A stretch of DNA of 44,023 nucleotides from an uncultured Pelagibacteraceae bacterium. Lineage in GTDB: Bacteria > Pseudomonadota > Alphaproteobacteria > Pelagibacterales > Pelagibacteraceae. The position numbers and the translations under genes are program-made. Each line of letters begins with the position of its first letter. Position 1 is the stretch's first letter. Positions 1 to 44,023 of the stretch are shown piece by piece. The DNA lies in assembly GCA_902566785.1 (NCBI GenBank), contig CACFKI010000006.1, positions 1-44,023 on the forward strand, given 5' to 3'. Under the pieces are notes generated by a model. It saw only the letters and a program-made list of their open reading frames with translations, was not told where the DNA came from and made no database searches.

Positions 1-43
1 AAATTTTTAAAAAATTGACATCATTTAGTTTAGAAAGAAATTT

Positions 44-670
44 CTAAGGACTCAGTAAAACCTTTTTCCAATTATTATTTTTTTTCTTAATATATTTTAA
101 TCTTTGATGGTCTTGGCATTCTCCATCTAACCAAAATTCAATTTCATTTGGTGACACGTTCCAACCTGACCAATAATTAGGTCTTGGCACATTATTAGTT
201 TCAGGAAATTTTTTTTTATAACTAATTATTGAATTATATAACTCATCTCTATTATTTAAAATTGAACTCTGCTTTGATGCCCAGGCACCAATTCGACTTC
301 CATAAGCTCTACTGTTATAATATTCGTCTGCTTCTTTATCTGAAACACTGTTTATATTTCCAACAATTCTAATCTGTCGTAATAAACTTTTCCAATGAAA
401 ACACATTGATGCATTTGGGTTAGCATTTATATCTAAACTTTTTTTACTATTTAGATTTGTATAAAAAACGAATCCTTTATCACTAAAACCTTTAAGCAAA
501 ACCATCCTTACAGAAGGTACTCCTTGTTTGTCTGCTGTTCCAAGAGCTACTGCGTTTGGATCGTTTAATTCTGTTTTTTTTGCCTCATTAAACCATTTTT
601 CAAATAGCTTAATAGGGTCATCTAATTCTCCAAAACACTTATCTAGCCCTAATGAGTTTTTTTGATTCAT
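44..670 (-). CDS. pdxH: Pyridoxine/pyridoxamine 5'-phosphate oxidase
   Basis: FMN-dependent cytoplasmic enzyme that oxidises pyridoxine or pyridoxamine 5'-phosphate to pyridoxal 5'-phosphate. The 208-residue product is close to the usual ~215. Visible signatures are the FMN-binding stretch with RMVLLKGF and [10 protein letters not shown] (about residues 55-80), [13 protein letters not shown] (about 123-135), and the C-terminal family region around EFWLDGE. Two conserved positions look changed. The segment that reads R-L-H-D-R in E. coli (Arg197/His199) reads Q-D-H-Q-R here, so the Arg is Gln while the His is kept. The C-terminal R-L-x-P reads L-L-S-P. The gene is divergent from aroC, with only 33 bases between the two start codons. 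Identity is confident; the residue comparison is from memory of the E. coli protein. Confidence 0.93.
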
Positions 671-690
671 AATTTTAACAAAATAATCTA

Positions 691-696
691 TATAAT
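691..696 (+). promoter_or_regulatory. Candidate -10 box for aroC
   Basis: A perfect TATAAT ends seven bases before the aroC ATG at 704. If used, transcription would begin at or within a base or two of the start codon, giving an essentially leaderless mRNA. I see no good -35 at normal spacing: TTGATT at 662-667 is 23 bases away. In DNA this AT-rich a chance match is quite possible. Confidence 0.35.
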
Positions 697-703
697 ATAT
701 TTT

Positions 704-1789
704 ATGTCATTTAATACATTTGGAAAGATATTTCGATTCACCACTTGGGGTGAGTCACATGGTCCTGCTATAGGTTGTGTTGTAGATGGTTGCCCACCAA
801 ATATAAATATTAGTGAACAAGATGTTCAAAAAGAATTAAATAAAAGGAAACCTGGACAATCTAAATTTACTACCCAAAGAAAAGAAGACGACAAGGTCAA
901 TATTCTTTCAGGGACATTTGAAGGTAAAACAACAGGCACTCCTATATCTATGATTATCTACAATAAAGATATGAGGTCCAGAGATTATGAAACTATTAAA
1001 AATAAGTTTAGACCTGGGCATGCTGATTATACTTATTTTAATAAATATGGAATAAGAGATTATAGAGGTGGAGGAAGGCAGTCTGCTAGAGAAACAGCAT
1101 CAAGAGTCGCTGCGGGTGCTATAGCAAAAAAAGTATTAGAAAAAAAAATTGGATTAAAATATAATGTTAAAGGCGCAGTTACTCAATTAGGTATGCTTGG
1201 TTGTGATAAAAAAAAATGGGATGATAAATTTATATCTAAAAATCCATTTTTTTGTCCTGATAAATCAATTCTAAAATTATGGGAAAAATATTTATTAAGT
1301 ATAAGAAAAGCAGGATCCTCATGTGGAGCGGTAATAGAAATCAGAGCAAGAGGGGTGCCTACAGGTTTGGGTGCACCTATCTATTCTAAATTAGACATGG
1401 ATCTTGCTTCTGCAATGATGAGTATAAATGCAGTTAAAGGTGTAAATATTGGCTCAGGAATGAATTCGGCACAATTTACTGGAGAACAAAATTCAGATGA
1501 AATTTCACAAAGTGGAAAAAAAACTAAATTTAATTCAAATAATGCTGGAGGTATTCTTGGTGGAATATCTTCTGGTCAAGAAATAGTAGTATCTTTTGCG
1601 GTAAAACCTACATCATCAATTATTTCTAAGAGAAAAACAATTGATAGATTTGGAAAAAATACATCTATAACTGTAAAAGGTAGACATGATCCATGTGTAG
1701 GAATAAGAGCTGTACCAATTGGCGAAGCTATGATGCACTGCGTTCTATTAGATCACTATCTTTTGAATAATGCTCAGTGTAATAGTTAA
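704..1789 (+). CDS. aroC: Chorismate synthase
   Basis: Last step of the shikimate pathway: converts 5-enolpyruvylshikimate 3-phosphate to chorismate using reduced FMN. The 361-residue product begins [20 protein letters not shown], the standard family N-terminus. It also carries [14 protein letters not shown], the [19 protein letters not shown] block (about 117-135), [10 protein letters not shown] and the C-terminal [18 protein letters not shown] motif. The frame is open 14 codons further upstream to a TTG at 662, but the family start is the ATG at 704; that extension would overlap pdxH on the other strand. The stop codon overlaps the stop of convergent dxs. Confidence 0.97.
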
Positions 1790-3699
1790 TTACTTTTTTT
1801 TACAATTACCTTAGAGTTAAGAGTATCCAAAATTTTAGTTTCAATATTTAATGAATCTAAACCAGCAAATTTGTACATTGTTTCAGGCTTGTCGTGATCA
1901 ATAAATCTGTCAGGTAAAAACATTGATCTAAATTTTAAGTTATTATCTAATAAGTTTTTTTCGTTTAAAAATTGTCCTAAGTGCGAACCAAAGCCACCTA
2001 TTGACCCTTCTTCAATTGATATTACTATTTCGTGGTCGTTAGCTATTTGCCACATAAGATTTTCATCTAGAGGTTTACAAAATCTTGCATCTATTAGTGA
2101 TATGTTTATTCCTTTTTTTGATAAACTTTCACCAGTAATTAAACATTCTTTTAATCTTGCACCAAAGTTTATTAATGCAACTTTTTTTCCTTCTTTAATA
2201 ACTCTTCCCTTACCTATCTCAATTTTTTCTCCTATACTAGGAAGTTCAACACCAATTCCATTTCCTCTTGGATATCTAAAAGCAGATGGTCTATCATTAA
2301 TATCTACAGATGTATTAATCATTTTAACTAATTCTGACTCATCACTTGCAGCCATTACTACAAAATTTGGCAAAGTTGATAAATAAGTTATATCAAATGA
2401 ACCAGCATGGGTTGATCCATCAGCACCAACTAATCCAGCTCTATCAATTGCAAATCTTACTGGTAAACTTTGAATTGCTACATCATGGACTACTTGATCG
2501 TATGCTCTTTGAAGAAAAGTAGAATATATTGCCGCATAAGGCTTATATCCTTCAGTTGCTAAACCAGCTGCAAATGTAACTGCATGTTGCTCTGCAATGC
2601 CTACATCAAACATTCTCGAGGGAAATTTATTTGCAAAAATATCCATTCCTGTGCCTGATGGCATTGCTGCTGTAATCCCAATAATTTTACTGTCTTTCTC
2701 AGCGTGTTTTACAAGAGTATTCGCAAAAACCTTTGTATAAGAAGGTATATTCGATTTAGATTTCTCCTGGACACCCGTATTCACATTAAACTTTGTTACA
2801 CCGTGATATTTATCTTCTGACTGTTCAGCAAATCTATATCCTTTACCTTTTTCAGTTTTGATATGTATCATAATAGGTCCATCATGATTAACTTCTTTTG
2901 CATTTTTTAATACTGAAATTAATGCATCAATATCATGCCCATCAATGGGTCCCACATAATAAAATCCCATTGAATTGAATAATGTTCCACCAGTAACTGC
3001 TGAACGTAAAAAATCTTCTGCTTTTCCAGCTTTTTTACTAAATCTTTTTGAAAAAGCTGAAATAATAAGCTTAACTGTCTCTCTTAAACTAAAATAAATT
3101 TTACCAGAAAATATTTTTGCTAAATAAGTTCTCATTGCTCCAACTGGTTTAGCAATTGACATGTCATTGTCATTTAAAATGACTATTAGTTTAGTCTTGC
3201 TAGAACCAGCATTATTCATTGCTTCATATGCCATACCAGCACTTATAGCTCCATCTCCTATGACAGCTATAACATCATCTGATTTATTTGATAGTTTATT
3301 TGCTACTGCTATACCCAGTGCTGAGGAAATAGAGGTTGAACTATGTGCCGCTCCAAAAGGATCATACTCGCTTTCTGATCTTTTTGTAAAACCAGAGAGT
3401 CCCCCTCCTTTTCTTAAGGTTCTAATTTTGTCTTTCCTTCCTGTTAATATTTTATGAGGATAAGATTGATGACCTACATCCCAGATTAATTTATCATTTG
3501 GAGTATTAAATATATAGTGAAGAGCTACCGTCAATTCAACTACTCCTAGCCCAGCTCCAAGATGACCACCAGTTTCGGAAACTGCATCAATCATTTCTTG
3601 GCGAACTTCATTTGAAAGAATTTTAAGTTCAGAAATATTTAGTTTTTTAATATCACTAGGAAAATTTATATTATTTAGAATTTTATAATTTTTATTCAT
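1786..3699 (-). CDS. dxs: 1-deoxy-D-xylulose-5-phosphate synthase
   Basis: Thiamine-diphosphate enzyme joining pyruvate and glyceraldehyde 3-phosphate into DXP, the first step of the MEP isoprenoid route and a precursor for thiamine and, in some pathways, PLP. At 637 residues it is full length. It shows [18 protein letters not shown] (about 76-93), the ThDP motif [16 protein letters not shown] (about 148-163) with the downstream NDND, and in the Pyr domain [17 protein letters not shown] (about 366-382) and [15 protein letters not shown]. The start overlaps the ispA stop by four bases, so both isoprenoid genes are likely co-translated. Confidence 0.97.
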
Positions 3700-4565
3700 T
3701 TAGATCTTTTTAAAATATAATTTATTGTATCTTTTAAATCTTTATTTTTATCTCCAAGTTTATTTATTTTTGAAAATATTTCCAATTTTAACTTATTTCC
3801 ATATTTAACAGTATTTTTGTAACCTAGTAAACTAATTAAAGTTGCTTTACCCCTCTTTAAATCTTTTTTTGTTTTTTTTCCTGCTGTTTTTGAGCTACTT
3901 GTATGATCTATTAAATCATCTGCAATTTGAAATAATAAACCAATTTTTGAACCAATTGAATCAAATAAATTTAAATATTTATTTTTTTTTGAAATAATTA
4001 TAGGCGCTACACAACAAAAACTAAAAAGTTTTCCAGTTTTTTTTGTTTGCATATCTATAATTTTTTTTAATGTTTGTTTTTTTCCTTCAAACTGAAGATC
4101 AGAGTATTGTCCTCCAGCAATTCCTGAATGGCCTGAACATTTTGATAATAGATTAATTAATCTATTTTTCGTTTTAAAATCTGCCTTAAATGATGGTTGA
4201 CTTAAAATTTCAAAAGCTATGGTCAATAATGAGTTTCCAGCTAAAATAGCTGTAGACTCTCCAAATTTAGCATGGGTTGATAGTTTTCCTCTCCTTAATT
4301 TATCATTATCCATACATGGTAGATCATCATGGATTAATGAGTAAGCATGTATACATTCAACAGCAGCTCCAATTTGAATTAGTTTATAGTAGTTAATATT
4401 AAATATTTTTCCTACATCTATTAATAGTTTAGATCTAATTTTTTTTCCTCCAGGGAGAAGCCCGTATTTCATTGGTATTAATAATTCAGTTCTTTTCTGA
4501 TTTAAAATAAATTTTTTAAGAAATAAATTGGTATCTTTTGCAACTTTATTTAATTTTTTTTTCAT
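3696..4565 (-). CDS. ispA: Polyprenyl (farnesyl/geranylgeranyl) diphosphate synthase
   Basis: Trans-isoprenyl diphosphate synthase condensing DMAPP and IPP into C15 or longer products. The 289-residue protein has [12 protein letters not shown], the first aspartate-rich motif [11 protein letters not shown] (about 83-93) and the second, FQIADDLID (about 210-218). The two residues between the Asp pairs of the first motif are the bacterial FPP-synthase type. The frame is open upstream to 4643, but that extension lies entirely inside xseB and lacks family similarity, so I place the start at the ATG at 4565, still overlapping xseB by 20 bases. The xseB-ispA-dxs order is typical of proteobacteria. 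Confidence 0.92.
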
Positions 4566-4797
4566 TTTTTTTTTGTAAATTTTGGATTTTAGTTTTTGTA
4601 GACAAAGACAAATCTTTTGATACTTTTTGAAATTGCTTTTCAATCAAAATATTCAATCTAATTAGTTTTTGATATTCTTCCATAGAATTCTCTAGATTTT
4701 TTGTATTCTCCAAATTCTTAATAATATTATTTGCTAACTCTGTAAGCTCCTGAAGAGATTTATTTTTAATATCATCTGGCAAATTTTTGTCTTTCAT
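4546..4797 (-). CDS. xseB: Exodeoxyribonuclease VII small subunit
   Basis: Small subunit of exonuclease VII, which degrades single-stranded DNA with the large subunit XseA (not in the window). The 83-residue product is mostly helical, with the family core SLQELTELANNIIKNLEN and SMEEYQKLIRLNILIEKQF. The frame extends 13 codons further upstream, but the ATG at 4797 gives the normal length and leaves 20 bases to divergent tsaC. It sits immediately before ispA and dxs, its usual position, which supports the call despite its low complexity. Confidence 0.82.
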   Translation of the reverse strand: MKDKNLPDDIKNKSLQELTELANNIIKNLENTKNLENSMEEYQKLIRLNILIEKQFQKVSKDLSLSTKTKIQNLQKKNEKKIK

Positions 4798-4817
4798 ATA
4801 AAAGTTCTTAATATTAC

Positions 4818-5747
4818 ATGAAAAAAGATCTTTCAAATATTAAAAAAGCAAAAGTTCTACTTGACAAAAAACATTGTGTAGCAATACCTACAGAGACTGT
4901 TTATGGACTTGCTGCAAATGCTTATTCAGATGAAGCAACCTTAAGAATCTTTAAATTAAAGAGAAGACCAAAATTTAACCCACTGATAGTGCATTATTTC
5001 AAAGTTAAAGATTTAATAGATGATTGTGAGATTAATAATAATTTTAAAAAACTTTATAATAGATTTTGCCCTGGGCCTTTGACTTTTGTATTAAAACTAA
5101 AAAAAAATAGTAAAATTTCAAGACATGTTACTAATGGAGCAAAAACTTTAGCAGTAAGGTTTCCAAAAAGCTTTATTACTAGAAATTTGCTTAGATCCTT
5201 AAATTATCCTTTAGCGGCACCAAGCGCAAATATTTATACACAAATAAGTGCAGTAACCAAAAATGATGTCAAAGATGAATTTGGAAATAAAATAAAGTTA
5301 ATTTTAGATGGAGGTAGATCTAAATTAGGTTTGGAGTCCACTATTATTAGTCTTGTAGAAAAACCAGAAATTTTAAGATTGGGAGCTATAGGAATAAATA
5401 AAATTAATAAGGTTTTAAAGACTAATCTAAAATATTCAAAGAAAAAAAAAATTATAGTTTCTGGGCAGTCAAAATTTCATTATTCTCCAGGTATTCCAAT
5501 AAGATTGAATGTTAAAAAACCATTTTATGATGAGGCATTTATATTGATTCAAAAAAGAAAATATTTTGATAAAAATCATTTTTATTTGACTAAAAATAGA
5601 AATCTTAATGAAGCGGGTAAGAAATTGTATAAAACTTTAAGAGAAATTAAAAAACTTAAATTTAAAAGAATTGCAGTTCAAAAAATTCCAAATAAAGGTA
5701 TGGGTCAAACAATTAATGATAGATTGAGAAGAGCCTCAAAAATATAA
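4818..5747 (+). CDS. tsaC: L-threonylcarbamoyladenylate synthase, Sua5 type
   Basis: Makes threonylcarbamoyl-AMP from threonine, bicarbonate and ATP, the first step of t6A37 modification of ANN-decoding tRNAs. At 309 residues it is the long Sua5 form: an N-terminal YrdC domain (about 5-185) with PTETVYGLAANAYSD, IFKLKRRPKFNPL and PLAAPSANIYTQIS, then a Sua5 C-terminal domain (about 215-309) joined through the HYSPGIP linker. The gene is divergent from xseB. A TATAAA lies at 4797-4802, 15 bases before the ATG, and could be its -10. It is followed after 3 bases by the ABC transporter pair. Confidence 0.93.
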   Translation: MKKDLSNIKKAKVLLDKKHCVAIPTETVYGLAANAYSDEATLRIFKLKRRPKFNPLIVHYFKVKDLIDDCEINNNFKKLYNRFCPGPLTFVLKLKKNSKISRHVTNGAKTLAVRFPKSFITRNLLRSLNYPLAAPSANIYTQISAVTKNDVKDEFGNKIKLILDGGRSKLGLESTIISLVEKPEILRLGAIGINKINKVLKTNLKYSKKKKIIVSGQSKFHYSPGIPIRLNVKKPFYDEAFILIQKRKYFDKNHFYLTKNRNLNEAGKKLYKTLREIKKLKFKRIAVQKIPNKGMGQTINDRLRRASKI

Positions 5748-5750
5748 ATC

Positions 5751-6485
5751 ATGCAAAAATCAATAGTCGTAGAAAATTTATCAAAAAATTATCAAAAAAA
5801 AGAAGCTGTTAAAGATATAAACTTCACAATTGGTGAAAATGAAATTTTAGGGTTACTTGGTCCTAATGGTTGTGGAAAAACTACTACGATAGCAATGATG
5901 CTAGGGTTGTTAAAACCAACAAAAGGTAAAGTAATAATTCACGGTAAAGACATTGAAATAAATCGTATTTCATTACTTCACAAAATGAATTTTATATCTC
6001 CATATATCGAGCTTCCAAAAAAATTGACAGTAAGGGAAAATTTAATTGTTTATGCAAAACTTTATGGAGTTAAAAAAATCAAAAATAGAATTGAATACTT
6101 ATCAAATAAATTAAGGTTGGATGAATTTGTTGATGAAAAAACTGGTGAACTTTCTTCAGGGCAAAAAAATAGAGTAAGTTTAGCAAAAGCTTTGATCAAT
6201 GAGCCATCAGTATTATTTTTAGATGAACCAACAGCTTCTTTAGATCCAGAAACTGGAAACTTTGTAAGGGAATTTATTGAAAATATTTCCCAAGAAAAAA
6301 AAATGTCTATCCTTTTAGCATCACATAATATGGATGAAGTAAAACGTTTATGTAAGAATGTTTTAATGATGAATAATGGCGTAATAATAGACAAAGGCAC
6401 GCCCGATAGACTTATTTCTAAACACGGAAAAAAAAATTTAGAAGAAGTATTTTTAAAACTTAATAGGAATGAAAGTGAGCTTTAA
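5751..6485 (+). CDS. ABC transporter ATP-binding protein (ABC-2 type exporter)
   Basis: ATPase of a two-gene exporter with the permease at 6469. The 244-residue product has Walker A GPNGCGKTT (about 37-45), the Q-loop region, signature LSSGQKNRVSLAKAL (about 136-150), Walker B VLFLDEPTASLDPETG (about 156-171) and the H-loop LLASHNMDEV. The pairing with an ABC-2 permease suggests export of a drug, lipid or polysaccharide precursor, but nothing here fixes the substrate. The start is three bases after tsaC, and the last 17 bases overlap the permease gene, so the three genes are probably one transcript. Confidence 0.93.
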   Translation: MQKSIVVENLSKNYQKKEAVKDINFTIGENEILGLLGPNGCGKTTTIAMMLGLLKPTKGKVIIHGKDIEINRISLLHKMNFISPYIELPKKLTVRENLIVYAKLYGVKKIKNRIEYLSNKLRLDEFVDEKTGELSSGQKNRVSLAKALINEPSVLFLDEPTASLDPETGNFVREFIENISQEKKMSILLASHNMDEVKRLCKNVLMMNNGVIIDKGTPDRLISKHGKKNLEEVFLKLNRNESEL

Positions 6486-7266
6486 TAGAATATTTGGATT
6501 GTTTTTGAGACACTTTTTTTTAATAAAAAGTTCCTTACCAAGAATTCTTGACTTAATATATTGGCCTACAATTCAAATAATATTATGGGGCTTTATTTCA
6601 AAATTTTTTACAATATACAGTGATTATTATAATAATACAGTCGGCGTAATTCTAACATGCGCTATTCTTTATGATTTTTTATTTAGATCTAGCATTAGTT
6701 TCAATATGTTATTTTTAGAGGAAATTTGGAGTAGAAATTTTACGAATTTATTTATAGCACCGATGAAAATAAGTGAAATTATTACTGCTTTAGTTGGTAC
6801 TGCATTAATAAGAACTTTAATTGGCCTGGTGCCTGCAATTTTAATTACTACCCCTTTGTTTGGAATATCAATTTTGAATTTAGGTTTGCCATTATTTTTT
6901 TTATTCCTAAGTCTATATATTTTTGGAATTACCTTGGGGCTTTTTGTTTCATCAGGACTACTTAGATATGGTCCAGCTTTTGAAAATATTGCATGGTCCT
7001 CATTATTCTTACTTGCACCTTTAGGATGTATTTATTATCCAATTGAAATATTACCAGATTTTTTCCAAAGTGTTGCGAGAGGATTGCCACTTGTGTATAT
7101 TTTTGAAGAGGCTAGATCAATTCTTGTAAATCAAGTTGTAAACTATTCAAATATAAAAAATGCATTTATATTAAATTTAATTTATTTAATTGTTGGAGTT
7201 TTTCTATTTTATTACTCATTTAGTCAAGCTAGAAAGAAAGGGTCACTAATTAATATTGGAGAGTAG
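6469..7266 (+). CDS. ABC-2 type transporter permease
   Basis: Membrane partner of the preceding ATPase. The 265-residue product is strongly hydrophobic, with about six membrane segments (roughly 20-45, 55-78, 100-130, 133-160, 170-190 and 235-256). Late in the protein it carries a YYPIEILPDFFQSVARGLPLVY-like stretch, the ABC-2 family signature around the P-x-x-L-P helix. The start codon is the ATG inside the end of the ATPase gene; a GTG two codons later is also possible. The substrate is unknown. Confidence 0.88.
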   Translation: MKVSFNRIFGLFLRHFFLIKSSLPRILDLIYWPTIQIILWGFISKFFTIYSDYYNNTVGVILTCAILYDFLFRSSISFNMLFLEEIWSRNFTNLFIAPMKISEIITALVGTALIRTLIGLVPAILITTPLFGISILNLGLPLFFLFLSLYIFGITLGLFVSSGLLRYGPAFENIAWSSLFLLAPLGCIYYPIEILPDFFQSVARGLPLVYIFEEARSILVNQVVNYSNIKNAFILNLIYLIVGVFLFYYSFSQARKKGSLINIGE

Positions 7267-7268
7267 TT

Positions 7269-7345
7269 TGGTGCGCCCGCAAGGAGTCGAACCCTGAGCC
7301 TCCAGAGCCGAAATCTGGCGCTCTATCCAGTTGAGCTACGAGCGC
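7269..7345 (-). tRNA. tRNA-Arg (anticodon UCG)
   Basis: A 77-base cloverleaf read on the minus strand. Acceptor GCGCTCG pairs with CGGGCGC. The D arm is GCTC/GAGC, the anticodon stem CCAGA/TCTGG with loop TTTCGGC, a 5-base variable loop follows, and the T arm is CAGGG-TTCGACT-CCTTG. The discriminator is A and CCA is encoded. The loop reading gives anticodon UCG, an arginine tRNA for CGA and possibly other CGN codons. It lies between the ends of the ABC permease gene and the start of rluD, transcribed against both. Confidence 0.95.
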
Positions 7346-7368
7346 ATATAGTATTAATATTAGAATAT

Positions 7369-8349
7369 ATGAAAAATACCATAAAATTAATTGTAAGTAA
7401 TAACGATAAAAATCAAAGGATAGACGTTTATTTAAATAAAAAAAACAAACATATTAGTCGATCAAGAATTAAAAATCTTATTCTAAAAAAAAAATTAAAA
7501 ATAAATAACAAAATACTTATAGATCCTTCAAAAAAAGTTTCTGTTGGAGAAAAAATAATATTAGATATTCCTGATCCTGAAAAAGTATCATTAAAACCCT
7601 ATGACTTTAAATTAAATATTATTTATGAAGATGATTTTCTGTTAGTAATAGATAAACCCGCAGGTATTTCGGTCCACCCTGGACCTGGCAATTACGATAA
7701 TACAATTGTAAATGCATTGATGAAATACAACAATGGAAAATTATCTAACATTGGAGATGAACTACGACCAGGTATAGTTCATAGAATTGATAAAGATACT
7801 TCAGGTTTAATTGTTGTAGCTAAAGATAATTTAACACATGAAAGTCTATCACGTCAATTTGCAGATCATTCAATACAAAGAACATATAAAGTTTTAGTTT
7901 GGGGAAAATTAAGACCTCAAAATGGTAAAATTAGAACATATATTACAAGAAGTAAAAAAAATAGACAATTAATGGAGGTAAGCTTTTCTAAAGGTAAAAT
8001 AGCAGCTACAAATTATAAGACATTAGAAACATTTGAAAATAAAAAAATTCCAACTTTAAGTCTGGTAGAGTGTAAATTAGAAACTGGTAGAACGCACCAA
8101 ATTAGAGTTCACATGAGTCATAAAGGGAATAATATCTTGGGTGACAAAAAATACAAAAAAAAATTTAAAAAATTAAAAAATATAAGTATTGAAATAGAAA
8201 AAGTTTTAACATCATTGAATAGACAGTTTTTGCATGCTGAGGTACTAGGATTTATACACCCTAATAACGGGAAAAATTTAAAATTTCATTCAGATTTGCC
8301 AGTCGAATTAAAAGAATTGGTTAAAAAGTTAAGAAATACAAAGCAATAA
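7369..8349 (+). CDS. rluD: 23S rRNA pseudouridine synthase, RluD family
   Basis: RluA/RluC/RluD-type pseudouridine synthase. The 326-residue product has an N-terminal S4 RNA-binding domain (about 12-80, with INNKILIDPSKKVSVGEKI), then the catalytic domain. This contains DKPAGISVHPGPG (about 97-109), the active-site motif HRIDKDTSGLIVVAKD (about 138-153, Asp catalytic) and GRTHQIRVHM (about 243-252). The VHPG version and RluD-like length favour RluD (helix 69 of 23S rRNA) over RluC. It is followed by rpoH, the frequent alphaproteobacterial neighbour order. TATT/TAGAAT boxes sit directly before the ATG, so any leader is very short. Confidence 0.88.
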   Translation: MKNTIKLIVSNNDKNQRIDVYLNKKNKHISRSRIKNLILKKKLKINNKILIDPSKKVSVGEKIILDIPDPEKVSLKPYDFKLNIIYEDDFLLVIDKPAGISVHPGPGNYDNTIVNALMKYNNGKLSNIGDELRPGIVHRIDKDTSGLIVVAKDNLTHESLSRQFADHSIQRTYKVLVWGKLRPQNGKIRTYITRSKKNRQLMEVSFSKGKIAATNYKTLETFENKKIPTLSLVECKLETGRTHQIRVHMSHKGNNILGDKKYKKKFKKLKNISIEIEKVLTSLNRQFLHAEVLGFIHPNNGKNLKFHSDLPVELKELVKKLRNTKQ

Positions 8350-8389
8350 AAGGATTGTAAAAAAAATAATATTTATTAAATAACCCTTT

Positions 8390-9283
8390 ATGAATTCTAA
8401 TACAAATAATAACCTACCTACTATCTCTAGCGAAGGTGGCTTGAGTGCTTATTTAGCTCAAATAAAAAAATTTCCAATGTTGGATGCTGAAGAAGAATAC
8501 ATGTTAGCTAAAAACTGGAAAGAAACTGGTAACTTAAAATCAGCAGAAAAATTAGTAACAAGTCATTTAAGATTAGTTGCTAAAATTGCAATGGGTTATA
8601 AAGGTTATGGATTGCCAATTAATGAAATGATCTCAGAAGGAAACATTGGTCTTATGCAGGCTGTAAAAAAATTTGAACCGGAAAAAGGTTTTAGATTGGC
8701 TACTTATGCAATGTGGTGGATTAAAGCTTCGATTCAAGAATATATACTAAGGTCGTGGAGCCTTGTAAAAATTGGGACAACCACTGCTCAAAAAAAACTA
8801 TTCTTTAATCTAAAAAAATTAAAAAATCAAATAGCTCCAAGGACTGATGGAGATTTAAAAGATGAACATGTTACTGAAATAGCAAAAAAATTAGATGTTA
8901 GTGAAAATGAAGTTGTTTCTATGAACCGGAGGCTTGCAGGTAAGGAGCATTCATTAAACGCTCCAATCGGAGAAGATGGAGACCAATGGCAAGACTGGGT
9001 AGTTGATAAGGATATGGATCAAGAACTTAAATTTGCTCAACAAGAAGAAATGGATCAGAGAAAAGATCTACTCAAGGATTCAATTAAGGTACTTAATGAT
9101 AGGGAGAAAGAAATTCTTTATTCAAGAAGACTAACTGACGAACCATTAACTTTAGAAGATTTAAGTAAAAAATATAAAATCAGTAGAGAAAGAATAAGAC
9201 AAATAGAAAATAAAGCTTTTGAAAAATTACAAAAACATATGTTAAACTCGGCAAAATCAAAAAACTTATTACCTGCTAACTAG
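8390..9283 (+). CDS. rpoH: RNA polymerase sigma factor RpoH (sigma-32)
   Basis: Heat-shock sigma factor. The 297-residue product has sigma region 1.2 (GLSAYLAQIKKFPMLDAEEE), region 2 (about 60-130, with GNIGLMQAVKKFEPEKGFRL and ATYAMWWIKASIQEYILRSW), and the RpoH box QKKLFFNLKKLK right after region 2.4 (about 142-153). That box distinguishes RpoH from RpoD. Region 4 has LTLEDLSKKYKISRERIRQI. A possible promoter, TTGTAA at 8355-8360 and TAAATA at 8377-8382, would give a leader of only a few bases. No Shine-Dalgarno is evident, and I see no obvious thermosensor leader in the 40-base gap. Confidence 0.95.
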   Translation: MNSNTNNNLPTISSEGGLSAYLAQIKKFPMLDAEEEYMLAKNWKETGNLKSAEKLVTSHLRLVAKIAMGYKGYGLPINEMISEGNIGLMQAVKKFEPEKGFRLATYAMWWIKASIQEYILRSWSLVKIGTTTAQKKLFFNLKKLKNQIAPRTDGDLKDEHVTEIAKKLDVSENEVVSMNRRLAGKEHSLNAPIGEDGDQWQDWVVDKDMDQELKFAQQEEMDQRKDLLKDSIKVLNDREKEILYSRRLTDEPLTLEDLSKKYKISRERIRQIENKAFEKLQKHMLNSAKSKNLLPAN

Positions 9284-9285
9284 AG

Positions 9286-10578
9286 TTAGATTTTAAAAGG
9301 ATCCTCAATTAAAATTGTATCATTTCTTTCTGGACTAGTTGAAATAGCAGAAATTTTAGTTTCAATAAATTTTTCTAACTCTAAAATGTAATTTTTAGCA
9401 TTCTGTGGAAGTTTATTGATATCTTTTATTCCTTTTGTTGAAGATTTCCAACCCCTAAATGTTTTATAAATTGGTTTTACTTTTAATTGATCATCAACAG
9501 CTGCTGGCAAGTAATCAATTTCTCTTCCATTTAACTTGTAAGCTACACAAATTTTAATTTCATCAAGCTCATCTAAAACATCAAGTTTCGTTAAAGCAAT
9601 TCCATCTATTCCTGAAATTTTAATTGTTTGTCTAACCAATACTCCATCAAACCATCCACATCGTCTTTTTCTACTGGTAACCGTTCCAAATTCTTTGCCC
9701 CTTTCACCTAACTCTTCTCCAGTTTTATCTAATAATTCAGTAGGGAAAGGTCCTTCTCCAACTCTAGTAGTATATGCTTTTGTAATTCCCAAAACATAAT
9801 TTATAGAATTAGGACCACATCCAGAACCAGTCGCTGCAGATGATGCAACAGTATTTGATGATGTAACAAACGGATACGTACCATGATCTACATCAAGCAA
9901 TACTCCTTGAGCTCCTTCAAATAATATTTTTTTTCCTTTATTTTTATACTCATTGATTTTTTTCCAAACGGGTTGAGAATATTTTAAAATTTGAGGAGCT
10001 ATTTTAAGTAAGTTTTTTTTTAATTCATCCTTATAAAAAAGTTTTTTTCCAAGACCTTTTCTAATAGCATTATGATGCATTAGAACAGTTTCTAATCTAT
10101 TATCTAAATTTTCCTCTGAAATAAGATCCATTACTCTTATAGATCGTCTACCTACTTTATCCTCATATGCTGGTCCAATTCCTCTTCTTGTGGTTCCTAT
10201 CTTTGCTTTACCTGCTGTATCTTCTCTAATTTCGTCCATTTCTTTATGGAAAGGTAAAATTAAATTGGCTGCTTCAGATATAATTAAATTTTTTTGATTA
10301 ATTTCTACCCCCTTAGATTTTATTTCGTCAATTTCATCAAGTAAGGCCCAAGGATCAACAACTACTCCATTGCCAATAATTGATATTTTATTTTTTCTAA
10401 CTATTCCTGAGGGCAATAATCTTAATTTATATGTAATGCCATCTATCACTAAAGTATGACCAGCATTATGTCCACCTTGGAATCTTATTACCACATCAGC
10501 TTCACTGGAAAGCCAATCAACAATTTTTCCTTTTCCCTCGTCTCCCCACTGGGACCCAACAACAACTACATTTTTCAT
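9286..10578 (-). CDS. purA: Adenylosuccinate synthetase
   Basis: Converts IMP, aspartate and GTP to adenylosuccinate in AMP synthesis. The 430 residues are the family norm. Visible are the N-terminal [32 protein letters not shown] (about 34-45), [18 protein letters not shown] (about 128-145), [20 protein letters not shown] (about 219-238) and [12 protein letters not shown]. The gene ends two bases from the stop of convergent rpoH. Its start overlaps the thiD stop by four bases. Confidence 0.98.
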
Positions 10579-11387
10579 TTAAATTTTTTATTTATATTTA
10601 ATAAACTAATATGGTTTAAAGGGCCATGACCCTTGCCATACTTAGGAGCTGCTACAATTGAATGGTTAACATAATTAATTGCCATACTACAAGATTTCTT
10701 TAACGTTTTTCCACACGAATAATATGTAGCTATAGCACTTGATAGAGTACATCCAGTTCCATGTGTATTTTTAGACCTAATTTTTTTACTTTCAAATATC
10801 TTTGAACCTTTTTTGTTTATATATATATCAAATACCTTTTCAGCTTTTAAGTGGCCTCCTTTAATTAATACATTTTTTGCACCTTGATTTATTAGTTCTT
10901 GTCCAGCTACTATCATGTCATTAATTGTTTTAATTTTAGTTTTACTTAAAATCTCAGCTTCAGGAATATTAGGTGTAATTAGGGAAACCATTTTCATTAA
11001 TTTTGATCTTATAATTTTAATAGATTTATTATCTATTAGTTTTGCGCCACCCTTAGCAACCATTACAGGATCTAATATAATTTTTTTAACTTTAATTTTT
11101 TCCAATGAGTTAATAACTGAATTAATTACTTTTGATGAGTGTAACATGCCTATTTTAATTGCATCTGGTTTAATATCTTTGGAGGTAAATTCAATTTGAT
11201 TTTTAATTTCTCTTATAGGAACTTTGGATATAGAATAAACTCCTGATGTATTTTGTGAAGTTATTGCGGTAATTGCTGTCATAGCGTAAGAACCCAGGCT
11301 TGTTACTGTTTTTATATCTGCTTGAATACCTGCTCCACCGGAAGAGTCAGACCCTGCTATTATTAATATTTTAGATTTAAGTTTCAA
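10575..11387 (-). CDS. thiD: Hydroxymethylpyrimidine/phosphomethylpyrimidine kinase
   Basis: Phosphorylates HMP and HMP-phosphate for thiamine synthesis or salvage. It shows [17 protein letters not shown] near the N-terminus, [29 protein letters not shown] (about 105-117) and the ribokinase-fold C-terminal motif [18 protein letters not shown] (about 216-233). The frame is open to a TTG at 11411, but a TTG at 11387 gives the normal family N-terminus and reduces overlap with glmM from 35 to 11 bases, so I prefer it. No ATG is available. SAR11 cells studied so far depend on external pyrimidine precursor, which fits a salvage role for this kinase. Confidence 0.92.
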
Positions 11388-12720
11388 ACGAATTAATTGA
11401 TTTTTTAACAATATTTATACATTTTTTTAACAAAAAAATATTATTCGATTCTCCCATTATTCTAATCTTTGGTTCTGTTCCAGACTTTCTTACAAGCATT
11501 CTACCATGATTTTTAATTAATCTTTCAGAGATATTAATTGCTTTTTTGCATTTTTGAGAATTAATTATTGATTTATCTTTTACTTTTACATTTTCTAAAA
11601 TCTGTGGGGTTAACTTAAACAGATTGAATAATTCACTAGCTTTTTTACCTTTTCTCATTGAAAATAAAATTTCTAAAGCAACTAATAGCCCATCTCCAGT
11701 TGTCGCAAATTTACCAAGTATGATATGTCCTGACTGTTCACCACCTAAATTAAATCTGCTTAATTGCATTTTTTCTTTTACATATCTATCTCCAACTTTT
11801 GCTCTAATAAATTTTATATTTTTACTTTTCAAATAATTTTGTAAACCATAATTTGACATTAAAGTTCCAATTACCCCTCCTTTTAAAATTTTTTTTCTCT
11901 TCCATCTTGTTGCAAGCATAGCAATTATCTTATCTCCATCGATAATATTACCTTTTTCATCTGATATAATTATTCTGTCTGCATCACCATCTAAAGATAT
12001 TCCTAGGTGAGCTTTATTTTTTTTTACCATATATTTTATTTTTTTTGGGAAAGTCGAACCACATTTTTTATTAATATTAAAACCATTTGGAGAAGTGCCA
12101 AATTCATAAACTTTTGCACCCAAAGATTTTAAGAGAATTGGTCCAGACCTGTAAGCTGCACCATTTGCGCAATCTATTGCAATTTTCATTCCCTTTAAAT
12201 TAAAACTTTGTGGAAAATTACTTTTTAAAATTTTTATATATCTTTCGTTTGCATCTTCTAATCTTTTCACTCTTCCCAAATTTTTAGGTTCTGATAGATT
12301 TTTCAAAATTTTAGAGTCAATAAGCTTTTCTATTTTTTTTTCAAATTTGTCTGATAATTTTAGACCATCGGGACCAAAAAGTTTAAGACCATTATCATAG
12401 AATGGATTATGTGATGCTGTTATCATTATACCCATGTTTGCTCTCATCTTTTTTGTTAGCATTGCAAGACCGTTTGTTGGTAATGGACCAAGTGTAAAAA
12501 CATGCATTCCTGCTGATGTTAGTCCTGAAACCAATGCTGGTTCTAAAGTATATCCTGATAATCTAGTATCTTTTGCAATAATCGCAGTTTGTTTTTTTTT
12601 TTTTTGATTTTTAAAATAGGTTCCAGCAGCTAAACCAAATTTGAAAAACATCTCTCCATTTATTTTTTTTTGGCTTACTCTCCCTCTTATTCCATCAGTA
12701 CCAAAATATTTTTTTGACAT
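11377..12720 (-). CDS. glmM: Phosphoglucosamine mutase
   Basis: Interconverts glucosamine 6-phosphate and 1-phosphate on the way to UDP-GlcNAc for peptidoglycan and lipopolysaccharide. The 447 residues are standard. Visible are KYFGTDGIRGRV at the N-terminus, the phosphoserine loop ITASHNPFYDNGLKLFG (about 100-116), the metal-binding loop SLDGDADRIIISD (about 243-255), GGEQSGHIILG (about 328-338), and the C-terminal phosphate-binding RKSGTEPKIRIMGE. It follows folP with no gap. An uninterrupted run of 14 A (sense strand) lies near its start. Confidence 0.97.
   Translation of the reverse strand: MSKKYFGTDGIRGRVSQKKINGEMFFKFGLAAGTYFKNQKKKKQTAIIAKDTRLSGYTLEPALVSGLTSAGMHVFTLGPLPTNGLAMLTKKMRANMGIMITASHNPFYDNGLKLFGPDGLKLSDKFEKKIEKLIDSKILKNLSEPKNLGRVKRLEDANERYIKILKSNFPQSFNLKGMKIAIDCANGAAYRSGPILLKSLGAKVYEFGTSPNGFNINKKCGSTFPKKIKYMVKKNKAHLGISLDGDADRIIISDEKGNIIDGDKIIAMLATRWKRKKILKGGVIGTLMSNYGLQNYLKSKNIKFIRAKVGDRYVKEKMQLSRFNLGGEQSGHIILGKFATTGDGLLVALEILFSMRKGKKASELFNLFKLTPQILENVKVKDKSIINSQKCKKAINISERLIKNHGRMLVRKSGTEPKIRIMGESNNIFLLKKCINIVKKSINSFET
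12592..12605 (-). repeat. 14-base poly-A run inside glmM
   Basis: Fourteen consecutive A on the coding strand (T on plus) encode the end of a Gln codon and four Lys codons near residue 40 of glmM. It is the longest homopolymer I found in the window. Runs of this length are prone to replication, transcription and sequencing slippage. Confidence 0.9.
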
Positions 12721-13770
12721 TTAAAAATTTAAAGAATTAAAAACTTTTATACTTTGTTTAACCTCATTTACATCGTGGACTCTTAAAATTTGTATGCCAT
12801 GCATCATTGCAAATAAACTTGACGATATAGTTCCACCCAATCTTTCTTTACTATCATTTACTCCAGATAAATCTTTGATAAATCTCTTTCTTGATGTTCC
12901 TAACATTACAGGAAATCCTAACGAATGAAAAATAGAAATATTTCTCAATAAGGTAATATTATGTTTCAAGTTTTTACCAAAACCTATTCCAGGGTCTAAT
13001 ATTATATTATTGTGTTTAATTCCTTTAGATCTTACATATTTAATTTTATGTTCAAAAAAATCATAAATATCTAAAATAACATTTTTATACTTAGGCTTCT
13101 TTTGCATTGTTTTTGGGTTACCTTGCATGTGATGAATAACAAATGGTGTGTTGGTTTCCCTCAAAACTTTAATCGTATTTTGATCATATTGAAAACCTGA
13201 AACATCATTAATAATATTTACTTTATTTTTTATTCCATTTTTCATTACTAAACTTTTTCTCGTGTCTAAAGAAATTATTTTTTTCATTTTTTTTATTTGA
13301 AATAAAATTGGAGCAATTCTTTCCCACTCCTTTATAGGATTAATATCATTTGATCCAGGCCTAGTAGATTCTCCCCCAATATCTAAAATTTTACATCCAT
13401 CATGAAACAATTTTCTAGCTTGAATTAGTCCTGCTTTTTTTTTATTATATTTTCCACCATCAGAAAAACTATCTGGAGTTAAATTTAAAATACCCATTAA
13501 GACAGGAATATTTGAAAAATTTAATTTAAAAAATTTTTTCTTTTTTTTAATGTTATTAATATCAAATAATACTTTTTTTTTTAACTTACTATTAAAGTTG
13601 TTGATTTTTTTAATATTAATTTTTTTTTTAGTTTTTCTTGATAAAATTTCGATTGTATCAAAAGATATTAATTTATTTCCATGAAGAGGGATTGCTAAAT
13701 TTTTGTTTACCTTTTCTATTGAGTTTTCGCCAAAATAAAAATTACACGCTCTTGTGTAATATTTGATCAT
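12721..13770 (-). CDS. folP: Dihydropteroate synthase with N-terminal extension
   Basis: Condenses hydroxymethyldihydropterin diphosphate with p-aminobenzoate in folate synthesis. The catalytic TIM barrel begins near residue 88 with MGILNLTPDSFSDGGKY, followed by ILDIGGESTRPGS (about 126-138), IINDVSGF, HHMQGNPKTM, ILDPGIGFGK and LGTSRKRFI. The first ~85 residues form an extra domain (start MIKYYTRA, then AIPLHGNKLISFDTIEIL). It resembles the N-terminal part I recall from other alphaproteobacterial FolP proteins, so it is probably ancestral rather than a fusion unique to this genome. It sits between ftsH and glmM, the usual order. Confidence 0.94.
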   Translation of the reverse strand: MIKYYTRACNFYFGENSIEKVNKNLAIPLHGNKLISFDTIEILSRKTKKKINIKKINNFNSKLKKKVLFDINNIKKKKKFFKLNFSNIPVLMGILNLTPDSFSDGGKYNKKKAGLIQARKLFHDGCKILDIGGESTRPGSNDINPIKEWERIAPILFQIKKMKKIISLDTRKSLVMKNGIKNKVNIINDVSGFQYDQNTIKVLRETNTPFVIHHMQGNPKTMQKKPKYKNVILDIYDFFEHKIKYVRSKGIKHNNIILDPGIGFGKNLKHNITLLRNISIFHSLGFPVMLGTSRKRFIKDLSGVNDSKERLGGTISSSLFAMMHGIQILRVHDVNEVKQSIKVFNSLNF

Positions 13771-13775
13771 TAAAA

Positions 13776-15668
13776 TTAGTGAACAATTTTTGGTTTAAGT
13801 CCAATTGATCCTAGTGCTGAACTTTCTTTTTCCTCTTCGACTTTTAGATCTTCTTTATTTGATGGATAAATGTTTTTATTAATTAAATCCTCTATTTCAG
13901 ACCCAGTTAATGTTTCATATGTTAAAAGAGCTTTAGCAAGTTTGTGTAAATCTTCAATTTTTTCAGTTAAAACTTTCCTTGCTCTATCATAACCCTGTTC
14001 TACAAATTTTCTTATTTCTGCATCTACCTTTTTAGCAGTTTCCTCGGACATATTTTGTTGTCTTGCTACCGATCTACCTAAAAAAACTTCCTCTTCATTT
14101 TCTCCATAAAGTATTGGACCTAGTTCTTTGCTTAAACCAGCTCTCATAACCATTGCTCTCGCTCTTTTGGTAGCTTGTTCAATATCGCTAGCAGCACCAG
14201 TGGTTACTTTGTCATCTCCGAATATAATTTCCTCTGCAACTCTTCCTCCCATTGCAATAGCCATTTGTGCGTGTAATTGCTCCCTAGTTTGAGATACTTC
14301 ATCTTTTTCAGGTAATTGCATAACCATACCAAGCGCCCTTCCTCTTGGAATTATTGTGGCTTTATGAATCGGATAAGCTGCTTTTTCATTAATTGTTACT
14401 ATAGCATGACCTGCTTCATGATATGCTGTAAGCTTTTTCTCTTCTTCTGTCATTACCATAGATCTTCTCTCAGCTCCCATCATAACTTTATCTTTTGCTT
14501 CCTCAAATTCAGATGTGGTTACAATTCTTTTATTTTTTCTCGCAGCTAACAAAGCAGATTCGTTTACTAAATTTGCAAGATCGGCTCCTGAAAAACCTGG
14601 CGTTCCTCTAGCAATTGTTCTTAAATTTACATCAGGGGCCATGGAAATTTTCTTTGCGTGAACTTTAAGAATTTTTTCTCTCCCAATTATATCAGGTAAC
14701 GAAACAACAACTTGTCTATCAAATCTTCCTGGTCTTAATAATGCAGGATCTAAAACATCTGGTCTGTTCGTTGCAGCAATTATTATTACACCTTCATTTG
14801 TATCAAATCCATCCATCTCTACTAATAATTGGTTTAAAGTTTGTTCTCTTTCATCATTTCCACCACCTAAACCTGCACCTCTACTTCTTCCTACAGCATC
14901 AATTTCATCAATAAATATAATACATGGAGAATGTTTTTTACCTTGTTCAAACATGTCTCTAACTCTTGATGCACCAACTCCAACAAACATTTCAACAAAA
15001 TCAGATCCAGAAATAGTGAAAAAAGGCACACCGGCTTCTCCAGCTATTGCTCTGGCTAATAAAGTCTTACCAGTTCCTGGGGGACCAACTAATAAACATC
15101 CTCTTGGAATTTTTCCTCCAAGCCTGCTAAATTTTCTTGGGTCTCTTAAAAATTCTACAACTTCCTCAACTTCTTCTTTAGCTTCTTCAACACCTGCCAC
15201 ATCATTAAAAGTGACTTTTCCTTTTACCTCATTCATCATTTTTGCTTTGGATCTGCCAAATCCCATAGCTCCACCTTTTCCACCCTGCATTTGTCTCATA
15301 AAAAATATCCAGACAGCGATTAGTAATAGCATTGGGAACCAGGATAATAGCACACCAAACAATGATGGCATTTTTTCCTCTAAAGGAGCTGCTGATATAC
15401 TAACTCCTTTGTCGGAAAGTTTTTCAATTAAATTAGGATCATTAGGAGAATAAGTAGTAAATTTCTCTCCATTCGACATAACACCTTTAATGTTGTTGCC
15501 TTGGATATCAACTTGAACAACTCTTCCATTTTCAACTTCATTTAAAAATTCTGAGAAAATGATTGTATTATTTTGATTTGCAGTTCTTTGAGGATTTTTA
15601 AACATATTGTACAGACCAATAGTTAAAATTACTATGACTGCCCACATTGCTAAATTTTTAAAATTCAT
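13776..15668 (-). CDS. ftsH: ATP-dependent zinc metalloprotease FtsH
   Basis: Membrane-anchored hexameric AAA+ protease that degrades misfolded membrane proteins and regulators such as RpoH and LpxC. The 630-residue product has two N-terminal membrane segments (about 7-23 and 107-124) flanking a periplasmic domain. The AAA domain has Walker [14 protein letters not shown] (about 194-206), Walker [13 protein letters not shown], and [23 protein letters not shown]. The zinc-protease motif is HEAGH (about 417-421). The presence of rpoH in the same window is consistent with the known FtsH-RpoH turnover link. A 57-base gap precedes the gene; I see no convincing RpoH-type promoter in it. Confidence 0.98.
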
Positions 15669-15725
15669 AAGTATTAAAGTAAGAATTATTATTAATTAAA
15701 CAAGTGCTAAGTTGATGCATTTTAG

Positions 15726-16775
15726 CTAAATTTTCCTTTTTTCTTTGTAAATTTTGAGAGAATTGTTGATTTTTTCTATGATACAGCCTGATAAGGTTGC
15801 CTTTTTAAATTTTTTTGAATTCAGTAAATTAATTAAATTCTGAAGATTCTTGCCTCTAGGAGGATAATATGAATTACTTACTTGCCGAAGAATCACAGAT
15901 AGGGATCTAAATACAATCTCAAAAGGTTCCTGGAAGAAGTCTTCATTAATTATATAATTATTACTTTTGTTTCTAATTGTATTAGATTTAATATTTTTAT
16001 TTACATAGTAATTTATAGAATACTCACTATTTGATAAATTTGTTAAAGTTAGATTAAATTTTTTATTGTCTAAGCCTTCTTTTTTTAAATTATTTAATAA
16101 TTTTCTTATTCTAATTCTTTTAAAATTCATATCTATATTAGAGGTATCTTCAATTGAAAAATTAAATACATTTGAGGTTAGATAATCTAAATCCTTTTTT
16201 TTTAATTGATAAAGTGGTCTTAAAATCCTTAAATCTTTTTCATGTTTAGTCTCGTTGGAGTAAAATGAAATTAGACCTTTGAGACCAGATCCGCGTAATA
16301 ATCTAATAAAAAAATTCTCATAAACATCATCAATATGATGACCTAATAACAAAAATTTAACTTTATTTTTTGAACACTCTTTTTTTAATAAGCTATATCT
16401 TTTATTTCTAGCAATTGCTTGTATATTTGAATTAGGTTTAGCTCCTCTCCATTTAAGTATTTTGCAATGAATATCGTAATCTTTCATTTTGATTTTAAGT
16501 TGGTTTGCTTGCCTCAAAGAATCTGTTCTTAAACCATGATCTACATGATAAAAATAAATTTTATGACTATGTATAACTGAATAACACTTAGCTAAATATG
16601 CTAAAGCCAAGCTATCCTTTCCTCCAGATAGAGCTACAGCTAATTTAGAATTGCTCTTTAGATTTGTTATATTTTTATTAAAAACATTATATATTTTTCG
16701 TATTTTTGGATTATTAAGATTTTTTAATAATTTTCTAAGAATTATCTTTTTTGCATTCAAACTTTTTTTCTTCAT
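15726..16775 (-). CDS. tilS: tRNA(Ile)-lysidine synthase
   Basis: Ligates lysine to C34 of the CAU-anticodon tRNA-Ile so it reads AUA, an essential step in a genome that uses AUA heavily. The PP-loop ATPase motif AVALSGGKDSLALA is at about residues 47-60. YHVDHGLR and the LLGHHIDDVYENFFIRLLRGSG block (about 143-165) follow. The C-terminal part is divergent and Lys/Asn-rich. The 349 residues fit the shorter TilS forms. The start ATG lies 41 bases inside the end of cpoB. Confidence 0.92.
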   Translation of the reverse strand: MKKKSLNAKKIILRKLLKNLNNPKIRKIYNVFNKNITNLKSNSKLAVALSGGKDSLALAYLAKCYSVIHSHKIYFYHVDHGLRTDSLRQANQLKIKMKDYDIHCKILKWRGAKPNSNIQAIARNKRYSLLKKECSKNKVKFLLLGHHIDDVYENFFIRLLRGSGLKGLISFYSNETKHEKDLRILRPLYQLKKKDLDYLTSNVFNFSIEDTSNIDMNFKRIRIRKLLNNLKKEGLDNKKFNLTLTNLSNSEYSINYYVNKNIKSNTIRNKSNNYIINEDFFQEPFEIVFRSLSVILRQVSNSYYPPRGKNLQNLINLLNSKKFKKATLSGCIIEKINNSLKIYKEKRKI

Positions 16776-17727
16776 ATTTAGATTTCTGAAGAACAGATTG
16801 ATTAGCGTCAGGGTACTGTTTTTGCACCCCAGTTATCATCAAACAACCTTGATCTTTTTCACCTATCTGGACTAATGATACTCCAAGTTTTAATAAATTT
16901 ATAGGAGCCTTTTCACTTTTTGGATATTTTTGATAGCCTTCCAAATAAGCAGATGCTGCATCAGTATATAGTTGTCTTATTCTAAAAGTTTCAGCATACC
17001 AATATTGAGCGTTTCCAGCTAAATCGTGTTCAGGATGCGTTATAACAAATTCTTTAAGTGCACGTTCTGCAGTATTATAGTCTCCAACTTTAAGTAGATT
17101 TGTTGCAAATTCATACTGATCTTTAGGCGATAAATCTGGCAAGATTTTTTCCTCTGCCATAAAATTTTCTGTAACTACGCTCGCAGTAGTCTCAACAGAT
17201 TGGGTTTGTTGATTTTCTAATGAAGTCTCAGTATCTTTATATGAAATTGAACCTAAATCTTGAGGTTCAGAAGAGCCAGGTAAAATTTTTTCCTTATCTT
17301 CTTCAATACTTGTTGAGGAACTTTGTAATTTTACTGTATCATTATTTAATGTTCTATTTTCTAACTGCTGGAATCGTAATTGATTATCAGCTTGAACCTT
17401 TGAAAGTCTTGAAGAGAGTTTATCAATTTTGAAATTGATTTCCTCGAATTTATTTGTCAATTCTTGAAATTGTTTTTCAACCTCAGTTAATTTCAATAAA
17501 TGTCTAGTTAAGACTTCCTCAGAATTTTGATCTAGCTCTGTTGAACTATTACTATTATTTTCATTTAGTCCATCCGAATAAACTGCTCTTTCCAGGGTTT
17601 TCAAATCTTTTTTTATTAATTCTAGCACCTCATATATATTATGATTATCTGAATGAACTGTTTGTGTAGATATTAATAAAATTAAAATAATTATAAATTT
17701 ATTTTTAATTTTTAACAAAATACTCAT
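16735..17727 (-). CDS. cpoB: Tol-Pal system coordinator CpoB (YbgF)
   Basis: Periplasmic protein that couples Tol-Pal activity with peptidoglycan synthesis during division. It has a signal peptide (hydrophobic core about 10-24, likely cleavage after VHS). A coiled-coil trimerisation segment follows (about 75-125, heptads around LTEVEKQFQELTNKFEEI), then a low-complexity Ser/Glu-rich linker. C-terminal TPR repeats begin near residue 200 with SPKDQYEFATNLLKVGDYN and include NAQYWYAETFRIRQLYTDAA. The 330 residues are normal. It is separated from pal by a hairpin terminator. Confidence 0.9.
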   Translation of the reverse strand: MSILLKIKNKFIIILILLISTQTVHSDNHNIYEVLELIKKDLKTLERAVYSDGLNENNSNSSTELDQNSEEVLTRHLLKLTEVEKQFQELTNKFEEINFKIDKLSSRLSKVQADNQLRFQQLENRTLNNDTVKLQSSSTSIEEDKEKILPGSSEPQDLGSISYKDTETSLENQQTQSVETTASVVTENFMAEEKILPDLSPKDQYEFATNLLKVGDYNTAERALKEFVITHPEHDLAGNAQYWYAETFRIRQLYTDAASAYLEGYQKYPKSEKAPINLLKLGVSLVQIGEKDQGCLMITGVQKQYPDANQSVLQKSKYEEKKFECKKDNS

Positions 17728-17756
17728 TGATATTTATTTGTAATTATAATGATGGC

Positions 17757-17790
17757 AAAAAAAAGACCCTTAAAGTTTAAGGGTCTTTTT
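17757..17790 (-). terminator. Intrinsic terminator after pal
   Basis: Near-perfect inverted repeat AAAAAGACCCTT / AAGGGTCTTTTT around a short AAAGTTT loop. On the minus strand a run of eight T follows (complement of 17757-17764). It sits 16 bases past the pal stop and before cpoB. It is the one convincing intrinsic terminator in the window. Confidence 0.85.
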
Positions 17791-17806
17791 AATGCTTAAA
17801 TTTTAA

Positions 17807-18289
17807 TTAGTTAGCTTTAACTGTAACAGATCTTCTGTTTTTTGACCAAGCTAAAGGATTTGAACCAGAATCTACTGGTCTCTCTTTTCCATAACTTATT
17901 ACTGAAATTCTGCTAGATGAAATTCCATATGTCATTAGGTAATCTTTGGCTGCATTAGCTCTTCTTTCACCTAAAGCTAAATTGTATTCTCTAGTTCCTC
18001 TTTCGTCAGCGTGACCTTCTAAAACTACAGTTACATCAGAATTTTTTCTTAACCATGCTGCTTGTTTTCTTAATGTTTCTCTTGAAGCAGTTGTAAGAAT
18101 TGATTCATTAGTAGCAAAAAATACTCTATCTGGAACTCCATCTGCTAAATATTTAACTGTATCTGTTCCTGTGTAAACATCGCCTTGCATTTGCCCATCG
18201 ACTTTTTTTGTCTGTGTTGCACATGCGGAAAGCACTAAACTCATAAAAATTACTAAAAAAATATTTTTAATATTTCTCCCTAAAATCAT
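17807..18289 (-). CDS. pal: Peptidoglycan-associated lipoprotein Pal
   Basis: Outer-membrane lipoprotein that binds peptidoglycan and TolB. The 160-residue precursor has a signal sequence with lipobox LSAC (lipidated Cys at about 22). An OmpA-like domain (about 55-158) contains the diaminopimelate-binding stretch EGHADERGTREYNLALGERR and a C-terminal NRRSVTV. A clear Shine-Dalgarno, AGGAG, lies five bases before the ATG. It is followed by a strong terminator, so pal may be the end of the tol transcript. A 93-base gap to tolB is unusually long for this genome and may hold a separate pal promoter. Confidence 0.96.
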   Translation of the reverse strand: MILGRNIKNIFLVIFMSLVLSACATQTKKVDGQMQGDVYTGTDTVKYLADGVPDRVFFATNESILTTASRETLRKQAAWLRKNSDVTVVLEGHADERGTREYNLALGERRANAAKDYLMTYGISSSRISVISYGKERPVDSGSNPLAWSKNRRSVTVKAN

Positions 18290-18382
18290 TGCTGCTCCTT
18301 AAATCTTTTATTTATATTAACTTTTTCACAACTAGATAGATCTTACAAGAGTAAAAATCAATAAATATTTGTAAAAAAACGA

Positions 18383-19729
18383 CTAATTGCTTAATAATGA
18401 CGACCAAGATGGGTCTGAGGCGTCTGTTTCGGTCTCTACCAACCTCTCATTATAACCTGTTAAATCGATAGACCATAACTTTGCTGAAAAACCTTCCCCT
18501 TTACTATCGGTCTTTGTTTCTCGATAAAAAATTAGTACTCTTCCATTTGGTGACCAGGATGGTGCCTCTTGATAATAATTTTCAGTTAATAGTCTTTCTC
18601 CCTTACCGTCTGTTCTCATTACCCCTATATAAAACTTTCCTTTATGAAGTTTTGTAAAAGCAATCAAATCACCTCTGGGTGACCAAACAGGAGTACCGTA
18701 TAATCCTTTTCCAAATGATATTCGTTTAACATTTGATCCATCACTTTTCATTATATAAATTTGTTGGTAACCACTCCTATCAGAATTAAATGTTATAAAT
18801 TTTCCGTCTGGAGAATATGAGGGCGATGTATCTATTGATGGATGATTAGTTATTCTCTCTACAATTCTATTCTCTAAATCCATAGTATAAATATCAGAAT
18901 TACCATCCATAGCAAAACTCATAATAATCTTTTTTCCATTTGGTGAAAATCTTGGAGCAAAGGTCATTCCAGGAAAATCACCAACTACCTCTTGTATTCC
19001 TGTTTCAATATCTAACAGGTAGACTCTAGGTAAATTTCTAAAGTATGACAAGTATGTGACCATCTGATTTGTCGGATTAAATCTTGGAGTTAAAACCAAC
19101 TCGTTACCAAGAGTTAAATATTTTGTGTTATAACCATCTTGATCCATAATTGCTAATTTTTTAATTCTTTGAGTTTTAGGGCCTTTTTCAGATACATAAA
19201 TAATTCTAGTATCAAAGTATCCTTTTTCTCCTGTTAGTCTCTCGTATACTTTATCAGAAATTATATGCCCAACTCTTCTCCAATTTTTTGGAACTGTTGT
19301 AAATGCTAACGCCATCATTTCCTTTGCTGCTAAAACATCCCAAAGTCTAAACTCAACTCTTAACTTTTCCTCAGTGTAAGTAACCTTTCCAGTAATTAAT
19401 GCTTGTGCTTTTATTAAAGACCAATCTTCAAACCTCGGCTTTAAATGTGCAATATCTGGTTTTTGAAGAAAGGAGTCTTTATCAAGTGGATTAAACAATC
19501 CTGATTGACGAAAATTATTTTCTATAACTTTTGATATTTCTAAACCTACATCATCTATTTTGAGTAATTTTGTAAGTTGAGTTTTTGATGAATTATCAGA
19601 AGCTAAAGATGATATAGCTATAGGTAAAGGATTCAAATTTCCCCTTGTAATATCAACCTCAATTAAAGCAAAGGATTTGCTTGGAATTATAAAAAAAATT
19701 ATGGTTATCAATATATTCTTAAAATTCAT
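18383..19729 (-). CDS. tolB: Tol-Pal system protein TolB
   Basis: Periplasmic beta-propeller protein of the Tol-Pal complex. It has a signal peptide (about 1-21, ending SFA), an N-terminal alpha/beta domain (about 25-160), then six-bladed propeller repeats with recurring P-x-[FW]-S-P-[DN]-G-x-x-[IL] units, for example [26 protein letters not shown] and [13 protein letters not shown]. The length, 448, is normal. The start codon overlaps the tolA stop by one base (TAATG), and a GAGGG precedes it. Confidence 0.96.
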
Positions 19730-20538
19730 TAGCCCTCTAACATTTCTCTTGCGTCAAAATTTAATTGTAAATCTTTCCATCTTTCATATCCAGTTGTTGG
19801 AACTCTTAACGGCTGACATAGCTGAATAGCTCTTAAGGCACTTTCAGCTAATACTTTATAGAAACCCTGTCCAGGTTTGTTCATTCTTGCATGGTCTAAA
19901 ATTTCTGTTTTAACAACTGAGCCATCAGGTTTAAGTTTAAGTTTTATTCTCACAAGTAAGTTTTCATTATATGGTAAACCAAGTGGAATGCTCCAACAAC
20001 CAAATATTTGCGCTTTCAATGCGTCCTCTTCACTTAATGTAAGACCTGAAATATCCATATTTTGATCTTGAGATTGAGTAATTTTATCATCTACTACATT
20101 TGTTTCAGCTAATTGCTCTTTTGATTTATCTATTAAAGCTGCAATATTATTTGGATCAAATATTTCTTTTTTTTCAAACTCTGAAACCTGCTTGACTTCA
20201 TTGTCAATTTTTTCAGGATTTTGCTTTTTTTCTTCAATTTTTTTTATTTTTTCATTTTTGTCTTTAGGCAAAGGGATTGCATCTGGCTTCTCCTTTTTAA
20301 CCTTTTTTGGTGGTGCTTGTTCAGAAACTAATTTTTCCTCTTCTTTTTTTATTTTTTCAATTATTTTTTTTGCCTTTGGAGCAAAAGGAATATTAGTTTT
20401 ATCTGTAATTTGAATTAATTCTACTGATACTAAAGGAGGAAGGTCGATCGGTTTTTTTGCTAGAAAAGGTAAACTTAAAGTTGCAATTACAATTAACATA
20501 AAATGAAAACCTGAGGAGATTATCACATTTTTATACAA
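19729..20538 (-). CDS. tolA: TolA-like protein (TonB C-terminal fold)
   Basis: Energy-transducing link between TolQR in the inner membrane and Pal/TolB. The 269-residue protein has one N-terminal membrane anchor (about 8-25), a Lys/Glu/Pro-rich spacer (about 50-150), and a C-terminal domain (about 170-269). That domain contains [36 protein letters not shown] and [11 protein letters not shown], as in alphaproteobacterial TolA. The spacer is much shorter than the long helix of enteric TolA. The start appears to be TTG with a GAGG about six bases upstream; there is no in-frame ATG near it. The assignment rests on domain and position between tolR and tolB. Confidence 0.9.
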
Positions 20539-20540
20539 GA

Positions 20541-20957
20541 TTACCTCTCTTTGTATGGTTCAGAAATTAATGCAACTTTAGTAAAACCTGATCCCGATAA
20601 CATTCCCATTATTTCAAGAACTCTTCCGTAATTAATAGTTTTATCTCCTCTAACATATATTCTTGTATCTGTTCTATTTTTTGAAACTGCTAAAATTTTT
20701 GCGATAATCTTATCATATTCTATTTTTGACTCTTGAATAAATATTTCACCTTTAGAATTTATAGTAAGAGTTAAAGGCTCAACCTCCTCCGGTAAAGAGT
20801 CTGCAGAACTTTCCGGTAAATCAACCTGAACACCAACTGTTAGTAAAGGTGCGGTTACCATAAAAATAATTAACAAAACCAACATCACATCTACAAACGG
20901 AGTTACATTTATCTCACTCATTGGTTCTTGGCTTGATCTTTTTAATTTAAAAGCCAT
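20541..20957 (-). CDS. tolR: TolR, ExbD-family proton channel subunit
   Basis: Single-pass inner-membrane protein that with TolQ forms the proton channel driving TolA. In the 138-residue product the ExbD motif MSEINVTPFVDVMLVLLIIF (about 13-32) carries the key membrane Asp. A small periplasmic domain follows, with TINSKGEIFI, IYVRGDKTINYGRVLEIM and the C-terminal KVALISEP. It directly follows tolQ with no intervening base and precedes tolA by two. Confidence 0.95.
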   Translation of the reverse strand: MAFKLKRSSQEPMSEINVTPFVDVMLVLLIIFMVTAPLLTVGVQVDLPESSADSLPEEVEPLTLTINSKGEIFIQESKIEYDKIIAKILAVSKNRTDTRIYVRGDKTINYGRVLEIMGMLSGSGFTKVALISEPYKER

Positions 20958-21632
20958 TTAAATTATTGATAAAAATTTTTTTGAAAAACTCTCAAGTCTT
21001 TGAGAATACTTTTTAGAATCACTATTAAATTTATTGTAGGCAATTACCGCAGGAATAGCTGCCAGTAAACCCAGAGCAGTAGCAAATAGCGCTTCAGCAA
21101 TTCCAGGTGCAACTATAGCTAAGCTTGTGTTCCGAGAAATAGCTATAGATTGAAAAGAATTCATTATACCCCAAACTGTGCCAAACAATCCAATAAATGG
21201 TGCAGTAGATCCAACGGTTGCTAAAAATGTATAACTTTTATCAATTTTATTCATTTGTTTTTCTATGTTAACTTCTAATATGTTATTTAATCTTTCACTT
21301 AAATTAGTTTTAGATCTTGATTTAATAACAACTTGCATAGTATCTTTAAAAAGATTTGCCATAGGGTCATCTAGATTTGTGGGTAAGTTATTATAAAAAG
21401 TTTCTGCTGATTTTGATTTCCAAAACTTTGCCTCAAACTCTTCTGAAGATAAATTTATTTTTCTAAACAATTTAATTTTTTCAATTATTATTGCCCATGA
21501 ATAAATTGAAGCTGCTATAAGAATAACAATAACTGATTTTACAATGATATCAGCTCTTAAAAATAAGCTTAATATCGAAAAATCTGTTGCACCAGCCAAT
21601 CCTGCTGCTTGAGAAGTTATATCTGCTTCCAT
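20958..21632 (-). CDS. tolQ: TolQ, MotA/TolQ/ExbB proton channel protein
   Basis: Three-pass inner-membrane proton channel subunit. Membrane segments are at about 28-50, 130-155 and 165-190. The family stretch FLATVGSTAPFIGLFGTVWGI and SIAPGIAEALFATALGLLAAIPA-type helix are visible (both about 135-195). The 224 residues are normal. It is the first gene of tolQRAB-pal. The thioesterase gene ybgC that usually precedes tolQ is absent; a 50-base gap separates it from the resolvase gene. Confidence 0.95.
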   Translation of the reverse strand: MEADITSQAAGLAGATDFSILSLFLRADIIVKSVIVILIAASIYSWAIIIEKIKLFRKINLSSEEFEAKFWKSKSAETFYNNLPTNLDDPMANLFKDTMQVVIKSRSKTNLSERLNNILEVNIEKQMNKIDKSYTFLATVGSTAPFIGLFGTVWGIMNSFQSIAISRNTSLAIVAPGIAEALFATALGLLAAIPAVIAYNKFNSDSKKYSQRLESFSKKFLSII

Positions 21633-21682
21633 AAAATCTGTTTCACACTAAAATGTGTCATCAATTTGACTTAAAAAAACAA

Positions 21683-22180
21683 CTAATTATCAGCTTTTTG
21701 ATAGGTATTATTAAAAAAATTAGCTATCAAAACGGCATCTGCTTTATTACAATCTTTTTTTTTTGATAGTTTGGAGGATATATATGGAAATATCTCTATA
21801 ACTTTTGTTCTACTCGCATCTTTTTCTGTCTTTATTAAACCATAGTATTTTTTCCATTTTGCAGGCCTTACAAAATACATTGAAAGTTGCATTGCTGAAC
21901 AAATACCTTTTAAAACACCAAAAGACTGACCAAAATTAAACATACTTGTTACACCTTGTCCGGGCATGGCTGAAACTTGCTCAATAACAACAATAATTTC
22001 TTTTTTTGAAAAATTTTTTATTCTTTTAGAAATTTCATTAAAAACTTGTTGACTATTTACTTGTCTTTTATTTTTTTTTCCATCAGCCATTGATGGCATA
22101 TCAATTATATCTATTACCTCTCCATTTAGAAAAAAGCAAATTGCTCCAGAAATACCAGGATCAATACCTATTATAAACAT
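21683..22180 (-). CDS. Holliday-junction resolvase, phage/MOC1-type RuvC-like nuclease
   Basis: RNase H-fold nuclease predicted to cut four-way DNA junctions. In 165 residues the four acidic residues expected are visible: D7 in GIDPGISGAI, E67 in VVIEQVSAMPGQG, and D143/D148 in KKDCNKADAVLIANF. The middle motif MPGQGVTSMFNFGQSFG, the following P-A-K-W-K, and TEKDASRTKVIEIFP match the phage RuvC-like and plant chloroplast MOC1 lineage as I recall it, not classical RuvC (which has GLRHTGWGVI-type N-terminus). It sits between yebC and tolQ, exactly where ruvC-ruvA-ruvB-ybgC stand in many alphaproteobacteria; the other three are missing. Annotation pipelines will probably call it ruvC. Confidence 0.85.
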   Translation of the reverse strand: MFIIGIDPGISGAICFFLNGEVIDIIDMPSMADGKKNKRQVNSQQVFNEISKRIKNFSKKEIIVVIEQVSAMPGQGVTSMFNFGQSFGVLKGICSAMQLSMYFVRPAKWKKYYGLIKTEKDASRTKVIEIFPYISSKLSKKKDCNKADAVLIANFFNNTYQKADN

Positions 22181-22186
22181 AAATTT

Positions 22187-22903
22187 TTATAAAATAACAT
22201 TAGTAAATACATTTTGTACATCATCATCTTCATTTAAATTATCTACAAAATTAACAAAATCCTCTTTAGATGTTGAGGAAAGTTTAACATTGTTAATCGA
22301 TATCCATTCTATATCAGTTGATATGAAATTTGAGATTGTTTTTTCTAAATTTTTTTTTACAGTGTATATGCTACTCTTTTCACATTGTATTTCATGAAAA
22401 CCCTCCTTCGAAATATATTCATTTGCACCACTATTTGCAGCCAATTCAAAAATTTTTTCATCTGATATTTCAGATTTAGGAATTTTAATTATACCTACTT
22501 GATTAAAATTATGCGAAGCTGAACCTGATGTTCCTAAGTTGCCACCATTCTTTTGAAATATTGTTCTTAAATTTGATGCTGTTCTATTTTTATTATCTGT
22601 GAGAGTCTCAACAATTACTGCGATATTGTTTGGACCAAAACCCTCATATCTTATATTTTCATAATTGCTATCTGAATTTAATTCTGATTTATCGATAGCT
22701 CTTTGAATATTATCTTTTGGCATATTAGCTGATTTTGCAGATTGAATTGCTGATCTTAATCTAGGATTCATATCAGGATCCTTATCCCCAAGTTTAGCAG
22801 CAACGGTTATTTCCCTGGATAGTTTTGAAAATAAATTTGACCTTAATTTATCTGCTCTACCCTTCTTATGTTTTATTCCTGCCCAGTGAGAATGACCTGC
22901 CAT
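22187..22903 (-). CDS. yebC: YebC/PmpR (TACO1-family) regulator
   Basis: Member of the YebC/TACO1 family, described as DNA-binding regulator in some bacteria and, more recently, as a translation factor helping ribosomes through proline-rich stretches. The 238-residue protein begins AGHSHWAGIKHKKGRADKLR. It has FSKLSREITVAAKLG, SANMPKDNIQRAIDKS (about 74-89), YEGFGPNNIAVIVETLTDNKNRT (about 105-126, the family signature) and the GGNLGTSGSASHNF loop. It is six bases upstream of the resolvase gene. Confidence 0.95.
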   Translation of the reverse strand: MAGHSHWAGIKHKKGRADKLRSNLFSKLSREITVAAKLGDKDPDMNPRLRSAIQSAKSANMPKDNIQRAIDKSELNSDSNYENIRYEGFGPNNIAVIVETLTDNKNRTASNLRTIFQKNGGNLGTSGSASHNFNQVGIIKIPKSEISDEKIFELAANSGANEYISKEGFHEIQCEKSSIYTVKKNLEKTISNFISTDIEWISINNVKLSSTSKEDFVNFVDNLNEDDDVQNVFTNVIL

Positions 22904-22912
22904 ACTAAATAA

Positions 22913-23710
22913 CTATTTTGATAGTTCTCCTCCATAAATAAAACTCTCTACTTTTTCTGCTAATCCATTCTTTGAGTTACAAGTTACAATTACTCCACAC
23001 AAACTAGCCTCACCATTTGATGGAAAATGCTTTACAGAGTTTTTTTTCATAAAACGATTTAAAGAATTACTTTTATCCATACCAATTACAGAATTATAAT
23101 CACCACACATACCAGCGTCAGTCTGATAAGCGGTACCATTAGATAATATTCTTGCGTCGTTTGTTGGTACATGTGTATGAGTTCCAACAACCAAAGTTGC
23201 TTTACCATCAAATAGATGTCCGATAGCCATTTTTTCACTTGTGATTTCTCCATGAAAATCCACAATTAAAAAATCAAAGTCTTGCTTTAATTTATATTTT
23301 TTTAAAAAATTGGTTGAATTCTCAAATACATCTTCACTTTTTTTCATAAAAACATTGCCCATTAAATTCAACACACCAATTTTAAATTCATTTATTTTAA
23401 ATATTTCAAATCCATTACCTGGATAGGAAGAAGATAAATTGTTTGGGCGCAATAGCCTTTTTTCATTTTCAATTAATTTAGCTGTTTCTTTCTGATCCCA
23501 TACATGATTACCTGTAGTTATTACTTGAACTCCACTTTCGAATAAATCATTAGTTATTTTTTCTGTTATACCTAATCCATTATCTGCAGCATTTTCCCCA
23601 TTTACTACAACAAAACTTATATCGTTTTTTTTAACAATATTTTTTAAATTTTTTTTAATAGATAAACAACCAGATTTACCAACTATATCCCCTAAAAAGA
23701 AAATTTTCAT
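22913..23710 (-). CDS. YmdB-family metallophosphoesterase
   Basis: Binuclear-metal phosphoesterase of the TIGR00282/YmdB family; the B. subtilis member hydrolyses 2',3'-cyclic nucleotides. The 265-residue protein has a complete ligand set: FLGDIVG (D8), VVNGENAADNGLGI (E39-N40), TTGNHVWDQ (N67-H68), DFHGE (H150) and VGTHTHVPT (H175/H177). The length matches the family. The start overlaps the fau stop by four bases. The physiological substrate in this organism is unknown. Confidence 0.9.
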   Translation of the reverse strand: MKIFFLGDIVGKSGCLSIKKNLKNIVKKNDISFVVVNGENAADNGLGITEKITNDLFESGVQVITTGNHVWDQKETAKLIENEKRLLRPNNLSSSYPGNGFEIFKINEFKIGVLNLMGNVFMKKSEDVFENSTNFLKKYKLKQDFDFLIVDFHGEITSEKMAIGHLFDGKATLVVGTHTHVPTNDARILSNGTAYQTDAGMCGDYNSVIGMDKSNSLNRFMKKNSVKHFPSNGEASLCGVIVTCNSKNGLAEKVESFIYGGELSK

Positions 23711-24252
23711 GATATTATGTATTTTTCAGTTACAATCATATCTAGTTTTTGATCATATTTGTCAAAAGGTATTTTGCTAACTTTTTGAGATGAATGAGCT
23801 ATACCTATGTTCAAAACTTTTTTAAGTTTTGAAATCTTTTCAATATATCTGTCATAAAATCCACCACCGTATCCAATTCTAAATAAATTTTTATCGAATG
23901 AAACCAACGGTATTAATAAAATATCTGGAATAACTTTTTCATTTTTTTGGGGCTCTGGTATTCCAAAATTATTTAAAACCAAAATATCTTCAAAGGACCA
24001 TTTGTAAAAATCCATTTCATTGTTTTTTCTTGTAATAGGTAAAGAAATTTTAATATTTTGGTTTTCTAGGTCTTTCAAAAGATGCAAAATATTCATTTCA
24101 TAGTTGATTGGATAATAACCACCAAATATTTTTTTTTTATAATTAAATTTTTTTAAAATTTTTAAAACTTTAGATGAGTTTATTTTTATATCATTTTTAT
24201 TTTTAATTTTTCTGAGACTAATAGATTTAGATCTTAAAAATGATTTATTCAA
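23707..24252 (-). CDS. fau: 5-formyltetrahydrofolate cyclo-ligase
   Basis: Converts 5-formyl-THF to 5,10-methenyl-THF with ATP, clearing an inhibitory folate (also called ygfA). The 181-residue product starts with the basic LRSKSISLRKIKN stretch. It has FGGYYPINYEMN and the family signature LVSFDKNLFRIGYGGGFYDRYI (about 126-147), where GYGGGFYDR is diagnostic. It follows zapA by four bases, the widespread zapA-fau order. 6S RNA, which often lies between these genes, does not fit here. Confidence 0.94.
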   Translation of the reverse strand: MNKSFLRSKSISLRKIKNKNDIKINSSKVLKILKKFNYKKKIFGGYYPINYEMNILHLLKDLENQNIKISLPITRKNNEMDFYKWSFEDILVLNNFGIPEPQKNEKVIPDILLIPLVSFDKNLFRIGYGGGFYDRYIEKISKLKKVLNIGIAHSSQKVSKIPFDKYDQKLDMIVTEKYIIS

Positions 24253-24256
24253 TTTT

Positions 24257-24703
24257 TTATTGTAAAGGTTTATTAATATTCGTTTTTTTTAAGAAATCCT
24301 CAATCTTCTCTGTAGCTTCATCAAGAATTTTTTCATATTCTGATTTGTTTTCGTCTATTTGAATTTTAAGATCTTTTTCTAGTTTATTTAATTCATAAAT
24401 TTCATTTTCTTTTTTATTTTTATAGTCATAAATTAGAGATTTTAATTCTTTAAATTTTGATGTTAATTCCTTTAATTCGTTTGTTCTTTGATCAATTTTT
24501 TTTTTTGTTTCAAAATATTCATCCATAATTTTAATAGATGTAATCAATAAAAGTTTATTTTCACCTATGTTGCCTAAATTAGATTTTAAATCATCAAACT
24601 TTTGATTTAAATAGATAGAAAGTTCCTCTAAATGCTCCTCTTGGCCATCATCACATGATAGTAAAAATTCTTTACCATTAAACTTTATGTTTACATTTGC
24701 CAT
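24257..24703 (-). CDS. zapA: Cell division protein ZapA
   Basis: FtsZ-associated protein that bundles protofilaments at the division ring. The 148-residue product has an N-terminal ZapA domain (about 1-75: VNIKFNGKEFLLSCDDGQEE, LSIYLNQKFDDLK, LLLITSIKIMDEYF) followed by a coiled coil (about 75-140). It is longer than typical ~110-residue proteins because of the extended coil. The start overlaps the upstream coiled-coil gene by 13 bases. Confidence 0.88.
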   Translation of the reverse strand: MANVNIKFNGKEFLLSCDDGQEEHLEELSIYLNQKFDDLKSNLGNIGENKLLLITSIKIMDEYFETKKKIDQRTNELKELTSKFKELKSLIYDYKNKKENEIYELNKLEKDLKIQIDENKSEYEKILDEATEKIEDFLKKTNINKPLQ

Positions 24704-25014
24704 TTATCTATTTCCTCTAATAAAGTATCTGTTTCTTGATTTAATTCATCAATTTTTTCTGCAAATTCAGTCTCTTTTTTACTTTCTTTTTCTTTTTCCT
24801 TATTCAATTGATCTAACCTTATTTTTAATTCGTCATAATTTGTCTTTATTTCATAATATTTGTTTTCGAGTTCCTTTTTTTCAATTTCTAATTGATTTTT
24901 CTGTTTATCAAGATTTAAGATTGAATTTTCCAAATTTGGATCTTCTGTTTTTATCAAATTTAATTTTTCTATAGTCTCTTTTAACTTTTTTTCTTTTTCA
25001 TAAAGAGTTTTCAT
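24691..25014 (-). CDS. DUF4164-like coiled-coil protein
   Basis: A 107-residue, nearly all-helical protein made of heptad repeats rich in Glu, Lys, Leu and Asn, for example LENSILNLDKQKNQLEIEKK and YDELKIRLDQLNKEKEKE. There is no membrane segment or enzyme motif. In other alphaproteobacteria a small coiled-coil gene (DUF4164) sits between tkt and zapA, and this one has the same position, orientation and size, so the family assignment rests mainly on synteny. A role with ZapA/FtsZ is plausible but unproven. Confidence 0.7.
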   Translation of the reverse strand: MKTLYEKEKKLKETIEKLNLIKTEDPNLENSILNLDKQKNQLEIEKKELENKYYEIKTNYDELKIRLDQLNKEKEKESKKETEFAEKIDELNQETDTLLEEIDKWQM

Positions 25015-25023
25015 ATATATATA

Positions 25024-25029
25024 ATTATA
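25024..25029 (-). promoter_or_regulatory. Candidate -10 box for the DUF4164-zapA operon
   Basis: A perfect TATAAT on the minus strand, nine bases before the ATG at 25014. TTGGGT lies 15 bases further upstream as a weak -35. The 54-base divergent gap must serve both this minus-strand run of 18 genes and tkt. On the plus strand only TTGATT/GATATT is seen before tkt. Confidence 0.4.
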
Positions 25030-25068
25030 ATATTAAATTGATTCACCCAAGTCTAAATAGGATATTTT

Positions 25069-27024
25069 TTGAATAAAAATAACAGAGATTTATCCAACGC
25101 CATAAGGTTTTTATCTATAGATGCTGTTCAAAAAGCTAATTCTGGACATCCTGGTATGCCTATGGGAATGGCTGATGTTGCCACAGTTCTTTTCAAAAAC
25201 TTTTTAAAATTTAACCCAAAAGATCCTGATTGGTTAAATAGAGATAGGTTTGTATTATCTGCTGGTCATGGTTCAATGCTTTTATATTCTTTGTTATACT
25301 TAACTGGATACAAAAGTATTAAATTAGATGACATAAAAAACTTTAGACAAATTAATTCAATTTGTGCAGGACATCCTGAGTACCACCCTAACTCTGGAAT
25401 TGAAACCACCACAGGACCTTTGGGCCAAGGAATATCAAATTCTGTTGGCTTCGCTATTGCAGAGGAAATACAAAAAAAGAAAAATGGAAAAAATATAATT
25501 AACCATAAAACCTATGTGCTGGCTGGTGATGGTTGTTTAATGGAAGGAATTAGTCATGAGGCTTTAAGTCTTGCTGGACACTTAAAATTAAAAAATCTTA
25601 TTTTACTTTTTGATAATAATTCCATTTCTATAGATGGACCTACTAGTTTGGCCGTATCAGATGATCATAAAAAAAGATTTAATAGTTACGGATGGAATTT
25701 TCTTGAGATTGATGGCCACGATGAAAAACAAATTTTTAAAGCATTAAAAAGAGCTCAAAATTCTAAAGTTCCTACTGCTATATCATGTAAAACTATTATT
25801 GGATATGGTTCTCCAAATAAATCAGGAAAAGCCTCTGCTCATGGAAGTCCATTGGGTGAGGAGGAAGTTGCTTTGGTAAGAAAAAAATTTAAATGGAATT
25901 ATAAACCTTTTGAAATTCCAAATCATATTTTAAAAGAATGGAGAATAATTGGTGAAAGAGCCTCTAAGAAATATAGAAGTCCCAAAAAAAACAATAAAAA
26001 TTTAACTAAAACTATTGATCATAACTTTATAAAAAAAGTTCAAAATATTATTAAGCAAGAAAAGAAAAATTATATAAATTCTTTGGAGGCTATGGCAACT
26101 AGAAAATCCTCAGAAAAAATATTAAATGTATTAACAAAAAAAATACCAGAATTAATTGGTGGATCTGCTGATCTGGCTGGATCAAATAATACAAAGACCA
26201 AAAATCACAAAATAATAAAACCTGGAAAATTTGATGGAAATTATATTCATTATGGAGTTAGAGAACATGCAATGAGCGGAATTATGAATGGAATTGCCTT
26301 GCATAGTAATTTAATTCCTTATGGTGGAACTTTTCTTATTTTCAGTGATTATTGCAAACCATCAATAAGATTATCTGCATTAATGAAACAAAGAGTAATT
26401 TATGTTATGACACATGATTCTATTGGTCTTGGTGAAGATGGACCAACCCATCAACCGATTGAACAACTCTCTAATCTAAGATCTATTCCAAATTTAAATG
26501 TATTTAGACCAGCTGATACAATAGAAACTTTTGAGTGCTGGGAAATTGCTTTAAGCATTAATAGTCCAAGTGTAATTGCTTTAACAAGACAAAATATCAA
26601 TCCTGTGAGACAAGAGTATAATGCTCAAAACAAATGTATTAAAGGTGCTTATGAAATATTAAGAACAGAAAAAGAAATAGAATTGACTATTATTGCAACT
26701 GGTTCTGAGGTAAGTTTAGCAATTGAAGTAAGTCATAAATTAGCCACACAAAATATTTATTCAAAAGTTATATCAGTGCCTTCGGTTGAATATTTTAATA
26801 ATCAGACAGACGATTACAAAAAGCAAATAATGAATGAAACTAATTATAAAATTTCTATTGAAGCCGCTATCACTGAACCTTGGAAAAAATTTATTGGAGA
26901 AAATGGAATATGTTTTGGAGTTGACGATTTCGGTAAAAGTGCACCAGGAAAAGATGTTTTCAAATCCTTTCGCTTAGATGCTGAAAATGTAATTAAACAA
27001 ACTAGGAGAATGTTAAATAAATAA
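25069..27024 (+). CDS. tkt: Transketolase
   Basis: ThDP enzyme exchanging two-carbon units in the non-oxidative pentose phosphate pathway. The 651 residues are full length. It shows [20 protein letters not shown] near the N-terminus, [39 protein letters not shown], ThDP motif [14 protein letters not shown] (about 152-165), [15 protein letters not shown] (about 402-416) and [20 protein letters not shown] (about 460-479). The start is TTG, directly ahead of the conserved N-terminus; no ATG is available. It heads a plus-strand chain of central carbon genes. Confidence 0.97.
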
Positions 27025-27025
27025 T

Positions 27026-28033
27026 ATGACAATAAAAATTGGAATAAATGGTATGGGTCGAATTGGAAGAATGATAGTGAGATCTATAATTGAGAACAAT
27101 TATTCAAATATTGAGATTAAACATATAAATAATAGAACAAACTCTGAAACTTGTTCAAATCTTTTAAAATATGACTCAATTCATGGAAAGTTCAATGCTG
27201 AAATTAAATTTGATAATAATTATATTTCAATAAATAAAAAGAAAATTTCTTTTGGGCAAGAGATAGACTTAAAAAATATTAATTGGAAAAAATATAATGT
27301 TGATTATGTTTTTGAATGTACAGGCAAGTTTAATTCTAAAGAAAAATTATTACCTCATCTAAAAAATGGTGCAAAAAAAATTATAGTATCAGCACCATGT
27401 AAAAATGCAGATAAAACTGTCGTATTTGGAGTTAATGAAAAAGAGATTAAAAAGAGTGATAATATAATCTCAGCTGCTTCATGTACAACCAATTGTCTTG
27501 CTCCTGTTGCTCATGTTTTAAATAAAAATTTTGAAATTGAAAAAGGTTTTATGACAACAATTCATGCATTTACTAGTGATCAAAGAATATTAGATAATTC
27601 TCATAAAGATCCAAGAAGAGCAAGATCTGCAAGCCAATCAATAGTTCCAACATCTACTGGTGCATCAAAAGCAATAGGTGAAATTATTCCAGAATTAAGA
27701 GGAAAGTTGGAAGGTATAGCAATGAGAATACCAACACCTAATGTTTCTTTGGTAGAATTAGTATTTTGTACAAAAAAAAGTTTATCTGTAAAAAAGATAA
27801 ATTCTGCATTTGAAAAATTTATATCAAAACAGAAAAGTAAGGTTCTTGAAATTTCAAACGAAAAACTTGTATCAATAGATTTCAATCATAATTCAGCTTC
27901 ATCGATAATAGACGCCTCACTTACAAATGTGGTAGGTAAAAATATGGGTAAAATTTCCGCGTGGTATGATAATGAGTGGGGTTTTTCAAACCGAATGTGT
28001 GATATAGCAGAGTTTATTCATAAAAATTCTTAA
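27026..28033 (+). CDS. gap: Glyceraldehyde-3-phosphate dehydrogenase, type I
   Basis: Interconverts glyceraldehyde 3-phosphate and 1,3-bisphosphoglycerate. The 335-residue product has the Rossmann start IGINGMGRIGRMIVRSI, the catalytic Cys motif SAASCTTNCLAPVAHV (about 149-164), PTSTGASKAIGEIIPELRG (about 206-224) and the C-terminal AWYDNEWGFSNRM. It starts one base after tkt. Its TAA overlaps the pgk ATG (TAATG), implying coupled translation. The NAD or NADP preference cannot be fixed by eye. Confidence 0.97.
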   Translation: MTIKIGINGMGRIGRMIVRSIIENNYSNIEIKHINNRTNSETCSNLLKYDSIHGKFNAEIKFDNNYISINKKKISFGQEIDLKNINWKKYNVDYVFECTGKFNSKEKLLPHLKNGAKKIIVSAPCKNADKTVVFGVNEKEIKKSDNIISAASCTTNCLAPVAHVLNKNFEIEKGFMTTIHAFTSDQRILDNSHKDPRRARSASQSIVPTSTGASKAIGEIIPELRGKLEGIAMRIPTPNVSLVELVFCTKKSLSVKKINSAFEKFISKQKSKVLEISNEKLVSIDFNHNSASSIIDASLTNVVGKNMGKISAWYDNEWGFSNRMCDIAEFIHKNS

Positions 28034-29211
28034 TGAATTATATAAAAGATCAAAAAAACTTAGATGGAAAAATAATCTTATTAAGACTTGATTTAAATGT
28101 TCCATTAAAAAATGGTATAATTAGCGATGACACCAGAATTGTTAAAATTTTACCTACTTTAGAATTTTTAATAAAAAATAATTCAAAAATTATAATTATT
28201 TCACATATAGGTAGACCTAAGGGAAAGTGGAATGAAATTTTCTCTATGAAACCTGTTTGTGAATATATTAATAAAAAAATTAATAGTCAGGTAAAACTGA
28301 TTAAAAAAAATATTTTTGAATTAAAAAAAGAGGAATTATTTTCAAATTCAAAAGATCAAATCGTTTTTTTAGAGAATATTAGATTTTATAAAAATGAAGA
28401 GGAAAACGACATGAATTTTTCTAAACATTTGGCTAGTCTGGGAGATCTATTTATAAATGACGCTTTTTCTTGCTCCCATAGAGCGCACGCTTCATTATGC
28501 GAAATTACCAAATATATACCTTCTTATGCAGGGATTCAATTTGAGGCTGAAGTTAATGCTTTAGAAAAAGTTACTAAAAACATTAAAAAACCAATCACAT
28601 GTATAATTGGAGGATCTAAAATCTCTACAAAAATCTCAATCATAAAGAATTTAATACCTAGATTTGATAATATTATAATTGTAGGTGGAATGGCAAATAA
28701 TTTGCTAAAGTATAAAGGTCATTCTATCGGAAAATCTATTCAAGAGACTAATTGTGAAACAAATATTGATGATATATTTGAGACTTCCAAAAATTATCCA
28801 TGCTCTATTATCTTGCCAGAGGACGTTGCTGTTGGCAAAACAATGGATGACAGAGCAAAAATTAAGGAATTAAATCAAATAGAAAATGATGATATTATTT
28901 TAGATATTGGCCCAAAAACTATTAATAAAGTTAAATCAATAATTAATAAAAGTAAAACAATTTTGTGGAATGGGCCAGCCGGATATTTTGAAAACCCTCA
29001 ATTTTCTAAAGGGAGTATTGCAATTGGAAATCAAATTGCAAATCAAAACAAATTAGGTCAAATTTTTTCTGTAGCAGGTGGGGGTGATACTTTTGCTCTT
29101 ATTAACATTATTGATATTTTTGATAATTTCAATTTTGTTTCAACTGCTGGTGGAGCATTTTTAGAATATCTTGAAGGTAAAGAATTGCCTGGTATAAAGG
29201 CATTAAACTAA
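28033..29211 (+). CDS. pgk: Phosphoglycerate kinase
   Basis: Transfers phosphate between 1,3-bisphosphoglycerate and ADP. In 392 residues it shows LLRLDLNVPLKNGIISDDTR (about 16-35), SHIGRPKGK, FLENIRFYKNEEEND, NDAFSCSHRAHASLCEI (about 149-165), the nucleotide site with IVGGMANNLLKYKGHSIGKS, ILPEDVAVG, LWNGPAGYFE and the terminal VAGGGDTFALI. It overlaps both gap and fba by one base through TAATG junctions. Confidence 0.97.
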   Translation: MNYIKDQKNLDGKIILLRLDLNVPLKNGIISDDTRIVKILPTLEFLIKNNSKIIIISHIGRPKGKWNEIFSMKPVCEYINKKINSQVKLIKKNIFELKKEELFSNSKDQIVFLENIRFYKNEEENDMNFSKHLASLGDLFINDAFSCSHRAHASLCEITKYIPSYAGIQFEAEVNALEKVTKNIKKPITCIIGGSKISTKISIIKNLIPRFDNIIIVGGMANNLLKYKGHSIGKSIQETNCETNIDDIFETSKNYPCSIILPEDVAVGKTMDDRAKIKELNQIENDDIILDIGPKTINKVKSIINKSKTILWNGPAGYFENPQFSKGSIAIGNQIANQNKLGQIFSVAGGGDTFALINIIDIFDNFNFVSTAGGAFLEYLEGKELPGIKALN

Positions 29212-30221
29212 TGTCAGAACTCAATAAAATTGCATTAAAAATTTTATCGGATGGAAAGGGTATTCTTGCTGCAGATGAGAGCACTGCAACTATGACCAAA
29301 AGGCTTGATGCAGTAAAAGTTCAGTCAAATGAACAAAATAGACTTCTTTTTAGAAAAACTCTTTTTACATCAGAAAGTATGAAAAGCTGTATCGGGGGCG
29401 TAATATTGTATGATGAAACAATAAAACAAAAAAGTGAGACTAAATCAATTCCAGAAATAATAATTAATAATGGGGCAATACCTGGTATTAAAGTTGACAC
29501 AGGAGCAAAACCTTTGGCGGGATCAACTGAAGAAAAAATTACTGAGGGTTTAGATGGATTAAGAGAAAGATTAAAAGTATATTATAAACTTGGAGCAAGA
29601 TTTACTAAGTGGAGAGGAGTTTATTCAATTTCAAAAAAAAATCCAAGTAGCCTCTGTATCCATTCAAACGCTCATGCTCTAGCAAGGTATTCCTCATTGG
29701 TCCAAGAATGTGGTATGGTGCCAATTGTTGAACCTGAGTTACTAATGGATGGAAATCATTCTGCAGCTTTATGTTTTGACAAAACCTCTGAAATTATTAA
29801 AAAATGTTTTGAGGAACTTATTATTCATAATGTTGATTTGAAAGGGGTTATTTTAAAACCCAATATGATTTTAGATGGAAACAGTTCTGAAAGTAAAATA
29901 ACAAATGAGGAAGTTGCTGATTTAACACTAAAATGTTTAAAAGACTCAGTTCCTCAAGAAGTCCCTGGAATAGCTTTTCTTTCGGGTGGTCAAACAGAAT
30001 TAGAGGCTACTGAAAATCTAAATTTTATAAATAAAAAAAATAATACAAAATTTATAATGACTTATTCTTACGGGAGAGCCCTGCAGCAAAGTGCTTTGAA
30101 ACATTGGTCAAAAAATATTCAAGATATAAAGGGTACCCAAGAAATATTTAATCATAGAGCAAGAATGTGCACTTTAGCTGCTAAAGGGGAATGGTCAAAA
30201 GAACTTGAGAAAAAGAACTAA
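29211..30221 (+). CDS. fba: Fructose-bisphosphate aldolase, class I
   Basis: Schiff-base (metal-independent) aldolase of the animal/plant-like family: cleaves or forms fructose 1,6-bisphosphate. The 336-residue product has GILAADESTATMTKRL near the N-terminus, FTKWRGVYSI (about 123-132), VEPELLMDG, the Schiff-base lysine region GVILKPNMIL (about 216-225) and FLSGGQTELEATENL. The C-terminus lacks the conserved Tyr of the animal enzymes. It is coupled to pgk by TAATG, and the next gene starts inside its last 17 bases. Confidence 0.96.
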   Translation: MSELNKIALKILSDGKGILAADESTATMTKRLDAVKVQSNEQNRLLFRKTLFTSESMKSCIGGVILYDETIKQKSETKSIPEIIINNGAIPGIKVDTGAKPLAGSTEEKITEGLDGLRERLKVYYKLGARFTKWRGVYSISKKNPSSLCIHSNAHALARYSSLVQECGMVPIVEPELLMDGNHSAALCFDKTSEIIKKCFEELIIHNVDLKGVILKPNMILDGNSSESKITNEEVADLTLKCLKDSVPQEVPGIAFLSGGQTELEATENLNFINKKNNTKFIMTYSYGRALQQSALKHWSKNIQDIKGTQEIFNHRARMCTLAAKGEWSKELEKKN

Positions 30222-30816
30222 ATTTATATATCTAATATCACCAAATAAAATTAATTCAAATTTTTATAAGGATTTAAAAGAGGTTTTAAAAACGAATAAA
30301 GTAAAGTATTTCCAACTAAGATTAAAAAGTATTTCAACTGATAAAATTATAAAAATTTCACGAAAAATAAAAAAAATTTGTAAATATTTTAAAGTAAAAT
30401 TTATAGTTAATGACAACCCTTTGATTTCTCTTAAAGTGGGTGCAGATGGATGTCATCTTGGTCAATCAGATATGGACATAGAAAAAGCAAGGAAAATAAT
30501 TAAAAAAAAAATTATTGGAGTCACTTGTCATAATTCATTAAATAAAGCTAAAAAAGCAATTGCAAAAAAAGCTGACTATATAGCAATTGGCGCATTTCAG
30601 AAAAGCATAACAAAAAAAATAAAATATAAAGCGACTTTAAATGATTTAAAAAAGTTTAGAATTATCACAAAAAAGCCAATAATAGCAATTGGAGGTATCA
30701 ATCAATATAATTACAAAAAACTTTTGTTGAATAAAGCTGACTTTTTAGCTATTTCAAGCTTCATTTGGAAAAATAAAAAATTAAAACCAATACAGGCAAT
30801 AAAATTATTAAAATGA
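30205..30816 (+). CDS. thiE: Thiamine-phosphate synthase family protein
   Basis: Predicted to join HMP-diphosphate and thiazole phosphate into thiamine monophosphate. The 203-residue TIM-barrel protein has YFQLRLKS, FIVNDNPLISLKVGADGCHL, GQSDMD, IGVTCHN and IAIGGI in the right order. One motif departs from the family: where GPxFxTxTK is usual, this protein reads GAFQKSITKK. The start is a TTG within the end of fba (17-base overlap), as no ATG exists before the conserved core. It is Lys/Ile-rich like its neighbours. Identity is likely; full activity is less certain. Confidence 0.82.
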   Translation: MRKRTKFIYLISPNKINSNFYKDLKEVLKTNKVKYFQLRLKSISTDKIIKISRKIKKICKYFKVKFIVNDNPLISLKVGADGCHLGQSDMDIEKARKIIKKKIIGVTCHNSLNKAKKAIAKKADYIAIGAFQKSITKKIKYKATLNDLKKFRIITKKPIIAIGGINQYNYKKLLLNKADFLAISSFIWKNKKLKPIQAIKLLK

Positions 30817-31373
30817 AAATATCAGGCAATGAATTGAAAACGGGGATGATAATTGAGCATAAAAATGATTTGTGGGAAGTTTTAAAAACTCAACATGTAA
30901 AACCAGGTAAAGGAGGAGCATTTAATCAGGTTGAAATGAAAAGTATTAACAAAGATACAAAATTAAATGAAAGATTTAGATCTGGTGATAGCATAGAAAG
31001 GGCAATTATTGAAGAAATCGCATATAATTATTTATATGAAGACAAAGATGAATGTTATTTTATTAACAACAAAACATTTGAACAAATAAATATAAAAAAA
31101 GATTTATTGGGAGAAAAATTTAAATTTTTAAGCGAAGGATTGGAAGTCAAAATTGGAATTTACAATGATATTCCTATAAAAATAGACCTGCCAAACCAAA
31201 TTAATTGTAAAATTGAAACTACAGATGCTGCCTTAAAAGGACAAACGGTTTCCTCTTCATATAAACCAGCAACATTAGAAAATGGAATAAAGATACAAGT
31301 ACCACCTTTTATCGAAAGTGGTGATTCTATAATTGTAGATACCAGATCAATTGAATACATCAAAAAAATTTAA
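30813..31373 (+). CDS. efp: Elongation factor P
   Basis: Rescues ribosomes stalled at polyproline. The 186-residue product has three beta-barrel domains. The domain I loop reads KPGKGGAFNQVEMKSI, with the lysine at position 33 that is the usual modification site in lysine-type EF-P. The C-terminal signature is QVPPFIESGDSIIVDTRSIEY. The EF-P lysine-modifying genes (epmA/epmB) are not in this window. The ATG overlaps the thiE stop (ATGA), and suhB follows after three bases. Confidence 0.96.
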   Translation: MKISGNELKTGMIIEHKNDLWEVLKTQHVKPGKGGAFNQVEMKSINKDTKLNERFRSGDSIERAIIEEIAYNYLYEDKDECYFINNKTFEQINIKKDLLGEKFKFLSEGLEVKIGIYNDIPIKIDLPNQINCKIETTDAALKGQTVSSSYKPATLENGIKIQVPPFIESGDSIIVDTRSIEYIKKI

Positions 31374-31376
31374 AGT

Positions 31377-32117
31377 ATGAACTCAATATCACCTAATTTA
31401 AATATTATGATAAAGGCTGCAGAAAAAGCATCAAAGGTTTTAATTAGAGATTTTGGTGAAGTAGAGAAATTACAAGTTTCAATTAAAGGACCTTTAGATT
31501 TTGTAACTAATACTGATAAAAAAATCGAAAAAATTTTAATCGAGGAACTTAATAAAGCAAAAAAAAATTATTCTATATTAAGTGAAGAAATTGGTATAAT
31601 TGAAAATTCTGATAAAGATAATTTTTGGGTAATTGACCCAATAGACGGAACTACAAATTTTTTACATGGAATTCCTCATTTTGCTATATCTATTGCTTTA
31701 AAGAATAAAAATGAAATTATTTCTGGTCTAATTTATGATCCAATTAAAAATGAAATGTTTTATGCAGAAAAAGATAATGGGGCTTTTTTGAATAATCATA
31801 GGATTAGGGTATCAAGTAAAAAAAACTTAAATGAATGTTTGTTTGCTAGTGGAGGAAAGGTAGAATTAAATTCAAAACTCAACATTAGAAAATCTGGATG
31901 TGCTGCTTTAGATTTAGCATATGTAGCGTCTGGTAGATATGATGGATATTTCCAAAAAGATTTAAACATTTGGGATATTGCAGCAGGTTTAATTCTAGTA
32001 ATTGAAGCAGGCGGTAAAACTAATTTCAAAGATAATTTGAATACAAATAACTTAAGGGTTAATGCTGCAAGCAACGCTATATACGAAAAAATGCTTGAAA
32101 ACCTTGATAAGTTTTAA
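31377..32117 (+). CDS. suhB: Inositol-monophosphatase family protein
   Basis: Mg-dependent lithium-sensitive sugar-phosphate phosphatase fold. The 246 residues contain the metal-binding LSEEIG (about 67-72), motif 1 [20 protein letters not shown] (about 83-102) and motif 2 [18 protein letters not shown] (about 199-216), all intact. SuhB-type proteins hydrolyse inositol 1-phosphate and can also act in rRNA antitermination and maturation in E. coli. Proximity to efp, rpmE and rpsU fits a translation-linked transcription unit but does not prove it. Confidence 0.9.
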
Positions 32118-32152
32118 TTGTTTTTAAAAATTCATTTGTTATAAAGCCAGCT

Positions 32153-32383
32153 ATGAAAAAAAAAATACATCCGAACTATCATAAAATAAAAGTAGAGATG
32201 ACAGATGGATCGCAATTTGAAACAAAGTCTACATGGGGATCTGAAGGCGAAGTTCTTAAATTAGAGATTGATCCTATATCGCATTCAGCTTGGACTGGTG
32301 GAAAACAGAAAATTTTAGACAAAGGTAGAGTCAGTAAATTTAATAAAAAATTTCAAAACTTTAGAGCAGAAAAGAAAAGCTAA
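32153..32383 (+). CDS. rpmE: 50S ribosomal protein L31 (bL31), zinc-free type
   Basis: 76-residue ribosomal protein starting [20 protein letters not shown], with [40 protein letters not shown] at the C-terminal part. There is no Cys, so it is the non-zinc form usual in alphaproteobacteria. A 35-base gap precedes it, and the stop overlaps the following ATG (TAATG). Confidence 0.95.
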
Positions 32384-32949
32384 TGTCAAATACTCCATTA
32401 ATGCCAATGGCTACAGCTGTATGGCTTGTTGAAAATACAACATTAACATTTAAACAAATTGCAGATTTTTGCAAATTGCATGAAGTTGAAGTCCAGGGTA
32501 TTGCTGATGGCGATGTAGGAAAGGGTATCGTAGGATATAACCCAATCATCGCAGGACAATTAACTAGAGATGAAATAGAACTATCATCTAAGGACCATAA
32601 TAGAGCCCTTCAAATCAATACTTATGATTATGAAATTAATGAAGAAAACAAAAAAATAAAAAAATATGTTCCACTTTCAAAGAGACAAGACAAACCGGAT
32701 TCTGCCTTATGGCTTTTAAAAAATCATTCTATGCTAAAAGACTCACAAATTGCTAAATTAGTCGGAATCACCAAAAATTCAGTTACAGCAATAAGGAATA
32801 AAAGTTATTGGAACTATAATAATTTAAATTCTAAAGATCCAGTATCAATAGGTTTGTTTAATCAAAAAGATTTAATTGATGCGATAGAAAAAGCTGAAAG
32901 AAGAATAAAAAGAGAGAAAAAACAAAAAGAAAAAGAAAAAAAAGAATAA
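32383..32949 (+). CDS. DUF1013 (TrcR-like) putative cell-cycle transcriptional regulator
   Basis: Alphaproteobacteria-specific family. The 188-residue protein starts with PLMPMATAVWLVENTTLTFK, continues IADFCKLHEVEVQGIADGDV, and contains a second helix-turn-helix-like repeat at about 107-135 (ALWLLKNHSMLKDSQIAKLV, GITKNSVTAIRNKSYWN). The C-terminal ~25 residues are almost all Lys/Glu/Arg. The paired helix-turn-helix layout suggests DNA binding; some databases call the family cell-cycle regulator TrcR. Adjacent to rpmE through TAATG. Confidence 0.85.
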   Translation: MSNTPLMPMATAVWLVENTTLTFKQIADFCKLHEVEVQGIADGDVGKGIVGYNPIIAGQLTRDEIELSSKDHNRALQINTYDYEINEENKKIKKYVPLSKRQDKPDSALWLLKNHSMLKDSQIAKLVGITKNSVTAIRNKSYWNYNNLNSKDPVSIGLFNQKDLIDAIEKAERRIKREKKQKEKEKKE

Positions 32950-33009
32950 ATTTTAGTTAATAAATTAATAGACAACATATGTTTTAAATGTTAGTTAATC
33001 TTTTTTTTT

Positions 33010-33015
33010 AGGAGG
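33010..33015 (+). promoter_or_regulatory. Consensus Shine-Dalgarno of rpsU
   Basis: AGGAGG, a perfect match to the expected anti-Shine-Dalgarno, five bases before the ATT at 33021. It is preceded by a nine-base T run (33001-33009). The in-frame TAG at 33009-33011 overlaps it. Most other starts in the window have weak or no Shine-Dalgarno, so this strong site helps decide the unusual start. Confidence 0.85.
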
Positions 33016-33020
33016 TTGTT

Positions 33021-33215
33021 ATTAAAATAGAAGTAAAAGATAATAATGTTGAACAGGCATTAAGAGTTTTAAAAAGAAAACTTCAAAGAGATGGCTTTTT
33101 TAAAGTTATCAAATTGAAAAATACATACGAGAAACCTTCAGAGAAAAAAAAAAGAATTTTACAAGAAAATATAAAAAGAGTTAAAAAGTTAAATAAACTT
33201 AAGAACAGATTTTAA
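33021..33215 (+). CDS. rpsU: 30S ribosomal protein S21 (bS21), apparent AUU start
   Basis: Small basic 30S protein near the mRNA exit channel that supports initiation. The 64-residue reading frame gives KIEVKDNNVEQALRVLKRKL, then QRDGFFKVIKLKNTYEKPSE and a Lys/Arg-rich tail, a clear S21. The codon aligned with the family's first Met is ATT. Upstream in frame are only GTT, GTT and GAG before a TAG at 33009-33011, and no ATG, GTG or TTG occurs early in the frame, so ATT is the only sensible start. AGGAGG is five bases upstream. A 71-base gap separates it from the DUF1013 gene. The stop is two bases before tRNA-fMet. A sequencing error (ATG to ATT) is the main alternative. Confidence 0.93.
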   Translation: MKIEVKDNNVEQALRVLKRKLQRDGFFKVIKLKNTYEKPSEKKKRILQENIKRVKKLNKLKNRF

Positions 33216-33217
33216 AC

Positions 33218-33294
33218 CGCGGGGTGGAGCAGCCTGGTAGCTCGCAAGGCTCATAACCTTGAGGTCGGCGGTTCAAATCCGTCCCCCGCAACCA
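33218..33294 (+). tRNA. Initiator tRNA-fMet (anticodon CAU)
   Basis: 77-base cloverleaf with encoded CCA. Acceptor CGCGGGG faces CCCCGCA, leaving the C1-A72 mismatch diagnostic of bacterial initiators. The anticodon arm is CAAGG-CTCATAA-CCTTG. The third of the three usual stem G-C pairs is replaced: position 29-41 is A-U, with 30-40 and 31-39 remaining G-C. The T arm is CGGTTCAAATCCG. It starts two bases after the rpsU stop and is probably co-transcribed with it. Confidence 0.97.
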
Positions 33295-33301
33295 ATTAAA
33301 A

Positions 33302-33994
33302 TTATATTTTAAAATTTGATTTTTTAGAGTCCTTCAAAAAACCTTTAACAGTGTCTATGGTAAGTGCATTAAATGATTTACCAAAATTTTCTATTTTTTC
33401 GATTATTGTGGGAGGAACAGTAATTATATGACATCCTAATCTTTGAGCTTGAATATAGTTGTACGGTTCTCTAGTACTTGCCCATAAGATTTGAACATTT
33501 TTATATTTTTTTGCTAAATTTATAGAATTTTTAATTTCAAAAATTGGATCTTTTCCAACATCTGCCATTCTTCCTGCAAAAATTGATATAATTACTTTTG
33601 TTTTTTTATTTATATGTTTTAAAATTTTTCTAGTCTGATTTGAAGTATAAACTGCAGTTATATTTAATTTTATATTTTTTTCATTTAAAGATTTTATAAC
33701 CTTTCCCATAAACTTGCCCTTTGAATTAAATACAGGAACTTTAACATAAACATTTTTACCCCATGTATTTATATTGATACCTTGATTAATCATATTTTTT
33801 TCATCATCTGCAAAAACCTCACATGAAACAGGTTTATTTGTTATTTTGAGAATATCTAAACTGTAAGTTTTGTAATCTTTTGCTCCAGCTTTTCTCATTA
33901 AGCTTGGGTTGGTAGTAAAACCTTTTACAATTTTTTTTTTATGAAACTTTTTAATTAAATTTTTATCAGCGATATCACAATATATTTTAGTCAA
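33302..33994 (-). CDS. tal: Transaldolase, short (TalC/fructose-6-phosphate aldolase-like) type
   Basis: Moves a three-carbon dihydroxyacetone unit in the non-oxidative pentose phosphate pathway. The ~230-residue TIM barrel has the N-terminal CDIAD, GFTTNPSLMRKAG, the Schiff-base lysine motif VYVKVPVF (about 84-91), FAGRMADVGKDP, LWASTREPYNY and IITVPPTII. The frame is open to a TTG at 34012 inside pntB, but a TTG at 33994 directly after the pntB stop gives the normal N-terminus. It complements tkt. Whether it is true transaldolase or the related aldolase cannot be settled by eye. Confidence 0.88.
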   Translation of the reverse strand: MTKIYCDIADKNLIKKFHKKKIVKGFTTNPSLMRKAGAKDYKTYSLDILKITNKPVSCEVFADDEKNMINQGININTWGKNVYVKVPVFNSKGKFMGKVIKSLNEKNIKLNITAVYTSNQTRKILKHINKKTKVIISIFAGRMADVGKDPIFEIKNSINLAKKYKNVQILWASTREPYNYIQAQRLGCHIITVPPTIIEKIENFGKSFNALTIDTVKGFLKDSKKSNFKI

Positions 33995-33995
33995 T

Positions 33996-35393
33996 TTATA
34001 AGCTTTTAACAATTTCTTCTGTCATTTTTTTTGCATCAGCAAACAACATTAACGTATTATCTCTATAAAATAAATCATTATCAATTCCAGCGTAGCCTGG
34101 TGACAAGCTTCTTTTGACAAATAATACTGATTTACTTTTTTCTACATCTAATACTGGCATTCCATAAATTGGGCTTTGTGGATCAGACTTAGCTACTGGA
34201 TTAGTTACATCATTAGCTCCAATCACATACGCAACATCACAGTTTGCAAAATCATTATTAATTTCCTCTAATTCAAAAACCTCATCGTATGGCACATTTG
34301 CCTCAGCTAATAAAACATTCATGTGGCCTGGCATTCTTCCAGCAACTGGATGGATGGCGTAAGATACTTTAACTCCATTTTTTTTTAACGCATCAACCAT
34401 TTCCCTTAAAGCATGTTGTGCCTGAGCGACCGCCATACCGTATCCAGGTACGATTATAACAGAAGATGCATTTTTCATTAAAAATGCTGCATCGTCAGCA
34501 TTACCATTTTTAACTGGCTTTTGTTCTTGTGAAGAATTTGTAGCAGTTTGGTCAGTAGCGCCCCATCCTCCCAGAATAACATTAAAGAAGGATCGATTCA
34601 TTCCTTTGCACATTATATAAGAAAGTATCGCTCCAGATGATCCAACCAATGCACCTGTTATAATTAAAGCTGAATTTTCCAATGTAAATCCAATACCTGC
34701 AGCAGCCCAACCAGAGTAAGAGTTTAACATTGATATAACCACTGGCATATCAGCACCTCCAATTGGTATTATTAATAAAACTCCCAATAAAAATGAAATA
34801 CCAATTATAATCCAAAACAAATTACTTGTTTGTGTTTTGCATAAATAAAAAATTAAAATTATTATTGAAATACCTAAAAACAAATTTAGATAATGCTGTC
34901 CAATGAAAGTTATAGGGGAACCTGACATTATTCCTCTTAGCTTTAGGAATGCAATAATTGATCCAGAAAAAGTTATAGCTCCTATTGCTGCTCCTAATGA
35001 CATTTCGATTAAGCTAGCAATTTTTATATTACCTGGTGAGCCCAGATTAAATACTTCTGGATTAAGAAATGCTGAAATTGCAACAAATACTGCAGCAAGT
35101 CCTACTAAACTGTGAAATCCAGCAACTAATTCTGGCATTGCAGTCATTGGTATTTTAAAAGCTATAAAAGCTCCCATGGATCCACCAATTATTAGAAAGA
35201 TTAATAGGTATACAAAACCTGTCGTAAAATTTCCTACTGAAAGTATTGTAACGCTTATAGCAATTGCCATTCCAATAATTCCAAATAGGTTTCCTTGTCT
35301 TGAAGTTTCTGGAGAAGAAAGTCCTCTTAAAGCTAAAATAAAAAGTATTCCTGATATTAAATAAAATACAGCTAAAATATTTGCAGATATCAT
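33996..35393 (-). CDS. pntB: NAD(P) transhydrogenase subunit beta
   Basis: Proton-translocating transhydrogenase subunit combining membrane helices and the NADP-binding domain III. The 465 residues have about nine membrane segments in the first ~270. The soluble domain starts near 300 and shows IVPGYGMAVAQAQHALREMV (about 312-331), HPVAGRMPGHMNVLLAEANV, YVIGANDVTNPVAKSDPQSP, GMPVLDVEKSKSVLFVKRSL and PGYAGIDNDLFY. The start overlaps the pntAB stop (ATGA). The enzyme makes NADPH from NADH using the proton gradient. Confidence 0.97.
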   Translation of the reverse strand: MISANILAVFYLISGILFILALRGLSSPETSRQGNLFGIIGMAIAISVTILSVGNFTTGFVYLLIFLIIGGSMGAFIAFKIPMTAMPELVAGFHSLVGLAAVFVAISAFLNPEVFNLGSPGNIKIASLIEMSLGAAIGAITFSGSIIAFLKLRGIMSGSPITFIGQHYLNLFLGISIIILIFYLCKTQTSNLFWIIIGISFLLGVLLIIPIGGADMPVVISMLNSYSGWAAAGIGFTLENSALIITGALVGSSGAILSYIMCKGMNRSFFNVILGGWGATDQTATNSSQEQKPVKNGNADDAAFLMKNASSVIIVPGYGMAVAQAQHALREMVDALKKNGVKVSYAIHPVAGRMPGHMNVLLAEANVPYDEVFELEEINNDFANCDVAYVIGANDVTNPVAKSDPQSPIYGMPVLDVEKSKSVLFVKRSLSPGYAGIDNDLFYRDNTLMLFADAKKMTEEIVKSL

Positions 35394-35701
35394 TTTTTAT
35401 CTTTCTGTTTTTTTTTATACATCGCAAGCATTCTTTGAGTTACTAGAAATCCTCCAAAAATATTAACTGCAGCTAAAACTATTGCTAAATATCCAAAAAT
35501 ATTTGCTGTATCGAAAATATTTACTTTATCCCCTGCTAAAGCAGCAATTATTGCCCCAACAATTATAACCGAGGAAATAGCATTGGTTACCGACATCAAA
35601 GGAGTATGCAAAGATGGGGTTACACTCCAAACAACATAATATCCAATAAAAATTGATAGTATAAAAATACTTAATCTGAATATAAAGGGATCAATTTCCA
35701 T
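35390..35701 (-). CDS. pntAB: NAD(P) transhydrogenase subunit alpha part 2
   Basis: Small membrane subunit, 103 residues, with three to four membrane helices (about 6-25, 34-56, 64-90). Family motifs YYVVWSVTPSLHTPLMSVTN and GFLVTQRMLAMYKKK are visible. In alphaproteobacteria the alpha subunit is commonly split into two genes, as here, four bases after pntAA. Confidence 0.95.
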   Translation of the reverse strand: MEIDPFIFRLSIFILSIFIGYYVVWSVTPSLHTPLMSVTNAISSVIIVGAIIAALAGDKVNIFDTANIFGYLAIVLAAVNIFGGFLVTQRMLAMYKKKQKDKK

Positions 35702-35705
35702 AAAT

Positions 35706-36794
35706 TTATTTTATAATAGTTTTAGCTATTATTTCATCCTCTAAATTAATATTTATTTCGTTTTTTTCCTTATTAAATAAATTTGATATAAAGTTAAAAA
35801 CATTCTTGCTATAAAGCACAGATGATGAGTAAGGAAGTTTATTTAAAATATTTCTATCGCCTAAAATTTTAATTCCATTCTTATCAACAATTTTATCCAT
35901 TTCTGTAAATGCAGAATTACCTCCCTGGATTGCTGCCAAATCATAAATAACTGATCCGGATTGCATATTGTTAATCATTTCTTCTTTAATAATTAATGGA
36001 GCTTTTTTACCAGGTATTAGTGCTGTACATATTATAATATTAATTTTCTTTAAGGTCTCACTTAATAATTCCTCTTGTTTTTTTTTAAAATCCTCTGATG
36101 CTTCCTTAGCGTATCCTCCTTCAGTCTCCAAATTTTCTGATCCTTCAACGGTTAAAAATTTACCTCCCAAACTTTCTACTTGTTCTTTTGATGCCATTCT
36201 CACATCTGTAGCAAACACAATTGCACCCATTCTTTTTGCAGTTGCTATTGCTTGCAAACCAGCAACTCCCGCACCAACAACTAAAACTTTTGCAGCTGGT
36301 ACAGTGCCTGCTGCTGTCATCATCATAGGAATAGCCTTTTCATAAACTGAAAAAGACTCTAATACAGCTTTATATCCTGCAAGGTTTGCTTGGGAAGAAA
36401 GTACATCCATTGATTGAGCTCTTGTTATTCTCGGTAATAACTCTAAAGAAAATAAATTAATTTTTTTTTTTGATAGTTCTAGCAATTGCTCTTTATTATT
36501 GTAGGCGTCTAAAACACCAATTAGAGTTTGATCTGATTTTAAAATTGAAAAATAATTTGAGTCCAATAAACCCATTTGTACAATAAGATCAGAACTTTCT
36601 ATTAGTTTTTTATTATCATCAACAATTTTTGCACCAGCTTGTTCATATTCATGATCTTCAATACCTAAATGTTTTCCATAATCTCTACTTAAATGAACCT
36701 CACAATTTAAACTTTTATATTTTTTTATAATTTCAGGAACTATAGATACTCTTTTTTCAAGATTTTGCTTTTCTAGTATAGAGCCTACAATCAT
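35706..36794 (-). CDS. pntAA: NAD(P) transhydrogenase subunit alpha part 1
   Basis: NAD(H)-binding domain I of transhydrogenase, related to alanine dehydrogenase. The 362-residue protein has the N-terminal ETLEKRVSIVPE-like region, LPRITRAQSMDVLSSQANLA (about 118-137), the Rossmann VVGAGVAGLQAIATAKRMGA (about 171-190), ATDVR, and IICTALIPGKKAPLII. It is soluble, with no membrane segment. First gene of pntAA-pntAB-pntB-tal. L36 lies 11 bases upstream on the same strand and might be co-transcribed. Confidence 0.96.
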   Translation of the reverse strand: MIVGSILEKQNLEKRVSIVPEIIKKYKSLNCEVHLSRDYGKHLGIEDHEYEQAGAKIVDDNKKLIESSDLIVQMGLLDSNYFSILKSDQTLIGVLDAYNNKEQLLELSKKKINLFSLELLPRITRAQSMDVLSSQANLAGYKAVLESFSVYEKAIPMMMTAAGTVPAAKVLVVGAGVAGLQAIATAKRMGAIVFATDVRMASKEQVESLGGKFLTVEGSENLETEGGYAKEASEDFKKKQEELLSETLKKINIIICTALIPGKKAPLIIKEEMINNMQSGSVIYDLAAIQGGNSAFTEMDKIVDKNGIKILGDRNILNKLPYSSSVLYSKNVFNFISNLFNKEKNEININLEDEIIAKTIIK

Positions 36795-36805
36795 TTATAT
36801 ATTTA

Positions 36806-36931
36806 TTATTTTTGTCTTGCTTTGAATTTTGGATTTTTCTTATTGATTATATAAACTCTTCCTCTTCTTCTCACAAGTTTAGAATTAAGATCTCTTTTTT
36901 TCAGTGATTTAAGTGAGCTTGCAATTTTCAT
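36806..36931 (-). CDS. rpmJ: 50S ribosomal protein L36 (bL36), zinc-free type
   Basis: A 41-residue ribosomal protein: [39 protein letters not shown] and a final Lys. The lack of Cys/His ligands marks the non-zinc form common in alphaproteobacteria. Its ATG overlaps the stop of the upstream sugar epimerase as ATGA, an odd partner for a ribosomal protein gene. Confidence 0.95.
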
Positions 36932-37824
36932 AAATTTATATTTTTTTTATCCTTGATAAACGAAGTTATATAATCTTTCAAACTTATTTTACCAAATCTT
37001 TTGTTAACTTTATTATTTAAATTCATACTAGTTAATGCTGAGGCAAATCGTTCGCCCTTTCTTGGTCTCAAAAACCTAATTTTTGTGTTAAATAACTTTG
37101 CTACCTGAATTATTGAGTAAGTCTCTTTGTGTGAAATACTATAATGTTCACAACGGTTTTTTTTCCATGCTTCATAACAGGTCAATATTGTATCATCAAT
37201 ATGAGTAAAACGTCTAGATTGAGATCCGGGTTTTACAATTGTTAAGGGCTTATTTTTTTCAAACTGTTTTTCAAAAATTCCTATGACAGTTGCCATGTCT
37301 CCAGTTCTTATATGCCCCTGTCCATATACATTATAAAAATATATTATTTCATATCTAAGTTTAAACCATTTTTTTAAATTTTCTAATAATTCTAAATTTT
37401 TTGATTTTGTGAAAGCATAAGGTGATAAATTTTTGTCACTCCCCTTCTGCCCAAGGCTGGCTGAGGTTGCTGAATAAATTAATCTAATTTTGTTTTCTAG
37501 ACAAAATTTAAAAACTGCCTTACTTCCTACTGAATTTGAATCAAAACATTTATCAAATTTTTTAAAACTTTGATAGATCCTAGAAAATTCACCGAAATGA
37601 AATATGCAATTTATTTTTGCTCTATAAGATTTTAAGATTTTATCAATATTTTTAGTATTTGATTTTATGTATTTAACATTTTTATTTTCAATATGATTAG
37701 ACTTGTAACCGCTAGAGTAATTATCAATACTAATTATTTTATAATTAGTTTTCTTAAGAAAATATCTTATTAAGTTAGAACCAACAAAACCTGCACCACC
37801 TGTTACTATGATAAAATTTTTCAT
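36928..37824 (-). CDS. NAD-dependent sugar-nucleotide epimerase/dehydratase
   Basis: Extended short-chain dehydrogenase (GalE-like) of 298 residues: Rossmann [19 protein letters not shown] at the N-terminus, SIDNYSSG, the catalytic S-x-Y-x3-K as SPYAFTKSK (about 130-138), and [20 protein letters not shown]. It most resembles UDP-glucose or UDP-GlcNAc 4-epimerases, but the substrate is open. An open extension to 37881 runs back into the 5S gene and is not real; the ATG at 37824 precedes the dinucleotide-binding motif properly. It starts only 12 bases after the 5S 3' end, without a Shine-Dalgarno. Part of the surface-sugar island. Confidence 0.88.
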
Positions 37825-37836
37825 TAAATCGGAATA

Positions 37837-37952
37837 GCCTGGCAACGTCCTACTCTCCCATGTCTTAAGACAAAGTACCATCGGCGCAGAAAGGCTTGAC
37901 TTCCGAGTTCGGAATGGGATCGGGTATTACCCTTTCGCAATAATCACCAGGC
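37837..37952 (-). rRNA. rrf: 5S ribosomal RNA, separated from 16S-23S
   Basis: 116-base 5S gene on the minus strand. Terminal helix GCCTGG...CCAGGC closes the molecule. The conserved loop-B/C segment CCGATCCCATTCCGAACTCG and the helix IV/loop E part GATGGTAC and GGGAGAGTAGG are present. No 23S sequence lies on either side: glycosyltransferase genes lie upstream and an epimerase downstream. A detached 5S beyond hypervariable region 2 is the known SAR11 arrangement. Confidence 0.96.
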
Positions 37953-37957
37953 ACGTC

Positions 37958-37985
37958 TTTATACAATTTTAAAATTACTAATCAA
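37958..37985 (-). promoter_or_regulatory. Candidate promoter of the orphan 5S gene
   Basis: On the minus strand TTGATT (37980-37985), a 16-base spacer and TATAAA (37958-37963), followed after five bases by the mature 5S 5' end. Spacing and position suit direct 5S transcription, needed if the gene is far from the 16S-23S promoter. Both boxes are imperfect and the region is AT-rich. Confidence 0.5.
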
Positions 37986-38002
37986 GCTATATTTATATAA
38001 TA

Positions 38003-38689
38003 CTAAAATCTGTATTTTAATAATGTTTTTAATGCGATAAATCCATCTTTAAAATTTATTTTTTTTCCTTCAGAATAATCTCTGCCCTTATATGATATAG
38101 GTACTTCTTTAATTTTTTCATTTAGTAGAGATATTTTTGTAGTAACCTCAGGACAAAAACTAAATCCTTTTTCTTTAAGTTTGATTTTTTTAAAAATTTT
38201 TGTATCAAAAACTTTGTAACAAGTATGAGCATCAGTTAAATTCTGATTATTTAAAATATTTGAGATTATTGTTAAAATATGATTTGCAAAAACTCTAAAG
38301 ATAGAACTGAATTCATTTTCAAAATACCTATTTTTTCCTAAAACTCTAGATCCGTAAACTACTTTGTATTCTTTTTCTTTTATTGGCTTAACTAATTTAT
38401 TAAAATCTTTTGGAGAATATTCAAGATCAGCATCTTGGATTATTATTATATTTCCTTTAACAAACTTTTTAGCACTATTTATTGCTGCTCCTTTTCCATA
38501 ATTTCGATTGTGGAAAATAATTTTATCGATTTTTTTCTTTAATTTTTTTTTTAAAATTTCCCGAGTACCATCTGTAGAAAAATCATCAACAACAATTATC
38601 TGTTTTTTTAATTTTTGCTTATAAACCTTATCAATAATAATGTTAATTGTCTTAACTTCGTTATAACATGGAATTATTACAGTTATCAT
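38003..38689 (-). CDS. Glycosyltransferase family 2 (dolichol-phosphate-mannose-synthase-like)
   Basis: GT-A fold transferase of 228 residues: TVIIPCYNEVKTINIIIDKV at the N-terminus, VVDDFSTDGTREIL (about 34-47), the nucleotide-sugar/metal motif QDADLEYSP (about 85-93), VVYGSRVLGKNRYF, and a GFSFCPEVTTKISLL acceptor-side segment. There is no membrane anchor. Proteins of this type load a sugar onto a polyprenyl phosphate. The last gene before the 5S gene on this strand, with 50 bases between. Confidence 0.88.
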   Translation of the reverse strand: MITVIIPCYNEVKTINIIIDKVYKQKLKKQIIVVDDFSTDGTREILKKKLKKKIDKIIFHNRNYGKGAAINSAKKFVKGNIIIIQDADLEYSPKDFNKLVKPIKEKEYKVVYGSRVLGKNRYFENEFSSIFRVFANHILTIISNILNNQNLTDAHTCYKVFDTKIFKKIKLKEKGFSFCPEVTTKISLLNEKIKEVPISYKGRDYSEGKKINFKDGFIALKTLLKYRF

Positions 38690-38694
38690 TTAAT

Positions 38695-39630
38695 TTAAAA
38701 AAAATTTTTTTTATTTAAATCTTTCAAAGTTATTGTGATACCATCCTTTAAACTTGTTTTAGCTTTCCAGCCAAGAGAATTAGCAAGGTTTACATTTAAA
38801 AGTTTTCTTTTTATACCATCTGGCATATTCAAGTTTTTTTTAATTTTTAAATTTAAATTAAAAAATTTTATAAGATATTTTGCGTAACTCTCAATAGATA
38901 GATCTTTTCCAGTTCCAATATTTATTAATGTTTTTTTTGTTTTTCTATTCATAAAATAAATACATGCGTCAGCAATATCATCAACAAATATGATTTCTCT
39001 TTTTGGTTTTCCTGTGCCCCAAATTTCGATTTGTTTCTTTTTATATTTTTTTGCTAAATAAATTTTCTTAATTAAGGCTGCTATAAAATGAGAATTTTTA
39101 TTATCATAATTATCATTTGGACCATAAGAATTACATGGCATTAAACATTTATAATTAGTCTTATATTGCAAATTATAATTTTCACAAAGCTTTACTCCTG
39201 CAATTTTAGCAATAGCATATGGCTCATTGGTATATTCAAGTTTCCCTGTTAATAACATTTTTTCAGTTATAGGTTTTGATATATTTTTTGGATAAATACA
39301 ACTTGATCCAAAAAATATAAGATTTTTAATTTCACTCAGATATGATCCATGAATAATATTATTTTGAATAGTTAAATTTTCGTAAATAAATTTTGCTCTT
39401 TGAGTGTTATTTGCATGTATGCCTCCAACTCTTGCTGCGGCAACTATTACTACTTTGGGTTTATTTTTTTTTAAAAATTTAAAAACTTTTTCTTGATTTA
39501 ATAAATTTAACTTTGATTTATCAATTGTTAAAATATTTTTGAATCCAGCTTTTTTTAATTTTTTGAATATTGCTGAACCCAAGTGTCCCTTATGTCCCGC
39601 TAAAAATATTTTATGATTTTTACTGACCAT
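38695..39630 (-). CDS. fcl: GDP-L-fucose synthase
   Basis: Bifunctional epimerase-reductase converting GDP-4-keto-6-deoxymannose to GDP-L-fucose with NADPH (also wcaG). The 311-residue protein has FLAGHKGHLGSAIFKKL, VAAARVGGIHANNTQRAKFI (about 62-81), FGSSCIYPK (about 107-115), the YAIAK catalytic motif, and CNSYGPNDNYD. It overlaps gmd by 11 bases, the standard pathway pairing. Confidence 0.95.
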   Translation of the reverse strand: MVSKNHKIFLAGHKGHLGSAIFKKLKKAGFKNILTIDKSKLNLLNQEKVFKFLKKNKPKVVIVAAARVGGIHANNTQRAKFIYENLTIQNNIIHGSYLSEIKNLIFFGSSCIYPKNISKPITEKMLLTGKLEYTNEPYAIAKIAGVKLCENYNLQYKTNYKCLMPCNSYGPNDNYDNKNSHFIAALIKKIYLAKKYKKKQIEIWGTGKPKREIIFVDDIADACIYFMNRKTKKTLINIGTGKDLSIESYAKYLIKFFNLNLKIKKNLNMPDGIKRKLLNVNLANSLGWKAKTSLKDGITITLKDLNKKNFF

Positions 39631-40657
39631 TATTTTTTAATTCATAGTCAATCATTTCTTCAACTAATTGATTTAAATTTCTTTTTGGTCTCCATTTTAA
39701 TATTTTTTTTGCTTTTGAAAAATCACCTCTCAAATTATGTACTTCTAAAGGTCTTAAATATCTTTTATCAATTTGTATAATGCAATTATTATTTTGGTCA
39801 AAACCCTTTTCGTTCAATCCTTTGCCTCTCCATTTAATTTTTATTTTTAATTTGTTACAAACAATGTTTATAAATTGTTTAATTGTATATTGTTTATTTG
39901 TTGAAATAACAAAATCATTTGGTTTCTTCTGATTAAGCATTTTCCACATTGCCTCGACATAGTCACCAGCATGGCCCCAATCTCTTTTTGAATATAAATT
40001 TCCTAAATATAATTTTTTTTGTTTTTTTAATTTTATCTTTGTCAACCCTTTTACTATTTTTTTTGTTACAAATGTTTCACCTCTCAATGGACTTTCATGA
40101 TTAAATAAAATTCCATTGCATGCATAAATGCCATATGCATTTCTATAAATTCTAGTAATTGTATGAGCAAATACTTTGCCTGCCGCATAAGGACTTTGAG
40201 GATCAAATGGAGTATTTTCATTTTGAGATTTTTTTTGAGTCCCTCCAAACATTTCGGAAGTCCCAGCTTGATAAAACTTTATTTTTTTTTTATTTATACT
40301 TTTTATAGCATCTAAAATTCTTAAAGTACCAAGTCCATCTACGTTGCTTGTATATTCTGGTATAGTATATGAAACAGCTACATGTGATTGTGCAGCTAAA
40401 TTATATATTTCGTCAGGCATAATTTTTGAAATAAGAGATGAAACAGAAGAGCTATCTATCAAGTCTCCATAATGAAGAATAAATTTTCTATTTTTTAAAG
40501 ATGGATCCTCATATATATCTTCTAACCTAGAAGTATTAAACGAAGAAGATCTTCTTATTACGCCATGTACAATATATTTTTTGTTTAATAAAAACCTGGA
40601 AAGATAGGCTCCATCTTGGCCAGTGACTCCAAAAATTAAAGCTATTTTTTTTTTCAT
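39620..40657 (-). CDS. gmd: GDP-mannose 4,6-dehydratase
   Basis: Converts GDP-D-mannose to GDP-4-keto-6-deoxymannose. The 345-residue protein has GVTGQDGAYLSRFLLNKKY, the NADP-selective VIRRSSSFNTSRL, YNLAAQSHVAVSY (about 86-98), the catalytic YAAGK (about 156-160), NHESPLRGETFVTKKI and the C-terminal LRPLEVHNLRGD. First gene of the minus-strand set gmd-fcl-GT2. Both GDP-fucose steps are present, but the mannose-GDP-forming enzymes (manB/manC) are not in the window. Confidence 0.97.
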   Translation of the reverse strand: MKKKIALIFGVTGQDGAYLSRFLLNKKYIVHGVIRRSSSFNTSRLEDIYEDPSLKNRKFILHYGDLIDSSSVSSLISKIMPDEIYNLAAQSHVAVSYTIPEYTSNVDGLGTLRILDAIKSINKKKIKFYQAGTSEMFGGTQKKSQNENTPFDPQSPYAAGKVFAHTITRIYRNAYGIYACNGILFNHESPLRGETFVTKKIVKGLTKIKLKKQKKLYLGNLYSKRDWGHAGDYVEAMWKMLNQKKPNDFVISTNKQYTIKQFINIVCNKLKIKIKWRGKGLNEKGFDQNNNCIIQIDKRYLRPLEVHNLRGDFSKAKKILKWRPKRNLNQLVEEMIDYELKNNGQ

Positions 40658-40718
40658 TTTTTAGACTATATTTTAATATATTATATAACCCATATAGCAA
40701 TTATAAAATATTGAATTA

Positions 40719-40740
40719 AATACTTTTAGCTTAAAGTATT
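40719..40740. repeat. Inverted repeat in the divergent gmd/glycosyltransferase gap
   Basis: Perfect eight-base arms AATACTTT and AAAGTATT around TAGCTT, 15 bases before the plus-strand glycosyltransferase ATG in the 98-base divergent gap. No T run follows on either strand, so it does not look like a terminator; an operator or leader hairpin is possible, as is chance in AT-rich DNA. Confidence 0.45.
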
Positions 40741-40755
40741 ACTTTATATTTAAAA

Positions 40756-41562
40756 ATGGAAAATAATAAGATTTCAATCATTACAGTTGTCAAAAATGGT
40801 ATGCCGTTTTTAAAAACGTCGATCAAATCGTTTAGAATGCAAACTTATATTAATAAAGAATTAATTATAGTATTTGCTCCGTCTCAAGACGGAACTGAAG
40901 AATATTTGAACACAATTAATGATAAAAATATAATAGTTAAGAAAGACATAATTTCAAAAACTAAATTTGGATCTATTAACTTGGGTATTGGATTATCTAG
41001 TGGTAAATATTTTGGTTTACTTCATGCTGACGATGTTTTTTATGATGAAAATACATTAAAATATATTTCTAATGCTTTCAAAGAAAATATTAATTGTGTG
41101 TATGGAAATGTATTATTTGCAAATAAAAATAATTTAAAATCAATAAATAGAGTTTGGAAAAGTAAAAAATTTAAAAAAAATAATCTTAAATATGGTTGGA
41201 TGCCACCGCATACATCGCTTTTTTTAGAAAAAAATTTTTATTCCAACGAAAATAAAATGTACAATGAACTGTATCCTATATCTGGTGATTATTATTTTAT
41301 ACTTAAAATACTGAATGATAGTAAAATCAATACAAGTTTTATTGATAAATATATTACAATAATGAGAGATGGAGGTGATAGTACAAAATTAGTTAATATT
41401 TTACAAAAATTTAGAGAAGATATTAAAATTGCAAAAATATTTTATAATGGATACTTTATTTGTATAATTTTTAAAATTATTCAAAAGATTTTTCAGATAA
41501 AAATAGTTAATGAGAAGATTACAAGTGATTATTTAAGCAATTTAGAAAAAGAATTAAATTAA
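40756..41562 (+). CDS. Glycosyltransferase family 2 (WcaA-like)
   Basis: GT-A transferase, 268 residues: ISIITVVKNGMPFLKTSIKS, PSQDGTEEYL (about 43-52), GIGLSSGKYFGLLHADDVFY (about 76-95, with a HADD version of the metal motif), PPHTSLFLEK, and the acidic SGDYYFILKIL (about 175-185). The C-terminal ~60 residues are hydrophobic/basic and may associate with the membrane. It is the only plus-strand gene in the island, ending two bases from the convergent membrane protein gene. Donor and acceptor unknown. Confidence 0.88.
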   Translation: MENNKISIITVVKNGMPFLKTSIKSFRMQTYINKELIIVFAPSQDGTEEYLNTINDKNIIVKKDIISKTKFGSINLGIGLSSGKYFGLLHADDVFYDENTLKYISNAFKENINCVYGNVLFANKNNLKSINRVWKSKKFKKNNLKYGWMPPHTSLFLEKNFYSNENKMYNELYPISGDYYFILKILNDSKINTSFIDKYITIMRDGGDSTKLVNILQKFREDIKIAKIFYNGYFICIIFKIIQKIFQIKIVNEKITSDYLSNLEKELN

Positions 41563-41564
41563 CT

Positions 41565-43259
41565 TTAATTACTTACTTGGTTTATAAAAATATAATTATT
41601 CTTCTTGTATATATTAATACCTTTTCCAGAATCAATATGACAGATAAATGGGATAGACCAACAAAACTGATGCTGAGTTGAAATAATTTTTGAATCTGGG
41701 AAATTAACAGAATAATTTTCAATTTTTTTAGTTGAATATTCAACTTCTAAAATTTTAGGCCAAAAACCATCTCTATTTTCAAAACTATAAACTCTATTAA
41801 AATTTTTTGAAGCATTAAATATTAAGGATAAAAATAAAGTTATAATAATTCCTCTATTTAATATTAAATTGATTTTCAAAACATATTTTAAAATGAATAT
41901 TATAAAAAAGAATGAGAATACGAATAAATAAGGAATTCCAAATCTAATAACTGGGGATTTGATAAACCAAAAAAATAGACCTATTGTAGAAAATAAAAAA
42001 ATCGTTGATAATAATATAGTATTATTTTTTTTATCAAAAATATTATTCTTATAAGAATTCAAATATTTTAAATTAAAAATAAAAATAATAAAAAAAGGAA
42101 TTAGAAGAGCAGATATGTGTTCTATAAACTCTGTTTTATTTCTATTGAACCAAGTAGAAACCCAATTAAAATTTCTAAGATACTCTTCCTCAGTTAATGT
42201 TCCTGTATAATCCCTAACAGATTTGTTTACTGCTCCAGTTACCGCATTTATTGAATTGCTTATTTCAAATGTGTACCAATTTACATGTTTAAGACATGTA
42301 AATTCAAACATTGGTACAAAACATCCTGAATATATAAATTGTTGTATTATCCAAAATAAGAAAAAAATTGAACAAAACAAAAAAGATATTATTACAGATC
42401 TTTTTTTAATATTTTTAAGTTTTATTATAAATAAAGACGCAAATACTATTAAAGGAGCCATAAAAGTTGAAAGTTTTATAGTTATGGCCAAGGTTGAGAA
42501 CATTAATAATATTATAAAATATTTCTCTAATTTAAAATTATCGAAAGTTTCAGTTAATTTTAAAAAATAATAAAAAGATAATAATAAAAAAATATTTGCT
42601 GGAAAATCAAATCCATGAGCTGCAATTCTTGAGAACTTTATTATTATATAAAAAGATAAAGTAAGTAAAAAATATCTTGAAATACTGTATTGATCATTTT
42701 TACTAAAAGCTATTTCTAAAAATAAATATAATACGAAAAAAAATAATATTGGATTTGACATGTGTACACCATTAAGACCTAAAATTGGCAAATAAAATAT
42801 TGAGGAAAAATTTAACCAGGAAGAGTTCCATCCAAACTGTGGTTGCAAATTAGAGAGACCAAAAATTATTTTTTCAGAGATAATGTTTATTATGTATGGT
42901 AGATGATAGTAACCATAATCTTCATGAGGGTCATAGTTTAATGTCATCAAAAAAACTATAAATAGGGTAATTATTGAAATTAAATAATTTTTTTTTATAG
43001 AATTAAAAAAGAAGTTAGTATTTTTAAATAAACCTAAAAAAAGTAAAGATATAACAATTATTAAATTTATATTTGTATTTAATGGAAAAAAAAAGTGAAT
43101 CAGAAAAGATAGAAATGTTAAGAATGTTATACCTATTAATCCTATCTCTGAAAGTTTAAAAATATTTCTCTCTAAATGTAAAATATATCTTAAACAAAAC
43201 AATCCACTTGAGACTGACAAAGTAACAAAAAAAATTAATGAAAGGAAAATTTCTATCAT
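41565..43259 (-). CDS. Polytopic membrane protein of unknown function (possible GT-C glycosyltransferase)
   Basis: A 564-residue protein with about 11-13 membrane helices covering residues ~1-480 and a soluble tail (~490-564). After helix three to four there is an acidic/His loop, LNYDPHEDYGYYHLPYI (about 107-123), then GLSNLQPQFGWNSSWLNFSS. Another loop has TLTEEEYLRNFNWVSTW. The acidic loop and Trp/Tyr-rich periplasmic stretches recall lipid-linked-sugar GT-C transferases or the LIC_10190-type family, but no definite motif settles it. Context is a surface-glycan island. Confidence 0.75.
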   Translation of the reverse strand: MIEIFLSLIFFVTLSVSSGLFCLRYILHLERNIFKLSEIGLIGITFLTFLSFLIHFFFPLNTNINLIIVISLLFLGLFKNTNFFFNSIKKNYLISIITLFIVFLMTLNYDPHEDYGYYHLPYIINIISEKIIFGLSNLQPQFGWNSSWLNFSSIFYLPILGLNGVHMSNPILFFFVLYLFLEIAFSKNDQYSISRYFLLTLSFYIIIKFSRIAAHGFDFPANIFLLLSFYYFLKLTETFDNFKLEKYFIILLMFSTLAITIKLSTFMAPLIVFASLFIIKLKNIKKRSVIISFLFCSIFFLFWIIQQFIYSGCFVPMFEFTCLKHVNWYTFEISNSINAVTGAVNKSVRDYTGTLTEEEYLRNFNWVSTWFNRNKTEFIEHISALLIPFFIIFIFNLKYLNSYKNNIFDKKNNTILLSTIFLFSTIGLFFWFIKSPVIRFGIPYLFVFSFFFIIFILKYVLKINLILNRGIIITLFLSLIFNASKNFNRVYSFENRDGFWPKILEVEYSTKKIENYSVNFPDSKIISTQHQFCWSIPFICHIDSGKGINIYKKNNYIFINQVSN

Positions 43260-43269
43260 ATGTAATTAA

Positions 43270-44023
43270 TTATTTTTCTAAAGAAATAATTCCATTTTTT
43301 ACACTAAATAATTTATCACAATTTGATAAATTTTTTTTATTGTGAGAAACTAAAATTATTGTTTTTGATTTTTTTAAATTATAAATATTATTTATTATCA
43401 ATTGTTCATTTTTTTCATCTAATGCGTTTGTGGCTTCGTCAAAAATTAAAATCTCCCTAGAGCTATAATATAATCTTGCCAAAGCTATTCTTTGTCTTTG
43501 GCCTGATGAAATTTTTTTACTATTTAAACCAATTACAGTATTTAACTTATCCGGTAATTCTTCAATAAACTCATTTAAATTGGAAAATTTTAATGCTTCA
43601 TTTAATTTTTTATTATCATTAATATTGTCAGAGCCAAAAAAAATATTATTTTTAATTGTATCCTCTAACAAAAATGTATCTTGAGAAACAAAAGATATCA
43701 AATTTTGATATCTTCTAAAATCTTGAAGTGTTTCTATTTTTTTATCGTCTACATTAATTTCAAAATTTTTGGGCTTAATTAATAAACTTAATATATTTAA
43801 TAATGTTGTTTTACCTGATCCACTTTCTCCATATATCCCGATTATTTCATTTTTCAAAATTGTAAAATTGTTATTTTTAAATAATTTTTTCCTATCTTGA
43901 AACTGAAATTCTATATTTTTAAATTCTATTTTTTTTTCAAAATTTATTTTTTCTTTATTATTATTAAAGAAATATAATTCATCTTTTAAGTTCAAATCAT
44001 TTAAAATTATATTTACTGAGGGT
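43270..44023 (-). CDS. ABC exporter ATP-binding domain (C-terminal part of a longer gene)
   Basis: The nucleotide-binding half of an exporter-type ABC protein. Walker A GIYGESGSGKTTLLNIL, the Q-loop ISFVSQDTFLLEDTIKNNIF, signature ISSGQRQRIALARL, Walker B ILIFDEATNALDE and the H-loop LVSHN are all visible. The reading frame is open to the right edge (44023), so the gene is cut by the window. The missing N-terminal part probably holds the membrane domain, as in MsbA/PglK-type lipid-linked glycan flippases. The substrate is inferred from the island only. Confidence 0.88.
   Translation of the reverse strand, partial: PSVNIILNDLNLKDELYFFNNNKEKINFEKKIEFKNIEFQFQDRKKLFKNNNFTILKNEIIGIYGESGSGKTTLLNILSLLIKPKNFEINVDDKKIETLQDFRRYQNLISFVSQDTFLLEDTIKNNIFFGSDNINDNKKLNEALKFSNLNEFIEELPDKLNTVIGLNSKKISSGQRQRIALARLYYSSREILIFDEATNALDEKNEQLIINNIYNLKKSKTIILVSHNKKNLSNCDKLFSVKNGIISLEK

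Follow-up and report, generated by a model that had tools for sequence, protein, structure and literature searches.

The gene rpsU, encoding ribosomal protein bS21, occupies positions 33021-33215 on the forward strand of the DNA analysed here (the window: 44,023 nucleotides of contig CACFKI010000006.1, from the uncultured Pelagibacteraceae assembly GCA_902566785.1) and consists of 64 codons and a TAA. Its 64-residue product matches the Pfam family Ribosomal_S21 (PF01165, E 1.5e-15; 57.1 bits against a curated cut-off of 27) and is the sole S21 match in the assembly, which is 78% complete. Read directly from the sequence, the codon at the position of S21 Met1 is ATT (33021-33023), followed immediately by AAA ATA GAA GTA; before it stand an in-frame TAG (33009-33011) and then GAG GTT GTT (33012-33020), the frame being open from 33012 to the TAA at 33213-33215. 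No ATG, GTG or TTG candidate lies upstream of this ATT in the window, the TAG occupying that place. The Shine-Dalgarno (SD) sequence AGGAGG at 33010-33015, on the forward strand like all features described here, ends 5 nt before the ATT, and a T run (33001-33009) lies just 5' of it, codon -5 being TTT in 107 of the 111 Pelagibacter-type loci. The ATT at Met1, the closing TAG, the three intervening codons and the well-spaced AGGAGG had all been called in the original prediction, which was made from this sequence alone, and were confirmed when the site was read again.

Two further elements flank the gene. A promoter-like pair spans 32969-32997 and consists of TAGACA (32969-32974) and, with a spacing of 17 nt, TGT-TAGTTA (hexamer 32992-32997). 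On the other side a tRNA-Met (CAT) at 33218-33294 begins 2 nt after the rpsU stop; it has a C1:A72 mismatch, which we take to be the hallmark of initiator tRNA and thus to mark it as an initiator. This tRNA is the sole Rfam match near rpsU at the gathering threshold.

The unusual codon is conserved throughout the family of the window. We read 165 rpsU loci, made up of the window, the best 30 loci of the same genus (in which 82 of 101 genomes have an S21 match), the best 80 of 428 loci from named Pelagibacteraceae, and 54 further loci. The family and genus names used in this work (f1, g1-g10) are working labels; f1 is taken as Pelagibacteraceae from named Pelagibacteraceae and Pelagibacter records with 97-98% identical S21, and its class as Alphaproteobacteria from the NCBI taxonomy of HTCC1062. 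The start is ATT in 161 of these loci and ATC in 2, with all ten genera represented by ATT, and the same-genus and named Pelagibacteraceae loci have one or the other without exception (111/111; 109 ATT, 2 ATC). The remaining two (L338 and L350) appear to be extra copies of phage type from an assembly with 8% contamination (G109), which were not scored as AUU and stay in the denominator of 165. An alignment of SAR11 rpsU genes, the check proposed in the original prediction, therefore bears out the ATT, and the case named there against it, an ATG or GTG in relatives pointing to a sequence error, is excluded. Two other loci, L351 and L352, were kept in the count with coding frames that shift further down; in both, the rpsU frameshift falls at one and the same T run and gives Gly-Phe-Phe-stop, through either homopolymer error or real decay. 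These two frameshifts are what could be cited for faulty sequencing or assembly, or for gene decay, in the window as well, an explanation of practically nil probability that is refuted by independent genomes (ATT or ATC in 163 loci, with distinct 290-nt contexts in 162 of them, which excludes sequencing error) and by an S21 that is otherwise intact and has no second copy among the matches in its assembly.

It could also be supposed that translation starts upstream, at an in-frame TTG or some other codon, and that the ATT is an internal isoleucine codon of an extended S21. An in-frame TTG four codons ahead is the sole upstream candidate in 100 of the 163 loci, a further 16 have some other candidate, and the site holds ATT in some loci and ATC in others, as an Ile codon would. 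That TTG, however, overlaps the SD and follows the T run, and 47 of the 163 loci, including the window, have no in-frame ATG, GTG or TTG back to the upstream stop, a start of the AUU/AUC/AUA class being conserved there with no canonical alternative. In 11 of the 163 just one or two codons separate the in-frame stop from the ATT, as in the TAG GTT ATT arrangement of genera g8 and g10. Across the 111 Pelagibacter-type loci, moreover, codons -1 (V/F/I/L) and -2 (V/D/E) vary in residue type whereas codons 0, 1, 2 and 4-8 do not, which argues that coding begins at the ATT. The upstream TTG is rejected on the strength of its absence from 47 loci and the variability at -1 and -2, and we consider any upstream start very improbable; judging by these comparisons, AUU is very likely the true start of SAR11 rpsU. 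The AUA at codon 3 was considered as a start in its own right and likewise rejected: one locus (L169) carries GTA there, and a count by eye puts it 11 nt away from GGAGG in Pelagibacter-type loci.

In the sister family the rpsU start lies one codon further upstream, behind an AGGAGG-type SD, and is ATA in 38 and ATC in one of 39 loci, 36 of which lack any canonical codon between this start and the upstream stop. The rest of the class was represented by 120 loci from 99 other families, hand-picked from the genomes in the match listing and tally; here we found GTG in 53, ATG in 25, TTG in 18 and AUA, AUC or AUU (AUH) in 15, with 5 ambiguous and 4 unclassified. Since 95 of the 120 (ambiguous and unclassified loci included) lack an ATG start, a weak rpsU start is common in the class, AUU being its uniform SAR11 form. 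The 15 AUH starts have an SD-like word 5-8 nt ahead and fall in 12 of the 99 families, and all three of these families that were sampled twice show AUH in both genomes. Ten of the 15 have an in-frame ATG, GTG or TTG further upstream, sometimes inside or adjoining the SD and in six loci no more than four codons from the AUH codon, while five have none; the AUH calls are for that reason weaker than in SAR11, and outside the order it is SD spacing and alignment that carry the reading. The aligned column holds ATG, TTG, GTG and AUH codons across families, as would be expected of a start-codon column. Several class loci have odd rpsU starts (L230, L244, L364, L384, L429 and L432), including ATA.GTG pairs and possible CTG starts, and L429 has a possible ATT start two codons upstream.

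Control genes start in the ordinary way. The rpsU of other classes in the phylum begins with ATG in all 25 loci read (those belonging to other classes among the best-scoring 30 of 118 genomes with a match), and rpmE in the same loci as the rpsU genes does so in all 92 cases in which it was found (111 examined). The gene for L34, sought in 30 genomes, most of them with an AUH rpsU start, has a canonical start in 25 of 25 resolved loci (29 loci, four of them not resolved by the search pattern). Each of 57 viral S21 genes (L112-L168) has an ATG or TTG within three codons, and those of three cultured pelagiphages (L506-L508) start with ATG, TTG and ATG, so that both viral contigs and pelagiphages have ordinary S21 starts, unlike SAR11 rpsU.

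The SD in front of the AUU is exceptionally strong. Its pairing with the 16S tail is scored at -12.2 kcal/mol in a same-genus genome and at -12.0 in the window (the latter with the tail of relatives, GGAUUACCUCCUU), whereas the best SDs of 391 ORFs with 100 or more codons, in 400 kb of that one same-genus genome, have a median of -2.2; the comparison ORFs were allowed any candidate start, and rpsU was scored over a stretch of equal length. In the 400 kb just 2 of 422 ORFs outscore it. An rpsU SD that stands out among mostly weak ones, as in autoregulation of the Bacteroidota type, is thus found in this stretch of one genome. The value of -12.2 belongs to a 19-nt scoring window, and other windows of the site give -13.6 and -14.9; the criterion used for Bacteroidota is a pairing below -13 kcal/mol, obtained by a scoring method that differs from ours. 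The 16S tail GGATTACCTCCTT was present in five of the six genomes in which a tail was found, and a search of 12 genomes gave no match in the other six, among them the incomplete assembly of the window. Those five SAR11 genomes (L530-L534) differ from the sixth (L529), which has GGATCACCTCCTT, by a change that adjoins the anti-SD. We also looked for AUH codons behind strong SDs elsewhere in the 400 kb: of 153 raw matches the 25 strongest were inspected, most of which lie deep in long frames, and by informal judgement rpsU is the sole convincing one.

The original prediction had suggested that a very strong SD compensates for the weak start codon. In SAR11 that description fits (-12.2 vs. -2.2 kcal/mol), but it does not extend to the class, where the SDs of AUH-start rpsU genes are no stronger than those of canonical ones (median -8.9 vs. 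-9.8; one-sided p=0.59), a result that speaks against a general rule of simple compensation. Set aside in this test were two ambiguous loci with ATA or ATC and a canonical codon two positions upstream (L383 and L436), three ambiguous ATA.GTG loci and the four unclassified ones.

The surroundings of the gene are conserved as well. The 111 Pelagibacter-type loci share upstream blocks GACA and TG.TA, separated by 17 nt, which in other genera were noted by eye in printed examples; the pair resembles an alphaproteobacterial promoter and is presumably one. A generic sigma-70 scan of the window flagged no promoter at this pair, so the promoter, and hence the leader length, are predicted ones. If this promoter reading is right, the rpsU leader would be about 20-25 nt long, so that control would fall to the SD and the start codon. 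No structure beyond that of shuffled sequences was detected in four leader stretches from three loci (z of -0.12 and -0.16 in the window). Downstream, the tRNA-Met follows rpsU in 157 of the 165 family loci, with C1:A72 in all 157; it begins 3-7 nt after the rpsU stop in 117 loci and about 227-246 nt after it in 25. The eight loci counted as lacking it include one that ends inside such a tRNA (L174) and the two phage-like copies. No tRNA-Met was found downstream of rpsU, up to 600 nt from its start, in the 39 sister-family and 120 class loci, although in 48 of the latter the sequence ends less than 600 nt past the rpsU start, and in one less than 300 nt past it. We infer that in SAR11 rpsU and the initiator tRNA share one transcript.

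The AUU start of infC, the gene for IF3, had served in the original prediction as the model for a plausible feedback loop on S21 synthesis, and the analogy is fair as regards mechanism, but infC itself starts with GTG in the genome of the window (L549) and in SAR11 genera g1-g4 and g9 (loci read, including L261 and L264-L267). This GTG directly follows an in-frame TAA, or in one locus comes two codons after it, and was seen in 22 of 30 loci of a first SAR11 set and in 4 of 5 of a new one. For g5 and g10, roughly the last 25 codons shown include no canonical start and infC probably begins with ATT; that of g8 has an ATG. In the sister family infC has ATA or ATC in the seven loci read (eight genomes, one without a match), and in the rest of the class ATA or ATC was noted by eye near the expected infC start in most of 30 loci. 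In the main SAR11 genera, then, the AUU-class start is missing from infC and present at rpsU. Since infC has GTG in g1-g4 and g9, a shared AUU regulon of rpsU and infC is not supported there, and the GTG found in most of the SAR11 loci read leaves them without a coupled AUU control of IF3.

Several known systems resemble parts of this arrangement. The demonstrated precedent for SD-based autoregulation of S21 is rpsU of Flavobacterium johnsoniae (McNutt 2023, PMC9976891), where S21 is described as sitting beside the anti-SD and S21-free ribosomes are the better initiators at the very strong SD of rpsU, so restoring S21. As in SAR11, an exceptionally strong rpsU SD occurs there in a genome where most genes have none (PMC9976891). 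It differs in that the organism belongs to another phylum, that the anti-SD is sequestered there, by bS21/bS18/bS6 in the Bacteroidota type, through residues which the paper calls Bacteroidia-specific, and that AUU is absent from its main text (PMC9976891). Like SAR11 rpsU, infC belongs to the initiation machinery and has a start of the class discriminated by IF3: AUU-class starts are rejected by IF3, so that infC, with AUU, AUC or AUA, is self-limiting (PMC5472188); the gene concerned here is, in contrast, rpsU, with infC of g1-g4 and g9 starting with GTG. In Staphylococcus aureus a conserved AUU of cvfC1 and AUA of ccpN are reported behind extended SDs, with lowered yield (PMC13009471), a similar pairing of conserved non-canonical start and extended SD; these are not ribosomal-protein genes, and the lower yield was observed there with reporters whereas the SAR11 case is argued from sequence. 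Escherichia coli rpsT, for S20, is a ribosomal-protein gene with a weak start, a UUG thought to matter for an autoregulation that the review concerned describes as neither confirmed nor refuted (PMC10931766), though UUG counts among the three canonical starts. As its site is read here, SAR11 rpsU joins the AUU-class start and the very strong SD of these systems in one place. Among the matches listed for the open-licence PMC literature, no report of a non-AUG rpsU start was found in titles or the openings of abstracts, and the passages found for rpsU with an AUU start codon concern anti-SD mutants.

The AUU at rpsU probably acts as a throttle on S21 output, and we lean, on balance, towards a homeostatic one. 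The rpsU mRNA would have a short leader with no predicted structure, an extended SD and a start codon of the kind rejected by IF3, and the combination would make initiation slow and dependent on SD pairing, which would both throttle S21 output and make it respond to the state of the 30S subunit. Subunits without S21, or seeing little IF3, would initiate better on rpsU and S21 would be made; the new S21 would then, by feedback, shut off the excess. The initiator tRNA would read the AUU, and S21 would thus still begin with Met, presumably through fMet initiation.

The main rival is constitutive tuning, in which the AUU is a fixed attenuator without feedback that keeps S21 proportional to the other ribosomal proteins, rpsU lying on a strong transcript shared with the initiator tRNA. 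To this we assign a substantial but smaller probability. It is in keeping with the place of rpsU beside tRNA-fMet in 157 of 165 family loci, with the promoter-like elements conserved upstream, and with the S. aureus cvfC1 AUU and ccpN AUA, which lower yield (PMC13009471); a constant low setting and feedback would, besides, give an identical sequence signature. The sister family, however, has ATA or ATC and no tRNA was found there (n=39), so the link with the tRNA does not explain the weak start, and a weaker SD or a GTG or TTG would have been a simpler way to the same end, yet the very strong SD has been retained. A broader version of the homeostatic throttle, which we regard as speculative and rather unlikely as a whole, is that SAR11 and its sister family keep an S21 switch gated by AUU, AUA or AUC, in which 30S subunits poor in S21 (or in IF3) read the extended-SD rpsU and rebuild S21, that in the SAR11 family rpsU and the initiator tRNA form an operon setting initiation capacity, and that phage S21 genes with ordinary starts bypass the switch.

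SAR11 bacteria are described as among the most abundant cells on Earth (PMC7029224). A ribosomal-protein gene with an AUH start throughout the order lengthens the short list of conserved starts discriminated by IF3 and, if true, means that the N-termini of S21 may be misannotated in many genomes. If the self-control proposed here is true, such control of S21 extends from Bacteroidota to Alphaproteobacteria, and the AUU start of SAR11 would be a concrete host control that phage copies of S21, with their ordinary starts, would escape.
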